Origin: an uncultured Kordia sp.
GTDB taxonomy: Bacteria > Bacteroidota > Bacteroidia > Flavobacteriales > Flavobacteriaceae
DNA length: 64,000 nucleotides
Direction: 5' to 3'
Assembly: GCF_947489565.1 (NCBI RefSeq)
Contig: NZ_CANLEA010000017.1
Span: forward strand, 62,001 to 126,000
A program made the translations under genes and the position numbers. Of this stretch, positions 1-64,000 are shown piece after piece. Below the pieces are notes generated by a model, which saw nothing but the letters and a program-made list of their open reading frames with translations, was not told the origin of the DNA and did no database searches. Position 1 is the first letter of the stretch. Every line of letters begins with the position of its first letter.

Positions 1-1
1 A

Positions 2-3000
2 CACGTTACAGGAACTATAGTTGCTTCTGGAGTACAAGCAAATGCAAAAGGAATGGCTCCGCATGCAAATGCTAGAACAGCCGATTGGAATAATGATAAA
101 GCAGAAGCTACAAATGAAGCTTCTAGTGGAATGATAGTTTCAAATCACTCGTATGGATTTGGCTTTAGAAACCCAAATACAGGACAAGTACAATTACCAC
201 AACACTATTTTGGTGGATATATTGATGAATCTCGCGATTGGGATGAAATCTTGTTTAATGCACCAAATTATTTAATGGTTGTAGCAGCTGGAAATGATGG
301 AAATGATAACACAGCAAATAACAATCCTACTGGTGGATCAGGATTTGATAAACTAACAGGACATTCAACATCTAAAAACAATTTAGTAGTTGCCAATGCA
401 CAAGATGCTAATATTGATGCCAATGGAAATTTAATTTCGGTATCTATCAACAGTTCTAGTAGTGAAGGTCCAACAGATGATTTCCGTATCAAACCAGATA
501 TTACTGGAAATGGAACAGGTGTATATTCTACGTATGATAATAGTGATACTGCGTATAACTCTATTTCAGGAACATCGATGGCATCACCAAATGTAGCGGG
601 TTCTGTATTGTTATTACAACAACATTACAATAACACAAATAGTTCTTTTGCAAGAGCAGCTACTATCAAAGGAGTTGTTTTACATACTGCGGATGACGCA
701 GGAGCTTCAGGACCTGACGCTGTTTTTGGATGGGGATTAATGAATTCAAAACGTGCAGCAGAAGCAATTTCAAATAATGGAAGCGAATCTAAAATAGAAG
801 AGTTAACCTTAACTTCTGGACAAACGTATACAATTACAGTTGATTCGGATGGGACAAATCCATTATTAGCATCGATTTCTTGGACAGATCGTGCAGGAAC
901 GTCTAATACTACGGTAAACTCTACGACTCCTGTATTAGTAAATGACTTAGATATTAGAGTAACTAAAGGTGGAACAACATATTTACCTTATGAGCTAACA
1001 GGTGCAACGACAAGTGCACAACAAGATAACAATGTAGATCCGTTTGAAAGAGTAGATGTATCTGGAGCTTCTGGAACCTATATAATTACGGTAACAAACA
1101 AAGGATCTTTAGTAGGTGGAAGTCAAGACTTCTCACTAATTGTAACTGGATTAACAGGAACGCCAGTAGTGTGTAATGCAACTACACCAACAGGAGTAGC
1201 TACTTCAGGAATTACAACTTCAGGAGCAGATGTAAATTGGACGGAAGTTGCAGGAGCAACTTATGATGTACGCTACAGAGCAACAGGAACTTCTTCTTGG
1301 ACAACAAATGCAGTTACTTCAAATTCTACAACATTAAGCGGATTAACAGCTTCTACATCATATGAAGTACAAGTACGTAGCAAGTGTTCTAGTGGAAATT
1401 CTTCGTACAGTTCGTCTGTAACGTTTACCACAGCAGATGTGCCACCGCTTTGTACAACAACCGTAAATTCATTCCCGTATAGTGAAGGATTTGAATCTAA
1501 TGATGGTTGGACGCAAGTTGGCGGAGATGATGGAGATTGGGTACGAACAAGCGGAAGTACACCATCTTCAAACACAGGACCAACAAGTGCAGCACAAGGA
1601 TCAAACTATTTATTCCTTGAAGCTTCTACAAACGGAAGTACAGGACAAATTGGAGCAAATGCTACTGCAATTTTAGAAAGTGATTGTTTCAACCTTGCAG
1701 GAAAATCTTCAGCTTCATTTGACTTTAAAAATCACATGTATGGAACTGCTGTAGGATCATTAACAGTACAAGGATCTACAGATGGATCTACTTGGACTAA
1801 CTTATGGACTGATTCAGGAAATAAAGGAAACCAATGGAATACAATTTCAGTAAACTTAAGTGCTTATTTAGGTCAGAGTGTAAAACTAAGAATTGTAGGA
1901 GTTACTGGAGATGGATGGTCTAGTGATATTGCTGTAGATGATTTATCAGTAACTGCAGTAGACGCTTCAGCAGATACAGAAGCACCCGTAATTACATTAA
2001 CTGGAGCAGCTACGATTACCTTAACTGTAGGAGACTCTTTTACAGATCCAGGAGCAACAGCAACAGATAATGTAGATGGAAACTTAACTTCAAGTATTGT
2101 AGTAACAGGTTCTGTAAATACTTCGGTTGAAGGAACATATACATTAAATTACAACGTAAGTGATGCGGCAGGAAATGCAGCAACACAAGTTTCAAGAACT
2201 GTAAATGTAAATGCAGCGAGTACTGGAAGTTGTGCAGGTCAAGTATCATCGTTCCCATATAGTGAAGGATTTGAAAATACGTTTGGTGCATGGACGCAGT
2301 CTACAGCAGATGATATTGATTGGAGTATAACTTCAGGAACAACACCATCAAACAATACAGGTCCATCAAGTGCTACGCAAGGAACATACTATACTTTTGT
2401 AGAAGCATCTGGAAATGGAACAGGATATCCTACGAAGCAAGCAATTTTAAATTCTCCTTGTTTTGATTTAAGTGGAGAAACACAAGCTACTTTTGCATTT
2501 GGTTACCACATGTTTGGAGCTACAGATATGGGAAGTATTGCTTTAGAAGCAAGTAATGATGATGGAGCTACTTGGACATCTTTATGGAGTGAGACAGGGA
2601 ATAAAGGAAATTCTTGGCAAACTGCAAGTGTAGATTTAGCTGCGTATGTAGGTGGAACAGTTCAATTACGATTCAACAGAGTTACAGGATCTACATGGCA
2701 AGCAGATATTGCTATTGACGATGTAAGTCTTTCTACTGGTGGCGGAAGCGGACCTTCTTGTTCGAATGTTTCATTATCAATCACATTTGATAATTACCCA
2801 GAAGAAACTAGCTGGCAAATCACAAATAGTGGTGGAACAGTAGTAGCTTCAGGAGGAACGTATGCTTCTCAAGCAGATGGATCAACTTTAAATATTGATG
2901 TTGGATGTTTAGACGACGGATGTTATGACTTTACGATCAATGATACCTATGGTGACGGAATTTGCTGTAGCTTCGGAAATGGTTCGTTTACACTTACAAA

Positions 3001-3364
3001 TAGTGATAGTGGAGCAACCTTAGCTTCTGGAGGATCGTTTGCATCATCAGATACTACAAACTTCTGTTTGACAGCTCCTGGAACAACAGCTACAAGTAAT
3101 TATGTAACCACTACAAGTGATGATAGATTCGGATCTTCTTTTGAAGTTCGTATATATCCAAACCCTGTAAAAGGAGGAACATTAAATGTAATCACCACAC
3201 AAGATGACGCAAGTTATACTATTACAAATATGGTAGGACAGCAAGTTGCAAAAGGAAATGTAAATTCTGGAACTATCAATGTTCAAAAATTACAAGCTGG
3301 TGTGTATATGATTCAAATCAATGCAGGATCGCAGACCGTAACTAAGAAATTTATTAAGCAATAA
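2..3364 (+). CDS. T9SS-secreted subtilisin-family (S8) serine protease, 5' end outside window
   Basis: The reading frame is open from the first base, so the gene begins upstream. The visible protein starts with HVTGT, the second half of the HGTHV(A/T)GT histidine motif, so the catalytic His lies just outside. The oxyanion Asn is in VVAAGNDG (Asn at 293-295) and the catalytic Ser in GTSMASP (Ser at 575-577). After the protease come a P-domain-like beta sandwich (about 790-1150), a fibronectin III domain (1165-1435), a MAM-like domain (1455-1960), an Ig-like DUF5011-type domain (1975-2215), a second MAM-like domain (2230-2735), a Cys-containing beta domain (2760-3080) and a T9SS sorting domain (from IYPNPVKGG to the end). 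It is probably an exported, surface-bound or released protease. Family assignment is sure; substrate is unknown. Confidence 0.95.
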   Translation, partial: HVTGTIVASGVQANAKGMAPHANARTADWNNDKAEATNEASSGMIVSNHSYGFGFRNPNTGQVQLPQHYFGGYIDESRDWDEILFNAPNYLMVVAAGNDGNDNTANNNPTGGSGFDKLTGHSTSKNNLVVANAQDANIDANGNLISVSINSSSSEGPTDDFRIKPDITGNGTGVYSTYDNSDTAYNSISGTSMASPNVAGSVLLLQQHYNNTNSSFARAATIKGVVLHTADDAGASGPDAVFGWGLMNSKRAAEAISNNGSESKIEELTLTSGQTYTITVDSDGTNPLLASISWTDRAGTSNTTVNSTTPVLVNDLDIRVTKGGTTYLPYELTGATTSAQQDNNVDPFERVDVSGASGTYIITVTNKGSLVGGSQDFSLIVTGLTGTPVVCNATTPTGVATSGITTSGADVNWTEVAGATYDVRYRATGTSSWTTNAVTSNSTTLSGLTASTSYEVQVRSKCSSGNSSYSSSVTFTTADVPPLCTTTVNSFPYSEGFESNDGWTQVGGDDGDWVRTSGSTPSSNTGPTSAAQGSNYLFLEASTNGSTGQIGANATAILESDCFNLAGKSSASFDFKNHMYGTAVGSLTVQGSTDGSTWTNLWTDSGNKGNQWNTISVNLSAYLGQSVKLRIVGVTGDGWSSDIAVDDLSVTAVDASADTEAPVITLTGAATITLTVGDSFTDPGATATDNVDGNLTSSIVVTGSVNTSVEGTYTLNYNVSDAAGNAATQVSRTVNVNAASTGSCAGQVSSFPYSEGFENTFGAWTQSTADDIDWSITSGTTPSNNTGPSSATQGTYYTFVEASGNGTGYPTKQAILNSPCFDLSGETQATFAFGYHMFGATDMGSIALEASNDDGATWTSLWSETGNKGNSWQTASVDLAAYVGGTVQLRFNRVTGSTWQADIAIDDVSLSTGGGSGPSCSNVSLSITFDNYPEETSWQITNSGGTVVASGGTYASQADGSTLNIDVGCLDDGCYDFTINDTYGDGICCSFGNGSFTLTNSDSGATLASGGSFASSDTTNFCLTAPGTTATSNYVTTTSDDRFGSSFEVRIYPNPVKGGTLNVITTQDDASYTITNMVGQQVAKGNVNSGTINVQKLQAGVYMIQINAGSQTVTKKFIKQ

Positions 3365-3391
3365 TAACTAGTAAATAAATTTAGAGTGCTT

Positions 3392-3424
3392 AAAAGCCCA
3401 AACGTAACTGTTTGGGCTTTTTTA
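3392..3424 (+). terminator. Rho-independent terminator of the S8 protease gene
   Basis: A perfect 12-bp stem (AAAAGCCCAAAC, 3392-3403, pairing with 3410-3421) encloses the 6-base loop GTAACT and runs into Ts. It lies 28 bases after the protease stop codon. Confidence 0.93.
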
Positions 3425-3547
3425 TTTCTTGTCTTTCCCCGAATCCATCAAACTTAAAAAAGTACAATTCTTAGTCCTTTTTTTGTAGCATACAAAGCTG
3501 CTTCTTCTCTGATCTTTGTAATCTAATAATCGCTCAAATTAAATAAC

Positions 3548-3901
3548 ATGAAATTTATAACAAAAAGAATTCACGCGTTCTTAGATTACCCAGTAGCAAT
3601 CGCTTTAATAGTTTTACCATTTTTATTAAACTTAGGAAGCTCCAATAACATTGCATTCTATTTATCAGTAACAACAGGTGTTGCAGCATTTATTTTAACA
3701 TTGTTGACAAATCATCACTTAGGTGTATTTCGTATCGTTTCTTACAAAATGCATCTGGTTGTAGATTTTGCAGTTGCCATCGTATTCATTACAGCGCCTT
3801 TTATTTTTTCTTTTGAAGGAATAGACGCGTATTACTATTGGATTAATGGAGCTGCGGTACTTACTGTAGTTAGTTTACACAAGCCAGAATTGGCAGTATA
3901 A
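3548..3901 (+). CDS. Small four-helix membrane protein, SPW-repeat-like
   Basis: A 117-residue protein with about four hydrophobic segments (near residues 12-30, 38-56, 67-86 and 93-110). The two halves look alike: each starts with a basic stretch and a helix pair (RIHAFLDYPVAIAL, then YKMHLVVDFAVAIVF). That internal repeat and the size fit SPW-repeat inner-membrane proteins, whose role is unknown; the assignment is by resemblance only. The gene stands alone. A near-consensus -7 box (GATCTTTG, 3511-3518) lies upstream, and it converges on the lipoprotein gene with a 4-base gap. Confidence 0.8.
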   Translation: MKFITKRIHAFLDYPVAIALIVLPFLLNLGSSNNIAFYLSVTTGVAAFILTLLTNHHLGVFRIVSYKMHLVVDFAVAIVFITAPFIFSFEGIDAYYYWINGAAVLTVVSLHKPELAV

Positions 3902-3905
3902 AAAC

Positions 3906-4670
3906 TTACTTTTGCGCATTTATAAATGTTGGGTCAAAGGTTTGTAGTGTAAGATTTAATAGTGCATAAAACTCATCAGCGGTACCATCAATAGATCTTC
4001 TGACCCAAAAGCCAGGACATGTAAATGCTTCATATACATCATAACCATCTTTTTCCAAAGAATTTGCAAAATCGCGAAATGTTTCTTGCAAATAGAATGA
4101 TGGTCCTTTAATGCGCCCATCCATATATTCGTGTTTTTTAGGATCTGAAATAGCAGCCAAATAACCAGCCATAATTTCTTCATTATTTGCGGCTACTTTG
4201 TATGAAAGGTAATAAGTGCGCAGGTATTGTTTTAGCTCTTTATCGTAATGTGCTTGCATACTTTTAACAAAGCTTTCATTTTCGAATACAAATCGAAGGT
4301 TGCCTTCAAGTTTTTTGATAAATAGAGGATTGTAATAACCAAACGTGGTTTTACTTTTATAGTTTGGAGTATCCGTATGTGGACTTTTTAGAAATACACG
4401 TTCGCCAACAATGGTTTCTAATGCAGAAATACTAAAAAATTGGTCATATAAAGCATATCTTCCACGAACACCGCTTTCAGGAATATATGTTTCTGGTACT
4501 TCTTTGTAAAAATCTACAGACGTTACCGTATTTTCCCAGTTGTCAACAGTTGCATTAGAGTTTTTGCGTAGTTCTTCAATAGTTGTTTCGTTTTTATATA
4601 TTGATTTTTGCAAAGAACAGGCTGCAATACATAAAAATAGTATACAAATAAAGGACGTTTTCGAATTCAT
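3906..4670 (-). CDS. Lipoprotein of unknown function
   Basis: A 254-residue protein with a lipoprotein signal peptide: hydrophobic stretch, then lipobox IAAC with the lipidated Cys at residue 18. The mature part is mixed alpha/beta with many aromatic and charged residues and no motif I recognise. Residues after +1 (SLQKS) give no clear sorting clue. The gene is monocistronic, convergent with the SPW-like gene. The export call is good; the function is unknown. Confidence 0.8.
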   Translation of the reverse strand: MNSKTSFICILFLCIAACSLQKSIYKNETTIEELRKNSNATVDNWENTVTSVDFYKEVPETYIPESGVRGRYALYDQFFSISALETIVGERVFLKSPHTDTPNYKSKTTFGYYNPLFIKKLEGNLRFVFENESFVKSMQAHYDKELKQYLRTYYLSYKVAANNEEIMAGYLAAISDPKKHEYMDGRIKGPSFYLQETFRDFANSLEKDGYDVYEAFTCPGFWVRRSIDGTADEFYALLNLTLQTFDPTFINAQK

Positions 4671-4764
4671 AGAAATAGTTTTGAATAGAACGAATATAGT
4701 TAAATCATTGATTTTTAATAGATAATTCAGGTTTTCTCGTAAAGTTGTTTTAAAACTCTAATCA

Positions 4765-5478
4765 TCAAACATGCAGCATTTCATCAGCTTCTAATAAGGG
4801 TTCATTTCGCAATCTGAGAAGAATCTGCGCAACAGCGATAACATCTTTTTCACAATAAGTAATAATACGATCAATATCGCCTTCTTCATAAAAAACATTG
4901 CGTACTTGACTGCCATCAATATCATCTTTTGGAGAAGGAATACCCAATATTTTGGTCATTAAACGCAACGAAGTATAATGTTTATAATCGCCAAATTTCC
5001 ACAACTCCATGGTATCTAAATGTGCAATTTCCCAAGGCTTTTTACCAAATAAATTCAATTTAAAAGGCAAGGTAATTCTATTAATAATCATACGACGCGC
5101 TATATATGGAAAGTCAAATTCTTTTCCATTGTGTGCACAGAGCAAGTGATGCGGTCTGTTAAAATGGGTTTCCAATAGAGCTTTAAACTCACGTAACAAT
5201 TGTTCTTCTTCTCCGTGAAATGAAGTTGTTCTAAATTGTCGAACATCACCTTTATTGGCAAAATAACCCACCGAAATACAGATGATTTTACCAAATTCTG
5301 CCCAAATTCCGGCACGATCGTAAAATTCATCCGCTGTAAATTCATCTTTGCGTTGATAGGTAGTTTTTTGTTCCCAAAGCGTTTTTTCTTCCGCATCCAA
5401 ATCGTCATAATTCGGATACTCAGGAACTGTTTCTATGTCTAGAAACAATACGTTTTCTAAATTAATTTTCTGTAACAT
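4765..5478 (-). CDS. PolB-like 3'-5' exonuclease (DEDDy, DNA_pol_B_exo2 type)
   Basis: A 237-residue RNase H-fold nuclease without a polymerase domain. Exo motif I is FLDIETVPEY (Asp14, Glu16), motif II lies in AHNGKEFDFPYIARR, and motif III in TYCEKDVIAVAQI (Tyr and Asp of the DEDDy set). All metal ligands appear present. Stand-alone proteins of this type are common in Bacteroidota and thought to act in DNA repair or end trimming; the substrate has not been shown here. It sits 37 bases downstream of the DUF4442 gene on the same strand and may be co-transcribed. Confidence 0.9.
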   Translation of the reverse strand: MLQKINLENVLFLDIETVPEYPNYDDLDAEEKTLWEQKTTYQRKDEFTADEFYDRAGIWAEFGKIICISVGYFANKGDVRQFRTTSFHGEEEQLLREFKALLETHFNRPHHLLCAHNGKEFDFPYIARRMIINRITLPFKLNLFGKKPWEIAHLDTMELWKFGDYKHYTSLRLMTKILGIPSPKDDIDGSQVRNVFYEEGDIDRIITYCEKDVIAVAQILLRLRNEPLLEADEMLHV

Positions 5479-5515
5479 AGGTCTTTATTTAGCACGTTCA
5501 TGAGGAAAAATTGTA

Positions 5516-6043
5516 CTAGGAAGACTTTGCCTGTTTTCGTTTTTTAAGCTTTTCTTTATAAAAAGACTTTTCAGCAATGTAAAGCGTTTTAATGACTTCT
5601 GCAAAAACCTGCTCTTTGATATTGGTAAGATAAGTTGTTTTTTCAATAGTCATTTCGTGTGTTTCCGCCACTTGCTTTTTAATAGCTTCAATTTCTTCAT
5701 CAGTAAAACTAAATTTACAATACAGATGCTCTTTCGCAGGACGTTTATAATTGATAGTTGCCGATTTGTCCCATACTACATAGTCTTCTCCTAAAATTTG
5801 CACCAATTGAATCATATAAATAGGATCGGTTGCCGAAAACATGCTTCCACCAAAAATAGCGCCTACATAATTTTTGTTTTTATAACTTAAGGGAACTTTG
5901 ATTTTTACATCTTTCAAATCGTCACTAATTTCAATAACACGTGCCGTGGTACGACGATACATAGGCGACAAATTGAACCCGTATTTGAAAATTGCCGCAG
6001 TAGACATGAATTTTTTTAAGAAATTGGTCGCTGTTTTGTACAT
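5516..6043 (-). CDS. DUF4442 hotdog-fold protein (thioesterase-like)
   Basis: A 175-residue protein with the DUF4442 pattern: an N-terminal helix, then NYVGAIFGGSMFSATDPIYM, which matches the hotdog central-helix region, then KSATINYKRPAKEHLYCKF. The lysine-rich C-terminus (KEKLKKRKQAKSS) is an extension. The family resembles acyl-CoA thioesterases; an acyl-CoA substrate is inference. It is followed by the exonuclease gene. Confidence 0.85.
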   Translation of the reverse strand: MYKTATNFLKKFMSTAAIFKYGFNLSPMYRRTTARVIEISDDLKDVKIKVPLSYKNKNYVGAIFGGSMFSATDPIYMIQLVQILGEDYVVWDKSATINYKRPAKEHLYCKFSFTDEEIEAIKKQVAETHEMTIEKTTYLTNIKEQVFAEVIKTLYIAEKSFYKEKLKKRKQAKSS

Positions 6044-6073
6044 TACAGTGTAATTTTATACAAAAATAAAGAT

Positions 6074-6100
6074 AAAAAAACTGCTTCAACTAGAAGCAGT
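6074..6100 (-). terminator. Terminator after the 72-aa GG peptide gene
   Basis: ACTGCTTC (6080-6087) pairs with GAAGCAGT (6093-6100) around a 5-base loop. On the minus strand the stem is followed by seven Ts (complement of 6074-6080), placing it 31 bases after the peptide stop codon. Confidence 0.88.
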
Positions 6101-6130
6101 CTTTTTAAGTCAAATCAAGTGTGTTTGAGC

Positions 6131-6349
6131 CTAATTTTGATTTTCATTAGGACAAGGGTAAAAACTTGGATTTCCAGGACACATAATCAATGATTTTGGA
6201 ATTCCTAAAGTATCCGTGTCGCTCGTTGTATCACAATCATTAGAGCATACAAAAGCACTTCCACCTTTTACTTTACTTGAATTGTTTTTACCAATCTCAG
6301 AAATAGATGTCTTAATAAGAAATAATTTTTTTAGATTCTTTTTTTTCAT
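6131..6349 (-). CDS. GG-leader peptide, lanthipeptide-like precursor
   Basis: A 72-residue peptide. The Lys-rich leader (KKLFLIKTSISEIG) ends in VKGG at residues 27-30, followed by an acidic Cys/Thr/Ser-rich tail with Cys at 35, 39, 57 and 66 (FVCSNDCDTTSDTDT, then CPGNPSFYPCP). The leader resembles those of Bacteroidota class I lanthipeptide precursors (K.L.L.K..IS.L). Gly-Gly suggests cleavage by a C39-type transporter protease. No modification enzyme is nearby, so this is an orphan precursor by inference. It has its own -7 box and terminator. A sister precursor lies 134 bases upstream. Confidence 0.8.
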   Translation of the reverse strand: MKKKNLKKLFLIKTSISEIGKNNSSKVKGGSAFVCSNDCDTTSDTDTLGIPKSLIMCPGNPSFYPCPNENQN

Positions 6350-6410
6350 GATTTAAAAATTTAATAATTAGTAATTAATATAAGCGCCTCATTTTGAGTG
6401 AAGCTTGATT

Positions 6411-6418
6411 CAAACTTA
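6411..6418 (-). promoter_or_regulatory. -7 promoter box TAAGTTTG for the 72-aa peptide
   Basis: Read on the minus strand this is TAAGTTTG, an exact match to the Bacteroidota TAnnTTTG box, about 62 bases upstream of the peptide start. No convincing -33 element was found. Confidence 0.5.
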
Positions 6419-6483
6419 CTCGTATTGAAACTAAAAAATAGCATGAAAAAAGAACTGTCTCTATCATTTTATAAAATGAAAAC

Positions 6484-6642
6484 TTATAGGTCTTGAGGAC
6501 AAGTATACTGATCCAAGCTTTGATGACCTTGGAGAAGCGTGTTGAATTCTGATCCTCCTTTTACGGCATCAAATTGTATAATTACATGTTTGTTTAATGA
6601 TAGCTTTTTTAATGTGAGCTTAGTGTTTTTCGTGTGTTTCAT
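6484..6642 (-). CDS. Short GG-leader peptide, 52 aa
   Basis: Translated by hand from ATG at 6642-6640 to TAA at 6486-6484. The leader reads TKLTLKKLSLNKHV and ends in VKGGS (GG at 29-30), matching the neighbouring 72-aa peptide, whose GG is at the same position. The tail has only 22 residues with a single Cys (48, in YTCPQDL), so no thioether ring pattern is obvious. It may be a worn-down paralogue or a precursor whose Ser/Thr/Cys are used otherwise. It lies between the TPR/AraC regulator (downstream side of that gene) and the 72-aa peptide. Confidence 0.7.
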   Translation of the reverse strand: MKHTKNTKLTLKKLSLNKHVIIQFDAVKGGSEFNTLLQGHQSLDQYTCPQDL

Positions 6643-6754
6643 GATCTTTCATTTTAATGTTAATAATAATTATAAATTAAAGGTGATCATTGATTTTTTC
6701 CAAATAGGATATGCATCATTTTATAAAATGATGTATGCTTTTAGGGAAGTGTTT

Positions 6755-8518
6755 TTAAATGCTTTTATTTAAACTTTGAATGTACTCGGAAGGATTAAGC
6801 CCTGAATATTTTTTAAATGCTCTAGAGAAAGTTAAGGTACTATTATATCCAAATTCTGTGGCGAGCGCGTTAATTGCATATTTTCTGTAGGTTGTATTTT
6901 CTTTTAAGGTCAATAAGGCATGATTAATTTTTAATACATTCATGTACTCTTTAAAGTTTTTAGCCTTATAGTGATTTATAATAGCAGATAAATACGATGT
7001 ATTTGTTCCTATTTTTTGTGCGGTTGTGCTTAAATCATACGATTTGTCTAAGAAGAAATGATTTTCTTCTAAACGAGTCAATTTATCTAAAATAATTTGG
7101 ACTGTTTTTTCATCAATTTGCAATGATGAATGTGTTTTAGGAACTGTTTTTTGTTCTTTATGAGCTTCTAAATTCTTTATTTTTAGCATTAATTCTTCGA
7201 AGACTCTTTTGTTTTTAATAATTTTTCTTCTGTGAAACAAATAACCTCCCAATAATAGCAATATCAACAGTAAAGCAATGCCCAATAAAAGGGAAGACTT
7301 TTTTTCAAGAATCTTATTGCTCTTTCTTAAAAAACTAGACTTATATTCATTCTCTATAGTATTCAGTACATGAATTTTTTGCGGATCTAAGACTTGTTCA
7401 TATCGTTGACGATATTTCTCATAATAAAAATTAGCATGCTTATAATCTTCTATTTTTTCATAACAATTACTCAACAATAAGTAGGCATCTAATAGATTTC
7501 TTGTGGAAGAAAATTGATACTTTTTTTCAAAACCTTTAATGGCTTTCTTTCCAAAATAGATGGCAGTATCATATTCTTTCTTCATTAAATAATTTTTCCC
7601 TTTAAAAAGGTCGCACTCTAAAGAAAAACTATGAATATTTAGAGAATCTTGTATCGCTTTTGCGCGACTAAAATATTGTAAAGATTCGTCAAATAATTTT
7701 TGATGAAAAGCAATAATACCTTGATTTGTTAATAAATGCCCTTTAAGTTTATGCTGAATACTTTTTACTTGTGGAGCTAACGTTTGATTTAATACCTGTT
7801 GATTGCGTTGTAATGCGGCTGCATTATAAATATTAGCACTATCAAGGTTTTTTAATCTTCTGTGTGCAGTAGCAATATTCAATAAAGTGGCTATATATTC
7901 TACATCATATTTATTATATGAAGTGTAATTCTCGGGATTAATATTTTTTAAGAACTGTAAATTGTTTTGATGTAATTTCAACGCTTCTTTAAAATCTGAA
8001 ATTTCAGATTTGATCATCGCAATATTTGCTTGAATAGATACTTTTAAGTCATTTAAACGATATTTATGGATAGTGTCTAGCGCTCTTGAATAATAATGAT
8101 ATGAAGAATCTATTTGTTGTGTGTCTAAAAAACTTTGTCCTTTTTGTTTCAAAAGAAATACCAGCTCTTTAGGATATATTGCATGTTGTTTTTTGATGGC
8201 TTTTATAGCTTGATCATAATACTGATTCGCTTTTGAATACTTTTTAAGATGGTAATTAATTCTTCCTAAATATTTATAAGCTTCTGATATTGAATAAGCA
8301 TTTTTCTGTGGCAGCACTCTATTTAAATAAGCCAAAGCATGAGGCTCTATGGTCAACGCATTTTTTTCAATATTAGTCACGATACTTTTTTTCAGATTTG
8401 ATGTTGAAATCGTATCCAATTTAAAATCCGAAACAAGATTTTGAGAATTGCTTATGTGAGAAAAAGATAAAAAGATTCCTAACAGGAGAAAAGGAAGTTT
8501 TTTAAAGAATAATATCAT
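6755..8518 (-). CDS. Membrane-anchored TPR regulator with C-terminal AraC-type HTH
   Basis: A 587-residue protein: signal-like N-terminus (ending near SNSQ), a long helical TPR region (about 40-390), one strong transmembrane helix (about 406-427, GIALLLILLLLGGYLF), a short coiled linker, and an AraC DNA-binding domain (about 490-583; FGYNSTLTFSRAFKKYSGLNP is the second HTH). This layout (periplasmic TPR, helix, cytoplasmic AraC domain) is a common flavobacterial one-component regulator; the signal is unknown. It starts 8 bases after ogt ends, so the two may be co-transcribed. The GG peptide genes just downstream are possible targets, which is speculation. Confidence 0.9.
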   Translation of the reverse strand: MILFFKKLPFLLLGIFLSFSHISNSQNLVSDFKLDTISTSNLKKSIVTNIEKNALTIEPHALAYLNRVLPQKNAYSISEAYKYLGRINYHLKKYSKANQYYDQAIKAIKKQHAIYPKELVFLLKQKGQSFLDTQQIDSSYHYYSRALDTIHKYRLNDLKVSIQANIAMIKSEISDFKEALKLHQNNLQFLKNINPENYTSYNKYDVEYIATLLNIATAHRRLKNLDSANIYNAAALQRNQQVLNQTLAPQVKSIQHKLKGHLLTNQGIIAFHQKLFDESLQYFSRAKAIQDSLNIHSFSLECDLFKGKNYLMKKEYDTAIYFGKKAIKGFEKKYQFSSTRNLLDAYLLLSNCYEKIEDYKHANFYYEKYRQRYEQVLDPQKIHVLNTIENEYKSSFLRKSNKILEKKSSLLLGIALLLILLLLGGYLFHRRKIIKNKRVFEELMLKIKNLEAHKEQKTVPKTHSSLQIDEKTVQIILDKLTRLEENHFFLDKSYDLSTTAQKIGTNTSYLSAIINHYKAKNFKEYMNVLKINHALLTLKENTTYRKYAINALATEFGYNSTLTFSRAFKKYSGLNPSEYIQSLNKSI

Positions 8519-8526
8519 TATAATTT

Positions 8527-9012
8527 TTAAAAAAGAGATTGTTGCTTTACAGGGCTTTCATGTTCTAGCAACCATTTTTTACGCCACAATCCGCCAGCAT
8601 ATCCAGTAAGCGATCCATCACTTCCAATAACTCTATGGCAAGGTGTTACAATCCATAACGGATTTTTTCCATTAGCCGAAGCCACAGCACGAATTGCCTT
8701 GACGTCTCCTAACTTTTTTGAAAGCTCTAAATAAGAATAGGTTTTTCCAAATGGAATCTTGTTCAATTCACTCCAAACTTTTTGTTGAAAATCGGTTCCT
8801 TTTGGAGTTAGATGTAAATCAAATTCGGTGCGTTTTCCTGCAAAATATTCTTCTAATTGATGAATACAATCTTTAAGAATTTGCGGAAAACTCTCAGAAT
8901 TTTCAATATTTATCTTTTCATCCAATACCGAAATTTCGAGAATACCAATTTCGTTTGAAACGACTTTCGCAATGCCTAAAGGAGTTTGAATATGTGCTGT
9001 ATGTGTATTCAT
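8527..9012 (-). CDS. ogt: Methylated-DNA--protein-cysteine methyltransferase
   Basis: A 161-residue single-domain alkyltransferase. The active-site motif is IVTPCHRVIG, with the acceptor Cys that takes the methyl group from O6-methylguanine; the helix-turn-helix region (GKTYSYLELSKKLGDVKAIR) and Asn hinge (SANGKNPL) are intact. It repairs alkylated DNA by suicide transfer. There is no Ada regulatory domain. The second AlkB-like repair gene of the window is 24 kb away. Confidence 0.95.
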   Translation of the reverse strand: MNTHTAHIQTPLGIAKVVSNEIGILEISVLDEKINIENSESFPQILKDCIHQLEEYFAGKRTEFDLHLTPKGTDFQQKVWSELNKIPFGKTYSYLELSKKLGDVKAIRAVASANGKNPLWIVTPCHRVIGSDGSLTGYAGGLWRKKWLLEHESPVKQQSLF

Positions 9013-9228
9013 CGAACTTAAATGTATGATTCATCGATAAAACTACTAAATTTATAGATTAACTGCATTTTTTTTATAGATTTGCTATGCATGAATAATT
9101 AATATATTAACAATAATTTATAAAAAAAATTCGTAAATTTATAATGTATTAATACACAAAAAAGAAAGTTGTTAGTAGTTGGTGATTTGAGTAAAAAATT
9201 TACCAATGATAAATATACCCAGTCGAAT

Positions 9229-10308
9229 TTATTCTTCTGGGTTGTTTTTTTCTATCAAACCTAGCTTCTTCGCTCTTTTTTCCCAGCTTTTTCTAGCTAG
9301 CTGTTGTAAATCGGCCACATTATCACTTTCATCCATAATTTCTAAACCAAGCAGCGTTTCAATGACATCTTCTTGACTTACCAATCCGCTAACAGAACCG
9401 TATTCATCTACAACCAAAGCAATATGTTCGCGATGCTCAATTAATTTTTCAAACAATTCCGGAATAGGTAAATTTCTATTTGTAACCAACATTTCACGTT
9501 TAATAGATGCCAGCGTTTCTTCACCTTTTCCATTAATAATGGCTTCCATCATCGTATCTTTTAAAATGTATCCTGTAATATCATCCGATTTTTCTCCGTG
9601 AATTGGAATACGTGAAAACTTTAAATCTGGATTTTCATCATAAAATTGTTGAATTGTTTTGTCGGAAGTATCAATCTTTAGTACCGATCGTGGCGTCATG
9701 ATATCTTTCACTAAAATATCTTTAAAACCTAAAAGGTTACGAATCACTTTACTTTCCGATTCTTGAAAAACACCTTTATCGGTTGCAATTTCTGCCATAG
9801 CACTAAAATCCTCACGACTCAATACACTTTCGCCATGACCTTTACTTCCAATAATTTTGGTAAACAATTGTAAAATCCACAAAATCCCTGTGTATTTTAA
9901 AATCAATACCATAAAATCTAGCGTTCTGGTCGTAAAACTTGCCAACTGTTTCCAGTACATAGCGCCAATGGTTTTCGGAATAATTTCCGAAGCCACTAAA
10001 ATGAGAATGGTCATGATCACAGAGATGATAAAAACACCGTAGTTATCACCTTCGCCATATAGTTTTTTTGCTTCTGTTCCTACTAAAATTGCTCCAACAG
10101 TATGTGCAATAGTATTTAGCGTTAAAATGGCGATCAAAGGTTTGTCAACATCTTCTTTTAAAGCTTTCAAATTATCGGCATATGCTTTTCCGTCTTTCTT
10201 CTGGATATTAACAAAAGTTGGCGTAACGCTCAACAGCACAGCTTCTAAAATGGAACATAAAAATGAAAAGAAAATAGAAATTACTGCGTATAAAATTAAT
10301 AGTGTCAT
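9229..10308 (-). CDS. CNNM/CBS-domain membrane protein (hemolysin C family)
   Basis: A 359-residue protein with the DUF21/CNNM transmembrane domain (about 1-150, four hydrophobic segments, including SEIIPKTIGAMYWKQLA) and a CBS pair (about 195-330: KDIMTPRSVLKIDTSDKTIQ, then VVDEYGSVSGLVSQEDVIE). The C-terminal CorC_HlyC domain of longer homologues is absent; the protein ends in a basic tail. Family members act in Mg/Co export or ion homeostasis; GldE is a related flavobacterial protein, but I do not call it that. It is transcribed alone. Confidence 0.9.
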   Translation of the reverse strand: MTLLILYAVISIFFSFLCSILEAVLLSVTPTFVNIQKKDGKAYADNLKALKEDVDKPLIAILTLNTIAHTVGAILVGTEAKKLYGEGDNYGVFIISVIMTILILVASEIIPKTIGAMYWKQLASFTTRTLDFMVLILKYTGILWILQLFTKIIGSKGHGESVLSREDFSAMAEIATDKGVFQESESKVIRNLLGFKDILVKDIMTPRSVLKIDTSDKTIQQFYDENPDLKFSRIPIHGEKSDDITGYILKDTMMEAIINGKGEETLASIKREMLVTNRNLPIPELFEKLIEHREHIALVVDEYGSVSGLVSQEDVIETLLGLEIMDESDNVADLQQLARKSWEKRAKKLGLIEKNNPEE

Positions 10309-10523
10309 GGGATTTCAAAAATTGTATATAGCGAATTTAGATAATATTTTTCTCAATTTTTTAGATATGCTGTCCGAATCTATAAAGTTTCTGTTTTTTG
10401 GGAGGTTTTTATCGTTAAGAGCTCTTTTTTAGCGTAAAAAAATAGTGGTGACATTTTATAAAACGTAAGTTACTCCTTTATAAAACATCATTATATCCAC
10501 TTTTTTTCAATGATTTCACGTGC

Positions 10524-10531
10524 TAAGTTTG
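10524..10531 (+). promoter_or_regulatory. -7 promoter box TAAGTTTG for the 633-aa T9SS protein
   Basis: Exact TAnnTTTG match 25 bases upstream of the ATG, giving a leader of about 20 bases. A -33 element is not clear. Confidence 0.6.
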
Positions 10532-10556
10532 CTTCAAACCAAAAAACAATTTAATC

Positions 10557-12458
10557 ATGAAAAAAAGTATTTTTAAACGTACACTATTACAAAAGTGTTA
10601 TGTAATGTTTTTTATTTTAACGGTGGTAAATCTTTCCACATTTAAACTAAAAGCACAAGAAAACCGAGAAGTGAAAGTTGAAGGAGATCATATTGAAATC
10701 TCTCAAGAATTATTTGACCAAATAAAAGATTGGCAAAATAAAAGAGATGGACAACTTTCTTTAGACAAGTATTTACAAACGAAAAACATTTCAAGGGAAA
10801 TGCAACCAAAAGTAGAAGCACTTTTAAAGGAGTTACGTGGAGGATCGAGAGATACCGATTGTAATTGTGCGATGCTTACGGTAAATTCTTCATACGATGT
10901 AGCGCCAAATTATTACAATCAATTTTCGCCACCAGAAAATCAAGGTGGATTGACTACTTGGTATGCAGAATCTATTAGAGGAACAGCAACACGTCAGCGA
11001 TTGAGATTGAACTCACCTTCGACAAACAATGAGTATGAATATGGAAAATCTATAACAGGTGATGAGGTTTCTTCCAATAGTTATGCACGTATGTCATTTA
11101 ACTATATCTGTACCAATGGAGGTTTGTTCCCAGAAGATTGCGGATGTTCTAAAAATATCTACTTAAGAGCTAAGTATTATGGAGAATCATGGGTTTCTAC
11201 CACTGCATCTGGAGGTTGGGGAAATCATGCTTGTTTTGCAGCTGTAGAAGACGATGTAGCGTTGTTTGCCATTGATCAGTATTTAACAGATACCGAAGTT
11301 ACCGTACTTGGAGGAAGACAATACCAATTATCAAGAGCGCAAGACGATACATGGAATCCTGAATTTTGGATGAATGTAGTAGATTTAGCTTCATCAATTG
11401 CAGGTGTTGTTGAGGATTTTGATAGCGGAATTGATTGGAGTGATACTATTTCTGAAGTAGGAGATCAAATTATTACAGTTTTTCAAACACCTATAGACAT
11501 TCACCATCAAGAAGAGCAAGATGGATCTGAAAATGGAAGCTTTTCCATGAGTTATGATGGCGGAGTTACCTTAGAACCAAACCATATTTTAACGGTATCT
11601 ATGATTTCTAAAGGATATATTTATGGAAAAGGAAAAGGGAAATTTGTAAGTGATTCAGAGCATAAAAGTGCTTATTTAATGTCGGCAATTTTACCTTTCG
11701 ATGATTCAAATCCTGAATGTTGTATGGAAAAATACGGAAAGTGGGTTTCAGGATCTTTAGGAGCGCAAGGATCAACTGGATTGCAAAATACAATTTCTGC
11801 ACATCAAACATTATGGGGACCTTGGGATAATTTATCAGATGCTAATGGTGATGGAAATGTAGATATTAATACAGGAATTGGATATGCGTATCAAGCAGAT
11901 CAATGTGATGTTTGCGGAATAGATCCAGTTACTGGATTGGATGTACGTGCAACAGGAATACATATTCCAACCAATACACGACCAGCACATTTATCATGGG
12001 ACGGACAAGCAGGTGTAAGTTATTATCAAATTAGAGTGTATAGTAGTACAGGTGTATTATTACATTCATTTAGCACCACAAATACGAACTTTACTATAAA
12101 TTTAGCACCAGGAGATTATAGCTTTTCAGTACGTGCTTTTTGTGAAAATGGAACTTCAGCAACTTCAGGATCTCATCCATTTACAGTACAATCATTACAT
12201 GCACATGGAGATCCAGTACGTGTAAAAATGTCTCCAAATCCAGGGAAAGCGAAAGTAGAAATTAAAGTAGAAAATTATAAAGATTTCAAAACAGTAGCCC
12301 TAGAAATTACGGATGTAAGAGGACTTCCATATTACAAAGCACAAATTAAAGATGGTGTGCACAACATAAATATTCAAAGATGGAATACCGGAATCTATTT
12401 TTGTAAAATTACTACAGATGATAACCAAACTACGGTAAAACAATTATTGAAAGAATAG
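10557..12458 (+). CDS. T9SS-secreted protein with fibronectin-like domain
   Basis: A 633-residue exported protein. Signal peptide: basic start, hydrophobic core near residues 16-30, cleavage near KAQ. A Cys-containing middle region (DCNCAMLTV, CGCSKNIYL) has no family I know. Residues about 465-550 form a fibronectin-like beta sandwich (THLSWDGQAGVSYYQIRVY-type; read as ARPAHLSWDGQ in part). The C-terminus from MSPNPGKAKVEI to the end is a type A T9SS sorting domain. It has its own promoter and terminator. The role is unknown; secretion is well supported. Confidence 0.9.
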   Translation: MKKSIFKRTLLQKCYVMFFILTVVNLSTFKLKAQENREVKVEGDHIEISQELFDQIKDWQNKRDGQLSLDKYLQTKNISREMQPKVEALLKELRGGSRDTDCNCAMLTVNSSYDVAPNYYNQFSPPENQGGLTTWYAESIRGTATRQRLRLNSPSTNNEYEYGKSITGDEVSSNSYARMSFNYICTNGGLFPEDCGCSKNIYLRAKYYGESWVSTTASGGWGNHACFAAVEDDVALFAIDQYLTDTEVTVLGGRQYQLSRAQDDTWNPEFWMNVVDLASSIAGVVEDFDSGIDWSDTISEVGDQIITVFQTPIDIHHQEEQDGSENGSFSMSYDGGVTLEPNHILTVSMISKGYIYGKGKGKFVSDSEHKSAYLMSAILPFDDSNPECCMEKYGKWVSGSLGAQGSTGLQNTISAHQTLWGPWDNLSDANGDGNVDINTGIGYAYQADQCDVCGIDPVTGLDVRATGIHIPTNTRPAHLSWDGQAGVSYYQIRVYSSTGVLLHSFSTTNTNFTINLAPGDYSFSVRAFCENGTSATSGSHPFTVQSLHAHGDPVRVKMSPNPGKAKVEIKVENYKDFKTVALEITDVRGLPYYKAQIKDGVHNINIQRWNTGIYFCKITTDDNQTTVKQLLKE

Positions 12459-12480
12459 TTGGCAATAGTTATGTAAATGA

Positions 12481-12510
12481 AAAAGAGTCTATAGCAATAT
12501 AGACTCTTTT
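12481..12510. terminator. Bidirectional terminator between convergent genes
   Basis: A perfect 13-bp stem (AAAAGAGTCTATA, 12481-12493, with 12498-12510) and GCAA tetraloop lies between the T9SS gene and the DinB gene, which converge here. A/T tracts on both sides let it serve both strands. Confidence 0.93.
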
Positions 12511-12521
12511 TTTATCTCTTT

Positions 12522-13028
12522 CTACCAACCGCGATATCTCGGTGGTTTTACATCATTTAGGTTCAAGTATACAATGAGTTGCCCTCGGTGATGTGTAACG
12601 TGATCTTGCAATAAATTTAAAATTTGAAGCTTGGTTTTTGGACCTGCAAAAAACTTGACAACTTCTTTCAATTCTTCAGGAGATGCTTTTTTGATAATTG
12701 CTGCGGTATTGTCAAAAGCTTCTGTAATAGCTTTGATGACTGCTGCTTTGGTAGTATAGCTTACTTTTTTAGCATCTTTCTCTTCCTTTGAAAAATACGT
12801 AGAACTCAACCAATCCATATTTTGTTTGATATGTAATAATTGCTCCTGAAACGTTTTTTGACGTTCCGTAGGTTTAAAACTATACTTATCTTCTGGCATA
12901 GCTTCTGCCATTTCTACTAAATAGTTTTTAGAATTCTCCCATTTTTCAAGAAACGCTGTAATTGGTGTATCTTGTGCTTTCGCGATAAACGACGCGAATA
13001 GTGTAAGAAGTAAAATGTATTTTTTCAT
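12522..13028 (-). CDS. Exported DinB-family protein
   Basis: A 168-residue four-helix DinB protein with a cleavable signal peptide (MKKYILLLTLFASFIAKAQ). The metal-binding His pattern is visible: QLLHIKQN in helix 2 and HVTHHRGQLIVYL near the C-terminus. DinB proteins are metal-binding proteins often linked to thiol transfer or stress; the signal peptide implies a periplasmic location. It starts 6 bases after the cytochrome c stop, so hemB, cytochrome c and dinB form a likely operon. Confidence 0.9.
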   Translation of the reverse strand: MKKYILLLTLFASFIAKAQDTPITAFLEKWENSKNYLVEMAEAMPEDKYSFKPTERQKTFQEQLLHIKQNMDWLSSTYFSKEEKDAKKVSYTTKAAVIKAITEAFDNTAAIIKKASPEELKEVVKFFAGPKTKLQILNLLQDHVTHHRGQLIVYLNLNDVKPPRYRGW

Positions 13029-13034
13029 AAGTTT

Positions 13035-13436
13035 TTAGTGAGTATATAGTAAAATAGATTGAATGTCTTGGTCTGATAAATTAGGAAATGAAGTGCACTT
13101 ATAACCTCTTTCATCAGTATATTTTATAGTGCTCGAAAAATCATTTCGCATAAATTTGATAATATCTACAGTAGTGTAACGCTGATGAATACCACGCAAT
13201 GCTGGACCTGTAGATTTTGAATGTAACTTATGACACGCAGCACAATTCACCTTAAATAATTGTTTGCCAACTGTTGCTTTCTCATCTAATGGAGGAGAAA
13301 TTGAGTACGTACCGCAAATAAATTGTGGCTGTTTCTCAATAGTTGAAACAACTTGTAATTCTTTTACATTAACAAGATACAACACCGCCATTCCCGCAGA
13401 AATTAAAAATATAAATATGGAAATCGCAGCTTTCAT
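13035..13436 (-). CDS. Membrane-anchored c-type cytochrome with no obvious distal Met
   Basis: I use the ATG at 13436 (133 residues), because the longer frame from 13487 overlaps hemB by about 44 bases and adds no signal sequence. The N-terminus is a hydrophobic anchor (ISIFIFLISAGMAVLYLV). One heme motif, CAACHKLHS, gives covalent heme attachment. In class I cytochromes a Met before Phe-Pro is the sixth ligand; here that segment reads YKCTSFPNLSDQDI, with Cys and no Met, so ligation may differ. It begins 7 bases after hemB ends, fitting a heme-related operon. Confidence 0.88.
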   Translation of the reverse strand: MKAAISIFIFLISAGMAVLYLVNVKELQVVSTIEKQPQFICGTYSISPPLDEKATVGKQLFKVNCAACHKLHSKSTGPALRGIHQRYTTVDIIKFMRNDFSSTIKYTDERGYKCTSFPNLSDQDIQSILLYTH

Positions 13437-13443
13437 TTTGGTA

Positions 13444-14424
<981 letters not shown>

Positions 14425-14531
14425 TTATTTAAAGATAAATGATAACATCTAAAATATCTTTTCTATTTTAGACTTGAATTCGTTGCTACTATTATTTTTC
14501 AAGAAATAGAAAAAACAAAATGAATTCTCTG

Positions 14532-14539
14532 CAAAGATA
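14532..14539 (-). promoter_or_regulatory. Candidate -7 box TATCTTTG for hemB
   Basis: Exact TAnnTTTG on the minus strand, ending just before the helicase ATG. It would give hemB a leader of about 107 bases. A chance match in AT-rich DNA is possible. Confidence 0.4.
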
Positions 14540-17194
14540 ATGAATAAAACGCCTAAACTCATATCAAAAACGCCTTTTGAATCGCTACAGTTTCAGTTGA
14601 CTTGGCGAAATTATCAAGAAAAGTTTTTAGCATTTTTTGATTTACATTTAAACGACAATCATTTGCATGTAGTTGCGCCGCCAGGTTCTGGAAAAACGAT
14701 TTTAGGATTGGAAATGCTGCGCCGAGTGCAAAAGAAAACGATTGTATTTGCACCAACCTTGACCATTCGGAATCAATGGAAAGATAGATTGCAGTCTTTT
14801 TTTACTACAGATGGTTCTTTTTTGGAGTATTCATTTGATTTGAAACAACCTGCTTTACTCACGTTTACAACCTATCAATCCTTGCATTCGTTTTACAAAT
14901 CGTTTGAAACGCAAGCAGAATTTTTAGCCCATTTTGAAAACTACGGAATCGAAGCTATTGTACTAGATGAAGCACATCATTTAAAAAATGAATGGTGGAA
15001 ATGTTTGTTTGCTTTGAAGAATGATCGAAAGTTGACAACCATTGCCTTGACCGCAACGCCACCAATTGACAGCACAGATCAAGAATTGTCACGCTATTTT
15101 GAATTATGTGGTCCAATTGATGAAGAAATTGCCGTGCCCGATTTGGTAAAAGAAGGTGATTTGTGTCCGCATCAAGATTATATTCATTTTTCGACACCAA
15201 CAGAAGAACAAGTAGAATCTATAGTAGAATATCGTGAGAAAGTGGCAGACTTTGCAGACAACTTGGAAGCGGATGAACAGTTTCTTTTTTTGCTAGAAAC
15301 CCATCGTTTTTTGACAAGTACGGACGATCATTTGGAAGAAATTTACAAAGAACCAAGCTACCTTTCGAGTATTTTAATCTTTTTGAATGCACTTGGAGAA
15401 ACCATTAATCCGTATTTGTATGAAGTGTTAGGTTTTGATGTGCACCAAGAAGTGAGTTTGCCTAAATTGGACTATAATTGGATTGAAATTTTACTGCAAA
15501 ATATATTATTTACAGATCGTGAACAATTGGTAAAACATGAAGAATTGTTGCAAAAATTAGAAAATCGTTTGCGTCGCAACGGAATGCTTCAAAAGAAACG
15601 TGTGCGTATTTTTGGCGATGATCAATTGTATAAAACTTTGGCAAACAGTCCGAGCAAACTGCAAAGTATTGTTGATATTATTCAACAAGAATATCGAAAC
15701 TTGAATACTGAATTACGTGCGGTCATTTTGACTGATTATATTCGGAAAGAATTTTTAAAATTTACCAACATTGAAGCTGTAAATCAATTGGGTGTTTTGC
15801 CAATTTTTCAACATTTACGCACTTCTTTGAAACGTGTCCGATCCATTGGAGTACTTTCGGGAACAATGGTGATTATTCCCAAAAAATGCTTGCCAATTTT
15901 AGATTCATTTCATCCAGATAAAAGCTATAATTATTCATTGTTGGATTACGATGATGAATTTGTAAACATATCAATTAGCTCCAAAGTAAAATCTGGTTTA
16001 GTTGCAGATATTACCAAACTTTTTGAATTGGGACATATCAATGTGTTGATTGGTACCAAATCATTATTGGGTGAAGGTTGGGATTCGCCAGCCATCAACA
16101 GTTTGGTATTGGCTTCGTTTGTAGGATCGTACGTTTCTTCCAATCAAATGCGTGGTCGTGCGATTCGTTCCCAAGAAGGAAATCCAAACAAAATTAGTAA
16201 CATTTGGCATTTAGCCTGTATTGATCCAACTGCGGATGATGGCGGAGACGATTTGGCAAAACTACAAAGACGTTTCCATGCATTTGTAGGCGTTTCAAAC
16301 ATAGATCCAATTTATATTACCACAGGAATTGGGCGTTTGGCTTTGCCTATGAATTATGATGATGAAATTATTCAGAACATAAACATTCGCACTTTTGAAA
16401 ATGCCGCGAATCGAAAAACCATAAAAAACAGATGGGAAACTGCAATAAAAAAAGGAAATTCGCTCACGACCGAAATTCAATACTTTACGGAGCAACCAAA
16501 ACTGGAAATTAAACGTAAAAAAGTATATCAGCGCGAAATGTCAAGTTATATTGCTGCTGAATGTATAATGGTAAGTTTTGTTGCAATATCTGAGATATAC
16601 ATACACAAGGTTTTGGCAACAGTTTCTTCTGGATTTTTATACTCTTTGTACAGTATTATTGGACTCTTAGGAATATTTTTAGGATATAAGATTTTTAAAA
16701 AGATCAGTATCTATTCACAATCGCAATTTGTATATAAAAATATAGACAATATAGGAAAAGCGATATTGCATTCACTTCATGACTTAGGATATATTACAAC
16801 GCCATTGGATGAAATTAAAATTAAGTCAGAACAAATATATTTGAAAGGGACCATTTGTAATATTGATGGCACTACACGTGTGGAAAGTGCACTTTTTGTA
16901 AAAGCGTTTCAAGAAATATTGAATCCTATAGAAAATCCACGGTATATACTTGAAAAATCAAGCGTATTTAAAGAGCTCACAGAATTACAAAACTATTATG
17001 CAGTACCTGCAATTTTTGGTGGAAAAAAGAAAGATGTTGAGGTCTTTCTTGGAAATTGGCGAATGTATGTGAATGGAGCACATTTACATTATACCCGAAC
17101 AGTTGAAGGAAGAAAATTATTGATAAAAGCGCGTTTGTTTCATGTGACCAATGTCTTTAAAAATACCACGAAGAAAGAAGTGATTTGGAAGTAA
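14540..17194 (+). CDS. SF2 helicase with C-terminal membrane helices
   Basis: An 884-residue protein. Walker A is APPGSGKT (residues 46-53), motif II DEAHH (143-147), motif III ALTATP, and the C-terminal helicase lobe has LLGEGWDSPAINSL and motif VI QMRGRAIR (about 537-544). A long insert between the lobes (about 215-420) is helical. After the helicase, residues about 668-725 hold two hydrophobic segments (SYIAAECIMVSFVAISEIYI, then LYSIIGLLGIFLGYKIF), followed by a roughly 160-residue soluble tail of unknown fold. The motor resembles XPB/UvsW-type DEAH enzymes; the membrane part is unusual. It is transcribed alone, with no restriction or defence partners beside it. Role unknown. Confidence 0.88.
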   Translation: MNKTPKLISKTPFESLQFQLTWRNYQEKFLAFFDLHLNDNHLHVVAPPGSGKTILGLEMLRRVQKKTIVFAPTLTIRNQWKDRLQSFFTTDGSFLEYSFDLKQPALLTFTTYQSLHSFYKSFETQAEFLAHFENYGIEAIVLDEAHHLKNEWWKCLFALKNDRKLTTIALTATPPIDSTDQELSRYFELCGPIDEEIAVPDLVKEGDLCPHQDYIHFSTPTEEQVESIVEYREKVADFADNLEADEQFLFLLETHRFLTSTDDHLEEIYKEPSYLSSILIFLNALGETINPYLYEVLGFDVHQEVSLPKLDYNWIEILLQNILFTDREQLVKHEELLQKLENRLRRNGMLQKKRVRIFGDDQLYKTLANSPSKLQSIVDIIQQEYRNLNTELRAVILTDYIRKEFLKFTNIEAVNQLGVLPIFQHLRTSLKRVRSIGVLSGTMVIIPKKCLPILDSFHPDKSYNYSLLDYDDEFVNISISSKVKSGLVADITKLFELGHINVLIGTKSLLGEGWDSPAINSLVLASFVGSYVSSNQMRGRAIRSQEGNPNKISNIWHLACIDPTADDGGDDLAKLQRRFHAFVGVSNIDPIYITTGIGRLALPMNYDDEIIQNINIRTFENAANRKTIKNRWETAIKKGNSLTTEIQYFTEQPKLEIKRKKVYQREMSSYIAAECIMVSFVAISEIYIHKVLATVSSGFLYSLYSIIGLLGIFLGYKIFKKISIYSQSQFVYKNIDNIGKAILHSLHDLGYITTPLDEIKIKSEQIYLKGTICNIDGTTRVESALFVKAFQEILNPIENPRYILEKSSVFKELTELQNYYAVPAIFGGKKKDVEVFLGNWRMYVNGAHLHYTRTVEGRKLLIKARLFHVTNVFKNTTKKEVIWK

Positions 17195-17330
17195 TGGTAT
17201 TGTTTTTGATGCGATGTATTATAATTAAAAGCTAATTTTTTGTTAGAAATAGTAAAAGCTTTCTTAATAGCTTTTGATTTCAACGGAGAAATAACTAGCT
17301 TCAAATCATAACATTAAAAACAACCGAACC

Positions 17331-18275
17331 ATGAAAGGCAAATTTCTAAAACTTAACAAAGCATGTAGTGAACAATGGGGCAACATGACACCGAATGAAA
17401 AAGGGAGTTTCTGTGATGTCTGCGCCAAAAATGTCATCGATTTTACGCAATTATCTCCGTTAGAAATTTCAGAAAAAATCAAAAACTCAAAAGGAGAAAT
17501 TTGTGCCCGATTGACCAAACAGCAATTGGCAACTCCGCTAATTGATTTGCATGAACAGAAAGTGTATAAGTTGCCGTATTCAAATATTGCAGCCAGTGTA
17601 TTATTGGCTTCAACCTTAGCTGTCTGTACAACTTCGTGTGCTCAAAACGAAAAAGCGCCGACTGAATTTGTACAGACAGCATCGAGCTTATCTTCAAAAT
17701 CAAATATCAAACGACCTCAAACAAAACAGACTCCAACCGCAGCAGATAGTTTTGTTACTTTTAAAGGAAAAGTAAATACAGATGAAGGAGGAAAGCCTGT
17801 TGAAAATGTTAAAATTACGTTTGTAACGATTCAAAAAATACTCACTACCTATAGTTTAGCCGATGGAACATTTTCGCTAGAAATTCCTTCAGAATTAATT
17901 GATGACGACAATGTGATTCGAGTTTCTTACAGAGAAGTTACCACAAAAAGCGGAAAAAGAAACGACTTTGGATATGATGACAAAGACCATATTTTATCCA
18001 AAGAAGAAATGAGTTCAGCATATACTATAAAAGCGTATCCATTAATTTTAATTTTGGGTGGAATTGGTCATGTGACTAGAAAGCATCCAATAGTGATCGA
18101 AAATCAGAAAAAAATCAATTATAAAGACTTTGTAGATGCTCAATACGGAAAGAAAACGAGCTGTGATTTAGAAAACAAAGATTATCTCTATTTTGAATCG
18201 GAAGCAGCGGTTGCTATTTATGGAAAAGGGGCAGAAGCTGGTTTGTTTATTTTAGTGGATAAGACAAAAAAATAG
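17331..18275 (+). CDS. Membrane-anchored protein with Cys-rich head and CarboxypepD_reg-like domain
   Basis: A 314-residue protein. The N-terminal 65 residues carry four Cys in the pattern CSEQWGNM, FCDVCAKNVIDFT, EICARL, a cytoplasmic head seen in many Bacteroidota proteins that precede a membrane helix. The helix is near residues 82-102 (SNIAASVLLASTLAVCTTSC). Residues about 138-230 resemble a carboxypeptidase-regulatory-like beta sandwich (FKGKVNTDEGGKPVENVKI). The C-terminal part is unrecognised. The head may bind zinc or sense redox, which is inference. The unknown 200-aa gene follows after 28 bases. Confidence 0.82.
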   Translation: MKGKFLKLNKACSEQWGNMTPNEKGSFCDVCAKNVIDFTQLSPLEISEKIKNSKGEICARLTKQQLATPLIDLHEQKVYKLPYSNIAASVLLASTLAVCTTSCAQNEKAPTEFVQTASSLSSKSNIKRPQTKQTPTAADSFVTFKGKVNTDEGGKPVENVKITFVTIQKILTTYSLADGTFSLEIPSELIDDDNVIRVSYREVTTKSGKRNDFGYDDKDHILSKEEMSSAYTIKAYPLILILGGIGHVTRKHPIVIENQKKINYKDFVDAQYGKKTSCDLENKDYLYFESEAAVAIYGKGAEAGLFILVDKTKK

Positions 18276-18303
18276 TTTTCAGTTCGGTTAAAATATATCT
18301 ATC

Positions 18304-18906
18304 ATGGCCATTGATTTGTGTTTACTAGCAGCGCCAAAAGAAGTTGAAAATATCTTAACAAAAGCAATAGTTCATCAAGATTCTGAATATCCGGATGCTG
18401 TTTTTGCACTTTCTAGTGCTTTGGAAAATAACTTTACTGACTTTGGTCATCCAGATTGGATTGAACTTAAGAAAGATGCACAAGATGTATTGAAATATTA
18501 TCCTGAAGAGAAATTCAATTCGAAATTTTATCTTGATACCAATAGAACATTTCAAATGTTTGATTATTTAATTGCTAAAAGGGAAGATTCCGTTAGACAT
18601 TTTAAAGATGCTATTCCTTTTTTTTATGATGGAATAAAACATGCTACTTGTATATCTGGTCAAGGATTTGGTTTACTGTATTGGGATTTAGATATTTTAC
18701 GAAAAAAGAAATCACTTTTAGATGCTGTTTCTTTCGAAGAATTCTATGAAGTGTATGATGCTGAAAATATGATAGCTGAAGGTGTATATAAAATTGAGCA
18801 GTTACAAGGAAAAACAGAAGAATTACGGACTATGTTTACTAAAATTAAACAGTTTTTGGAACATGCGCTCACACTAAAAGGTTATGTGTTGATCATAAAA
18901 TGTTAA
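18304..18906 (+). CDS. Protein of unknown function, 200 aa
   Basis: A soluble, acidic protein without signal peptide or membrane segment. It is mostly helical with a conserved-looking core (FFYDGIKHATCISGQGF, then YWDLDIL). The stretch YLDTNRTFQMFDYLI followed by a Gly-rich loop faintly recalls DUF1877/YfbM proteins, but I cannot confirm that. It lies 28 bases after the anchored CarboxypepD_reg-type gene and converges on the TPR operon with a 13-base gap. Function unknown. Confidence 0.7.
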   Translation: MAIDLCLLAAPKEVENILTKAIVHQDSEYPDAVFALSSALENNFTDFGHPDWIELKKDAQDVLKYYPEEKFNSKFYLDTNRTFQMFDYLIAKREDSVRHFKDAIPFFYDGIKHATCISGQGFGLLYWDLDILRKKKSLLDAVSFEEFYEVYDAENMIAEGVYKIEQLQGKTEELRTMFTKIKQFLEHALTLKGYVLIIKC

Positions 18907-18919
18907 CACTGTAATACAC

Positions 18920-20146
18920 TCAAGAAATAAAATTGAACAACCATGTATATAGCACCATCATTCCTAACACGATGCCGCCAACCAACATGATATCTGGTGT
19001 AAATAATATGCCAAAGAAACCTACACAAAGCATGGCAATTCCGTAGCAAAGTCCAATCATGCGTGTTTTTTTGGAACTTCGTAAAAAAGAACCTGGTAAT
19101 GGTAAAATAGTACAAAAACAGGTAAATCCCCACAATTTATACATTGGATTGTTGAATGTAAGAAATGCAATCACGGCTAAAATTCCCGCTAAGGTCAATC
19201 CGCCAAAAGCGTAACCACTATATTTTTGATTCTCTGTGAGTAAATATTTCCCATACGAATCGCCCAATAAAATAGTATTGGATAAGGCTTCCATAATCCA
19301 TCCGCCAAGGACAAAAATTAAATATAAAATCACTAACGGAATGATTAAAAAGGTTAAATCTGAAGCTTCTAATACTTTTATACCCAAACGATAGGTTATA
19401 TACAAACCAATAATAAAAACCCACTGATTTCGCGATGATTGTTTGCTAATCCAAAAGGCATATTTTAAATACCATTTGTATAATAAATTCTTGGATTTTA
19501 TAGCTGTTGCCATACCTTCGCGTGCGTATTGCGCATTTGGATTGAGTTGCAAGGCTTGTTTGAAATGATGCAAGGCTTTTTTAGTATCGCCATTTTCCAA
19601 TGAAACCCAACCAACATTAGCATGTGCATAATCATCTTCTGGATTGTCATATAAAATATGTTCTACTGTTTGATTGGCTTCTTCTTTGCGATTGAGCCTG
19701 GTTAACAAACGTGCACGCATATTTAAACAAGTTGAATTTTTAGGATCGAGTTGCAAACCTTCGTTGACAAAATGCAACGCTTCTTCAAACTTCTTTTTAT
19801 CCATCAACAACGCACCTTTAAAACCAAAATAAACTGCTTGATACGGATCAAGTTCTATACTTTTATCTGCCAAATCAATAGCATCTTGAAGCTTGCCTAA
19901 ACGAGATGCAATTTGTCCTTTTAAAAAGAATAAATTCCCTTCATTAGGGGTTTCTTGAAGTAATTCGTCAATTATTTGAGTAGCTCTCTCATAATTATTT
20001 ATATTAAAAAAACACAGCGCCAAATAGTATTTGCTAGGATAATTATAAGCACTTTCCGAAACCGCTTCACTCAAATAGGTAATAGCTTCTTGAAAACGTC
20101 CTAATTCAAACAATTGTACACCTCGCAAATGGTTTTTTGACTCCAT
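18920..20146 (-). CDS. TPR protein with polytopic membrane domain
   Basis: A 408-residue protein: tetratricopeptide repeats across about residues 1-205 (for example AVYFGFKGALLMDKKKFEEA) and then about six hydrophobic segments in residues 230-405. Its ATG overlaps the stop of the upstream AAA ATPase gene by one base (TAATG), which implies translational coupling. TPR regions bind partner proteins; since the ATPase also has TPRs, the two probably form a membrane-attached complex (inference). It is the last gene of the five-gene minus-strand run that starts at 24438. Confidence 0.9.
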   Translation of the reverse strand: MESKNHLRGVQLFELGRFQEAITYLSEAVSESAYNYPSKYYLALCFFNINNYERATQIIDELLQETPNEGNLFFLKGQIASRLGKLQDAIDLADKSIELDPYQAVYFGFKGALLMDKKKFEEALHFVNEGLQLDPKNSTCLNMRARLLTRLNRKEEANQTVEHILYDNPEDDYAHANVGWVSLENGDTKKALHHFKQALQLNPNAQYAREGMATAIKSKNLLYKWYLKYAFWISKQSSRNQWVFIIGLYITYRLGIKVLEASDLTFLIIPLVILYLIFVLGGWIMEALSNTILLGDSYGKYLLTENQKYSGYAFGGLTLAGILAVIAFLTFNNPMYKLWGFTCFCTILPLPGSFLRSSKKTRMIGLCYGIAMLCVGFFGILFTPDIMLVGGIVLGMMVLYTWLFNFIS

Positions 20147-21438
20147 TACTTCTTGATGTTTAAATAGGCTAAAATATCATCGTACAATCCGCTATCATTT
20201 GCATACAAAGCATAGTTTTTAGAAGAAACAAACCATTCTTTGGTGCTTGGTTTTATCTTTTTTACAGCTTTTAAAATATCTTTTGTGCTTAATGGTTTTG
20301 GAATGCCATCTTTAAAAGAAGCTTCTAGTTTTTTCTCAATAGCAACATCAATAGCCGCTTGAATATCGGCTCCAGAAAATTCTTTGGCGGCTTTGGCCAA
20401 TGCCATATAATCAATGGTTTCTGTAGGTTTTTCTTTGAGATGAATATTAAATATAGCGGCTTTGGCTTCTACATCGGGCGGCGATACAAAAATGATACGA
20501 TCAAAACGTCCTGGACGGCGAAATGCAGGATCTAAATGCCACGGCGCATTGGTAGCACCTAAGATTAAAATTCCATCGTTATCTGCGTCAATTCCGTCCA
20601 ATTCTGCCAAAAACTGATTGATTACGGTTCTTCCTGAGGTTTTATTGACATCGTTTCTATTCGCGCCAAGCGCATCAATTTCATCTATAAAAATGACACA
20701 CGGCGTATTTTTTCGAGCTGTTTCAAAGATTTCGTGCAAGTTTTTCTCCGAATTTCCAATCCACATATCCAAAATATCATTGATACCTACACTGATAAAA
20801 TTCGCATTAATTTCTCCAGCAGTCGCACGTGCAATATGTGTTTTTCCACAACCTGGCGGACCATATAATAGAATTCCGCCACCAATTTTTTTACCATACG
20901 CTTTGTACAAATCTCGATGTTCCAAAGGTTTGATAATTTTTAAATCAATTTCCTTTTTAATATCCTCCATGCCGCCAATACTGGCAAAATTAGTCGTTGG
21001 CTTTTTTAGGAAAGACAAACCGTCTTCATCGATAAAATCAGGTTCGCGCCTGGTATTTACTTTTAAAGCATTGTCAAAATCTTCATTTTCATAGTTTGCA
21101 TCCAATTCAAGCAACTCTTTGTAGGTTTCTTGCGCATCGCTATAATTTTCTTGGTTGATTTGACAGTAACATAGTAATTCTAAATATTTCTGTTCTGAGT
21201 TTAGTTTGATAATTTCTTCTAGCAACACTTCGGCAGCAGTAACTTTTTGCTGTTTATAGAAACAACTTGCCAATTCGTATTTGGCTTCCAAATGATTTTT
21301 ATCCAAATCAATAATTTCAATGAATTGTTGCGCGGCTTCATCAAAACTTCCTTGTTGCATGTATAGTTTTGCAATTTGAAATTTGAGTGGAATATTATTG
21401 GGGGAAAATTGTAATGCTTCTAATAAAGTTTCTAACAT
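20146..21438 (-). CDS. TPR-AAA+ ATPase
   Basis: A 430-residue protein with N-terminal TPRs (about 1-130) and one classic AAA domain (about 150-400): Walker A GPPGCGKT, Walker B CVIFIDEIDALG, sensor 1 ILGATN, and arginine fingers in RRPGRFDR. These mark it as an FtsH/p97/spastin-clade AAA rather than a DNA-binding type. There is no protease domain and no membrane segment. It starts 30 bases after the LytTR regulator gene. A remodelling or unfolding role on TPR-bound clients is likely; the client is unknown. Confidence 0.92.
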   Translation of the reverse strand: MLETLLEALQFSPNNIPLKFQIAKLYMQQGSFDEAAQQFIEIIDLDKNHLEAKYELASCFYKQQKVTAAEVLLEEIIKLNSEQKYLELLCYCQINQENYSDAQETYKELLELDANYENEDFDNALKVNTRREPDFIDEDGLSFLKKPTTNFASIGGMEDIKKEIDLKIIKPLEHRDLYKAYGKKIGGGILLYGPPGCGKTHIARATAGEINANFISVGINDILDMWIGNSEKNLHEIFETARKNTPCVIFIDEIDALGANRNDVNKTSGRTVINQFLAELDGIDADNDGILILGATNAPWHLDPAFRRPGRFDRIIFVSPPDVEAKAAIFNIHLKEKPTETIDYMALAKAAKEFSGADIQAAIDVAIEKKLEASFKDGIPKPLSTKDILKAVKKIKPSTKEWFVSSKNYALYANDSGLYDDILAYLNIKK

Positions 21439-21468
21439 TCGTAAGTCTTTTTCGGTACTTTTTTAATA

Positions 21469-22203
21469 TTATCTAAAAATACGATAGTTTTTGAGAAAAG
21501 TAGCTTTGTATTTTCGGCTTAATATTACTTTTTCGCCATTTGTGAGCAGTATTAGGTTGTCTTCCGGATATACCATTTTTATTTTTTCAAGACTGACAAT
21601 CATATTTCGATGCACTCTGATGAATTGATTTTCTGGAAATTCTTTCATCAATTGTGTTAAGGAAGTATGTAAGAGAAACGTTTCTTCGTCTGTTTTCAAA
21701 TTACAATATTGTCCATCTACCGAAATCGCATAGATGTCTTTTCGGTTGATTTTGATCAAAGCTTTGTTCTTTTTCACAAAGATGGCTTCGTTGTAATGCA
21801 CAGGAATTTTTTGAGAAAATGCACCTTCTTGCGCTGCCGTTTTTTCGATGGCCAATTCAATCGCAAATAGTAATTCTAATGGATTGTAAGGTTTAATCAA
21901 ATAGTTATGTGGATTGGTGTTTTTAGCACTTTTAAAAATAGAAGCTTCGAGTGAACTTGTAATAAAAATAAAAGGTTTGTCACTGCCAATTTCGTTGGCA
22001 AACGCAATTCCTTTTGGTTCGCCTTCCACAAAAATATCAAGCAAAGCAATGTCAAAATCGACACGATCTAGCAATGCGATACCTTCTTGCAGAGAGGAAG
22101 CTACACCCACAATTTCCATATTTTGCAACAACAGTGTTTCTTTTAGTATCTGCAAGTCTTTTTCTTGGTCTTCAAAAACCAACACTTTTACCTCATTTGT
22201 CAT
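21469..22203 (-). CDS. LytTR-type response regulator
   Basis: A 244-residue regulator: receiver domain (about 5-120; acidic pocket FEDQEKD, phosphoacceptor Asp in IALLDIFVEGEP, Lys in YLIKPYNP) and a LytTR DNA-binding domain (about 140-240; FIRVHRNMIVSLEKI). It sits 1 base after the histidine kinase gene, so it is the kinase's cognate regulator. LytTR proteins bind direct repeats upstream of their targets; none was identified. Confidence 0.95.
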   Translation of the reverse strand: MTNEVKVLVFEDQEKDLQILKETLLLQNMEIVGVASSLQEGIALLDRVDFDIALLDIFVEGEPKGIAFANEIGSDKPFIFITSSLEASIFKSAKNTNPHNYLIKPYNPLELLFAIELAIEKTAAQEGAFSQKIPVHYNEAIFVKKNKALIKINRKDIYAISVDGQYCNLKTDEETFLLHTSLTQLMKEFPENQFIRVHRNMIVSLEKIKMVYPEDNLILLTNGEKVILSRKYKATFLKNYRIFR

Positions 22204-22204
22204 A

Positions 22205-23932
22205 TCATTTCATGGTTGTTTGTAATGTTATTGAAACAGTTGTGCCTTTATCTTTAGCGCTTGAAATTGAAAAAATTCCACTATTTTTTTCTGTGAGTTC
22301 TTTACTGAGTTGTAGTCCCAAGCCTGTACTTGTTTTTCCTGTACGATCTTTGGTGGAAGTCGTTTTGTTTTGGTTGAAAAATGCCGTGTCAAATCCACAC
22401 CCATGATCTATGATTTGCAGTGTGCATGTGGTAGAATCTTCTATAGCTTTGATATTGATTTTTCCTTCTGAAGATGAAAATTTGATAGCATTGTCCAATA
22501 CATTTCGCAATACAATTTTTAAGGAATTTGCGTCTGCGTATATAAAAGTTGCTTCGTCAATAGTTGTATTGATCTCAAGTTTATGTTCTTCAATAATTGG
22601 TAAATAATCGTACAACACTTGTTCAATGATAGAAGATAAAGGTAGTTTTTGTGGATGGAAAAGTAATTTATCTTGATGTTGTAATGTCCAATGCAGCGTA
22701 TTATCGATTAGTAAAGCAGTGTTTTTTGCCAAATCATATCCTTCTGTAAGTGTTACAAGTTCTTTTTGATCTTGTGCAGATTTTTCTTTGCGTTGAAGAA
22801 TGTGATATAGTTTAGACTTTAACGTATGCACAGGTGTTTTAAGATCGTGTGTTACAATGGAAAACAGTTTGTTTTTGGTGGCATTTAACTCTTTGATGAT
22901 TTTATTTTGCTTGCGCATTCTGATATAAAAATAGCTTAAGAATGCGAGTAAAACTGTTGCTAAAATTGCAATAATAATATAGAAGAATTTTTCCTGTTGT
23001 TCGGCTTTTAATTTCTCTTCGTTTACTTGTTGCGCAACTTTTTTGTCATTTTGTGCGGTTTCCCAGATTTGATCTCTGTTCCAAATGCTATCCTTAATTT
23101 TTTCATATTCTTTTCGATAGCGCAATGCTTTTGCAACGTCTTTTCGATTTTCTTCTACTACAGAGAGATTCAACAAAGCATCTTGCAATACGGTCAAATT
23201 ATTGGCGCGTTTTGCATAGGCTAATCCTTTTTCAAAAAAGGGAATTGCCAAATCGTCTTTATATTGCTGATAATACAAATTGGCAATATCCAAACTCGAT
23301 TGTGCTAAACCTAAGGTATCTTTATACTGTTGATTCAAGCGATAACTTTCTAATAGGTTTTCCTGTGCTTTTTCATACTTTTCTTCATGTAAATAACACA
23401 AGCCTAAGTTATGAAGGTTGATTCGCTTGCTTCTTTGGTTTTCAGAACTTATGGATTTTGATTTTTCTAAAACTTCAATACCTTTTGAGAATTCTTCTTT
23501 GTCTTTATAAATTACACCTAATAAACCATACTGATTCTCTAAAGAAGAACTTTGAAATGTATGTCCAATTTCAATGGCTTTTTGAGCGCTTATTGAAGCA
23601 TCATTTAACAGCTTTTTCTGATACAAAATACGTGCTTTAATGGTATGCAGAATATACAGTTGTTTTTTATCTTGAATTTGATTTTTCGATATTAATTTTG
23701 TGATAAATATATAAGACGAATCTATATTTTTTTGAGAAAAGTAATAATGTAATTGATGAAAATCATCTTTATTAAATTTATCAAAATAAGAAGCATCTGT
23801 ATTGCAAACAGGACAACTTTCCAATATTTCTTTTTTAAAACTTTCGGTATGTTGCTGTTTCTGTGCTGTCGAGAAGCTTATGAATAAAAGACTGAAATAT
23901 AAAATATATGGACCTTTGTAGTATGATTTCAT
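22205..23932 (-). CDS. TPR-containing membrane sensor histidine kinase
   Basis: A 575-residue kinase: signal peptide (ending near FSTAQ), an early CPVC motif (ESCPVCNTD), periplasmic TPRs (about 60-300), a transmembrane helix near 315-338 (FYIIIAILATVLLAFLSYFY), a HisKA domain with H-box FSIVTHDLKTPVH, and an HATPase_c domain (N-box VLRNVLDNAIKF, G1 DHGCGFD, G2 TGLGLQLSKEL). Pairing HisKA with a LytTR regulator is less usual than pairing with LytS-type kinases, but is seen in Bacteroidota. Its gene lies 8 bases after the RGTVTTS-tail gene. Confidence 0.95.
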   Translation of the reverse strand: MKSYYKGPYILYFSLLFISFSTAQKQQHTESFKKEILESCPVCNTDASYFDKFNKDDFHQLHYYFSQKNIDSSYIFITKLISKNQIQDKKQLYILHTIKARILYQKKLLNDASISAQKAIEIGHTFQSSSLENQYGLLGVIYKDKEEFSKGIEVLEKSKSISSENQRSKRINLHNLGLCYLHEEKYEKAQENLLESYRLNQQYKDTLGLAQSSLDIANLYYQQYKDDLAIPFFEKGLAYAKRANNLTVLQDALLNLSVVEENRKDVAKALRYRKEYEKIKDSIWNRDQIWETAQNDKKVAQQVNEEKLKAEQQEKFFYIIIAILATVLLAFLSYFYIRMRKQNKIIKELNATKNKLFSIVTHDLKTPVHTLKSKLYHILQRKEKSAQDQKELVTLTEGYDLAKNTALLIDNTLHWTLQHQDKLLFHPQKLPLSSIIEQVLYDYLPIIEEHKLEINTTIDEATFIYADANSLKIVLRNVLDNAIKFSSSEGKINIKAIEDSTTCTLQIIDHGCGFDTAFFNQNKTTSTKDRTGKTSTGLGLQLSKELTEKNSGIFSISSAKDKGTTVSITLQTTMK

Positions 23933-23940
23933 GATGTAAT

Positions 23941-24438
23941 TTATGAACCTGAACCTGAACCTGAACCTGAAGCTGGTGGAGGTACGGATGTAGTTACGGT
24001 TCCTCTGGAGAGTTTTTTACCAATATTTCCGTTGCCATATGGTTTCATATCATATTCAAAAACAACATGTATGGCAGTATCATCATCATCTTCATTGAGA
24101 ATGTCGTACTGAATATCAATAGACCAAAGTTGGAAGGTAGAAGCTGCATTCGGTGGAATATCTTCTTCCCATTGAATACTTATTGTTCTTGCTTGTATAA
24201 TACCCGCATGCGTTTTAACTTTATTTCTAGCTTCTGGTGGAACAATAGTAATTTTTTCAATACCACTTGGAATGATAGCAATAATGCGTACAAAATACAA
24301 GTTTCTTTTTCCATCTTTAAAAAACTCTACCAATGGATTTTCTGGTCGAACACCAAAGTCTCTTAATATAAAAGAGGATACATTTTCAGCATCGTATGTA
24401 TATGATACATAGTTGTTTTCTCCTGTTTTCATTTTCAT
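23941..24438 (-). CDS. Unknown protein with KLSRGTVTTS motif and Gly-Ser tail
   Basis: About 165 residues from the ATG at 24438; a GTG at 24462 and ATGs at 24453 and 24432 are alternatives. No signal peptide. The body is beta-rich (for example ARTISIQWEEDIPP, FQLWSIDIQYDILNEDDDD). It ends in KKLSRGTVTTSVPPP followed by alternating Ser-Gly encoded by a hexanucleotide repeat. The ten residues KLSRGTVTTS recur in the 44-aa GG peptide gene about 1.1 kb upstream. It is the first gene of a likely operon with a histidine kinase (8-base gap), its regulator, and two TPR proteins. It could be the signal protein or the modified product of that system; this is inference. No family recognised. Confidence 0.75.
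   Translation of the reverse strand: MKMKTGENNYVSYTYDAENVSSFILRDFGVRPENPLVEFFKDGKRNLYFVRIIAIIPSGIEKITIVPPEARNKVKTHAGIIQARTISIQWEEDIPPNAASTFQLWSIDIQYDILNEDDDDTAIHVVFEYDMKPYGNGNIGKKLSRGTVTTSVPPPASGSGSGSGS
23944..23970. repeat. In-frame hexanucleotide repeat coding a Ser-Gly tail
   Basis: Four tandem copies of TGAACC plus a partial fifth (TGA) encode Ser-Gly repeats at the very C-terminus. The unit is 6 bases, so slippage would change tail length without breaking the frame. Confidence 0.85.
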
Positions 24439-24607
24439 ATGGTTAGTTAACATTAGTATCACAATTTAGCTAAAAAAGAGCTTGTTTTTACTTTTTCATT
24501 GGAAAATACATCTTGTACTCTGTTACAAACGTCTTGTGATATAAAAATTACCTTTCGTATAAGTTTTTCTCAAATCCGACGCTGTGCAAGCCATCTTTGT
24601 ATCAACA

Positions 24608-24640
24608 AAAGGCGGAAGCGAAAAGCCTAAAATAGAGTAG
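24608..24640 (+). promoter_or_regulatory. Shared leader element, copy 1 (upstream of 86-aa gene)
   Basis: Pattern AAAGG...GAAAAgCCT...AAATAGAGTAG, starting 58 bases before the ATG. It matches the elements upstream of the beta/gamma-crystallin and aminotransferase genes. A near -7 box (CATCTTTG, about 24593-24600) just upstream suggests the element lies at the start of the transcript. AGG and CCT could pair. Confidence 0.6.
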
Positions 24641-24665
24641 CGATACATTTTAAAAATCAACCATT

Positions 24666-24926
24666 ATGGCAAGTATTCAAGTACAAAACAACTCAGACGT
24701 AAAAGTATTATTTTCAGTTTTCAAAAAAGGAGATGCAGGAATTCCTTTTTCTACACAGTGGATTGATCCAAAAAGTTCACATTCTATGGAAATAGGAAAT
24801 TTTAAAGAAGTTGGTGTGGGTGCACAAACACAAGAAGGTGGAAGATGGGTTTCAGATCCTAGAGTCGGGCAGACTTTTACAGCAAATCAAACCTGTGTTC
24901 TTACAATTTCTAAGACCGTAGGATAG
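24666..24926 (+). CDS. Small beta-rich protein of unknown function, 86 aa
   Basis: A soluble protein without signal peptide; alternating hydrophobic residues (SIQVQNNSDVKVLFSVF, then FTANQTCVLTISKTVG) suggest a small beta sandwich. No family recognised. It has its own leader element and terminator. The same leader element precedes a small beta/gamma-crystallin gene at 31822, so the two may be co-regulated. It is divergent from the RGTVTTS-tail operon. Confidence 0.75.
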   Translation: MASIQVQNNSDVKVLFSVFKKGDAGIPFSTQWIDPKSSHSMEIGNFKEVGVGAQTQEGGRWVSDPRVGQTFTANQTCVLTISKTVG

Positions 24927-24940
24927 TAAAAAACATTCCT

Positions 24941-24985
24941 AAAAATCGTCAATGCTTTTAATTACTAAACGTATTGGCGATTTTT
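24941..24985 (+). terminator. Terminator after the 86-aa gene
   Basis: AAAAATCGTCAAT (24941-24953) pairs with ATTGGCGATTTTT (24973-24985) with one G-T wobble, 14 bases after the stop. Its right arm is identical over 17 bases to the hairpin at 25369-25385. Confidence 0.85.
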
Positions 24986-25136
24986 ATTTGAGTTTTTCCA
25001 TCGCAGTAATTTTTCCTTTATTAATAGCTTAAACTTTTTAGATGCGGTTGCCTTGAGTAGTTTGTGCTAGTTTTATTTAAAAAAAAGCAGAAAAACTCTA
25101 ATAGTTCTCTGCTCTTATTTTTTAGTTTGAACAATA

Positions 25137-25271
25137 TTAAGAAGGAGGAATCCCACTAGTTGTTACCGTTCCTCTGGATAATTTTGTACCACCACCTTTA
25201 ATAATTTCAGGTTTTTTGACAATAGCATTGAAAAATGCATTTATTTGTTTTTGCTTTTCTTGTTTTTTCAT
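25137..25271 (-). CDS. 44-aa GG peptide sharing the KLSRGTVTTS motif
   Basis: Translated by hand from ATG at 25271-25269 to TAA at 25139-25137. The leader is basic and helical (QEKQKQINAFFNAIVKK), then PEIIKGGG (Gly 26-28) and the tail TKLSRGTVTTSGIPPS. There is no Cys. KLSRGTVTTS (25155-25184) is identical to residues near the C-terminus of the protein at 23941, with five of ten codons different but synonymous, which shows protein-level selection. It is probably a precursor peptide cleaved after Gly-Gly, with a Thr/Ser-rich product. A near -7 box (AATATTTG) lies upstream on this strand. No maturation gene is adjacent. Confidence 0.75.
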   Translation of the reverse strand: MKKQEKQKQINAFFNAIVKKPEIIKGGGTKLSRGTVTTSGIPPS

Positions 25272-25342
25272 AAAATTATAATTTTATAGAAGTTACGTTT
25301 TTTTATTAAATTATAAAAAATAAGATGGTCAAATATTATTTT

Positions 25343-25380
25343 AAAAATCACCAATGTGCATTAATACGTTGGCGATTTTT
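25343..25380 (-). terminator. Terminator overlapping the thioesterase stop codon
   Basis: AAAAATCACCAA (25343-25354) and TTGGCGATTTTT (25369-25380) form a stem with one mismatch or wobble. On the minus strand it follows the thioesterase gene and includes its stop codon, ending the hemF operon. Confidence 0.8.
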
Positions 25381-25810
25381 ATTTGTAACCTATTTCTTCC
25401 GTTAAGGCGATTCTACTTTTGGCGAAATTTCCAGTGCCAAAGGCAATTTCTCTTCCTTTTTCATCCACCAATGTACTTTCTGCCACAAATAAATTGCGCG
25501 ATTTGAATTTGAGTTTTCCTGTCGCAGTAATTTTTCCTTCGCTGATAGGTCGTGTAATGTTAATATTGAAAGAAGTCGTTAGTACAAAAGCATCTTTTAC
25601 AATAGAATTTACGGCAAAAAAAGCGGCATCGTCTAAGAGTTTGAAATATACCGAACCATGAATGGCGCCCAACGCATGAAAATACTTCGGATCAATGGTC
25701 ATTGAAATCGTTGCGGTTTCGTCACCAACAGTCATTTCAGTAGTTTGATATATCTGCGTATTCATATTTGCAGACAAATACATACGTTCTAATTTTCGGT
25801 AGTGTTCCAT
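25379..25810 (-). CDS. PaaI-family hotdog thioesterase
   Basis: A 143-residue hotdog protein. ALGAIHGSVYFKLLDDAAFF is the family helix with the His-Gly and Asp that activate water; ITATGKLKFKSRNLFVAEST is the following strand set. Such enzymes hydrolyse acyl- or aryl-CoA. The N-terminal extension (MEHYRKLERMYLSANM) may include internal starts at Met10 or Met16. It starts 19 bases after the DUF4421 gene and closes the hemF operon. Confidence 0.92.
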   Translation of the reverse strand: MEHYRKLERMYLSANMNTQIYQTTEMTVGDETATISMTIDPKYFHALGAIHGSVYFKLLDDAAFFAVNSIVKDAFVLTTSFNINITRPISEGKITATGKLKFKSRNLFVAESTLVDEKGREIAFGTGNFAKSRIALTEEIGYK

Positions 25811-25829
25811 GATTTAAAATTAGTGAATT

Positions 25830-26873
25830 TTATAGTCCAGTCTTTTTTTCAACCCAATCAAATGGTTTTTTTATAAGTTTTGGTGCATCAAATCGATATC
25901 CAATAAAGAACTCAAAAAAGTTTTCTGTTTGTAGAAAATTTTCTTCTGATTTATCGAAGTTTGAAAGATTTTTAACGTTGTATTTTGCACCTCCATAAAG
26001 CGAATTTGAATTGTATCCTAAAAGTAATGTTGAATCGTATACATAATGCAATCCATTACTATTACCAGAAGTACTAGTATTACTCAGGATGTTAATTTCT
26101 TTATCTTTAGTGAAGTTAATTCCAATTCCTGGAGAAATTTCTACAGATAAAAACCAATGATGTTGATATATAAATGTGTAAAAATAGGAAGGTTTGAGTG
26201 TAATATTTATTTCATTTGATTTGATATCTGTTTCTCCGATATCTTTTAATTCAGCATTGATATAATTGTAGTCTAAAGAAGGAATAAAACTTCCTGCAGA
26301 TTTTTTCTGCCAATGTATATATCCATTGATTGCTGGAAGTGAGAAATTGTCGTTGAATTTATAAGCTGTATTACCAGCATACGTTGTGGTACGCAATCCT
26401 GAGAGTTGAATGTATGGGTCAATTCCTTGTTGCCAATTTTCTATAAAATCTCCAGTATTATTTATATAAAAACCTTTGATACGTTCATAACTTATACGCT
26501 GCAACCATTTATCAAAGTAAAATTGAAGGCCAAAATTGCTCAATTCTGTTTTCCCTTTTAGATTTTCATCATCATTTCCTGGTAAAAATTGCGGACTAAA
26601 CCCAAGCGTGATTCCTAAAAAACGATAATCAATCGTTAGAGAAAGTCTGTATTCACTATTTGGGACCAATTCCAAAGAAGTTTCGGAATCTTGTATTTGG
26701 TACGATCGCACATCACCACTAAAATTGGTGCGGATACTAATTTTTTCTTTCAGTTTGTCAAAGTATTCATTTTCTAGAGAAATGGTATCTTTTGTTTTAG
26801 GAGCATCAGATGTTTGTGCTTCCATACTGAATAGCATCCCTAAGCATAAACATATGGAAAGAAACAATTTCAT
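25830..26873 (-). CDS. DUF4421 outer-membrane-type protein
   Basis: A 347-residue protein with signal peptide (ending SMEAQ) and long amphipathic beta strands typical of DUF4421 (RTNFSGDVRSYQI, YRLSLTIDYRFLGITLGFSP), ending in an aromatic-rich FFIGYRFDAP strand. It is probably an outer-membrane barrel; function unknown. Its ATG lies 6 bases after the M50-like gene, so the two proteins are likely made together. Confidence 0.88.
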   Translation of the reverse strand: MKLFLSICLCLGMLFSMEAQTSDAPKTKDTISLENEYFDKLKEKISIRTNFSGDVRSYQIQDSETSLELVPNSEYRLSLTIDYRFLGITLGFSPQFLPGNDDENLKGKTELSNFGLQFYFDKWLQRISYERIKGFYINNTGDFIENWQQGIDPYIQLSGLRTTTYAGNTAYKFNDNFSLPAINGYIHWQKKSAGSFIPSLDYNYINAELKDIGETDIKSNEINITLKPSYFYTFIYQHHWFLSVEISPGIGINFTKDKEINILSNTSTSGNSNGLHYVYDSTLLLGYNSNSLYGGAKYNVKNLSNFDKSEENFLQTENFFEFFIGYRFDAPKLIKKPFDWVEKKTGL

Positions 26874-26879
26874 AAGTTA

Positions 26880-27677
26880 TTAAATATACTTATTCTTTGG
26901 CAGAATCTTAATGAATAACATAATCAGTGTACAAAAAATATAAATCGGTACTACAAATTTTAATAGACTCACTAAAAAGTCTGAAAAACTATACATTGAA
27001 AAATAAAGCGCGCCCAATTTATATAATAAATATATGTAGCATACAAGCATAACTATGTATAGGAATATTAATGCTTTTTCTGCTTTTTGACCCATAAAAG
27101 CAACAATCATTGAAATGGTTGAGCTAATAGCAATGATAAGTGTTAATAAGGCTAAAATAATCGGAAATAAATTGGCGGTATTGGTTATGGTATTCCAATT
27201 GCTTTCTGTTTGAGTAACATCTATTGTTCCTGAAATGTATTGGTATATATTATGAAGTATATCTATTATTATTTGAAAACCTTCACTCAATGAGCCACTT
27301 GGAGCAATAAAATTAATGCTAATTAAAAACGGAATCAATAATAATATTGGAGCGCCAATGGTACAGATAATACGCACTATTGGTGGTTTGGACAGCAGCA
27401 TATAATCTTCAATCTGAAATGGTTCACTAGTATCCAATCTTTCGTCAATCATTCCTGATATTTTGACAAAACCGCCTGTTGGAATCCAACCTAGACAGTA
27501 TTCGGTTTGATGACGTTTAAATTTTAAAATATGTTTATCACCAAATGATGTTAGCATTCCAAATCTTTCGATACGCACACCAAAAATACTTGCTAGCATG
27601 CAATGAAATATGTTAAACAAAAACATAATGATTACGGCAGAAACTCCAAAGTATATCGCAGCTGTGTTTAAATCCAT
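26880..27677 (-). CDS. M50-like membrane protein lacking the protease motif
   Basis: A 265-residue polytopic protein. The N-terminal part aligns by eye with site-2 proteases: a first helix, then FGVRIERFGMLTSFG, then YCLGWIPTGGFVKISGMIDE, which is the very conserved segment after the active site in RseP-type enzymes. But the HExxH position reads NIFHC, so both zinc His and the Glu are lost. No PDZ domain and no NxxPxPxLDG motif are visible. It is thus a pseudoprotease or a protein with a new role. It overlaps the 3' end of hemF by 10 bases and precedes the DUF4421 gene. Confidence 0.75.
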   Translation of the reverse strand: MDLNTAAIYFGVSAVIIMFLFNIFHCMLASIFGVRIERFGMLTSFGDKHILKFKRHQTEYCLGWIPTGGFVKISGMIDERLDTSEPFQIEDYMLLSKPPIVRIICTIGAPILLLIPFLISINFIAPSGSLSEGFQIIIDILHNIYQYISGTIDVTQTESNWNTITNTANLFPIILALLTLIIAISSTISMIVAFMGQKAEKALIFLYIVMLVCYIYLLYKLGALYFSMYSFSDFLVSLLKFVVPIYIFCTLIMLFIKILPKNKYI

Positions 27678-28570
27678 GCTTTCGGATTTTTCAAGACTTC
27701 AATCAATTTTGCTTCTTCACTTCCTGCTGCTGGATGATGATTGTATTTCCATTGCACTATTGGTGGTAAACTCATCAAAATACTTTCAATACGCCCGTTG
27801 GTTTTGAGTCCAAACAAAGTTCCACGATCGTGTACTAAATTGAATTCTACGTAACGTCCGCGACGTACTTCTTGCCAATCTTTTTGAGTTTGTGTGTATT
27901 CCATTTCTTTGCGACGTTCTAAAATAGGAACATAACTATTTAAAAAGCTATTTCCGACTTCTGTCACAAAGTCAAAGCGATCTTGCATTGAGAATTCTTC
28001 GGTTTCTTTTAAATAATCAAAGAACAATCCGCCAACACCACGTGCTTCATTACGGTGTGCATTCCAAAAATAATTGTCGCAGGTTTCTTTAAATTTTGGA
28101 TAAAATTCTGGATGATGTTTGTCACAAGCTTCTTTGCAAACCGTGTGAAAGTGCGTTGCATCTTCTTCAAACAAATAATAAGGTGTCAAATCTTGTCCGC
28201 CACCAAACCATTGTGTTACAATATTTCCTTGTTCATCATACATTTCAAAATAGCGCCAATTGGCATGAACTGTAGGAATGAATGGATTTTTTGGATGCAA
28301 TACCAAGCTCAATCCACAAGCAAAAAAATCACCTTGTTCTACCTTGAAATTTTTACGCAATGCTTCTGGAAGTTCACCATGAACTGCCGAAATATTTACG
28401 CCGCCTTTTTCAAAAATAGCTCCATTTTCAATCACACGTGTACGTCCGCCGCCACCTTCTGGGCGTTTCCATAAATCTTCTTGAAATGTAGCTTTTCCAT
28501 CAATTTTTTCTAAGGTTGAGGTAATGGTATCTTGTAATTGATGAATGTAGTTTAGAAAAAGGTCTTTCAT
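27668..28570 (-). CDS. hemF: Oxygen-dependent coproporphyrinogen III oxidase
   Basis: A 300-residue enzyme converting coproporphyrinogen III to protoporphyrinogen IX with O2. Signature regions: GGGGRTRVIENGAIFEKGGV, ISAVHGELP, and GGGQDLTPYYLFEEDATHFH. I use the ATG at 28570; a frame from 28606 adds 12 residues not seen in the family and reaches into the promoter. An exact -7 box lies 39 bases upstream. The three following genes overlap or are close, so they depend on this promoter. Use of hemF indicates aerobic heme synthesis. Confidence 0.97.
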   Translation of the reverse strand: MKDLFLNYIHQLQDTITSTLEKIDGKATFQEDLWKRPEGGGGRTRVIENGAIFEKGGVNISAVHGELPEALRKNFKVEQGDFFACGLSLVLHPKNPFIPTVHANWRYFEMYDEQGNIVTQWFGGGQDLTPYYLFEEDATHFHTVCKEACDKHHPEFYPKFKETCDNYFWNAHRNEARGVGGLFFDYLKETEEFSMQDRFDFVTEVGNSFLNSYVPILERRKEMEYTQTQKDWQEVRRGRYVEFNLVHDRGTLFGLKTNGRIESILMSLPPIVQWKYNHHPAAGSEEAKLIEVLKNPKAWI

Positions 28571-28608
28571 TGTTTTTTGATTTAAAATCGCACTCTTTTT
28601 AAGCACAA

Positions 28609-28616
28609 CAAAGGTA
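28609..28616 (-). promoter_or_regulatory. -7 promoter box TACCTTTG for hemF
   Basis: Exact TAnnTTTG on the minus strand, 39 bases before the hemF ATG at 28570. It supports the shorter start, because the upstream ATG at 28606 would be at or before the transcript start. Confidence 0.55.
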
Positions 28617-28693
28617 CTTTTTATATTAGAAATTTAACAAAAAAAGAAGCCATTACTGACTTCTCTTCCGTAAACTATATTTTTACTATGGTC

Positions 28694-28894
28694 TTAGTTA
28701 AAACATTTTGGATAGCCATTACATGATAAGTTACAGCTATTTCTTTCACTTGCACAATTTCCGCCTCCACCTGGGCAGCTGTCGGTTGGCGCTTGAGGTG
28801 AATCAAAACCACCAACAATCATCTGTTGAACTTTTTTCTCAAGAGAGACAATGGTGTTTTTTCCTAAACTTAATGTTGTTTTACTTTTTTTCAT
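28694..28894 (-). CDS. GG-leader Cys-rich peptide, tandem copy 1 (66 aa)
   Basis: I start at 28894 (MKKSKTTLSLGKNTIVSLEK) because both tandem paralogues start with MKKSK; the frame extends to 28930 but the added residues match nothing. The leader ends in IVGG (28-29). The tail carries SCPGGGGNCASERNSC and then CNGYPKC, with Cys at 40, 47, 54, 58 and 64. The SCPG..NC....(K/N)(T/S)C pattern is shared with the next two genes. It is a likely lanthipeptide-type or disulfide precursor with no enzymes nearby. Confidence 0.82.
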   Translation of the reverse strand: MKKSKTTLSLGKNTIVSLEKKVQQMIVGGFDSPQAPTDSCPGGGGNCASERNSCNLSCNGYPKCFN

Positions 28895-28918
28895 TGTTTT
28901 GTTTTTTTGGTTGAAGTA

Positions 28919-28944
28919 AAAAGAAGTCATTGCTGACTTCTTTT
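28919..28944 (-). terminator. Hairpin between tandem peptide genes 2 and 1
   Basis: A perfect 11-bp stem (AAAAGAAGTCA, 28919-28929, with 28934-28944) and TTGC loop, followed by about five Ts on the minus strand. Similar imperfect hairpins sit after copy 1 (about 28645-28664) and copy 3 (about 29182-29203), so hairpin and gene seem to have been duplicated as a unit. Confidence 0.8.
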
Positions 28945-28971
28945 GGTTCTCTTTATTGTTAACGTAAGAAA

Positions 28972-29154
28972 CTAGTTATGCGAAATTGGACAAGGTCCTT
29001 CTGCAGCACATGTTTTTCTTTTTGTTGGGCAATTTCCTCCTGGTCCAGGACAACTTTGATAAGAAGTCTCAGCGCGTTCAAATCCACCTAAAATGTTCTC
29101 TAATGAAGCAATTGTTTTTTTACTAATTGCTAATGTTGCTTTACTTTTTTTCAT
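28972..29154 (-). CDS. GG-leader Cys-rich peptide, tandem copy 2 (60 aa)
   Basis: Leader MKKSKATLAISKKTIASLEN then ILGG (23-24). The tail has SCPGPGGNCPTKRKTC and EGPC, with Cys at 35, 42, 49 and 55. It is very close to copy 3 in the leader (about 17 of 20 residues) and in the spacing of Cys 2 to 4 (C-x6-C-x5-C). It is probably a Gly-Gly-cleaved precursor; the modification type is unknown. Confidence 0.85.
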   Translation of the reverse strand: MKKSKATLAISKKTIASLENILGGFERAETSYQSCPGPGGNCPTKRKTCAAEGPCPISHN

Positions 29155-29281
29155 TGTTTTTGTTTTTTGTTTGGAGTGAAAAAAGAAGTCGTTTCGGACT
29201 CCTTTTTTAGTAAAAATATTTTTAAAGTAGTTTTAAAACGATGCTAAAAAAAGCATCTTATAAACTCTTCAAAATTGTATT

Positions 29282-29455
29282 TTACGCACGTTGAATAGTG
29301 TCTTCACATGGACCATTATGAGCACATGTTTTTGCTTTGGTAGGACATTGGTCACCTGGACAACTCTCCGAAGTTACAGAGCGTCCACCATAGATGTTTT
29401 CTAATGAAGCAACTGTTTTTTTACTAATTGATAATTTTGTTTTACTTTTTTTCAT
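29282..29455 (-). CDS. GG-leader Cys-rich peptide, tandem copy 3 (57 aa)
   Basis: Translated by hand from ATG at 29455-29453 to TAA at 29284-29282. Leader MKKSKTKLSISKKTVASLEN then IYGG (23-24); tail with SCPGDQCPTKAKTC and GPCEDTIQRA, Cys at 32, 37, 44 and 50. It differs from copy 2 by a two-residue shorter first Cys loop. It is the first of the three in the direction of transcription. No exact -7 box was seen upstream. Confidence 0.82.
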   Translation of the reverse strand: MKKSKTKLSISKKTVASLENIYGGRSVTSESCPGDQCPTKAKTCAHNGPCEDTIQRA

Positions 29456-29544
29456 GTTAAAAATTTAAATTAAGCAATTAAAGTAGTAAAAAATAATTAG
29501 AATCAATAGGTAATGTTTTAGGCTTCCTATAGGAAACAGGTTTT

Positions 29545-30288
29545 TTATTTTTTTGTGTGTAATTCTCGTAAAGTAGTAATGGTTCCTGCTACAGCGGATA
29601 ATGGCAATACAACAAGAATTCCTACGATAGGAATGAGTAGAATTAACATAAATACAATTCCGTTCCCAATAGCAATTCCACGATGATTGCGTACATATTC
29701 AAGGCTTCTTTTGTATGGAAAATAGCGTTCTAGGGTATAATCCATATTTCCAAATCCTGCATAATAGGATTGTACTAAAAAGATAAGTAATAGAAAAACA
29801 GAACCAATTACAGGAATGAAGCTAAAGATAAAAAATGGAGTAATCCATAAGAGTTCTACAACAAAGTTACGTATGCCAAGTTGAAAGGCTCTTGCTAAAG
29901 CAGAAGTTTGTGCTCTAAAACCTGTTCCTGGTTTTTTGACAATTCCGTAAATATGTCGTTCTATTTTTTCTGAAATTGGACTCATAAACGGCGCTGTAAT
30001 AATCATTAGTGCATGCTTGAAAATGACAATTCCTACCGCAAAAACAAGTATGCCACCAATAAAATTACTAATGGCAATTACAGTTTGTTTTCCCCAGGAA
30101 AATCCCCAAGCGCTCGCAATAAAACCGCCAACATCGTCGGCAAAACTCCAAGACGAAAAAATGACTGCCATTCCTAATAGAAAACTAATGACAATTGGAA
30201 TTTTAAAATATTTCCATAGATTGAGTTCATTCAGCAATCTAAATGCTGTAAAGTAATCTTGAATTCCGTTGAATACTTCTTTTACCAT
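29545..30288 (-). CDS. EI24-domain membrane protein (CysZ-like)
   Basis: A 247-residue polytopic protein. It has the EI24/CysZ layout: an N-terminal GIQDYFTAFRLL helix, two hydrophobic segments, a loop with FMSPISEKIERHIYG, a central hydrophobic pair (FRAQTSALARAFQLGIRNF upstream), and the PYKRSLEYVRNHRGIAIGNG region near the C-terminus. CysZ transports sulfate in Proteobacteria; whether these homologues do so is not known. Transcribed alone, after the peptide array in map order but upstream of it in transcription. Confidence 0.88.
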   Translation of the reverse strand: MVKEVFNGIQDYFTAFRLLNELNLWKYFKIPIVISFLLGMAVIFSSWSFADDVGGFIASAWGFSWGKQTVIAISNFIGGILVFAVGIVIFKHALMIITAPFMSPISEKIERHIYGIVKKPGTGFRAQTSALARAFQLGIRNFVVELLWITPFFIFSFIPVIGSVFLLLIFLVQSYYAGFGNMDYTLERYFPYKRSLEYVRNHRGIAIGNGIVFMLILLIPIVGILVVLPLSAVAGTITTLRELHTKK

Positions 30289-30433
30289 AGCTTAAATGTA
30301 CAATTAATCTTAAAAATCGTAAACAAAACGATCTTAATTAATTGTTTTGTTTCATAAGTTTTATGCTTGTGTTGATTTGTATGAACAACTGATATAAAGT
30401 TACTTCATTTGTTTATTATTTTTTTACATTTTA

Positions 30434-30976
30434 TCAGAGGTCTTTGATTATTTCGTCTAAGTGCACTTTTGTCAGTTCGTAACGATTGACATTTTGTTGG
30501 AAATTAATCATGCCCGGAATTGTTTCATAGGTGCGAATGAAATCAAAACCTAACTTTTTCAAAGTTTTGTTGGGAGCAATATTCTCAGCATAGGGTTCGC
30601 AGATTAACTTTTTTAATTCGAACTTTTCAAAATAAAGAGGAATTGTCATTTTTAAGAATTCCAGTCCCAATCCACTTTTTCGTGTGTCGCTTTTCCATAA
30701 ATGTAAATGCATATTGGCGGATGCTCCAAACGAGATATGATTTACATTTGAATGTCCAACAGGTGTATTGTCTATCAACCATATTATATAATAGTTGCTT
30801 TTTTCTTTGTATGGTTTAGCTAATTCTGATTGAAGATTTTGAGTCCACTTTTCTCGATTCGGTAATTTACTTTTGTCAGCGCCCATTCCTTTAAGATAAT
30901 CCTTTTCTGCATCCATAAAATAGGCGACTATTTTTTCAATATCAGATGCTATAAATTCCCTTACTGTTGCTTTCAT
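30434..30976 (-). CDS. GNAT-family acetyltransferase
   Basis: A 180-residue N-acetyltransferase of the RimJ/RimL-like type: ATVREFIASDIEKIVAYFMD start, a beta bulge region DNTPVGHSNVNHISFG, the acetyl-CoA region near RKSGLGLEFLKMTIP, and AENIAPNKTLKKLGF near the end. The substrate is unknown. It precedes the other GNAT in the opposite map order with a 45-base gap, so the two may be co-transcribed. Confidence 0.88.
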   Translation of the reverse strand: MKATVREFIASDIEKIVAYFMDAEKDYLKGMGADKSKLPNREKWTQNLQSELAKPYKEKSNYYIIWLIDNTPVGHSNVNHISFGASANMHLHLWKSDTRKSGLGLEFLKMTIPLYFEKFELKKLICEPYAENIAPNKTLKKLGFDFIRTYETIPGMINFQQNVNRYELTKVHLDEIIKDL

Positions 30977-31021
30977 GAGTTTATAATGTCAAATTGTATG
31001 AAGTATAAAAAATGTTGTTGA

Positions 31022-31546
31022 TTATAAAACACGTTCAAAATGCAATACATCCATGATATTCCCGTGAAAATCCTTGTGGCCATCTTTTACACGCTTGGTG
31101 AGTATAAAATTATGTTTTTCTGCAATACGAAGACTTCCTGGATTGTCTTTTCCAATTCTGACAATCGCTTTTTTTAAGGTTAATTCTTCTTTAGCGTAGG
31201 AGATGAGTTTTGAAATTCCTGCTGAGGTAATGCCTTTTCCTTCATAAGTTTCATCAATAAAATATGCGAATTCACATTCCTTCGTTTGCCAATCAATTTT
31301 TTTGATAATTAATAAACCAATCATACTTTGAGAATCATGCGCAATAATTTTGAAAGTAAAGTTTTCTTTTGCCGCGACAGCACGTATTTTTTTATTGATA
31401 TAATCTTCAGTTGCTGTTAATGAGCAGACTCCTCTAACTGTAATAGGAAAGTATTGATGTAAACGTTTGGCATTGGATTGAACCAATTCAAACAGTGGAA
31501 TTTTATCTTTTTTTTCTAGAAGTGCTATGGAGAATTGTGTTTGCAT
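31022..31546 (-). CDS. GNAT acetyltransferase, RimJ/RimL-like
   Basis: A 174-residue acetyltransferase. CEFAYFIDETYEGKGITSAG holds the acetyl-CoA loop (Q/R-x-x-G-x-G/A equivalent EGKGIT), and KDNPGSLRIAEKHNFILTKR is the C-terminal Asn-Ser-xx-EK.GF motif of this family. It may modify a protein N-terminus or a small molecule; the target is unknown. It lies just upstream of the other GNAT. Confidence 0.88.
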   Translation of the reverse strand: MQTQFSIALLEKKDKIPLFELVQSNAKRLHQYFPITVRGVCSLTATEDYINKKIRAVAAKENFTFKIIAHDSQSMIGLLIIKKIDWQTKECEFAYFIDETYEGKGITSAGISKLISYAKEELTLKKAIVRIGKDNPGSLRIAEKHNFILTKRVKDGHKDFHGNIMDVLHFERVL

Positions 31547-31763
31547 ACACCTGTAAATGTACTATAAATTTTAAATGATATCGTATGCTATAAATTTTTT
31601 AAGGTTTTATAACTTTTTCTTTTCATGTCTAGAATTCTCAATCTTATAATTGAATATCAAACGCTTAGGGATTTTTTTTAGAGCTCAAAGAATTTTTTGG
31701 ACAATTTTGAATTGTAATAGAAACAAATTATTCGATTGAGTAGCTGCTATTCGTTTTTATTAC

Positions 31764-31800
31764 AAAGGTGTAATCCGAAAAACCTATTTAAATAGAGTAG
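31764..31800 (+). promoter_or_regulatory. Shared leader element, copy 2 (upstream of beta/gamma-crystallin gene)
   Basis: Begins 58 bases before the ATG. The first 22 bases match copy 3 (38768) at 20 positions, and AAATAGAGTAG matches copy 1 exactly. See the finding on the shared leader. Confidence 0.65.
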
Positions 31801-31821
31801 GAAGATAAAAAAGTAAATATT

Positions 31822-32097
31822 ATGAGTAAGATAATTGTATTTCAAAATTCAAATATAAGCGGATCTTCATTAACGCTAACAGCATCAGATCCTAACTTAG
31901 TTCCTCAAGGTTGGAATGATAAGATCTCGTCGTTAATTGTAGTAAGTGGCACTTGGGAATTGTATCAAAATACTAAATATGGTGGTTCATCTTGGAGTGT
32001 TTCTGATTCAGGCGGTCCTAATGGAGATGGTGTTTATCCGGATTGGAGCGATTGGGGAGGAACAAATGATTCTATTTCATCAATTCGATGTACTTAA
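31822..32097 (+). CDS. Single-domain beta/gamma-crystallin-type protein
   Basis: A 91-residue protein without signal peptide. Two copies of the calcium-binding motif N/D-N/D-x-x-S/T-S are visible: NDKISS (in GWNDKISSLIV) and NDSISS near the C-terminus (GGTNDSISSIRC). The Greek-key pattern ISGSSLTLTAS and YGGSSWSVSDSGG fits one beta/gamma-crystallin domain. Microbial members bind Ca and are very stable; the cellular role is unclear. It is monocistronic, with the leader element above and a hairpin (TATTGCCG with CGGCAATA) after the stop. Confidence 0.85.
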   Translation: MSKIIVFQNSNISGSSLTLTASDPNLVPQGWNDKISSLIVVSGTWELYQNTKYGGSSWSVSDSGGPNGDGVYPDWSDWGGTNDSISSIRCT

Positions 32098-32242
32098 GAT
32101 TTAAAACTTAACAAATGTTATTGCCGTTTTGAAGCAGTAAATACAACTTCAGATCGGCAATATTTTATCATTGAAACTTCGCGTTAGGGATAGAAGTTTT
32201 GTTGGAGCTCCTCGTAGAGAGCGACTACTGAAAGCCCGACCG

Positions 32243-32278
32243 CAAAAGTACACTGAACGGAGTCGAAGTGTACTTTTG
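32243..32278. repeat. Flavobacterial intergenic palindrome near hemE 3' end
   Basis: A 12-bp perfect stem (CAAAAGTACACT, 32243-32254, with 32267-32278) encloses GAACGGAGTCGA. The CACTGA(A/G)CGGAGTCGAAGTG core is a dispersed palindrome familiar from flavobacterial intergenic DNA. It sits 20 bases past the hemE stop and may act as its transcript end, though no T-run follows. Confidence 0.7.
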
Positions 32279-32297
32279 TGGAAACGCTCAAATGAAT

Positions 32298-33320
32298 TTA
32301 TGCTTTATACTCTTTTACCGCATCAATAAAGGCTTTGGCATTGTCTAAAGGAATGTCTGGAAGGATTCCGTGACCTAAGTTGACAATGTATTTGTCTTTT
32401 CCGAATTCGTTGATCATTTGATGCACCATTTTTTTGATTTCCGCTGGTGGCGAATACAAACGTGTTGGATCAAAGTTTCCTTGAAGCGTAATGTTTCCAC
32501 CTGTTAAATAACGTGCATTTCGTGCCGAACATGTCCAATCGACACCTAAAGCCGCCGCATTAGATTTTGCCATTTCTTGAAACGCAAACCAACATCCTTT
32601 TCCGTAGGCAATGACTGGCGCATCATCTTTTAAAGCTTCAATAATTTGGTTGATGTATTGCCAAGAAAATTCTTGATAATCTGTTGGCGATAACATGCCG
32701 CCCCAAGAATCAAATACTTGTAGTGCGTTGACACCTGCTTTTACTTTTTCTTTCAAATAAGCAATCGTAGTATCTGTGATTTTTTGTAATAATTGATGTG
32801 CCGCTACCGGATTTGTAAAGCAGAATTTTTTGGCTTTGTCAAAGTTTTTACTTCCTTGACCTTGTACGCAATAACATAAAATAGTCCATGGTGAACCTGC
32901 AAAGCCAATTAGTGGAATTTCATCATTTAACAACTCTTTTGTTGCTTTGATGGCTTTGTATACATAGTCTAACGCTTCTGGATCCGGAACAATAACATTG
33001 TCTACATCTTTTTGAGAACGCACAGGATTTGGCAAATATGGACCAAAATTAGGCTTCATTTGTACCTCAATATTCATAGCTTGCGGAATGACCAAGATGT
33101 CTGAGAATAAAATCGCTGCGTCCATTCCGTAACGACGAATAGGTTGCACCGTAATTTCACTTGCCAATTCTGGAGTTTGACAACGTGTAAAGAAGTCGTA
33201 CTTCTTTTTTATTTCCATGAATTCAGGTAAATATCTTCCTGCTTGGCGCATCATCCAAACTGGTGGACGTTCTACCGTTTCTCCTTTTAACGCTCTTAAA
33301 AATAAATCGTTTTTTATCAT
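32298..33320 (-). CDS. hemE: Uroporphyrinogen decarboxylase
   Basis: A 341-residue enzyme removing four carboxyls from uroporphyrinogen III. The N-terminal signature is [32 protein letters not shown] and [20 protein letters not shown] are also conserved. I use the ATG at 33320 ([14 protein letters not shown]) since a longer frame to 33368 runs into the repeat upstream. It is probably the last gene of a hemA-hemCD-alkB-hemE run whose intergenic gaps hold two copies of a 150-bp repeat. Confidence 0.97.
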
Positions 33321-33328
33321 GTCTTTTC

Positions 33329-33479
33329 TAAGTATTGAGATGTTGGTATTGAGTATTGAGAAATTCATAACTCGTTACTGGTATCTCATGTCTATTTTTG
33401 TATTTCAGCGTACTTCTCGATACAAAATTCTTTCAGAATTTCACTCGAAGTGACGTTTTTGGTTATTTTAGAGTTCAGC
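33329..33479. repeat. 150-bp direct repeat, copy A (upstream of hemE)
   Basis: Nearly identical to 34048-34197: same start TAAGTATTGAGATGTTGG and same GAATTTCACTCGAAGTGACG core, with a few substitutions and one 1-base indel. It fills the gap between the AlkB-like gene and hemE. Confidence 0.9.
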
Positions 33480-33531
33480 GTTTACATTGATAAAGTCTCA
33501 ATACTCACTACTCAAACCTCATAACTAATTT

Positions 33532-34044
33532 TTACTTCATTTTGCGAAAGGTCAAACTCATTCTTCCGTTTTCAGTATCTGATTTTGGAATTGCGTGTTG
33601 CCATTCGTCTTGTACTTCGTTGGTCATATAAATGAAAGAGCCTGATGGTAATTCAAAATCTTTTATGACCTCTTTATTTTTAATATTTCGAAATCGCAAT
33701 GTACGTGTTTCTCCTACTGAAACGATTCCGACACCAGTATTTTCTACTAATATATCTGTTTGATCTGAATGAAATCCCATACGAGATTTGCCATCTAAAT
33801 AATAGTTAATCAAACAATTGTTAGGTGCAAATTTGAGTGTCTTTTCAATCAAATCTACAATTTCTTGTATTTCTTTACTAAATGGTTGGTACGGATAACT
33901 GATTTGAGAATAATTGTACGCTTTACCAAAACTCGCTGTTTTTCGTGCAGACATACGTTCGTCCCAAGAAACATTGTTTTTTAAATAATCAAATAATGCT
34001 TCTGGATGCTGGATGAAATTCTCTATGTATGTAATTCCGTTCAT
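33532..34044 (-). CDS. AlkB-like 2OG-Fe(II) dioxygenase
   Basis: A 170-residue oxygenase. The iron ligands appear in MGFHSDQTD (His-x-Asp) and in WQHAIPKS (distal His); 2-oxoglutarate-binding Arg lie in the C-terminal NGRMSLTFRKM. VGETRTLRFR is the family strand. AlkB proteins repair alkylated bases by oxidative demethylation; this short bacterial form resembles the ALKBH2/3 subgroup. It lies inside the hem gene run, flanked on both sides by the 150-bp repeats. Confidence 0.92.
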   Translation of the reverse strand: MNGITYIENFIQHPEALFDYLKNNVSWDERMSARKTASFGKAYNYSQISYPYQPFSKEIQEIVDLIEKTLKFAPNNCLINYYLDGKSRMGFHSDQTDILVENTGVGIVSVGETRTLRFRNIKNKEVIKDFELPSGSFIYMTNEVQDEWQHAIPKSDTENGRMSLTFRKMK

Positions 34045-34047
34045 TTT

Positions 34048-34197
34048 TAAGTATTGAGATGTTGGTATTGAGTATTGAGAAATTCATAACTCGTTACTGG
34101 TATCTCATGTCTATTTTCATATTTCAGCGTACTTCTCGATACAAAATTCTTTCAGAATTTCACTCGAAGTGACGTTTTGGTTATTTTAAAGTTCAGC
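34048..34197. repeat. 150-bp direct repeat, copy B (upstream of AlkB-like gene)
   Basis: Starts 3 bases upstream of the AlkB-like ATG. Same orientation as copy A at an offset of 719 bases, so gene plus repeat form a 719-bp unit bounded by direct repeats. Confidence 0.9.
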
Positions 34198-34276
34198 ATT
34201 TTCTTTGATAGATCTTATTACTCACTACTAATATCTCAGATCTTACCAATACCAAACACCCAAAACCTAATACCAA

Positions 34277-35854
34277 TTAAATATAATGTTCATTCACCAA
34301 CTCAATCACACTTTCCACAGTTGGAACTTTTGCAATACGTACATCTTCAAAATGCTGTCTGGCTTCTTTTGCCGTAGTTTCGCCTATACAAAAAGCAATT
34401 CCTTTGGCTTTGTTTGCCGAAATGTAACTTTGTACAGTGGAAGGACTGTAAAACATGACACCTTCAATTCCATCTTGCAATTTTTCAGCATCTAACATGG
34501 TTTTGTACGCATGTACTTCGGTTACTTGTATATGGTTTTCTTCTAATATTGTCGGCAAAGCATCCAAACGAATGTCACTGCAAAAATACGTTGCCGTAGT
34601 TCCTTCAATATAATCTACCAAGTGTTCTGCGAGTAGTTTTGAGTTACGTGCCGATTTTACAACAGGACCAATTTTTTGCTCAATGAGCTTTTTGGTTCTT
34701 CGTCCGACACAGTAAATATTTTTAAATTGTAATTCGTCCGATGAAAAGTTTTGTGTCAAAGCTTCTACCGCATTTTTACTGGTAATAATTACATTTTTAA
34801 TAGGCTCACGAACTACATGTGGCTTGATTCTATTTAAGCTGATTTTAATGAAATCACTACTTTCAGATACAATTCCTTCATTAAATAGTTGACGTTGTGC
34901 TTCTGTCAAAAGTTTGGTAGAATACACATTGATTTGCTTTCCAGTATTTTTGATGTCGTCCATCAAGCGCTTTCCGCCACGTTCAATGATATAATTTGAG
35001 CAGTATTCTGCCAATTCGTGATGTTCGCCTAATTTCTCGTAACGCTTTGTGTAAATTCGTTTCGTTCCGTCAGTGCTTAACAATACACCTTCTAGCGTAA
35101 CAACTTCATCTTTTATATAGGCAATTGCTCCAATAGGAGCTGTACAACCACCTTCTAGTAAGTTTAAAAATTTGCGTTCAATAGATGTGCAAATTTCCGT
35201 TTCTTCATGATTGATTTGTGCACAAATTTCAAGTACTTCCGTATCTTCTCCCAAAGCAGTAATCATGATGGCTCCTTGCGCAGGTGCAGGAATCATCCAT
35301 TCGAGATTTACAGATTCTTCTGGTCGTAAACCAATTCGTCCCAATCCAGCGGCAGCGAAAATAGCGCCATTCCAGTGTTCCGTATCTTCTAGTTTTTGCA
35401 AACGCGTGTTTACATTTCCACGTAAATCTTCAATCGTATGTGTTGGATATCGGTTGAGCCATTGTGCTTTTCGGCGCAAGCTTCCCGTAGCAATTACGGC
35501 ATTTCGTTGCGATAAAAATTCTTCATTATTCTTAAAAACCAAGGTGTCACGAACATTTCCACGCTTTAAAACGGCAGCTTGTACAATGCCTTTTGGCAAT
35601 ACTGTTGGTACATCTTTTAGTGAATGCACTGCAATATCGATGTCATGATTGAGCATGGCAATATCGAGTGTTCGTGTAAAAATTCCTGTAATTCCGAGTT
35701 CGTATAAAGGCTTGTCTAAGACTAAATCGCCTGTAGCTTTTACGGGAACTAATTCTGTTTTGTGACCTAAAAATTCGAGTTGTTCTTGTACAACTTTAGC
35801 TTGCCACAATGCGAGTTCACTATCTCTAGTCCCGATTCTGATGCGTTTACTCAT
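34277..35854 (-). CDS. hemCD: Hydroxymethylbilane synthase fused to uroporphyrinogen-III synthase
   Basis: A 525-residue fusion. Residues 1 to about 305 are HemC: RIGTRDSELALWQA start, the dipyrromethane cofactor Cys in LEGGCTAPIGAIAY, and AAGLGRIGL. Residues about 306-525 match HemD (uroporphyrinogen-III synthase): KNVIITSKNAVEALTQNF, YCVGRRTKKLI, and GVMFYSPSTVQSYI. The fusion makes and then cyclises the unstable hydroxymethylbilane in one protein. It overlaps hemA by 4 bases (ATGA), showing coupling. Usual flavobacterial HemC has about 300 residues. Confidence 0.95.
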   Translation of the reverse strand: MSKRIRIGTRDSELALWQAKVVQEQLEFLGHKTELVPVKATGDLVLDKPLYELGITGIFTRTLDIAMLNHDIDIAVHSLKDVPTVLPKGIVQAAVLKRGNVRDTLVFKNNEEFLSQRNAVIATGSLRRKAQWLNRYPTHTIEDLRGNVNTRLQKLEDTEHWNGAIFAAAGLGRIGLRPEESVNLEWMIPAPAQGAIMITALGEDTEVLEICAQINHEETEICTSIERKFLNLLEGGCTAPIGAIAYIKDEVVTLEGVLLSTDGTKRIYTKRYEKLGEHHELAEYCSNYIIERGGKRLMDDIKNTGKQINVYSTKLLTEAQRQLFNEGIVSESSDFIKISLNRIKPHVVREPIKNVIITSKNAVEALTQNFSSDELQFKNIYCVGRRTKKLIEQKIGPVVKSARNSKLLAEHLVDYIEGTTATYFCSDIRLDALPTILEENHIQVTEVHAYKTMLDAEKLQDGIEGVMFYSPSTVQSYISANKAKGIAFCIGETTAKEARQHFEDVRIAKVPTVESVIELVNEHYI

Positions 35855-37110
35855 AATGAGTTATTTTCCAATTGAAATACTTTTTGTATTAAGGCTACAC
35901 TTTCTTCTGAAGTCGTATTCTCATCTTTAAGATGATTGGCGAATTGTGTAGTTATTTTTTGAATAATTCTGTTTGTGATGATTTCTGCTTGAGATTCATC
36001 AAAATCACTAATTTTTTTGCGTTGAAAGTCTAATTCAGCATTTTTGATAGCTGTTAATTTTTGCTTTAACGCTTTGATTGTTGGTGCAAACTTTCGTGTT
36101 TCCAACCACGCCGTAAATTCTGTTTTTACTTCGTCAATTATTGCTTCTGCTTTTGGAATGTGTGCTTTTCTACGTTCTAATGTTTCATCGGTGACTTGCG
36201 ATAAAGCATCTAAATGAACTAAAGTTACATTATCTAATTTCGTAACATTTCGCGATACATTTTCTGGAATTGATAAATCTAAAATCAACAATTCCTTGTT
36301 GGTTAAGATATCATCTTTAGAAACTGTTGGACGTTCTGCGCCTGTAGCGACAATTAATACGTCTGTTTTTTGAATTTCTTCAGAAAGTGCTGCGTAATCT
36401 TTCACCGTTAAGTTAAACTTTCCAGCAATTCGTTCCGCTTTATCTTTGGTTCTGTTGATAAGCGTAATGTGATTGTTTTTGGTATGTTTCACCAAGTTTT
36501 CACAGGTATTTCTTCCTATTTTACCAGTTCCGAATAATAAAATATTCTTTTCAGAAATGTTTTCAACGTTCTTTAAAATGTATTGAACCGACGCAAATGC
36601 TACTGAAGTTGCTCCTGAAGATATTTCTGTTTCGTTTTTGATACGTTTGCTTGCCGTAATTACAGCATTAACCAAACGTTCCATAAATCCGTTGATCAGA
36701 CCTACTTTTTGAGAAGCTTTGAATCCTTTCTTTAATTGCGAGATGATTTCGAAATCTCCTAAAATTTGACTGTCCAATCCAGTACCAACTTTAAACAAGT
36801 GATCGATGGCGTCTTTATTCTTAAAAATGTAAGCAACATCTCTAAACTCTTCTGCCGTTCCGTTTGAATAATCGCAAAGTAATTTGATAAATTCACATGG
36901 ATGTGGAGCAAAACCGTAAATTTCTGTTCGGTTACAAGTTGAGATGATCAATGCGCCATCTCCAATCTTTTCAACCTTTACAGTTTCAAGTATAGAAGCT
37001 TGAGCAGTATCAGATAAACTAAACTTACCACGAATGTGAGCTTCTGCTTTTTGGTAGCTAAGTCCAACACAGTAGAAAGAATTATGTTTTGATATATTAT
37101 ATTGCTTCAT
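35851..37110 (-). CDS. hemA: Glutamyl-tRNA reductase
   Basis: A 419-residue enzyme reducing glutamyl-tRNA to glutamate-1-semialdehyde, the first step of the C5 heme pathway. The catalytic Cys is in ISTCNRTEIYGF, the substrate loop is GLDSQILGDFEIISQLK, and the NADPH site is NILLFGTGKIGRNT. It is the first gene of the hem run and is divergent from an AraC-family regulator, with a 203-base region between. Confidence 0.97.
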   Translation of the reverse strand: MKQYNISKHNSFYCVGLSYQKAEAHIRGKFSLSDTAQASILETVKVEKIGDGALIISTCNRTEIYGFAPHPCEFIKLLCDYSNGTAEEFRDVAYIFKNKDAIDHLFKVGTGLDSQILGDFEIISQLKKGFKASQKVGLINGFMERLVNAVITASKRIKNETEISSGATSVAFASVQYILKNVENISEKNILLFGTGKIGRNTCENLVKHTKNNHITLINRTKDKAERIAGKFNLTVKDYAALSEEIQKTDVLIVATGAERPTVSKDDILTNKELLILDLSIPENVSRNVTKLDNVTLVHLDALSQVTDETLERRKAHIPKAEAIIDEVKTEFTAWLETRKFAPTIKALKQKLTAIKNAELDFQRKKISDFDESQAEIITNRIIQKITTQFANHLKDENTTSEESVALIQKVFQLENNSL

Positions 37111-37129
37111 AAGAATTCAAAATCGTTAA

Positions 37130-37137
37130 CAAAAGTA
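37130..37137 (-). promoter_or_regulatory. -7 promoter box TACTTTTG for hemA
   Basis: Exact TAnnTTTG on the minus strand, 19 bases before the hemA ATG, giving a leader of roughly 12 bases. The rest of the region to 37313 probably holds the regulator's own promoter. Confidence 0.55.
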
Positions 37138-37313
37138 TCATTCAACAGGAAATAAAAATAACGCTCAAAGGACTTTTTATATCGCTATAAGTTTTTTAGA
37201 TGCTTTTCTTATAAAAAACTTGCGAAATGTTGTAATTTTACTGCAAAATAAGGCTTTTTAGACCATCTAACATAGAATCATTCTAAATAAGATAAAAACA
37301 AGTATTTCTACTT

Positions 37314-38198
37314 ATGGAACAAAAAAATAACGCTCAAGGTACTTTGAAAGAGACTCAGGTTGAAGATGGCTTTTATATTTTGAAGCTTCAAAATGATAGT
37401 AATGATACTCAACAACTTATACGTGAAATTGACAGTAGTTTTATACAGTTTCATTTTTGTGTAAAGGGCGAATGCAAATTTAATTTTAACAACGGAAGGT
37501 ATTCTTTTGATGTGTTAGATGAACATGCATTATTGTTGTACAATCCGCAAACAGATTTGCCTATTAATGTAGATATACAGCCAAAAACTTGGTTGATTTC
37601 TGTGTTGATTCCTATTAAAAAGTTCCACTCGTTATTTTCTACAGAAGCCAATTATATTCACTTTTTAGATGCCGATAAGAAAGACAAAAAGTATTATGAC
37701 AATAAGAAAATAACGCCGATGATGGCTGTTGTATTGAATCAAATGTTGAATAATAACATGCACGATTCTATCAAAAAGTTATACTTAAAAGGAAAAGCTT
37801 ACGAATTGTTGAGTTTGTATTTTAATAGAAGTGAAGATGCCGATATTGAGCAATGTCCGTTTTTGGTAGATGAAGATAATGTCTTAAAAATTCGTCGTGC
37901 AAAAGATATTGTCATTGCTAATATGGCCGAACCACCAAGCTTGCAAGAATTAGCAAATGAAGTCGGTCTGAATATTAAAAAATTGAAAGAAGGCTTCAAA
38001 CAAATTTATGGCGATTCTGTGTTTAGCTTTTTGTTTGATTACAAGATGGAATACGCGCGTAAGTTGTTAGAATCTGGAAGTTATAATGTAAACGAAGTTG
38101 GTCATAAAGTTGGTTATAGTACTGCAAGCCATTTTATTGCTGCTTTTAAAAAGAAATACGGAACTACGCCGAAGAAGTATATTTTGTCGGCTAGTTAG
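37314..38198 (+). CDS. AraC-family transcriptional regulator, divergent from hemA
   Basis: A 294-residue regulator. The N-terminal 180 residues form a cupin-like sensing domain; the C-terminal AraC domain (about 197-292) has LQELANEVGLNIKKLKEGFK as the first HTH and VGHKVGYSTASHFIAAFKKK as the second, ending GTTPKKYILSAS. Sharing an intergenic region with hemA suggests control of heme genes; this is inference. Homologues of the PchR type respond to iron-siderophores, which would fit, but the ligand is not visible. Confidence 0.92.
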   Translation: MEQKNNAQGTLKETQVEDGFYILKLQNDSNDTQQLIREIDSSFIQFHFCVKGECKFNFNNGRYSFDVLDEHALLLYNPQTDLPINVDIQPKTWLISVLIPIKKFHSLFSTEANYIHFLDADKKDKKYYDNKKITPMMAVVLNQMLNNNMHDSIKKLYLKGKAYELLSLYFNRSEDADIEQCPFLVDEDNVLKIRRAKDIVIANMAEPPSLQELANEVGLNIKKLKEGFKQIYGDSVFSFLFDYKMEYARKLLESGSYNVNEVGHKVGYSTASHFIAAFKKKYGTTPKKYILSAS

Positions 38199-38767
38199 TT
38201 GTTGGACTTGCTTTTCTTTTAGATTGTTAGACCGCTTTCGCTGTTAGATATTAGATCGCTTCGCTACTAGATTTTAGACTTATTGATACGTCATTGCGAG
38301 AAGCATAGCGACGTGGCAATCTGTTTCTTTGGCAATAGCTCATCTTTGTTTTTACTTTAAAGGTATCTTATACAAGTTAGAATGTTCTCTAACAAACAAA
38401 TTCATCTGTTTCAAATCTTCAATCAAAAAGTTCGACTTTAGAAACTTTGCTTTTAGATTGTTAGACACGCTTCGCTTTGGTATCGCTTCGCTTTTGGTAT
38501 TTTGGTAGGTTCGTAATGCTTCTTTTATACTACAAAAGTCACTTCGAGTGAAATTCTGAAATACTTTCTGTTGAAATATTTTTTCCATTATCATAAAAAA
38601 CGTCATTACAAGAAAGTATGACGAAGTAATCTGTTCTTCTATAAAGAAATTTTCATGAGTTATTACCGTATAAATACGCTACTATTTGGGTACTATCCGC
38701 AAAGGTAGTTTCCGTATTTATGGGCTGTTTTTGAGACTAATTTTCATTCAAATTTGTGTTTTAATAA
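38199..38767. other. Gene-poor region with dispersed repeats
   Basis: About 570 bases without a convincing gene. It contains TTAGA-rich degenerate repeats with CGCTTCGCT words, a TCATTGCGAG...TGGCAATCTG repeat (38292-38322), and an inverted relative (about 38534-38560) of the GAATTTCACTCGAAGTGAC core found in the 150-bp repeats. An 84-codon minus-strand frame runs through it but is built from these repeats. Confidence 0.7.
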
Positions 38768-38799
38768 AAAGGTGAAATCTGAAAAACCTTAAACGAGTA
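38768..38799 (+). promoter_or_regulatory. Shared leader element, copy 3 (upstream of aminotransferase gene)
   Basis: Begins 57 bases before the ATG; matches copy 2 at 20 of the first 22 positions, followed by GAGTAAGAAA. A near -7 box (CAAATTTG, about 38745-38752) precedes it. Confidence 0.65.
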
Positions 38800-38824
38800 A
38801 GAAACACAATTAAATAGTAGAACG

Positions 38825-40315
38825 ATGGAAACTAGTGCAATTCAAAACGAAATGCTTGAACTTATTGAAAAGTTGGAGCAAAAATCATTAATCACCAACG
38901 AACAATACCAAACCTTACAACAAGATTTTGATACAAATCTATTTCGAAAAACACATGTAGATTGGCTAGAGGTTCGAAAATTATTTTTCAATAGAGGTGT
39001 TGATCCTGTTTTTGAAGTAGAACCAATGAATTCCGCAAATTTATGTCCTACGTTTGTGTCTGTAATCAATAGCATTAATTCGTTGCGTTTTCAGTTTAAT
39101 GCAGACATTTCTATGCAATCGCGACAAGAACGATACGGACTTATTTTAGAAGCCATCCGAAAAGTGGTTGCGCAACATGTTGGTGCTGTTTCTGAGTCAG
39201 ATATCAAAAATATTGCCTTGGTGCGCAATACGAGTGAAGCAAATAATCAACTTTCAAAAGGATATAAATTTTGGGAAGGCAATACTGTTCTTTTATGGGA
39301 CGAAAATCATCCAACGAATAATAATGTTTGGCATTTGAGAGCTACAGCAACGAAAAAAGTGAAAATGTTTTCGCTCAAAACAATTGATTTTCAGAACTGG
39401 AATGATGAAAGAATTGTTGCCGGAATCTGCAATATAATCATAGAAACCATCAAAAATATAGAAGGGAAAACAGTTATGCTAAGTTTTTCGGAAGTCTCTA
39501 ATATTTCAGGAATTTGTATGCCTTCCAAAGAAATTGTAGAAAGAGTACGCGCCGTATATCCAGACATTCATATACATGTTGATGGTGCTGTAAGTTGGGG
39601 CGGCTTGGAAATAAATCTGATCGAGAAAAACGGAATCAAAGGAGTGGATTGCGATAGTTTTTCTTCGAGTTCGCACAAATGGTTAATGGGACCTTTTGAA
39701 ACAGGTATTTTTTATATGAAACCTGAACGCGCTCAAAATTTTGATATCAGCATTCATGCCTACGATGGTAAAATAGGTTTTGAAGATAAATTACCTGCTG
39801 ATACATCGAGATTTGAATTGCTTGGACAACGAGATGAAGCCAATATTTATGCACTTGGACAAACTATTGCAGAGCATAATAAAATTAACGGAAACGATCC
39901 TAAACGTGTTGAAACAAGAGTTAAATTTCTTCAAGATGATTTAAGAAAGAAACTGAAATTTTTGGCAGAACGATTGGGTTTAAAAATTATATATACAACA
40001 CCTATTTCTCGAAAATTTTCAAATGGAGTTACGGTGTTTACAATTGTTGCTCCCAATAGAACAATAAATCATAAGGATTTGTATAATTATTTATACGGGA
40101 AAAAAGGTGAGCGAAATCGTTTTGCGGTAGGTTTTATTCCAGAAAGAAAAGGTGATAATCCACATCCTGAAGCACTTAGAATTTGTCCACATATTATGAA
40201 TTTACCAACGCAGATTTCTTCGGTGGTTACTAAAATTGCAAATTTCATTTTCAAAAGTCATGATATAACGGTTGAAGAATTAAATGCTTTAGGTGTGAAA
40301 GCGTATGAGCTTTAA
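38825..40315 (+). CDS. PLP-dependent class V aminotransferase-fold enzyme
   Basis: A 496-residue fold-type I PLP enzyme. The PLP Lys is in SSSSHKWLMGPFETGIF, the Asp that binds the pyridine nitrogen in IHIHVDGAVSWGG, and the phosphate-binding start is NTSEANNQLSKG. It resembles cysteine desulfurase/isopenicillin-N-epimerase-like enzymes but lacks a recognisable desulfurase active-site Cys loop, so its substrate is unknown. An extra N-terminal helical region (1-60) precedes the fold. It is not a GSA aminotransferase (hemL is class III). It carries the shared leader element. Confidence 0.9.
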   Translation: METSAIQNEMLELIEKLEQKSLITNEQYQTLQQDFDTNLFRKTHVDWLEVRKLFFNRGVDPVFEVEPMNSANLCPTFVSVINSINSLRFQFNADISMQSRQERYGLILEAIRKVVAQHVGAVSESDIKNIALVRNTSEANNQLSKGYKFWEGNTVLLWDENHPTNNNVWHLRATATKKVKMFSLKTIDFQNWNDERIVAGICNIIIETIKNIEGKTVMLSFSEVSNISGICMPSKEIVERVRAVYPDIHIHVDGAVSWGGLEINLIEKNGIKGVDCDSFSSSSHKWLMGPFETGIFYMKPERAQNFDISIHAYDGKIGFEDKLPADTSRFELLGQRDEANIYALGQTIAEHNKINGNDPKRVETRVKFLQDDLRKKLKFLAERLGLKIIYTTPISRKFSNGVTVFTIVAPNRTINHKDLYNYLYGKKGERNRFAVGFIPERKGDNPHPEALRICPHIMNLPTQISSVVTKIANFIFKSHDITVEELNALGVKAYEL

Positions 40316-40334
40316 ATTTAAGATATAGATGGTA

Positions 40335-40362
40335 TGGCGTGAGTTTCAAGCTCACGCTAGCT
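40335..40362. repeat. CTAGCG palindromic element, copy 1 (inverted)
   Basis: GGCGTGAGTTTCAAGCTCAC followed by GCTAGCTG is the reverse complement form of elements at 46873 and 47018. GAGTTTCAAGCTC is itself near-palindromic. It holds the stop codon of the 107-aa minus-strand gene. Confidence 0.75.
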
Positions 40363-40675
40363 GTTTTGTGATCAAATTAATAGCTTCTTCTATGAATTTT
40401 TTCAATTCAGTTACGTTGTTCGTTTTTTTATCAAATACTGAATTAGACCAGTCTTCATTTACAATAACTCTCACCCAAAAAAAGCTGTCTTTAGAGATTT
40501 CGAAATCCTCAAAATACCAGCCAATATCAAGCGTACATTTTTTATAAGTGATTTGTAAAATATCTTCGAATAAATGCTGTTTTTGATCTTCTAAAGGAGT
40601 ATCTGAAAGCAATATAGCTTTGTTGGTAGATAATTTTCCATCACGAAAGTCTATGTTGGAGAATATGTTGATCAT
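40352..40675 (-). CDS. Hypothetical soluble protein, 107 aa
   Basis: A small acidic alpha/beta protein with no signal peptide and no known motif; aromatic residues cluster in TLDIGWYFEDFEISKDSFFW. The TGA stop lies inside a dispersed repeat, so the original C-terminus may have been changed by the repeat. It lies downstream of the giant TraB gene's end in map order and on the same strand, but upstream in no clear operon. Moderate coding confidence. Confidence 0.6.
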   Translation of the reverse strand: MINIFSNIDFRDGKLSTNKAILLSDTPLEDQKQHLFEDILQITYKKCTLDIGWYFEDFEISKDSFFWVRVIVNEDWSNSVFDKKTNNVTELKKFIEEAINLITKQLA

Positions 40676-40688
40676 TGATATTATATTA

Positions 40689-40738
40689 TTGAAAAAGTCT
40701 AAAAGAGTCTAACCAAGTCTAAAAATCTAAGAAAGTCT
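40689..40738. repeat. Degenerate 10-bp tandem repeat (AAGTCTAA)
   Basis: About five units near AAAAGTCTAA, AAGAGTCTAA, CCAAGTCTAA, in 10-base steps, ending 9 bases beyond the TraB-gene stop codon. A similar array sits at 58511-58580. Confidence 0.8.
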
Positions 40739-40747
40739 AGAAAAAAA

Positions 40748-43700
40748 TCAATATCCCGATCGTCCACTGATGCGTTTTCGTCGTTTGTATTTTACTTGGT
40801 CTACAGCTTTTTCAAACATTTCTTCATCAATTTCGTCACCGTAAATTCGTTCGCCTCTTGTTTTCGTTAAAAGATACGGTTCTGTACTCAGTTTTGGTTT
40901 ATCTACAAAGGCAACATGATACAGTTTGTTCGATTCACCGTAACGACTTTCTTCTTGTACTTTAAAAAAGTAAATAGTAATGTCGCCGTCTTCGTTATGG
41001 ACTTTGATCGTTTTTACAAAAGAAATCGTGTCTTTCTCCTTGTCAAGTCCGATACGACTGATCAATCCTGCTTTGGCATATCGTTGTTGTGTTTTTAAAG
41101 AATCGGGCACAATAGCGAGCAAGTCTTTTTGGGCTAATTTCCACAATGTAGGCGCTAAAGCTTTATCTTCAAAAAATGTTTTTTCTTTGAGTTCTTGCGG
41201 AATTTGCTCATTGTTTTCTACTAACAAAGCCACGTAGGTTGTCAATGCCGATCTTGCTTCCGTTTTGATCAATTTGTTGTAGAAATCTTTGATGTTTTTA
41301 TCTTTTCGAAACGGAAATAACAACTTTACATAACGCTCTAACGCTAATCCACTTTTATAGTTGTAGGATGATTTTCCTAAGTTTCGTTTGACTTCAATTT
41401 TGGCATCATTCAACAACTGACTTTTATATCTTTTATAGATTTTTGGTTTGATTAAACTACTATCGTTTAATTGCGTTAATAACTCATAAATAGGAGTTTT
41501 ATATTCTTGTATGCTTGAATATTTCAGTAATTCAGGGAACAATTCTTTTTTCAACACCAAGTTGTCTTTTCCTGTTTTAAACAGTCGTGTTGTGCCTCTA
41601 GAATCTAATGGAAAATCTTTTTCTAGCAACTCAAGAATCATTTCGTATGAAGTCTCTTCTTTATGTTTCAACAACGTTCTTAATATGGCAGTTTGTGTTT
41701 TTGGTTTATCGTATGCTTCCACATATAATTCTTTTAAAAATGGAAAAATTCGTGGATTTTCAAGCTTTCCTAAAGAAGAGATTAAATAGTTTTTAATGTT
41801 TTCGCGATCTTCTGGAAATTCATGTTCTTTCAATATGGAAATAATTGGATTTGCATGCTTATCCATAAACTTAATTTTCGCATATGATTTCAGTACAATA
41901 CTGTCATTATTCTTTATTCCATCAAAGAAAATATTAGTTTTATCGACAAACACATCTTTTCCAAGTAAGGTGTCGAGCGGAGTAAAAGTTTCATAGAAAT
42001 TTTTCACAAACTCAGAAGGTTCAGCGATAGAATCTTCTAAGGTAGACAGGCTAAATAAAACTCCTTTTTTGAGGATGTTTTTTCGATACACACGTTTCGC
42101 ACTTGCCGTATCTTTTAAAACATAAGTACTGTAGTATACGTCGTCTTTTTGCTCCAATTTTTTATCTTCAATCACAAAATTATACTCGTAAAAACGCTCC
42201 ATACCATCCCATAAACTATCAATATTATGAAACATCTGTAAGTCGTGATATTTAATTCTTCGCACCAAGATTTTTTCATTGCTTTTGGAAGTATATGCAA
42301 TGTATTTTTTTTCTTGATCGTATGCTTTTTTATCGGAGTTATAACGCGAACTGTACGACGGTCCTGTAGAAGGTTGTTTTGTATTTGTCAGCACAGAAAA
42401 GTGTAAGGACGTATCAATAACCGTTTTAAATCGCTTGTATTTTGGTGCTTTAATTTTGAACGAATTGAAATAGGTTTTCGCCTTTTTTTCATCATCGCCA
42501 ATAAAACCAAGCACATAGTAACTTTCGTCTTTTATGATGGATTTTAAGTATATTTTTTTCTGCGAAGCTGTATCAATAATAGCAGACGATTCATAGCTTT
42601 TGTATGTGTGATTTACAAACTTGCCATCCATCTTTTCTACATCTAACTTTTTGTAGAAATTATCGTGAATATAAGAAGCTTCAAAAGCATCTTCTTCAAT
42701 ATATCCAACATCATTATTAAACACTTCTTTAAAGAAATAATATTCGTCATTTACCGCAGCTTGTAGCAATTTATTCCCTACATTTTTAGTATTATCTGAA
42801 ATGTAATTCACAGGAAATAAAAACTCGTATTTTCCATATTCAGACGTATATGTGTTCAATGCATTGGAAGGTTCACGAAACTTAATAGAGTCAAAAATTT
42901 CCTTTTCGTACTGCAAGACAAAATCCTTCTTTCCGCCAAACTTAATAATGATCATTTCCAGCGGTGTTTTGTATATATGATACTTTTGGTAATCGCCTTT
43001 TTTGGTTTTGTTGACAATACTAAATCCTGGAAACGGACTTGTCAATGGTTCTTTTGAAATAATATCGCCAGGAATATCTTCATACAACAACGGATCAATT
43101 TCTTCCAAAGTAATTTTTTCTTCATTCGGAAACTGATCGTAGGTATTCAATCGGGTAATTGTCAAATACGCACCATTTGTCATGTCAGGTGCCAAATAAA
43201 ATTTTTGTTCTTTATAAACGAATTCTCGGAGTTCGTCAAAGGTTTTTATCGTAATAAAACCATCAGGAGTACTATAACTATTCAAATACGGTTGTACATG
43301 CAAATCTTCTAACTCCACTTTGGCTTTTAGCGCAAAATCGGTTTGTTCTGAAGTCAACGGTCTTACCTTATATCCACGATCTTCTAGCATTTGAAGCATG
43401 CCTTTTTCGCCCGCCAAATGAGCGGCACCAACACCAGCAAAAACAGTTTTGTGTTGCATCAAAGAATCCATCACAATCACCATATTTTCGTTGCGTTTGT
43501 ACAACATGTGTTCGCGATAAAAATCGGTATTTACCGCAGCTCCAATAGAATCTAGTAAGTATATATTTCGATCTCTATACGCATCTTCTTGAACCGTATA
43601 TCGATTTTGATCTTTAAACATTTTTTGAACCCATTCATCAGGTCTTTTCTTCAAAATATTATAAGCAGCGCGCGAAGTAAGATATTTTGACTCTTTGATG

Positions 43701-44197
43701 TCTTCCAAGCTGATAATTGGTTTGTTATTCTTTTTTCCAGCCTGATAAATAAACATGTCTAAATAAGTTTCTTCCTCAAAATCATCTGCGCCAGCTTGTT
43801 TTCGGTATAAATATCCATTAATGATTCTATTGTCAAATCGAATAATACGTCGTACGGCTTCTTTTTCTGAAAACTGTGGATTAAAATTTCGATTGTAAAA
43901 ATTCTCGCCACCATAACTTCTAGGAGAAGCATCAGAATCAGACATTTGTTCATAATTGTGCGCCAGCCATGTTGTTGGATCAGATTCTAAAGCAACAGTT
44001 TCCGCTTCTTCCAAGGCTTTAAAAAAAACATCGTCCAAGCGAAAGGCTACTTTTTTGCTTACATGCATGGTTCCGTACAAAAAAGAAGGTTTTTCCATAC
44101 CATTTCCAGAAACTTCCCAAAGAAGACTTTGCTTTTCTTCTTGAGCAATTAAAATGGATGTGCAACACAGAAATAAGAGTGATATATATATTCTCAT
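40748..44197 (-). CDS. Giant TraB/GumN-family secreted protein
   Basis: An 1149-residue protein with a signal peptide (LLFLCCTSILIAQ). The N-terminal 290 residues are a TraB/GumN domain: SFLYGTMHVSKKVAF with the GxxH motif, and FAGVGAAHLAGEKGMLQML with the second conserved Gly-xx-His. Ordinary members have about 300 residues; here about 850 more follow, with beta-rich blocks (350-620) and helical HEAT-like repeats (770-1010), then a charged C-terminus ending in basic RRKRISG. TraB proteins are putative metal-dependent proteases (Tiki-like). Transcribed alone, divergent from hemH. Confidence 0.9.
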   Translation of the reverse strand: MRIYISLLFLCCTSILIAQEEKQSLLWEVSGNGMEKPSFLYGTMHVSKKVAFRLDDVFFKALEEAETVALESDPTTWLAHNYEQMSDSDASPRSYGGENFYNRNFNPQFSEKEAVRRIIRFDNRIINGYLYRKQAGADDFEEETYLDMFIYQAGKKNNKPIISLEDIKESKYLTSRAAYNILKKRPDEWVQKMFKDQNRYTVQEDAYRDRNIYLLDSIGAAVNTDFYREHMLYKRNENMVIVMDSLMQHKTVFAGVGAAHLAGEKGMLQMLEDRGYKVRPLTSEQTDFALKAKVELEDLHVQPYLNSYSTPDGFITIKTFDELREFVYKEQKFYLAPDMTNGAYLTITRLNTYDQFPNEEKITLEEIDPLLYEDIPGDIISKEPLTSPFPGFSIVNKTKKGDYQKYHIYKTPLEMIIIKFGGKKDFVLQYEKEIFDSIKFREPSNALNTYTSEYGKYEFLFPVNYISDNTKNVGNKLLQAAVNDEYYFFKEVFNNDVGYIEEDAFEASYIHDNFYKKLDVEKMDGKFVNHTYKSYESSAIIDTASQKKIYLKSIIKDESYYVLGFIGDDEKKAKTYFNSFKIKAPKYKRFKTVIDTSLHFSVLTNTKQPSTGPSYSSRYNSDKKAYDQEKKYIAYTSKSNEKILVRRIKYHDLQMFHNIDSLWDGMERFYEYNFVIEDKKLEQKDDVYYSTYVLKDTASAKRVYRKNILKKGVLFSLSTLEDSIAEPSEFVKNFYETFTPLDTLLGKDVFVDKTNIFFDGIKNNDSIVLKSYAKIKFMDKHANPIISILKEHEFPEDRENIKNYLISSLGKLENPRIFPFLKELYVEAYDKPKTQTAILRTLLKHKEETSYEMILELLEKDFPLDSRGTTRLFKTGKDNLVLKKELFPELLKYSSIQEYKTPIYELLTQLNDSSLIKPKIYKRYKSQLLNDAKIEVKRNLGKSSYNYKSGLALERYVKLLFPFRKDKNIKDFYNKLIKTEARSALTTYVALLVENNEQIPQELKEKTFFEDKALAPTLWKLAQKDLLAIVPDSLKTQQRYAKAGLISRIGLDKEKDTISFVKTIKVHNEDGDITIYFFKVQEESRYGESNKLYHVAFVDKPKLSTEPYLLTKTRGERIYGDEIDEEMFEKAVDQVKYKRRKRISGRSGY

Positions 44198-44367
44198 AAA
44201 ATGGGTAGAAAATTTAAAGGTAATCGCGTCATCGGTAAAATGTCAACTAATGTACTAAAGATATAAATTCTATCGTGTTAACAGAATCATAATGCGTAAA
44301 AAAGACTTTTTAATGAGTGTATAAAGATTTCCTATGCTTGTCTGTGTAATTATTGAAGATAGAGTCG

Positions 44368-44375
44368 TATTTTTG
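44368..44375 (+). promoter_or_regulatory. -7 promoter box TATTTTTG for hemH
   Basis: Exact TAnnTTTG 35 bases before the hemH ATG. Confidence 0.5.
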
Positions 44376-44410
44376 TGTTGAAGAAAAAGATTGAAAAATA
44401 AAACAAACAG

Positions 44411-45448
44411 ATGAAAGGTGTATTACTCATTAATCTTGGTTCGCCAGATAGTCCCAACCCAAAAGACGTAAAAAAATATTTAGCAGAATTCCTGATGGAT
44501 GAACGTGTAATTGATGTTCCAAAATGGCTCAGAACATTTTTGGTAAAAGGAATTATCTTAAACACGCGTCCAAAAAAATCAGCAAAAGCATATCAAAAAA
44601 TTTGGTGGGAAGAAGGTTCGCCTTTAATCATCATTTCGGAGCGTTTTCAAGAAAAAATACAAGCGCGTGCTAAAGTGCCTGTAGCTCTAGGAATGCGTTA
44701 CGGTTCCATGAGTATTCAAAAAGGATTGAAAGAATTGCATGATCAAGATGTAGATGAAGTATTGGTGGTGCCATTATATCCGCATTATGCGATGTCTTCT
44801 TCGGAAACCGTAATTGTAAAAACAAAAGAAGAGCAACAAAAGCATTTTCCAGAGATGAAGTTGACGTTTGTGCCATCTTTCTACAATCATCCAGATTATA
44901 TTCGCGTATTATCTGAAAAAATAAAATCACACATCAAAGACATTGATTACGATCACATTCTGTTTTCCTATCACGGAATTCCAGAACGACATATTCGTAA
45001 AACAGATCCAACAAAATCACATTGCAAAATAGATGGAAGTTGTTGCAATACACCATCTAAAGCACATGAATTTTGTTACAGACATCAATGTTTTGAAACC
45101 ACAAAGTTAGTGGGCGAATATTTGGATTTGCCAGAAGGTAAATACAGCAACTCATTCCAATCTCGTTTGGGCGGCGATCCTTGGTTAAAACCATATACAG
45201 ATAAAGAATTTGAACGTTTCCCGGAAGAAGGAAAAAAGAATTTAGTTGTCATCACACCAGCATTCGTAGCAGACTGTTTAGAAACGCTTGAAGAAATTGC
45301 TATGGAAGGTGAAGAAGAATTCAAGGAAGCTGGCGGAGAACAATATCAGCATGTTCCTTGTTTAAATGACGATGACGAATGGGTTAAAGTAATGACACGT
45401 TGGATCAATGAATGGAGTGTAGCTTCTAAAGAGGAAGCAACTGCCTAA
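44411..45448 (+). CDS. hemH: Ferrochelatase
   Basis: A 345-residue enzyme inserting Fe(II) into protoporphyrin IX. The family start is MKGVLLINLGSPDSP; the metal-site His is in ILFSYHGIPERHIRKTDP, and the Glu/Asp pocket in VADCLETLEEIAMEGEEEF. It contains CKIDGSCCN and CYRHQC Cys motifs between the halves, which recall the Fe-S or Cys-rich inserts of some ferrochelatases, though their spacing is not a known cluster motif. The stop overlaps the MATE ATG by one base (TAATG). Confidence 0.97.
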   Translation: MKGVLLINLGSPDSPNPKDVKKYLAEFLMDERVIDVPKWLRTFLVKGIILNTRPKKSAKAYQKIWWEEGSPLIIISERFQEKIQARAKVPVALGMRYGSMSIQKGLKELHDQDVDEVLVVPLYPHYAMSSSETVIVKTKEEQQKHFPEMKLTFVPSFYNHPDYIRVLSEKIKSHIKDIDYDHILFSYHGIPERHIRKTDPTKSHCKIDGSCCNTPSKAHEFCYRHQCFETTKLVGEYLDLPEGKYSNSFQSRLGGDPWLKPYTDKEFERFPEEGKKNLVVITPAFVADCLETLEEIAMEGEEEFKEAGGEQYQHVPCLNDDDEWVKVMTRWINEWSVASKEEATA

Positions 45449-46788
45449 TGGCAACTAACAAATCTGCCGAACTTGGTATTGCGCCTATTGGAAAACTTCT
45501 CATTGCGCAAGCCTTACCTGCATCGATAGGAATTCTGGTCATGTCTTTAAATATGGTAGTCGATACCATTTTTGTAGGACAATGGATCGGAGCTATGGCA
45601 ATTGCAGCAATTACGGTAGTGGTACCACTTACTTTTTTAATTGCTTCCATTGGAATGGCTATTGGAGTTGGTGGTGCATCCATTATTTCCAGAGCTTTAG
45701 GAGCAGAAGATCATGACAAAGCACAACGAACCTTTGGAAACCAAATTGTCATGTCGTTTGGCTTGGCAGTTTTCTTTGTCATTATCGGATTAATTTTTAA
45801 AGAAGAAGCGTTGGCACTCTTTGGTGCGAATGGTGAAATTCTCGCTCCTGCGGAAACCTACTATGTAATTGTCATGTATGGAATTCCGTTTTTGTCTTTA
45901 TGTATGACAGGAAATCCCGTGGTACGCGCAGAAGGCAAACCAAAATTTGCTATGGTAGCGCTTATTTTACCTGCAATCGGAAACATATTTTTCGATTATT
46001 TATTTATCAATGTGTTGGATATGGGCATGGCTGGCGCGGCTTGGGCAACGTCTATTTCATACTTTATCTGCTTTCTATTTATTTACTGGTTCTTTCTTTC
46101 AAAACACAGTGAGCTTAAAATCAGATTGCGTTGTTTTAGGTTAGAACGTGTCATTGTGAGGGAAATTACAGAATTAGGAGGCGTAACCTTAGCAAGACAA
46201 GGAATGGTGAGTATATTATCGATCATTCTCAATCATACACTATTTGCTTATGGAGGAGAAACGTCGGTAACTATCTATGGAATTATCAGTAGAATGTTAA
46301 TGTTTGCTTTATTTCCTGTGATGGGAATTTCGCAAGGATTTTTGCCAATTGCGGGATTCAATTATGGTGCAAAAAAGTTAGAACGTGTGCGGGAAAGCAT
46401 TAATATTTCTATAAAATACGGAACAGGTTTAGCACTGATCATTTTTGCAATCATCATGATTTTTCCAGAACAAATTACAGCCGTTTTTACAAATGATAAT
46501 GTAGTCATTCGCGATACGCCAAATGCATTGCGCTGGGTTTTCTTAGTCACACCATTAATTGCAGTACAAATGATTGGTTCTGGATATTTTCAAGCCATTG
46601 GAAAAGCAATTCCTGCATTATTATTGACGCTTACAAAACAAGGTTTTTTCCTCATTCCATTAATTTTAATCTTACCAAAATACTACGGAATCTTTGGTGT
46701 TTGGGTTGCCTTTCCCATTGCCGATTTATTAGCTACGATTGTTACAGGTTGGTATCTAAATCGAGAAGTGAGACGTACGTTGAAATAG
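45448..46788 (+). CDS. MATE-family efflux transporter
   Basis: A 446-residue protein with about 12 hydrophobic segments in two similar halves (ASIGILVMSLNMVVDTIFVG in the first; GISQGFLPIAGFNYGAKKLE in the second), the hallmark of MATE Na/H antiporters. Translationally coupled to hemH, so it might export a porphyrin or another metabolite, but family members mainly export cationic drugs. Substrate unknown. Confidence 0.95.
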   Translation: MATNKSAELGIAPIGKLLIAQALPASIGILVMSLNMVVDTIFVGQWIGAMAIAAITVVVPLTFLIASIGMAIGVGGASIISRALGAEDHDKAQRTFGNQIVMSFGLAVFFVIIGLIFKEEALALFGANGEILAPAETYYVIVMYGIPFLSLCMTGNPVVRAEGKPKFAMVALILPAIGNIFFDYLFINVLDMGMAGAAWATSISYFICFLFIYWFFLSKHSELKIRLRCFRLERVIVREITELGGVTLARQGMVSILSIILNHTLFAYGGETSVTIYGIISRMLMFALFPVMGISQGFLPIAGFNYGAKKLERVRESINISIKYGTGLALIIFAIIMIFPEQITAVFTNDNVVIRDTPNALRWVFLVTPLIAVQMIGSGYFQAIGKAIPALLLTLTKQGFFLIPLILILPKYYGIFGVWVAFPIADLLATIVTGWYLNREVRRTLK

Positions 46789-47128
46789 ATTTGAGATATT
46801 AGTATTGAGATGTTTCAAATGTCAATTCGAGCGCAGTCGAGAATATTTTGATATTCATACAGTTTCTAAAAACGCTAGCGCGAGTTTCCAAACTCGTGCC
46901 AACAAACAAACAAAAAATAGATTTGGAACTTCTCTTTTTCTTAGTATATCTCGATACAATTTTTCTTCATTTCATTACGAAAAGCCACTCGATATGACGA
47001 TTAGAATTTAATAATAAAGCTAGCGTAAGTTTCCAAACTCGTGCTATCAAACAATTTAACAACCAACAATCATACAATAAAAAGAATAATCCGTATTTTT
47101 AGTAGCTAAAACCAAACCAACCTAAAAA
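46789..47128. repeat. Intergenic region with two copies of the CTAGCG element and other repeats
   Basis: No gene. It holds TTAGTATTGAGATGTT (like the 150-bp repeat start), a GAGCGCAGTCGAGA word (about 46829), and two direct copies of (G/A)CTAGCG..AGTTTCCAAACTCGTGC at 46873-46899 and 47018-47044. The AGTTTCCAAACT part is a palindrome. A weak -7 box (TATTTTTA) precedes the BNR gene. Confidence 0.8.
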
Positions 47129-50100
47129 ATGCGAATCCTAACCATTGTAATGGCGCTATTTCTTACCGTAGCCAGCCAATTTGAAGCACAAGCACAAACG
47201 TTTGACGAAACCTATTATAAAAACCTAGAATACAGACTTATCGGGCCATTTCGTGGTGGGAGAAGTGCGGCTGTAACGGGCGTTCCTAACAAGCCAAATT
47301 TGTTCTATTTTGGAGCAACAGGTGGCGGAATCTGGAAAACAACCAATGGCGGACGTGCTTGGGAAAATATTTCCGATGGATACTTTGGAGGAAGTATCGG
47401 AGCGATCACAGTTTCTAAAAGTGATCCGAATGTTATCTATGTTGGTGGTGGAGAAAAAACCGTGCGCGGAAATGTATCTTCAGGATATGGCGTTTGGAAA
47501 AGTGTCGATGCAGGAAAAACATGGAAAGCATCTGGATTAAAAAATTCAAGACATATTCCAAGAATGGCGGTACATCCAACAAATCCAGATATTGTATACG
47601 CTGGTGTCATGGGAAATATTTACAAATCTTCCAATGAAAGAGGTGTTTATAAAAGTATTGATGGCGGAAAAACGTGGAAAAAAACACTCTTTGCCAATGC
47701 CGATGCAGGAGTTGTTGATTTATTAATCGATCCAACAAATCCAAGAATCTTATACGCTTCTACCTGGCGCGTTCGAAGAACTCCATATAGTTTGAGTTCT
47801 GGTGGCGACGGTTCAGCGTTGTGGAAAAGTACAGATAGTGGTGAAACTTGGACAGAAATCTCTACCAAAAAAGGATTTCCAAAAGGAACGTTAGGAATTA
47901 TTGGAGTTACCGTTTCACCATTAAATAACCAACGTGTTTGGGCAATTATAGAAAACAAAGACAAAGGTGGATTATACCGAAGTGAAGATGGCGGAGAAAC
48001 ATGGAAACAAGTAAATAGCGAACGTAAATTGCGTCAGCGTGCATGGTATTACACACGTTTGTATGCAGATACTGAAAATGTAGATGTTGTATACGTATTA
48101 AATGTACGCTATCATAAAAGTACCGATGGAGGAAAAACATTTAGTACGTACAATGCACCTCATGGTGACCATCACGATTTATGGATTGCACCAGAAAACC
48201 CAAAACGTATGATTATTGGTGATGATGGTGGCGCACAAGTGACGTATGATGGCGGCGAAACTTGGAGTACCTATCACAATCAACCAACTTCGCAGTTTTA
48301 TAGAGTCACAACGGACAACAGTTTTCCATACCGAATTTATGTAGCACAACAAGATAATTCTACCATACGAATTCCGCATAGAACCGATGGTTTTTCAATT
48401 TCAGATGACGATTGGGAAAGCACAGCTGGTGGAGAATCAGCACATATTGCGGTAGATCCAAAAAATAATGACATCGTATATGGTGGAAGCTATGATGGTT
48501 TCCTCACACGAAAAAATCACAGAACAGGAACCGTAAGAGCTATCAATGTTTGGCCAGATAATCCGATGGGACATGGCGCAGAAGGCATGAAATATCGTTT
48601 TCAGTGGAATTTCCCTATCATTTTCTCAAAGCACAATCCAAATCGATTGTATACTTTTTCAAACCGTGTACATGTAACGGAAAATGAAGGACAATCATGG
48701 AATATTATCAGTCCAGATTTAACAAGAAATGATCCAGAAAAATTGAAATCTTCTGGTGGACCAATTACGCAGGATAACACTTCCGTGGAATATTACTGTA
48801 CCATATTTGCTGCCCAAGAATCACCTTTGAAAGAAGGTTTGTTATGGGTTGGAAGTGATGACGGATTGATTCACATTACACAAGATAGTGGACAAAACTG
48901 GGAAAATGTAACACCAAAAGGAATGCCTGAATGGATGATGATCAACAGTATTGAACCAAGTGTTTTTGACGCTGGAACTTGTTATGTAGCTGGAACAAAA
49001 TACAAAACAGGCGATTTTAATCCATACATTTATAAAACAACCGATTACGGAAAAACCTGGACAAAAATCACCAACGGAATCAACTCAGAACACTTTACAC
49101 GTGTGGTTCGTGAAGATCCAAAACGTAAAGGATTGCTATATGCAGGAACGGAAACAGGCATGTATATTTCGTTCAATGATGGGAAAAACTGGCAATCGTT
49201 TCAGTTAAATCTCCCTATTGTTCCTATCACAGATTTAGTGATAAAAGACAACAATTTAGTCGTAGCAACACAAGGAAGAAGTGTTTGGATTATTGACGAT
49301 TTAACCGTGATTCATCAACAATACAACATCACAAAAAATGAAAACATTTTATACCAACCAAAAGATTCGTATAGAATGCGTGGCGGTTCTCGAAAAGGTA
49401 GTAAAACTGATGGGACAAACCATCCAAATGGTGTCATGACCTATTTCTATTTGAACGATTACGATGCAGCAGATGAGGTTTCGTTAACGTATATGGAAGC
49501 TAATGGTGATGTGATTAAAAAATTCAGCACAAAAAATAAAAAGAAAGACAAGCTTACAGTTGAAAAAGGAGGCAATCAGTTTGTGTGGAACATGACGTAT
49601 ACGGGAACAGAGCGTTTAAAAGGTATGATTTTATGGTGGGCAAGTTTACAAGGTCCAAGAGCAGTACCAGGTGAATACAAAGTGAAATTAACCGTAAAAA
49701 AAGAAGGTGCTGATGCTGTAGAAATTACAAAACCATTTACCATTTTAGCAGATAAAAGAGCCGAAAGTACATTGGCAGATATGCAAAAGCAATTTGATTT
49801 CATCAAAGATGTCAATGCAACCATGGACAACGCACACAAATCCATCAAAAAAATTAGAAAAATTAACGCAAAATTGAGTTCTTTTGCAACGCAGTATAAA
49901 GATGATGAAAACGTAAAAGATTTGGTGGAAAAGGCAAAAGAATTGAAAAAACAATTCACAACTATTGAAGAAGCTTTGTATCAAACCAAAAACCGTAGTG
50001 GACAAGATCCGTTGAATTTCCCAATTCGTCTCACTAACAAATTAGGACATTTAAATTCACTGGTAAGTATGGGCGATTTTGCGCCAACAGAACAAGATAT

Positions 50101-50236
50101 TGCGGTAAAAAATGAGTTGACACAAAAAATCAATAAAGAGTTGAATGCATTCAATAACTTGGTAGATACAGAAATCAAAAACTTTAACGAAGCTTTTAAT
50201 GCGAAAAAACTCAATTATTTATTTATAGAAGACTAA
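47129..50236 (+). CDS. Secreted BNR/Asp-box (sortilin-like) repeat protein
   Basis: A 1035-residue protein with a signal peptide (ASQFEAQAQ). Many Asp-box repeats of the S-x-D-x-G-x-T-W type occur (KTTNGGRAWENI, KSVDAGKTWKAS, KSTDSGETWTEI, RSEDGGETWKQV, KTTDYGKTWTKI), giving one or two beta propellers across residues 30-720. The C-terminal 300 residues hold an Ig-like stretch and a helical coiled region (about 890-1030). There is no T9SS sorting domain. Related proteins are annotated as glycosyl hydrolase or VPS10-like, but no catalytic residues can be named. Its stop abuts the hemJ ATG directly. Confidence 0.92.
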   Translation: MRILTIVMALFLTVASQFEAQAQTFDETYYKNLEYRLIGPFRGGRSAAVTGVPNKPNLFYFGATGGGIWKTTNGGRAWENISDGYFGGSIGAITVSKSDPNVIYVGGGEKTVRGNVSSGYGVWKSVDAGKTWKASGLKNSRHIPRMAVHPTNPDIVYAGVMGNIYKSSNERGVYKSIDGGKTWKKTLFANADAGVVDLLIDPTNPRILYASTWRVRRTPYSLSSGGDGSALWKSTDSGETWTEISTKKGFPKGTLGIIGVTVSPLNNQRVWAIIENKDKGGLYRSEDGGETWKQVNSERKLRQRAWYYTRLYADTENVDVVYVLNVRYHKSTDGGKTFSTYNAPHGDHHDLWIAPENPKRMIIGDDGGAQVTYDGGETWSTYHNQPTSQFYRVTTDNSFPYRIYVAQQDNSTIRIPHRTDGFSISDDDWESTAGGESAHIAVDPKNNDIVYGGSYDGFLTRKNHRTGTVRAINVWPDNPMGHGAEGMKYRFQWNFPIIFSKHNPNRLYTFSNRVHVTENEGQSWNIISPDLTRNDPEKLKSSGGPITQDNTSVEYYCTIFAAQESPLKEGLLWVGSDDGLIHITQDSGQNWENVTPKGMPEWMMINSIEPSVFDAGTCYVAGTKYKTGDFNPYIYKTTDYGKTWTKITNGINSEHFTRVVREDPKRKGLLYAGTETGMYISFNDGKNWQSFQLNLPIVPITDLVIKDNNLVVATQGRSVWIIDDLTVIHQQYNITKNENILYQPKDSYRMRGGSRKGSKTDGTNHPNGVMTYFYLNDYDAADEVSLTYMEANGDVIKKFSTKNKKKDKLTVEKGGNQFVWNMTYTGTERLKGMILWWASLQGPRAVPGEYKVKLTVKKEGADAVEITKPFTILADKRAESTLADMQKQFDFIKDVNATMDNAHKSIKKIRKINAKLSSFATQYKDDENVKDLVEKAKELKKQFTTIEEALYQTKNRSGQDPLNFPIRLTNKLGHLNSLVSMGDFAPTEQDIAVKNELTQKINKELNAFNNLVDTEIKNFNEAFNAKKLNYLFIED

Positions 50237-50791
50237 ATGTTGTTAGAATATTACGGTTACATAAAAGCACTGCATTTAATATTTGTAGTCTCATGGTTTG
50301 CGGCTTTGTTTTACATGCCACGTTTGCTAGTATATCAAATAGAAGCCTTTCATAAACCATCTCCTGAAAAGGAAATTTTAGGAAAACAACTCAAACTTAT
50401 GGCAAAACGATTGTGGTTTATCATTGGATGGCCGTCAGCAGTTTTGGCAACTTTCTTTGCAGTTTTATTGCTCATTGCCAATTCAGCACTATTGCAATTG
50501 GGTTGGATGCATGTAAAACTTGCATTTGTGTTTTTATTAATTTTATATCATCTAAAAACACACCAAATGTACAAGCAGCTGCAGCATGATGATGTGCGAT
50601 ACAGTTCTACTTTTATGCGATTGTGGAATGAAGGTGCTACTTTTATTCTATTTGCCGTAATTTTCTTGGTGATTTTGAAAAGCTCCATCAATTGGATTTT
50701 TGGCGTCATCGGAATCTTTGTATTAGGAATCTTATTGATGTTAGGATTTAAGCTGTACAAACGCATACGCGAGAAAAATCCGGAGGCATAA
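50237..50791 (+). CDS. hemJ: Protoporphyrinogen IX oxidase, HemJ type
   Basis: A 184-residue four- to five-helix membrane protein matching HemJ: KALHLIFVVSWFAALFYMPR holds the conserved early His and the YxPR motif, and LGWMHVKLAFVFLLILYH holds the essential Lys. It oxidises protoporphyrinogen IX to protoporphyrin IX in the inner membrane, using heme and the respiratory chain. It sits directly after the BNR gene stop (TAAATG). It supplies the step between hemF and hemH, both in this window. Some annotations call the family CopD-like. Confidence 0.88.
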   Translation: MLLEYYGYIKALHLIFVVSWFAALFYMPRLLVYQIEAFHKPSPEKEILGKQLKLMAKRLWFIIGWPSAVLATFFAVLLLIANSALLQLGWMHVKLAFVFLLILYHLKTHQMYKQLQHDDVRYSSTFMRLWNEGATFILFAVIFLVILKSSINWIFGVIGIFVLGILLMLGFKLYKRIREKNPEA

Positions 50792-50837
50792 TTTGGCTTG
50801 ATTATTGTGCAAACGCAAGGAAGATAAACCCACATTC

Positions 50838-52298
50838 ATGAAACCAGCTAGACTTTCATTACGTTCTCGAATATTTGCTTACATGATTCTTTTGATTCTT
50901 GTTGCGTCTATTTTGATTGCCATCGTTACCATTAATCAATATCGAGAACAATCGAAGGAATATCATGATAGAAGATTAGATAGAAAAGAAGAACAAGTAC
51001 AATCGCACGTAGAATATTTAATCAATAAAGAAACCACTTATATTGTAAATACGGAGAACTTGGGACTTATCTTTAAAGATAGAGATGCAATCTATAAAAT
51101 TGCAGATATCCTTAAATTAAAGATTAATTTATACAGTCTTGAAGGTGATTTTATCATTACTTCAGATACTTCAATACGAAGTGAAAGCATTTTAGAATGT
51201 TTGACAGCAGAAGTTTTGAATGGTTTGCGAAACAGTCCTGAGAAAAAGTTTGCTGATAGTAAAATTGTCCTAAATGATAAAGAATACCAATCTTCGTATA
51301 ATATTATTACAGATTCAAAATTTAAACCTTTAGGAATTATCAATCTACAATTTGAAGTAGATGATTCATTTGAGAAAGAATTAAACGAGTTTTTAGGACG
51401 TTTGGCATTTGCGTATCTCATTATGTTTGTGATCGCCATTGTATTTGCATATTATATATCGAGATACATTACAAAATCATTGAAGAAAATAGGCGAAAAG
51501 TTAGATCAAACACGCTTTAACAAACGCAATGAAAAGATTATAGTAGAAAATGCGGGAGAAGAGATATACAACTTAATTACGGCATACAATAGTATGATTG
51601 ATGAGTTGGAAGAAAGTGCTGTAAAACTAGCAAAAAGCGAACGTGAACAAGCGTGGCGCGAAATGGCAAAACAAGTAGCCCACGAAATCAAAAATCCGTT
51701 GACACCAATGCGTTTGAGTGTACAAAGTTTTCAACGAAAATTTGATCCGAATGATCCAAAAATTCATGAAAAAGTAAATGAATACACCAAAACGCTCATT
51801 CAGCAAATTGATACCATGAGTAATATTGCTTCGGCGTTTTCAAACTTTGCCAAAATGCCAGCGCAGCAAAATGAAATGTTGAATGTGGTTGAAATTACAC
51901 GTTTGGCAATGGAAATTTTTAATGAAAACTATATCAACTATTCGTACGAAGAAGCAGAAATCATTGCAAAATTTGATAGAACACAGCTGATTCGAGTAAT
52001 TACCAACTTGGTGAAAAATGCCATACAAGCCATTTCAAATGATCGTCCGCCGCGCATTGATGTTCGTGTGTTTGAAGAAAATAATATGGTGACCATTACG
52101 GTAAAAGATAATGGAATTGGGATCACCAAAGAAAATGAACCAAAAATATTTGAGCCAAAATTTACCACAAAAACCAGTGGAATGGGATTAGGACTCGGAA
52201 TGGTAAAAAATATTGTAGAAACTTACGAAGGAAGTATTACTTTTACATCCGAAGAAAATAAAGGCACAACATTTAGGGTGTCATTTCCAAAAAACTAA
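50838..52298 (+). CDS. NtrY-like membrane sensor histidine kinase
   Basis: A 486-residue kinase from ATG 50838; a longer frame starts with TTG at 50805 and adds 11 polar residues. Membrane helix 1 (AYMILLILVASILIAIVTI), an extracytoplasmic sensor region (about 35-190), helix 2 (FAYLIMFVIAIVFAYYISRY), HAMP (about 215-270), HisKA with H-box EMAKQVAHEIKNPLTPMRLS, and HATPase with MGLGLGMVKNIVETY. The NPLTPMRLSVQSF H-box matches NtrY-type kinases. The response regulator is not adjacent. Fourth gene region of the BNR-hemJ-kinase-hydratase run. Confidence 0.93.
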   Translation: MKPARLSLRSRIFAYMILLILVASILIAIVTINQYREQSKEYHDRRLDRKEEQVQSHVEYLINKETTYIVNTENLGLIFKDRDAIYKIADILKLKINLYSLEGDFIITSDTSIRSESILECLTAEVLNGLRNSPEKKFADSKIVLNDKEYQSSYNIITDSKFKPLGIINLQFEVDDSFEKELNEFLGRLAFAYLIMFVIAIVFAYYISRYITKSLKKIGEKLDQTRFNKRNEKIIVENAGEEIYNLITAYNSMIDELEESAVKLAKSEREQAWREMAKQVAHEIKNPLTPMRLSVQSFQRKFDPNDPKIHEKVNEYTKTLIQQIDTMSNIASAFSNFAKMPAQQNEMLNVVEITRLAMEIFNENYINYSYEEAEIIAKFDRTQLIRVITNLVKNAIQAISNDRPPRIDVRVFEENNMVTITVKDNGIGITKENEPKIFEPKFTTKTSGMGLGLGMVKNIVETYEGSITFTSEENKGTTFRVSFPKN

Positions 52299-52306
52299 AT
52301 AAAACC

Positions 52307-53089
52307 ATGAGCTACGAAAACATATTAGTACAAGAAGATAACGGAATTGCAACGATTACAATTAATCGTCCAAAAAAATTAAACGCACTTAACAAAGATA
52401 CTATTCAAGAATTGCACACTGCTTTTGAAGCCTTAGATGCTTCGGCTGATGCAAAAGTAATTGTATTGACAGGAAGTGGTGAAAAAGCCTTTGTTGCTGG
52501 AGCAGATATTAGTGAGTTTGCACATTTTTCTGTAGAAGATGGAGGAAAGTTAGCGGCAAAAGGACAAGAATTATTGTTTGATTTTGTACAAAACTTAACT
52601 ACGCCCGTAATTGCAGCTGTAAATGGATTTGCGCTTGGTGGCGGATTGGAATTGGCCATGGCTGCACACTTTAGAGTAGCAAGTGATAATGCAAAAATGG
52701 GCTTGCCAGAAGTATCTCTTGGTGTAATTCCTGGATATGGCGGAACGCAACGTTTGCCGCAATTGGTTGGAAAAGGAAAAGCAATGGAAATGGTGATGAC
52801 AGCAGGAATGATTGGTGCCGAAGAAGCCAAACAATGCGGATTGGTAAATCATGTAACAACGCAAGAAGAATTGTTACCATTAGCGTATAAATTGGCAAGC
52901 AAAATAATGCGAAACTCTTTAGTAGCCATTCGTGGAGCTATCAAAGCAATTAATGCAAATTATACCGATGGAGTGAATGGATACGAAACAGAAATTGAAG
53001 AATTTGGAAACTGTTTTGGAACGGAAGACTTCAAAGAAGGAACGACAGCTTTCTTAGAGAAAAGAAAAGCCGATTTTCCAGGAAAATAA
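52307..53089 (+). CDS. Enoyl-CoA hydratase
   Basis: A 260-residue crotonase-fold enzyme. Both catalytic Glu are present: one in ALGGGLELAMA and one in GLPEVSLGVIPGYGGTQRL. The oxyanion hole is in KAFVAGADISEF. It hydrates 2-enoyl-CoA in fatty-acid or butanoate breakdown. It begins 8 bases after the kinase stop and ends with a terminator. Confidence 0.95.
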   Translation: MSYENILVQEDNGIATITINRPKKLNALNKDTIQELHTAFEALDASADAKVIVLTGSGEKAFVAGADISEFAHFSVEDGGKLAAKGQELLFDFVQNLTTPVIAAVNGFALGGGLELAMAAHFRVASDNAKMGLPEVSLGVIPGYGGTQRLPQLVGKGKAMEMVMTAGMIGAEEAKQCGLVNHVTTQEELLPLAYKLASKIMRNSLVAIRGAIKAINANYTDGVNGYETEIEEFGNCFGTEDFKEGTTAFLEKRKADFPGK

Positions 53090-53111
53090 ATAAGACAAAA
53101 TGATAGCTGAT

Positions 53112-53144
53112 AAAGTCGTGGTTGTACAATCACGACTTTTTTTA
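53112..53144 (+). terminator. Terminator after the enoyl-CoA hydratase gene
   Basis: AAAGTCGTG (53112-53120) pairs with CACGACTTT (53131-53139), with TTGTACAA extending the stem inside, followed by a run of Ts. Confidence 0.92.
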
Positions 53145-53307
53145 TGTTTTCTAATTAAGTTTTATACAGGTATTTCTTCGTGTTTTGGGTTAACAAATAC
53201 GATTTTTTTGATACTAACTATAAAAAACACTAAATTTCAGTAGGGTAAAATGCTGACTTTGATGTTATTATAATATCCCTCTAAACCGATTTACTAAAAC
53301 AACCAAT

Positions 53308-54342
53308 ATGAAAAAACTACTACTCACGATTGCATTTTGTATGTGTATTTTTGGTGTAAGCGCACAATGTAACATCAATCCATTTATTCAGCAGAACTAT
53401 GAATTTGACGCCAAATTATTAGTCTTACGTGAAATTCAAAACAATCCTAGTGATCCAGATTATGACAATCCTATTTTATCTCAATCACGTGTCAATGACT
53501 ATTTAGAGGAACTTTCTGCGATATACACGAATCCGCAAAATACGATTGAGATTGACTCTTTATTTAATGAATTTCAATTTCACGTATCGCCAAAAAGTTT
53601 GCAGTATAAAGATATCCTATTTCATGTAGATACCAATGCAAGTTGGGTTCAATCTCTAAAAGATAACGGTACTACAGGAATTGCAGCTTTTGATAATATA
53701 TTGTCTACATATCAATTTTCGGTATTCAGTGCTACAGATTACACGACGCCACCTTTTGAAAATAAAACAAGTTTTAGACTAACGACTACACAAGATTTTT
53801 TAAACACCTATGCTTTAAGAGATGATCTTCAAAATGCTACTACAGAAGATTTATTTTTTGCGTTGGTTTTTTTTAATGATCCTTTGTGTCAATACAATGG
53901 AATTCCTTACATGATAGAAACGTATGAACTTCCGCCACAGGAAGTAGCTGTGGTTGATTGTGATATTACCAAAAATGTAAACACTGGTCGTTGGACTTTT
54001 AGACTATTTGGAGGTTGTATTCCGCCAGATCCTTCACAAGATCGTTTTGTAAATGTGAGTGACGATTGCAGTACCGTTAATTTTTCACGGACATTATCTA
54101 CAATAGAAAATGAATTGACAAATGTTTCTATTTATCCAAACCCGACTTCCGATAAGTTAAACATTCAAGGAATAACAAACCTTAAACGTGTAGAGCTATA
54201 TTCTATGCTTGGAACGCAAATAAAAGCTGATTTCAACAATACAACAGTTGTTGATGTTAGCAATTTAAAAATTGGTGTGTACTTTTTAAAAGTGATAGAT
54301 GATCAAAATCGTTCTATAGTTAAGAAATTTGTCAAAAAATAA
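53308..54342 (+). CDS. T9SS-secreted protein of unknown function
   Basis: A 344-residue protein: signal peptide (AFCMCIFGVSAQ), an unrecognised globular middle (about 20-265; Cys-poor with an NPSDPDYDNPI acidic loop), and a C-terminal T9SS sorting domain from VSIYPNPTSDKLN to the terminal VKKFVKK. The export route is certain from this tail. A near -7 box (TGACTTTG) lies about 50 bases upstream. Confidence 0.9.
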   Translation: MKKLLLTIAFCMCIFGVSAQCNINPFIQQNYEFDAKLLVLREIQNNPSDPDYDNPILSQSRVNDYLEELSAIYTNPQNTIEIDSLFNEFQFHVSPKSLQYKDILFHVDTNASWVQSLKDNGTTGIAAFDNILSTYQFSVFSATDYTTPPFENKTSFRLTTTQDFLNTYALRDDLQNATTEDLFFALVFFNDPLCQYNGIPYMIETYELPPQEVAVVDCDITKNVNTGRWTFRLFGGCIPPDPSQDRFVNVSDDCSTVNFSRTLSTIENELTNVSIYPNPTSDKLNIQGITNLKRVELYSMLGTQIKADFNNTTVVDVSNLKIGVYFLKVIDDQNRSIVKKFVKK

Positions 54343-54405
54343 ATAAAATTTCTGTAGTTGCAGTTCTAAATTAATCAGATACATACGATTCATATTTACA
54401 AGATT

Positions 54406-54413
54406 TATTTTTG
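54406..54413 (+). promoter_or_regulatory. -7 promoter box TATTTTTG for the radical SAM gene
   Basis: Exact TAnnTTTG, overlapping the first in-frame TTG (54411). If real, translation must start later, at TTG 54432. Confidence 0.45.
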
Positions 54414-54431
54414 AAAAAAGAAAATACAATC

Positions 54432-55505
54432 TTGGAAAATTCATCAAAAATCAAAGGCAGAGGCGCGCAAAAAAATGTACACAATCGTTTTTTGCAAGAC
54501 GCACATGAAGTACGTTCCGATTTTTTAGAATATTGCCAGAAAGAAGGAGAAGAAGCCGACAAGAATAAAACCACATACATTAATGTTTTTCCAAAAACGA
54601 TTGTCAATAAAGTGACCAGTCCAGATGTTGGGATGGAATATTCGCTCAATCCGTATCAAGGTTGCGAACATGGTTGTATTTATTGCTACGCCAGAAACAG
54701 TCATGAATTTTGGGGATTTAGTGCTGGACTAGATTTTGAACGCAAAATATTAGTGAAACGCAATGCAGCCGAATTATTAGAAGCAAAAATTAAGAAGAAA
54801 AGCTGGAAAGCACATCCTATTGTCCTTTCTGGAAATACAGATTGTTATCAGCCTGCGGAGAAAGAACTGAAAATTACACGAAGTCTACTCAAAGTATGTC
54901 TAAAATATAAACATCCTGTCGCAATCATTACGAAAAATTCGCTCATTTTAAGAGATTTAGATTTGCTAAAAGAGCTTGCGAAAGATCACTTAATTGGTGT
55001 TAATATTTCAATTACTTCATTGTCGGAAGAAACACGTCGTGTGTTAGAACCGCGAACCGCGAGTATCAAAAAACGATTGGAAACAGTGAAAACCTTAGCC
55101 GATCATGGAATTCCTGTAAATGTGATGTTGGCGCCAATCATTCCGTCAATTAACAGTCATGAAATTCTGCCTTTAGCAAAAAAAGTATCCGAATTGGGCG
55201 CTACTTCTATTGCGTTTACTATTGTACGATTGAATGGTGCGATCGGTGAAATTTTTACCGATTGGATTCGTAAAACCATGCCAGACAAAGCAGATAAAGT
55301 ATTGCATCAAATAGAAAGTTGTCATGGAGGTACTTTAAACGATAGTCGTTACGGACATCGAATGCGTGGCGAAGGAAAAATTGCAGAACAAATTCGTAAT
55401 TTAATTAAGCTTGCGAGACTAAAATATTTCAAAAATAAAAAAATGCCTAGACTCAATACAACACTTCACGAACAATACAAAAAAGGGCAATATTCGCTGT
55501 TTTAA
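54432..55505 (+). CDS. PA0069-family radical SAM protein
   Basis: About 357 residues. The frame has no ATG before the conserved part: the only starts are TTG at 54411 and TTG at 54432, and I chose the latter because the former overlaps a -7 box. KIKGRGAQ is the family start. The 4Fe-4S cluster Cys are in GCEHGCIYCYARNSHEFW; HPIVLSGNTDCYQP binds SAM. GQYSLF ends the protein. The family is widespread, and its reaction is not established (SplB-like fold). Confidence 0.92.
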   Translation: MENSSKIKGRGAQKNVHNRFLQDAHEVRSDFLEYCQKEGEEADKNKTTYINVFPKTIVNKVTSPDVGMEYSLNPYQGCEHGCIYCYARNSHEFWGFSAGLDFERKILVKRNAAELLEAKIKKKSWKAHPIVLSGNTDCYQPAEKELKITRSLLKVCLKYKHPVAIITKNSLILRDLDLLKELAKDHLIGVNISITSLSEETRRVLEPRTASIKKRLETVKTLADHGIPVNVMLAPIIPSINSHEILPLAKKVSELGATSIAFTIVRLNGAIGEIFTDWIRKTMPDKADKVLHQIESCHGGTLNDSRYGHRMRGEGKIAEQIRNLIKLARLKYFKNKKMPRLNTTLHEQYKKGQYSLF

Positions 55506-55632
55506 GTACGCTTATAAAAAAATAATGACGCTTATCAACTCATTTGAGTTTTGTATGGCAGATTCACATATATTTAAAAAGATTTCCCAATTTTCAACGT
55601 GCATAAAATTTGAAATTTAACAAATAAGCACA

Positions 55633-56064
55633 ATGAAAAAAGTACTCTTATGCATCATGGCGTTTGCTATGTTATCTTGTTCTTCAGATGATGAAAATTC
55701 TTCAATCACAGAAGAAAACGCAATTAGTTTTAATTTGAATGGAACAGACTATTCTTTAACGGATTATTCTGTGCAAATTGATCCAACAAACAGTTGGAAT
55801 CGAATTATTGAAGCTTCTTTTGACAACAACACCAAAAGGATTTTATTTTTTGTAGAAGTAGAAGAAACCAATCAAATAGGTGAATTTCTTTTTCAAATAG
55901 ACGGAATCAATTGGATTTCCGATCCTACTTTAGGCAATAGAGAAACATCTATTACTACACATACAGATACTAAAATGGAAGGAACATTTAGAGTTACATT
56001 TGAAGATACTAGAGGAAAACCCGTATATGCGTTTACAAATGGAGAAATAAATATTCAATATTGA
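55633..56064 (+). CDS. Small lipoprotein of unknown function
   Basis: A 143-residue protein with a lipobox (AMLSC, Cys near residue 16) followed by SSDDENSS, an acidic stretch after the lipid Cys that recalls the lipoprotein export signal of Bacteroidota (surface exposure). The mature part is beta-rich (SFNLNGTDYSLTDYSVQ, FRVTFEDTRGKPVYAFTNGE). No family recognised. It has its own terminator. Confidence 0.82.
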   Translation: MKKVLLCIMAFAMLSCSSDDENSSITEENAISFNLNGTDYSLTDYSVQIDPTNSWNRIIEASFDNNTKRILFFVEVEETNQIGEFLFQIDGINWISDPTLGNRETSITTHTDTKMEGTFRVTFEDTRGKPVYAFTNGEINIQY

Positions 56065-56089
56065 TATACGTACATTTAAAAATTAAAAA

Positions 56090-56120
56090 CGCAGCAATGG
56101 TCATCTAATTGCTGCGCTTT
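56090..56120 (+). terminator. Terminator after the small lipoprotein gene
   Basis: CGCAGCAAT (56090-56098) pairs with ATTGCTGCG (56108-56116) around a 9-base loop, followed by CTTTT. It may also serve the convergent minus-strand gene. Confidence 0.88.
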
Positions 56121-56144
56121 TCAATTCAAATTATATTAAATAGC

Positions 56145-56741
56145 CTAAAATTTAATATGCTCTGTAAACTCTCTGTCTTGACTTGTAAAAACAATCGTAT
56201 ACTTTCCTTTTTTCTGCTTTGATAGTTCGTATACACGTTCTACAATTTTCGTGTTTTCAAACGCTTCAGAAAAAACCAAATCTTCCCCTTCATTATACGA
56301 TGCTCTATAATATATTTTAATGGATAAAGGTTGTGCATCTAAGGAAAGTCTTGATATAAACAAATGATTCTCATCCAATCGAACAGTTGGCTTATAAATC
56401 ACAGTTTCTTTGTCTTTATTAAATGTTACTTTGCTGGATGTTACTGTAAATGGAATCACAACGATTTCTAGATCCTTGTCTAATTCAAAATAATAATCTC
56501 CATCTGGCAAAGCAGTCAAATCAAATCCTCTAGAATAGCTTCCGTTTTTTTGAATAGCTTCTTTGTATAGAATAAGTAAATTAGTGTCTTTAATCACCAA
56601 TTGATGTCCTTTCTTAACATTGTTAAATGTTAATATTGTACCTTCTTTGTGAATGTCTAAAGAATACGTACGGTTCGCATAAGTTAGCATACTAATGGTC
56701 ATCATTACCATGCAGACGATTTGGTTCATTCTTTTTTTCAT
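56145..56741 (-). CDS. Secreted beta-sandwich protein of unknown function
   Basis: A 198-residue protein with a signal peptide (MMTISMLTYANRTY) and two beta-sandwich-like halves. Each half ends in a similar strand (GDYYFELDKDLEIVVIPF and GKYTIVFTSQDREFTEHIKF), as in DUF3244-type Bacteroidota proteins. No catalytic motif and no T9SS tail. An exact -7 box (minus strand, 56778-56771) gives a leader of about 22 bases. Confidence 0.82.
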   Translation of the reverse strand: MKKRMNQIVCMVMMTISMLTYANRTYSLDIHKEGTILTFNNVKKGHQLVIKDTNLLILYKEAIQKNGSYSRGFDLTALPDGDYYFELDKDLEIVVIPFTVTSSKVTFNKDKETVIYKPTVRLDENHLFISRLSLDAQPLSIKIYYRASYNEGEDLVFSEAFENTKIVERVYELSKQKKGKYTIVFTSQDREFTEHIKF

Positions 56742-56770
56742 GACTTTTTTGTTTTAAATAATTTACGGTA

Positions 56771-56778
56771 CAAATCTA
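56771..56778 (-). promoter_or_regulatory. -7 promoter box TAGATTTG for the 198-aa secreted protein
   Basis: Exact TAnnTTTG on the minus strand, 29 bases before the ATG. Confidence 0.55.
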
Positions 56779-56919
56779 GTTTAGATGAAAGAAGAGAAAA
56801 ACAGCTATTTTGGCTAATTTGTGTGGTATTTTAACCGTTAAATAATTGCAAACTTTGTTATGTGTTAATATAGTATAGAATTAGGGTAAATGAACACACA
56901 TTTTAAGCAGTTTTAGTAG

Positions 56920-56927
56920 TATTTTTG
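56920..56927 (+). promoter_or_regulatory. -7 promoter box TATTTTTG for the AraC regulator
   Basis: Exact TAnnTTTG, 23 bases before the TTG start at 56951. Confidence 0.5.
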
Positions 56928-56950
56928 TATGGATTGCTAAACATGCTACT

Positions 56951-57820
56951 TTGAATACAAAACCTACGCTTGAAAAAATTACTCCAGAGTTTGGAAACTC
57001 CATCTTTGTTGCTCAAAATAAAGAGAAACGAAAAAGGAATTTAGCATTTTGGCATTTTCATCCAGAAGTAGAATTGGTCTATGTAAACAAAGGAAAAGGA
57101 AAATGTCATATAGGAAATCATCTTTCGTATTTTAATAACAGTCAATTAATATTGATTGGATCAAACTTACCGCATAATGGTTTTACCGATCGATTAACCT
57201 CTAAAGGAAAAGAAACACTTGTTCAGTTTAAAACTGATTTTTTAGGGAAAGAATTCTACAATTTGCCAGAAATGCAACCAATTTCTTTACTACTTGAAAA
57301 AGCAAAAAAAGGAATTCGTTTCAAACCAGAAACCAAAAAAATAGTAGGTCCGAAAATTGAAAAACTGCCCAAGTTTAATGGTTTCAAACGTGTTATGAAA
57401 TTATTGGAAGTATTGCATATACTTGCTTTGGCGGAAGATTATGAGTTGCTGAATGTTGACGGATTTGCCTTTGAAGCACAACCGCAAGACAGTATTAAAA
57501 TTGATACAATTTTTAAACACATCAACAATAACTTTCAAAGACATATAACACTCGATGAAATTGCCAACGAAGTCAATATGACGGTTCCTGCTTTTTGTCG
57601 TTATTTCAAAAAAATTACTGGAAAAACCTTTACCAAATTGGTAAATGAGTACAGAGTTGTATACGCTACCAAATTATTATTAGAAAGTAAAAGTAGCATT
57701 ACTGAAATATGTTATGAAAGTGGTTTCAATAACTTTTCGCACTTCAACAAATTATTCAAAGAAATTACTGGAAAAAGTGCTTCCAAATATAGAAGCGAAA
57801 TGAAATTGATCATACAATAA
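56951..57820 (+). CDS. AraC-family regulator with N-terminal cupin
   Basis: A 289-residue regulator starting with TTG at 56951; an ATG 8 bases earlier is out of frame and hits a stop at once. N-terminal cupin (AFWHFHPEVELVYVNKGKGK, then HIGNHLSYF, with metal-type His) and C-terminal AraC domain (about 190-286; LDEIANEVNMTVPAFCRYFK and CYESGFNNFSHFNKLFKE, ending ITGKSASKYRSE). Such proteins often control sugar-use genes. Convergent with the two GG peptide genes. Confidence 0.92.
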   Translation: MNTKPTLEKITPEFGNSIFVAQNKEKRKRNLAFWHFHPEVELVYVNKGKGKCHIGNHLSYFNNSQLILIGSNLPHNGFTDRLTSKGKETLVQFKTDFLGKEFYNLPEMQPISLLLEKAKKGIRFKPETKKIVGPKIEKLPKFNGFKRVMKLLEVLHILALAEDYELLNVDGFAFEAQPQDSIKIDTIFKHINNNFQRHITLDEIANEVNMTVPAFCRYFKKITGKTFTKLVNEYRVVYATKLLLESKSSITEICYESGFNNFSHFNKLFKEITGKSASKYRSEMKLIIQ

Positions 57821-57874
57821 ACTCATCCAAATAATATCGTTGTAAAATTTAGATGAGTTCATTTTTATAGCATA

Positions 57875-58066
57875 TTAACCGTTTGCACAGCCTTTAGTCT
57901 TGCATCCATTACTATATCCACAATCCCAAGTTGGTCCGGCAGTACTGGGAGAACCTTTTATTGGTTGGTTGTTATTGTTGTTGTTCTGAAGACCACCGTT
58001 GATGGATGCTAAATTTGAAATAGAAACACTGTTCAGTTTTAATGATTGAATTGCTTTGCTTTTCAT
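57875..58066 (-). CDS. GG-leader peptide with PSTAGP core, copy 1 (63 aa)
   Basis: Leader SLKLNSVSISNLASINGG (GG at 24-25), then an Asn-rich spacer (seven Asn within about ten residues) and the core SPSTAGPTWDCGYSNGC, Cys at 49, 55 and 60. The segment PSTAGPxWxC recurs in the next gene. The leader fits the K.L.L....IS.L....GG pattern. It has its own start and no enzymes nearby. Confidence 0.85.
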   Translation of the reverse strand: MKSKAIQSLKLNSVSISNLASINGGLQNNNNNNQPIKGSPSTAGPTWDCGYSNGCKTKGCANG

Positions 58067-58229
58067 AATGTTTATAAATTAATAGATTACGTTTTCTATG
58101 AATAGGGTACATTATGAAATTTCATTACCCACTTTTATGAATCGTATCTATAAGGTGCAACAAAAAAACCATCTACATACAACTTTTGTGAAGTATGTGA
58201 TGGTCTTTATTGTATAGTTTAAATTGTAA

Positions 58230-58406
58230 TTAGCGTGTGCACACATCTTTACTGTTACAATTCCAACTTGGTCCCGCAGTACTTGGTGCTGCATTCCAAT
58301 CTCCGCCCGCAGGAGGTGTTCCACCTGCAAGTCCACCAACAATAGTAGATAAATTAGAAATTGATTTTTTAGTAAGTTTCAAGGTTTTCATTCCGTTACT
58401 TTTCAT
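58230..58406 (-). CDS. GG-leader peptide with PSTAGP core, copy 2 (58 aa)
   Basis: Translated by hand from ATG at 58406-58404 to TAA at 58232-58230. Leader TLKLTKKSISNLSTIVGG (GG at 24-25), spacer with LAGGTPPAGG, then APSTAGPSWNCNSKDVC, Cys at 50 and 56. An overlapping frame on the same strand (58148-58342) is a shadow. A near -7 box (TACTTTCG) lies upstream. Copy 1 follows 163 bases downstream. Confidence 0.82.
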   Translation of the reverse strand: MKSNGMKTLKLTKKSISNLSTIVGGLAGGTPPAGGDWNAAPSTAGPSWNCNSKDVCTR

Positions 58407-58510
58407 AATAGTTTGATTTGTAAATTAATAACGGATCGAAAGTACAGCATCAACCAAGCAATTAAAAAGAAAGCAATTGATGGTTTATGAAAACGCGATT
58501 ATTTAAAAAG

Positions 58511-58580
58511 AAATAAATCTAATAAGTCCAAGAAGTCTAACAAATCTAAGCAAGTCTAGGATGTCTAAAAAAGTCTAAAC
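58511..58580. repeat. Degenerate AAGTCTAA tandem repeat
   Basis: About seven units such as AGAAGTCTAAC, AAATCTAAGC, AAGTCTAGG, ATGTCTAAAA, AAGTCTAAAC in steps of 9-10 bases. The last unit contains the stop codon (TAG) of the HD-domain gene. It mirrors the array at 40689, which also abuts the 3' end of a minus-strand gene. Confidence 0.8.
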
Positions 58581-59234
58581 TTCCCCATTCCACTCCGCAT
58601 AAAACTGGTCTAAAAACTGTTCCATAAAAACATGACGTTGTTTGGCGAGTTTTTTTCCTGTTTCGGTATTCATTTTGTCTTTTAACAATAACAACTTCTC
58701 ATAAAAATGATTAATTGTTGGTGCAGTAGATTTTTTATAATCAGCTTTTGTCATGTTGAGATTTGGTTGAATCGCCGGATCGTATAACTTACGATTCTTA
58801 AAACCACCATAATTAAAACAACGTGCAATACCAATAGCGCCGATAGCATCCAAACGATCTGCGTCTTGAATTACATCGAGTTCAGGAGAACGAAACTGCT
58901 GATCAAAATTTCCACCTTTAAACGAAATATTAGAAATAATCTGTGTTACATGCACAATATCACTTTCTGCAACGTAGATGCTTTCTAAAAAAGCACGTGC
59001 TACTTTTGGGCCAACGGATTCATCGCCATCATGAAATTTTGCATCGGCAATATCATGTAGCAAAGCGCCTAAACTTACAATAAACGTATCAACGGTTTCT
59101 TCTTGAGCAATTAAAAGTGCATTTTTATACACGCGTTCAATATGAAACCAATCGTGTCCGCCTTCAGCATTTGCCAAAGTTTCCTGTACAAAAGAGATGG
59201 TTTTTTGTATAATTTCTTCTTTCTGTAAAGACAT
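58575..59234 (-). CDS. HD-domain phosphohydrolase
   Basis: A 219-residue enzyme from ATG 59234; the TTG at 59240 is less likely. Metal ligands: GGHDWFHIERVY, LGALLHDIADAKFHDGDE (the HD pair), and VIQDADRLDAIGAIGIAR. This matches the YedJ-like family that hydrolyses phosphoesters or nucleotides. It follows plsC on the same strand, so bacilliredoxin, plsC and this gene may form one operon. The stop codon lies in a tandem repeat. Confidence 0.92.
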   Translation of the reverse strand: MSLQKEEIIQKTISFVQETLANAEGGHDWFHIERVYKNALLIAQEETVDTFIVSLGALLHDIADAKFHDGDESVGPKVARAFLESIYVAESDIVHVTQIISNISFKGGNFDQQFRSPELDVIQDADRLDAIGAIGIARCFNYGGFKNRKLYDPAIQPNLNMTKADYKKSTAPTINHFYEKLLLLKDKMNTETGKKLAKQRHVFMEQFLDQFYAEWNGEV

Positions 59235-59265
59235 GATCAACTATTTTTTTAAAAACATATAAAAA

Positions 59266-60009
59266 CTAGGCAACAACAATAGACTTTGTAACTACTTTTT
59301 CAATATGAGCAATCAATTCATTGTACTTTGCTTTAGGATAATCGCTCAGTAAAATAGGTTGATGCGCATCAATCGTAATCTTTGAACCTAAACCACAAGG
59401 AAACTTTCCGTATTTAGTCGTTTTCCATGAATTATTAATGGTTACTGGAACAATTTGTGCGTTCGGAATATACTTAAACAATACTTCTAATCCTTTTGTT
59501 TTAAAAGGTTTTGGAACGCCAGTTTTACTTCGTGTGCCTTCTGGGAAAATAATAGCTGCATAATTATTTTCATAAATCGATTTTGCAAATCGGATAATTT
59601 CGGCAATTGCTTGTTTTTGATTCTTCCTGTCAATCAAAGCAGCACCACCATGACGTAAATTAAATGAAATACTTGGAATGCCTCTTCCCAATTCTTTTTT
59701 ACTAATAAACTTTGGATAATGCTTTCGAAACAACCAAATCATCGGCGAAATATCGTTCATACTTTGATGGTTAGATACAATAATTAGCGGTCTGTCTTTG
59801 TCCAGTTTATGTGTGTTTCGAAGCTTATAATGAGTCCCTAAAATACGATGGCAACGCATAATGCTATATTGCAAAGCATTCACGCTCCAGTTATGTCCAT
59901 TGTGTCCACCTATTTTTAGGCAAATCCACTGTATGGGATGAAAAATGACTAACAATAACCCAAAGACGGGCATATAAATACTTGAGAGTATGTATGATAA
60001 AATTTTCAC
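59266..60009 (-). CDS. plsC: 1-acyl-sn-glycerol-3-phosphate acyltransferase
   Basis: A 247-residue enzyme. The H(x4)D active site is in VSNHQSMNDISPM, and FPEGTRSKTG is the acceptor motif; VPVTINNSW is block IV. It makes phosphatidic acid at the inner membrane. I start at GTG 60009 (MKILSYILSS...); a frame back to GTG 60048 would begin inside the terminator hairpin of the upstream gene. The N-terminal helix anchors it to the membrane. Confidence 0.93.
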   Translation of the reverse strand: MKILSYILSSIYMPVFGLLLVIFHPIQWICLKIGGHNGHNWSVNALQYSIMRCHRILGTHYKLRNTHKLDKDRPLIIVSNHQSMNDISPMIWLFRKHYPKFISKKELGRGIPSISFNLRHGGAALIDRKNQKQAIAEIIRFAKSIYENNYAAIIFPEGTRSKTGVPKPFKTKGLEVLFKYIPNAQIVPVTINNSWKTTKYGKFPCGLGSKITIDAHQPILLSDYPKAKYNELIAHIEKVVTKSIVVA

Positions 60010-60040
60010 TACTTCCGTAAGATAAATTAAATTAAAAAAC

Positions 60041-60064
60041 AAAACCACGCGCTGGCGTGGTTTT
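60041..60064 (-). terminator. Terminator after the bacilliredoxin gene
   Basis: AAAACCACGC (60041-60050) and GCGTGGTTTT (60055-60064) form a perfect 10-bp stem with GCTG loop. On the minus strand it lies 25 bases past the bacilliredoxin stop and just upstream of plsC. Confidence 0.9.
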
Positions 60065-60088
60065 TATAACTTGTTCGTTAAAAGTGCA

Positions 60089-60499
60089 TTAGCAATTTTC
60101 GTTGTACGCATCTTTTAAGTTTTCAGCAATCATTTCAGCTGGTCTTCCTTCAATATGATGACGCTCTAACATATGAACTAATTGTCCATCTTTAAACAAT
60201 GCCATGCTTGGAGAAGAAGGTGGAAAAGGAATCATATAACCTCTTGCTTTATCTGTTGCTTCTCTATCAACTCCTGCAAAAACAGTCACTAAATTATCTG
60301 GTTTCTTATCGTTATCTAAAGACATTCTTGCGCCAGGTCTTGCATTAGCTGCAGCACAACCACAAACAGAATTTACAACTACTAGTGTTGTTCCTTCTTT
60401 TGCCAAAGCATTGTCAACAGCTTCTACCGTATGTAATTCTTCAAAACCAACTGCAGTCAAATCTTCACGCATTGGTTTTACCAATTCTGGTGGATACAT
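60089..60499 (-). CDS. BrxA/BrxB-family bacilliredoxin
   Basis: A 136-residue protein with the CGC active site in VVNSVCGCAAANARPGA, the family signature; PFPPSSPSMALFKDGQLVHM and RHHIEGRPAEMIAENL also match. In Firmicutes these proteins remove bacillithiol from thiols; in Bacteroidota the same fold occurs widely. An exact -7 box lies 33 bases upstream. Confidence 0.95.
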   Translation of the reverse strand: MYPPELVKPMREDLTAVGFEELHTVEAVDNALAKEGTTLVVVNSVCGCAAANARPGARMSLDNDKKPDNLVTVFAGVDREATDKARGYMIPFPPSSPSMALFKDGQLVHMLERHHIEGRPAEMIAENLKDAYNENC

Positions 60500-60531
60500 A
60501 ATCTTTTAAATTAAATTCATTAATAATGGTG

Positions 60532-60539
60532 CAAAGATA
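60532..60539 (-). promoter_or_regulatory. -7 promoter box TATCTTTG for the bacilliredoxin gene
   Basis: Exact TAnnTTTG on the minus strand, 33 bases before the ATG. Confidence 0.6.
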
Positions 60540-60630
60540 CGGATTAAATTTTAGCGAAACTGTCCAATTGCACACAGTTTTTATTGATGGAGTTATTTAT
60601 ATAATTGATAGAAGGTCATGACGATACTTA

Positions 60631-60969
60631 TTATTTCTTAGAAAAAAAATCGAGCGTACTTTTTAAAAAAATGAGGAGTAAACCAATAATTCCTCCATAC
60701 AAGAAAATTTTTGTGAACATGCCTAAATGACTACGGTTAAAATTTTCGGAAAAACAAAAATTGCTACCAATTATAAAATCTATAATAGAAGCATCTGTGA
60801 CTATTACAAAAATTAAATCTATCAGAAAAAGTGTCGCAAAAAACGTTATAAACATCGACTCTTTTCCAACTATTATTCGCTTCTTTTCTTGGTACTCTTT
60901 TGTAATCTTATTCTTTTCATGATTGTTTTGTTTTTCTTTCGAGATCGAACTTTGGTCCTTATCACTCAT
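60631..60969 (-). CDS. Small membrane protein paired with an XRE regulator
   Basis: A 112-residue protein: charged N-terminus (Lys/Glu-rich, 1-38) and two hydrophobic segments (FITFFATLFLIDLIFVIV, about 40-58; FLYGGIIGLLLIFLKSTL, about 89-106) joined by a Cys-containing loop. No family recognised. It is divergent from the XRE gene with a palindromic operator between. The pair resembles a regulated small membrane effector, for example a toxin or stress protein; that is inference. Confidence 0.75.
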   Translation of the reverse strand: MSDKDQSSISKEKQNNHEKNKITKEYQEKKRIIVGKESMFITFFATLFLIDLIFVIVTDASIIDFIIGSNFCFSENFNRSHLGMFTKIFLYGGIIGLLLIFLKSTLDFFSKK

Positions 60970-61003
60970 ATTTTTTAAGCTTAATAATACATGGCAGGTA
61001 AAA

Positions 61004-61067
61004 ATTTACGTCATACATGACTTAAAAATAGAAAATATATATCAAACACGTCACATATGACGTAAAT
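61004..61067. promoter_or_regulatory. Paired palindromic operator between divergent genes
   Basis: Two 18-base arms (61004-61021 and 61050-61067) are inverted repeats of each other with 16 of 18 matches, centres 46 bases apart. Each holds a short palindrome: GTCATACATGAC (61010-61021) and GTCACATATGAC (61050-61061). They lie 35 bases from the membrane-protein ATG and 33 bases from the XRE ATG, so both genes are probably controlled by one regulator, likely the XRE protein itself. Confidence 0.75.
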
Positions 61068-61099
61068 TATTGCGCCTTGAATAGAGAATTTTAACGTCT

Positions 61100-61330
61100 A
61101 TGGACGCACTAGAAAAAGATGAGATGCTGAAAAAAATTGGTATGCGTGTTAAAGAATTGAGAATAAGAGCTGGTTATAAGAGTCACGAACAATTCGCATT
61201 TGATAATAATATTCAACCAAAACAAATATGGAGATGGGAATCAGGTTACGATTTTAAAATATCTAGTTTGATCCGAATCGCTCATATTCACAAAATTACC
61301 TTAGAAGAGTTTTTGAAGGATATAAAATAA
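61100..61330 (+). CDS. XRE-family helix-turn-helix regulator
   Basis: A 76-residue HTH protein: GMRVKELRIRAGYKSHEQFA is helices 1-2, and NNIQPKQIWRWESGYDFKIS is the recognition helix region, ending in a typical LIRIAHIHKITLEEFL tail. No ligand or dimerisation domain is added. It probably binds the paired palindromes upstream and represses itself and the divergent membrane gene (inference). Confidence 0.92.
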   Translation: MDALEKDEMLKKIGMRVKELRIRAGYKSHEQFAFDNNIQPKQIWRWESGYDFKISSLIRIAHIHKITLEEFLKDIK

Positions 61331-61507
61331 AACTCACAAGCATCTAAAAAATATTGTCGCTGGCTTTTAATTGATACTACTATCGATTTATATACCTATG
61401 CCACAGATTTTATCATAAAATTCATGTCAATCTTATTGTCTTATCGCTTACAACTTATAAACTTGCTAGAATTACGTTTTCATTGTACATTTTTTCTTGG
61501 GAAAATG

Positions 61508-61515
61508 TATCTTTG
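61508..61515 (+). promoter_or_regulatory. -7 promoter box TATCTTTG for the DnaJ/TerB protein
   Basis: Exact TAnnTTTG 16 bases before the ATG at 61531. The upstream ATG at 61483 is before the promoter and so unlikely. Confidence 0.55.
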
Positions 61516-61530
61516 GTAAAAAACAAATAT

Positions 61531-62343
61531 ATGAGTGGATTTGCAAGCTGGATTGGAGGCGCTTTGGGTTGGACGCTTGGTGGACCTATTGGAGCTGCTA
61601 TTGGATTTGCCATTGGAACAGCCGTTGATAAAGCAACCTCTAAAGGATTATTACTTGAAGAACCTAAAAGAGAAAAAAGGCAACGTCGTAGAAGAGCCGA
61701 ACCTACGTATGAAAAAAGAAGACGCCGTAGAACAACAACCGCGCAAAAACAATCACAAACAAAGTCGGGAGATTTTGAAGTAAGTTTATTGGTACTTTCT
61801 GCCATTGTCATGAAAATTGATGGAGAAGTATCAGAATCTGAAAAGAACTATGTTCGCGATTATTTTGTGAAAATGTACGGGAAAGAGCGTGCCAATAATG
61901 CCTTTAAACTTTTCAATGGATTGCTTAAGAAAGAAGATATTTCTACACGCCAAGTTTGTCAGCAAATCCAAATGTATATGGATCATTCTTCTCGTTTGCA
62001 ATTGCTACACTATTTATTTGGTGTAACCAAAGCAGATGGAGAAGTAAGCGAAGAAGAAGTAGAACTCATTGAAAAAATTGCAGGATACTTATATATTAAT
62101 GATCGCGATTACCAATCGATCAAAGCGATGTTTTATAATGAAATAGATAGCGCATATCGAATTTTGGAAATAGACAAATCTGCCACCAATAACGAAATCA
62201 AAAAAGCATATCGTAAAATGGCGAAAAAATACCATCCGGATAAATTGCAACATTTGGGAGAAGAGCACGTTAAAGGCGCAGAAGAAAAATTTCAACGTGT
62301 ACAAAAAGCGTATGAAAAATTGCAAGAAGAACGCGGTTTTTAA
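61531..62343 (+). CDS. TerB-DnaJ protein (DjlA-like) with Gly-rich head
   Basis: A 270-residue protein from ATG 61531. Head: SGFASWIGGALGWTLGGPIG followed by a further Gly/Ala helix, a glycine-zipper membrane segment; then a basic stretch (KRQRRRRAE). TerB-like helical domain at about 85-190 (VLSAIVMKIDGEVSESEK and KADGEVSEEEVELIEKIA, two acidic repeats). C-terminal J domain (about 205-268; KKAYRKMAKKYHPDKL with the HPD motif that stimulates DnaK). The layout matches DjlA. It is a membrane-bound Hsp70 co-chaperone. Confidence 0.93.
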   Translation: MSGFASWIGGALGWTLGGPIGAAIGFAIGTAVDKATSKGLLLEEPKREKRQRRRRAEPTYEKRRRRRTTTAQKQSQTKSGDFEVSLLVLSAIVMKIDGEVSESEKNYVRDYFVKMYGKERANNAFKLFNGLLKKEDISTRQVCQQIQMYMDHSSRLQLLHYLFGVTKADGEVSEEEVELIEKIAGYLYINDRDYQSIKAMFYNEIDSAYRILEIDKSATNNEIKKAYRKMAKKYHPDKLQHLGEEHVKGAEEKFQRVQKAYEKLQEERGF

Positions 62344-62360
62344 ATTCCTAAAATAAAATG

Positions 62361-62368
62361 TAAGTTTG
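62361..62368 (+). promoter_or_regulatory. -7 promoter box TAAGTTTG for the HupE gene
   Basis: Exact TAnnTTTG 34 bases before the ATG. Confidence 0.55.
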
Positions 62369-62402
62369 ATACAATAAACCCCAACCTAAAACCTATAATT
62401 TT

Positions 62403-62993
62403 ATGCTTGATGAATTTTTATTATACTTCAAATTAGGACTCCATCACATTCTTAATATAGAAGGATTGGATCATATCCTTTTTTTAGTAATGTTAATAAT
62501 TGCCTATACTTTTAAAGATTGGAAAAGAGTCTTGTGGCTCGTAACTGCTTTTACTGTTGGACATACCTTATCTTTAATTTTATCAATCTACGGAGCTGTA
62601 AAAGTCAATGGAGCTATTGTCGAATTTTTTGTGCTAATAACGATCTTTTTAATGGCGTTATATAACATATTCACTGCTGGAAAAAACAGCAACAAAACAA
62701 AATCGATTGTATTGGTTGTCTCAGCCTTATTTTTCGGAATTATTCACGGCTTGGCTTTCGCAAAAGATTTTAAATCAATGATTACTGCGGGTATAGAAGA
62801 TAAATTTTTGCCTTTGGTAGAATTTACTTTAGGAATAGAAGTCGCTCAAATTATTGTTGTAGTATTTGTATTGATTATTTCTTTTTTGTTTCAAACCATA
62901 TTCAGATTTTCAAAACGCGATTGGGTAATGGTCGTTTCTGCTATAGTAATAGGCGTGCTAATTCCAACACTCATCAAAGCAAGATTTTGGTAG
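62403..62993 (+). CDS. HupE/UreJ-family membrane protein
   Basis: A 196-residue polytopic protein with conserved His motifs: HHILNIEGLDHILFLVML, AFTVGHTLSLILS, and FFGIIHGLAFAKDF, plus a sixth segment near the C-terminus. These His-rich helices are the HupE/UreJ pattern, linked to nickel (or cobalt) uptake. No hydrogenase or urease genes are nearby, so the metal and partner are unknown. Confidence 0.92.
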   Translation: MLDEFLLYFKLGLHHILNIEGLDHILFLVMLIIAYTFKDWKRVLWLVTAFTVGHTLSLILSIYGAVKVNGAIVEFFVLITIFLMALYNIFTAGKNSNKTKSIVLVVSALFFGIIHGLAFAKDFKSMITAGIEDKFLPLVEFTLGIEVAQIIVVVFVLIISFLFQTIFRFSKRDWVMVVSAIVIGVLIPTLIKARFW

Positions 62994-63047
62994 TTCAATA
63001 GTATTTTAATAGCTTAGAGAGATTATTAACATTAAGACAAATCAAAT

Positions 63048-63248
63048 ATGAAAAAAAGAGATCTCTCTAAATTAAGTCTGAACAAAAAGCAAATTTCAAC
63101 GCTGAATTTTCAAAATTTACGCGGTGGAAGGTTAGCTCATGCTGGATCAGATTGTGAAGGAACATGTACTTGTAACTGTACAGAAGTAAATACATGCGAT
63201 TGCGATACGGAAGAATCAGATTGCCTTCCTTGCCATTCAGCACCATGA
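63048..63248 (+). CDS. GG-leader Cys-rich peptide (66 aa, eight Cys)
   Basis: Leader RDLSKLSLNKKQISTLN then LRGG (26-27). The tail has eight Cys in about 27 residues: CEGTCTCNC, then CDC, CLPC (36, 40, 42, 44, 50, 52, 59, 62), mixed with Thr, Asp and Glu. This fits a lanthipeptide-type or metal-binding product. It is the only plus-strand member of the set. A terminator hairpin follows 82 bases after the stop. Confidence 0.85.
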   Translation: MKKRDLSKLSLNKKQISTLNFQNLRGGRLAHAGSDCEGTCTCNCTEVNTCDCDTEESDCLPCHSAP

Positions 63249-63329
63249 GAACTTAATTTTGGTAAAAAATTAACAACAAAGCTATTGTGATTCCATGATA
63301 AACCTAATATCTTCGTTACAGAAGGTAAG

Positions 63330-63357
63330 AAGCAACTTTTATAGTTGCTTTTTTTCG
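63330..63357 (+). terminator. Terminator downstream of the 66-aa peptide
   Basis: AAGCAACT (63330-63337) pairs with AGTTGCTT (63343-63350) around a 5-base loop, followed by six Ts. Confidence 0.9.
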
Positions 63358-63379
63358 CTCTAAAAAGGTAAATTTGCAG

Positions 63380-63814
63380 ATGCCAAAACAAAAACAAGCC
63401 AAATATGATCATGCCTATTTACGCATGGCAAAAGAATGGGGAAAACTCTCTTATTGTAAACGTAAACAAGTTGGCGCGATTATTGTCAAAGATAGAATGA
63501 TTATTTCTGATGGTTACAACGGAACACCATCTGGATTCGAAAATTTTTGTGAAGATGAAGAAGGATATACCAAATGGTATGTGCTACATGCAGAAGCCAA
63601 TGCTATCTTAAAAGTAGCAGCTTCTACGCAATCTTGTGTTGGAGCAACATTGTACATTACAATGTCGCCATGCAAAGAATGTAGCAAGCTTATTCATCAA
63701 GCAGGAATCAAAAGAGTTGTGTATGTAGATGCTTACAAAGATGACTCAGGAATACAATTTTTACAAAAAGCAGGCGTTGAAGTAGAACATATTCCAGTAC
63801 TTCAAACCTCCTAA
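63380..63814 (+). CDS. dCMP deaminase family protein
   Basis: A 144-residue zinc-dependent deaminase from ATG 63380; a TTG 6 bases earlier is possible. Zinc site: LHAEANAIL (His, catalytic Glu) and SPCKECSKLIHQAG (two Cys). DGYNGTPSGFENFCEDEEGY is the ComEB/dCMP deaminase region. It converts dCMP to dUMP for dTMP synthesis. Its 3' end is 12 bases from the S41 protease gene. Confidence 0.93.
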   Translation: MPKQKQAKYDHAYLRMAKEWGKLSYCKRKQVGAIIVKDRMIISDGYNGTPSGFENFCEDEEGYTKWYVLHAEANAILKVAASTQSCVGATLYITMSPCKECSKLIHQAGIKRVVYVDAYKDDSGIQFLQKAGVEVEHIPVLQTS

Positions 63815-63826
63815 AACAAGCACAAT

Positions 63827-64000
63827 TTGAATAAAAAAACACAATATTTACTTCCCGTGATCATTGCAGCTGCAGTTGCCGCAGGTGTATTTATTGGTGG
63901 AAAATTGAATTTTAGTGCTACACCAGAAACCTTATTCTCATCAAATACGAGCAAAGATAAACTCAATCGTTTAATCGATTATATTGATTACGAATATGTA
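63827..64000 (+). CDS. S41 C-terminal processing protease, N-terminal fragment
   Basis: The frame opens with TTG at 63827 and runs to the window end (58 codons): NKKTQYLLPVIIAAAVAAGV forms a signal anchor, followed by GGKLNFSATPE and then KLNRLIDYIDYEYV, the helical start of S41 (CtpA/Prc) proteases in Bacteroidota. The PDZ and catalytic parts lie outside. Start codon choice is uncertain. Confidence 0.8.
   Translation, partial: MNKKTQYLLPVIIAAAVAAGVFIGGKLNFSATPETLFSSNTSKDKLNRLIDYIDYEYV

Follow-up and report, generated by a model that had tools for sequence, protein, structure and literature searches.

Several known bacterial systems are close to the locus described here. In the RRNPP regulators (Rap, PlcR, NprR, and AimR), a TPR domain serves as the receptor of a short peptide that is cut from the C-terminus of its precursor, and these receptors are cytoplasmic and see re-imported peptides. 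The streptococcal competence circuit is built around ComD, a polytopic kinase of the HPK10 type, and ComE, a LytTR protein. The architecture of FimS, in turn, consists of TPR repeats and a histidine kinase. Double-glycine peptides in Gram-negative bacteria were reportedly treated by Dirix et al. in 2004. To our knowledge, no peptide pheromone has been established in Bacteroidota, and we know of no ligand for the group of TPR sensor kinases that forms the subject of this study.

The available parts of the literature on streptococcal ComABCDE and BlpABC-RH describe a peptide with a double-glycine (GG) leader, the ABC transporter/protease ComAB, a histidine kinase, and a regulator acting on direct repeats (PMC5295010). 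Bacteroidales harbor double-glycine bacteriocin or RiPP clusters with a GG leader or a C39 transporter together with HlyD (PMC4573289, PMC10352776, in the sections at hand). One of them, BGC5, contains a histidine kinase and a response regulator, and some of the clusters carry TPR-like genes, according to the accessible part of the same source (PMC10352776). Our analysis of a flavobacterial genome and its relatives points to an undescribed peptide-signalling system in flavobacteria, as judged from sequence comparisons.

The shared motif and the TAG protein family

The window, i.e., the whole stretch of 64,000 nucleotides that was analysed, contains both open reading frames that a previous sequence-only reading had singled out, namely, a 44-aa and a 173-aa frame on the minus strand (Table 1), and the ten residues KLSRGTVTTS are indeed identical in both. 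The two copies are unlike at 8 of 30 nucleotides and at five of ten codons, and the accompanying claim that selection acts on the amino acids, not on the DNA, is borne out by these differences and by those found in the multi-TAG groups described below. A chance match was rejected. A degenerate codon pattern for RGTVTTS has two matches in the whole 6.4-Mb genome, both of them in the window (reversed control: none), and the exact pattern LxRGTVTT has three matches over the 11 genomes of the genus, which correspond to the window pair and the orthologue of the 173-aa protein; counts as low as these place the motif far beyond chance. In the rest of the genus (ten genomes), the exact pattern gave no further match and the tail profile no other short frame with the tail. 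Among these ten genomes, the orthologue is present in a single relative (E <=0.001); it is 57% identical and ends DPKLSRGTVTTSGTPASVDINSETKCS, and judging from it the window frame likely starts at the ATG 24436-24438 (165 aa) rather than at the GTG.

A confinement of the motif to the window pair or its locus was also rejected, because a relaxed form ends small proteins at further loci. With a profile of three tails (A1), such protein ends were retrieved from the window genome as well as from other genera. Its successor of 15 tails (A2, E <=0.1) matched 8 of the 11 genomes of the genus, 34 of 397 genomes and 27 of 237 genera of the family sample, and 19 of 395 genomes of the phylum sample, tallies that at this threshold include some weaker chance matches; every phylum-wide match below E 0.017 belongs to the window's own family. 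About 16 A2 matches with E values of about 0.002-0.1, most of which fall in frames of extreme length (very short or very long), were left out of the wide regions by eye. Among the weak matches of the 44-aa frame in the family sample, the 29 loci examined carry no RGT tail and represent mostly unrelated frames. Locus L036 (34% match) was set aside as well; five window proteins including TAG match none of its open reading frames (phmmer, 1e-3).

The name TAG is coined here for the tail, and the family has no prior name. It comprises flavobacterial proteins of 130-339 aa with the C-terminal consensus DPxTSRGT(V/E)TTV. Across the wide regions, 59 tailed proteins exceed 100 aa; in these, the R and the G of RGT are invariant and T is found in 58; the upstream flank has P at -4 in 58, D at -5 in 52 and S at -1 in 54, and downstream T is present at +4 in 58 and V at +6 in 50. 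The motif is terminal in all 59, with the chain stopping 6-29 residues past RGT. The bodies are far more variable. A subset of 21 aligned proteins (18 of the 59 tabulated and three further ones) has a weak common pattern of PPG near the start, PLPPLV and FxIxYD, and a mean column identity of 30%, tail included. No Pfam or NCBIfam model matched any of 11 long tailed proteins at its cut-off (best weak matches E at least 0.03). TAG proteins are devoid of a signal peptide, and a hydrophobic stretch is absent in 58 of the 61 tagged proteins, a set that contains two short peptides. The AlphaFold2 single-sequence model of the TAG protein was useless (mean pLDDT 36.8). A mobile or phage origin was considered on viral contigs, where eight stretches fit the tail pattern and none was confirmed; the Flavobacterium-type TAG protein of L244 has no match in plasmids or phages, and the kinase of this locus has no plasmid match at E 1e-40.

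Table 1. Features of the window that are discussed in the text
Feature	Position	Strand	Remarks
TPR-repeat protein	18920..20146	-	downstream gene, also present in one relative's orthologous operon
TPR-AAA+ ATPase	20146..21438	-	downstream gene, also present in one relative's orthologous operon
Response regulator with LytTR DNA-binding domain	21469..22203	-	Pfam LytTR E 1.9e-19
Sensor histidine kinase	22205..23932	-	TPR domain, one TM (about 319-337), HATPase_c, HisKA-like region, signal-like N-terminus (by eye)
TAG protein	23941..24462	-	173 aa from GTG, ends KKLSRGTVTTSVPPP plus Ser-Gly tail; no Pfam/NCBIfam family
KLSRGTVTTS in TAG tail	23986..24015	-	from sequence
Candidate LytTR site, TAG promoter	24508..24537	-	9-bp direct repeat (8 of 9), 12-bp spacer, ACAAGACGT-N12-ACAAGATGT
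86-aa protein, divergent from TAG gene	24666..24926	+	shares the repeat-bearing promoter region; no family above cut-off
Double-glycine-leader peptide, 44 aa	25137..25271	-	predicted cleavage in GGG (25188-25196), core TKLSRGTVTTSGIPPS
KLSRGTVTTS in peptide core	25155..25184	-	from sequence

The kinase-regulator module and its promoter

The proposal that the motif protein heads a kinase operon was supported. Kinase and regulator are its general companions; the genes for the TPR-AAA ATPase and the TPR protein, conserved in one relative, stand outside the general module. The orthologous operon of this relative (G001) retains TAG, kinase, regulator, TPR-AAA ATPase, TPR protein and the divergent 86-aa gene. 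In the wide regions, which comprise 50 fetched regions and the loci L040, L071 and L072 and were picked by the tail, not by the neighbours, each of the 53 TAG groups has a TPR-sensor histidine kinase as its next gene in the same orientation (spacing -59 to 149 bp), and in 51 of them a LytTR regulator comes after it. The next gene is defined here as the next in a list of non-overlapping open reading frames of at least 60 aa, and a kinase by a phmmer match to the window kinase (E <=1e-5). Two off-pattern loci without this kinase had been left out before counting, namely, L192, whose tail match lies 142 residues from the end of a protein of another family, and L194, which has a tail without DP and no adjoining kinase; with both included, the proportion is 53 of 55. 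The exceptions concerning the regulator are L191 and L071, where a second TAG pair and its kinase precede the single regulator. A kinase match within 1.5 kb was found in all 30 loci examined from the A3 and earlier searches (L214-L242 and L122), four of which repeat the first set (L122, L217, L232 and L237).

The sequence-only reading would have been contradicted by a motif occurring in many unrelated proteins without peptide or kinase neighbours. The opposite was found for the kinase, and most TAG loci have the kinase and no peptide. Flanking genes differ among many TAG loci, with some of them common to related genomes, and because of these differences TAG, kinase and regulator look like a module. 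Within the genus, TAG and the TAG-type kinase co-occur in the same 8 of 11 genomes; of those without the tail, G008 and G010 lack these kinases and G009 harbors the weaker type only. A reverse search from the kinase retrieved 19 kinases of the genus (E <=1e-30), the 15 best of which adjoin TAG genes, and the four weaker ones (30% identity) adjoin small proteins ending P(K/R)RGT(K/V), a shorter relative of the motif.

Several neighbours of these modules deserve mention. At L213 (G000:C5), where the partner protein of the second kinase type ends ...PRRGTKVIIAKLTDED, two GG-leader, cysteine-bearing, bacteriocin-like peptides (3967-4152 and 4186-4413, minus strand) lie past the regulator gene, and another GG frame is located at L209 (446-691); these frames may be targets of the system of the second kinase type. 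Downstream of TAG-kinase-regulator modules of G985 are proteins of the choloylglycine hydrolase family (L247, 1205-2305 and 4873-6039) and a GH64-like beta-1,3-glucanase (L248, 3429-4757), which are possible outputs. In the window genome, three proteins of 204, 217 and 350 aa without a known family, the first two of which look alike, follow the regulator of L071 on the same strand (2373-5008).

In all 53 kinases, the TPR region is followed by a hydrophobic segment at positions within the range of about 299-375, and the H-box SIVTHDLKTP is conserved over the 53; HisKA of the window kinase scores 13.5 bits in Pfam, below the cut-off of 26.9. By a crude threshold, 32 of the 53 kinases pass for an N-terminal hydrophobic segment and the other 21, including the window kinase, fail, and the N-termini of these 21 resemble flavobacterial signal peptides by eye. 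Because of the signal-like N-terminus and the internal transmembrane segment, the TPR domain would be placed in the periplasm. The AlphaFold2 model of the kinase is weak (mean pLDDT 51.4), with the TPR part helical.

The site geometry of LytTR regulators consists of 9-bp direct repeats at a period of 21 bp. Repeats of this period with at least 8 of 9 matching bases are located upstream of 16 of 61 tagged genes, compared with a mean of 7.65 in resampled sequences, and none of 200 first-order resampled sequences reached 16 (largest 15); the period had been picked from 20 scanned periods, among which it ranked highest (next: 11). The repeat sequences differ between loci. In the orthologous promoter of the window site, 7 of 9 bases per half and 6 of 12 spacer positions are kept, and this conservation adds little because the whole aligned region is 83% identical. 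The divergent gene for the 86-aa protein, kept beside TAG in the relative (L040, 8598-8858, minus strand), is a possible target of the system. A small protein of 87 aa is also encoded near a TAG locus of another genus (L247, 2509-2772).

GG-leader peptides, matched tails and their interpretation

The A3 profile (56 tails) has matches in 83 of 338 genomes of the genus of G568, from which 30 loci and six wider regions were examined. Five of these 83 genomes, hence six counting that of the window, encode short frames in which the tail forms the core after a GG leader. They comprise 17 peptides and one fragment in G879, three with starts and a fourth without in G985, five frames of which two have a start in G568, three in G1049 and two in G830. 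All peptides of the five genomes lie inside TAG-kinase-regulator loci, either before TAG or between kinase and regulator, and in all six peptide-bearing genomes the sequence places GG ahead of the core, an example of which is PETSRGTETTVQIG. The window peptide, IIKGGG-TKLSRGTVTTSGIPPS, has the same layout. Five peptides were scanned against the leader models of Pfam and NCBIfam. Those of L244 (17.2 bits) and L183 (17.9 bits) exceed the cut-off of 15.7 of the NCBIfam bacteriocin leader TIGR01847, that of L245 reaches 19.9 bits with Pfam ComC (cut-off 20.4) and 17.7 with NCBIfam ComC (cut-off 50), and neither the L243 nor the window peptide matched a leader model. Three of the five tandem frames of G568, situated at a contig end (L183, 17337-17798), have no in-frame start, reflecting either decay or an assembly artefact in the repeat array.

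The gene order in G985 is C39-ABC exporter, HlyD-like adaptor, peptides, TAG, kinase and regulator; the exporter has 740 aa (PF03412, E 5.2e-31), and the adaptor is above the cut-off of PF13437 and below that of TIGR01843. G879 exhibits the order TAG, kinase, C39-ABC, HlyD-like protein, 17 peptides and regulator, its adaptor being named for its resemblance to the G985 one. The array of G568 reaches the end of its contig, and a similar exporter-adaptor pair is directed towards the beginning of a second contig, with the same 462- and 96-aa genes on the far side as in G985; array and exporter are presumably joined across the contig break. No C39-ABC exporter was seen in G1049 and G830 over the 12 and 16 kb examined, and C39 matches are present somewhere in each of the 16 genomes searched. 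The window genome has four of them, of which two lie in frames of full length (about 740 aa); none is on the contig of the window, and no exporter adjoins the window peptide.

The sequence-only reading was also to fall if the 44-aa frame were not conserved in relatives, and for this one peptide that outcome was literally obtained: the frame was not recovered in the other ten genomes of the genus, the 397 genomes of the family sample contain no convincing match, and the orthologous operon of G001 has no room for a peptide at the corresponding place. A short frame with a similar GG leader (KNPEAIIGGG versus KKPEIIKGGG in the window) and without an RGT core is present in L007 (G120:C32, 1480-1629, plus strand).

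With the real pairing included, 5 of 720 permutations by score and 4 of 720 by identity pair peptide cores and TAG tails as well as the actual loci do, in a small permutation set with some related loci. Only at three of the six loci (window, G568 and G1049) do the peptides obtain their highest score of six with the tail of their own locus; those of G985 and G830 do better with the tail from a close relative (G568 and G1049, respectively), and those of G879 with that of G568. The peptides are thus clearly linked to their locus by type, though not residue by residue.

The tails themselves are matched to their kinase. Five groups with two or three TAG genes per kinase, i.e., all such groups in the fetched regions, form a small set from four genomes of the window's genus. 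The seven residues after RGT are 98% identical within and 56% between groups, a difference that none of 20,000 label shuffles attained, whereas the TAG bodies are at 25.3% within versus 23.4% between groups (3,399 of 20,000 shuffles), again in small permutation sets with some related loci. At L071, for instance, two neighbouring kinases are each accompanied by a TAG pair, one ending RGTITTVKRP and the other RGTVTTVKPT. The comparison shows locus-specific selection on the tail residues, which repeats the codon point of the window pair on new material.

Among the roles that the sequence-only reading had considered for the motif was that of a core peptide read by a sensor kinase. This one fits best, with GG cores in five further genomes and a kinase at every counted locus, and in it the kinase would bind the tail. 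The tail is the likely kinase ligand because of its neighbourhood, the locus-specific tails and its reuse as the sole cargo of leader peptides, and we consider it on balance probable that it represents the ligand of the TPR kinase in a peptide-signalling module. In such a module, a C39 exporter would remove the leader and free a peptide of about 12-17 residues, this peptide or the TAG tail would bind the periplasmic TPR domain, and the kinase would phosphorylate the LytTR regulator, which would then act on direct repeats upstream of TAG and of neighbouring genes. TAG itself may represent a resident or cell-associated form of the same ligand, and its possible routes to a periplasmic sensor are secretion, release by lysis, or proteolysis of the tail followed by export. 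The ligand reading is weakened because TAG has no signal peptide and the sensor is placed in the periplasm, and also because the window peptide was not found in relatives and has no adjoining exporter, and most TAG loci have no peptide.

A role of the tail as a C-terminal export or docking signal of TAG for some secretion route or protease, with a kinase that senses something else, would agree with the lack of N-terminal signals in TAG proteins and with the terminal position of the motif in 59 of 59 tabulated chains. Yet the tail is the only cargo of peptides that already have an export leader and would need no second one, and a matching of tails per kinase is unexpected for a general sorting signal; we regard this explanation as rather unlikely. 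Still less probable is that peptides and TAG are bacteriocin-like effectors or immunity partners whose production alone is regulated by the two-component system: the leaders of bacteriocin type, the C39-ABC and HlyD neighbours and the tandem arrays with variable ends would suit it, but the short, hydrophilic, cysteine-free and nearly invariant core would be unlike a killing peptide, and most TAG loci have the kinase without any peptide. Recent duplication or gene conversion without a common reader is very unlikely as the sole source of shared tails within a locus, since, despite the tandem position of TAG paralogues and the repeat nature of the peptide arrays, about half of the identical tail residues differ in their codons (32 of 62), the bodies within groups are at 17-35% identity, and peptides and TAG proteins have by eye only the tail in common.

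The ligand reading can be extended to a broader scenario, which we put forward tentatively and would ourselves rather doubt than believe. (DP)xTSRGTxTTV might be a flavobacterial peptide language, in which a secreted GG-leader pheromone and a displayed C-terminal tail of cell-borne proteins would both be read by periplasmic TPR kinases. It would constitute a Gram-negative counterpart of ComABCDE that possibly separates 'self, close by or lysed' from 'free in medium', and genomes with several modules would keep private channels differing after RGT.

Comparison with known systems

The sequences SRGTVTT and SRGTET are absent from the text of the open-licence literature, and no TAG-type system is described in the titles and abstract beginnings of the open-licence papers retrieved on Bacteroidota TPR/LytTR kinases, double-glycine peptides and pheromones. 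If true, the ligand reading would provide a ligand for a group of TPR sensor kinases and explain a near-invariant tail on a family with a weakly conserved body. It is directly testable, with putative signal, exporter, receptor and regulator all named together with the ligand residues and a candidate promoter site.

The best NCBIfam match of the window kinase is FimS (NF053520, E 5.7e-45), of which it is not an equivalog (153.7 bits versus a cut-off of 600), and we know of no RGT-tailed partner of FimS. With the RRNPP regulators the TAG system would share a TPR domain as the receptor of a short peptide derived from a C-terminus; it differs in the predicted position of this domain, between a signal-like N-terminus and a transmembrane segment and ahead of the kinase part. 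The Bacteroidales clusters concern modified or putative antimicrobial peptides, and the sections at hand describe neither an RGT core nor a tailed partner (PMC4573289, PMC10352776); the cluster with two-component genes could touch on a related arrangement, as far as the accessible part of its source goes (PMC10352776).

The likeness to ComABCDE extends to the GG-leader precursors, the LytTR regulator (after the kinase in 51 of 53 groups), and one peptide leader just below the Pfam ComC cut-off. One difference concerns the exporter, C39-ABC with HlyD, which was seen next to the array in two genomes, beyond a contig break in one more, and in none of the remaining three. The flavobacterial system also differs in its occurrence in Bacteroidota and in its sensor, which consists of a TPR region, one internal transmembrane segment and HATPase_c, and is not of the polytopic ComD type. 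Moreover, an unrelated protein family bears the putative pheromone core as its C-terminus. By this analogy, the TAG arrangement would work like ComABCDE, but is no member of it by kinase type and would possess an extra, protein-borne form of the signal.
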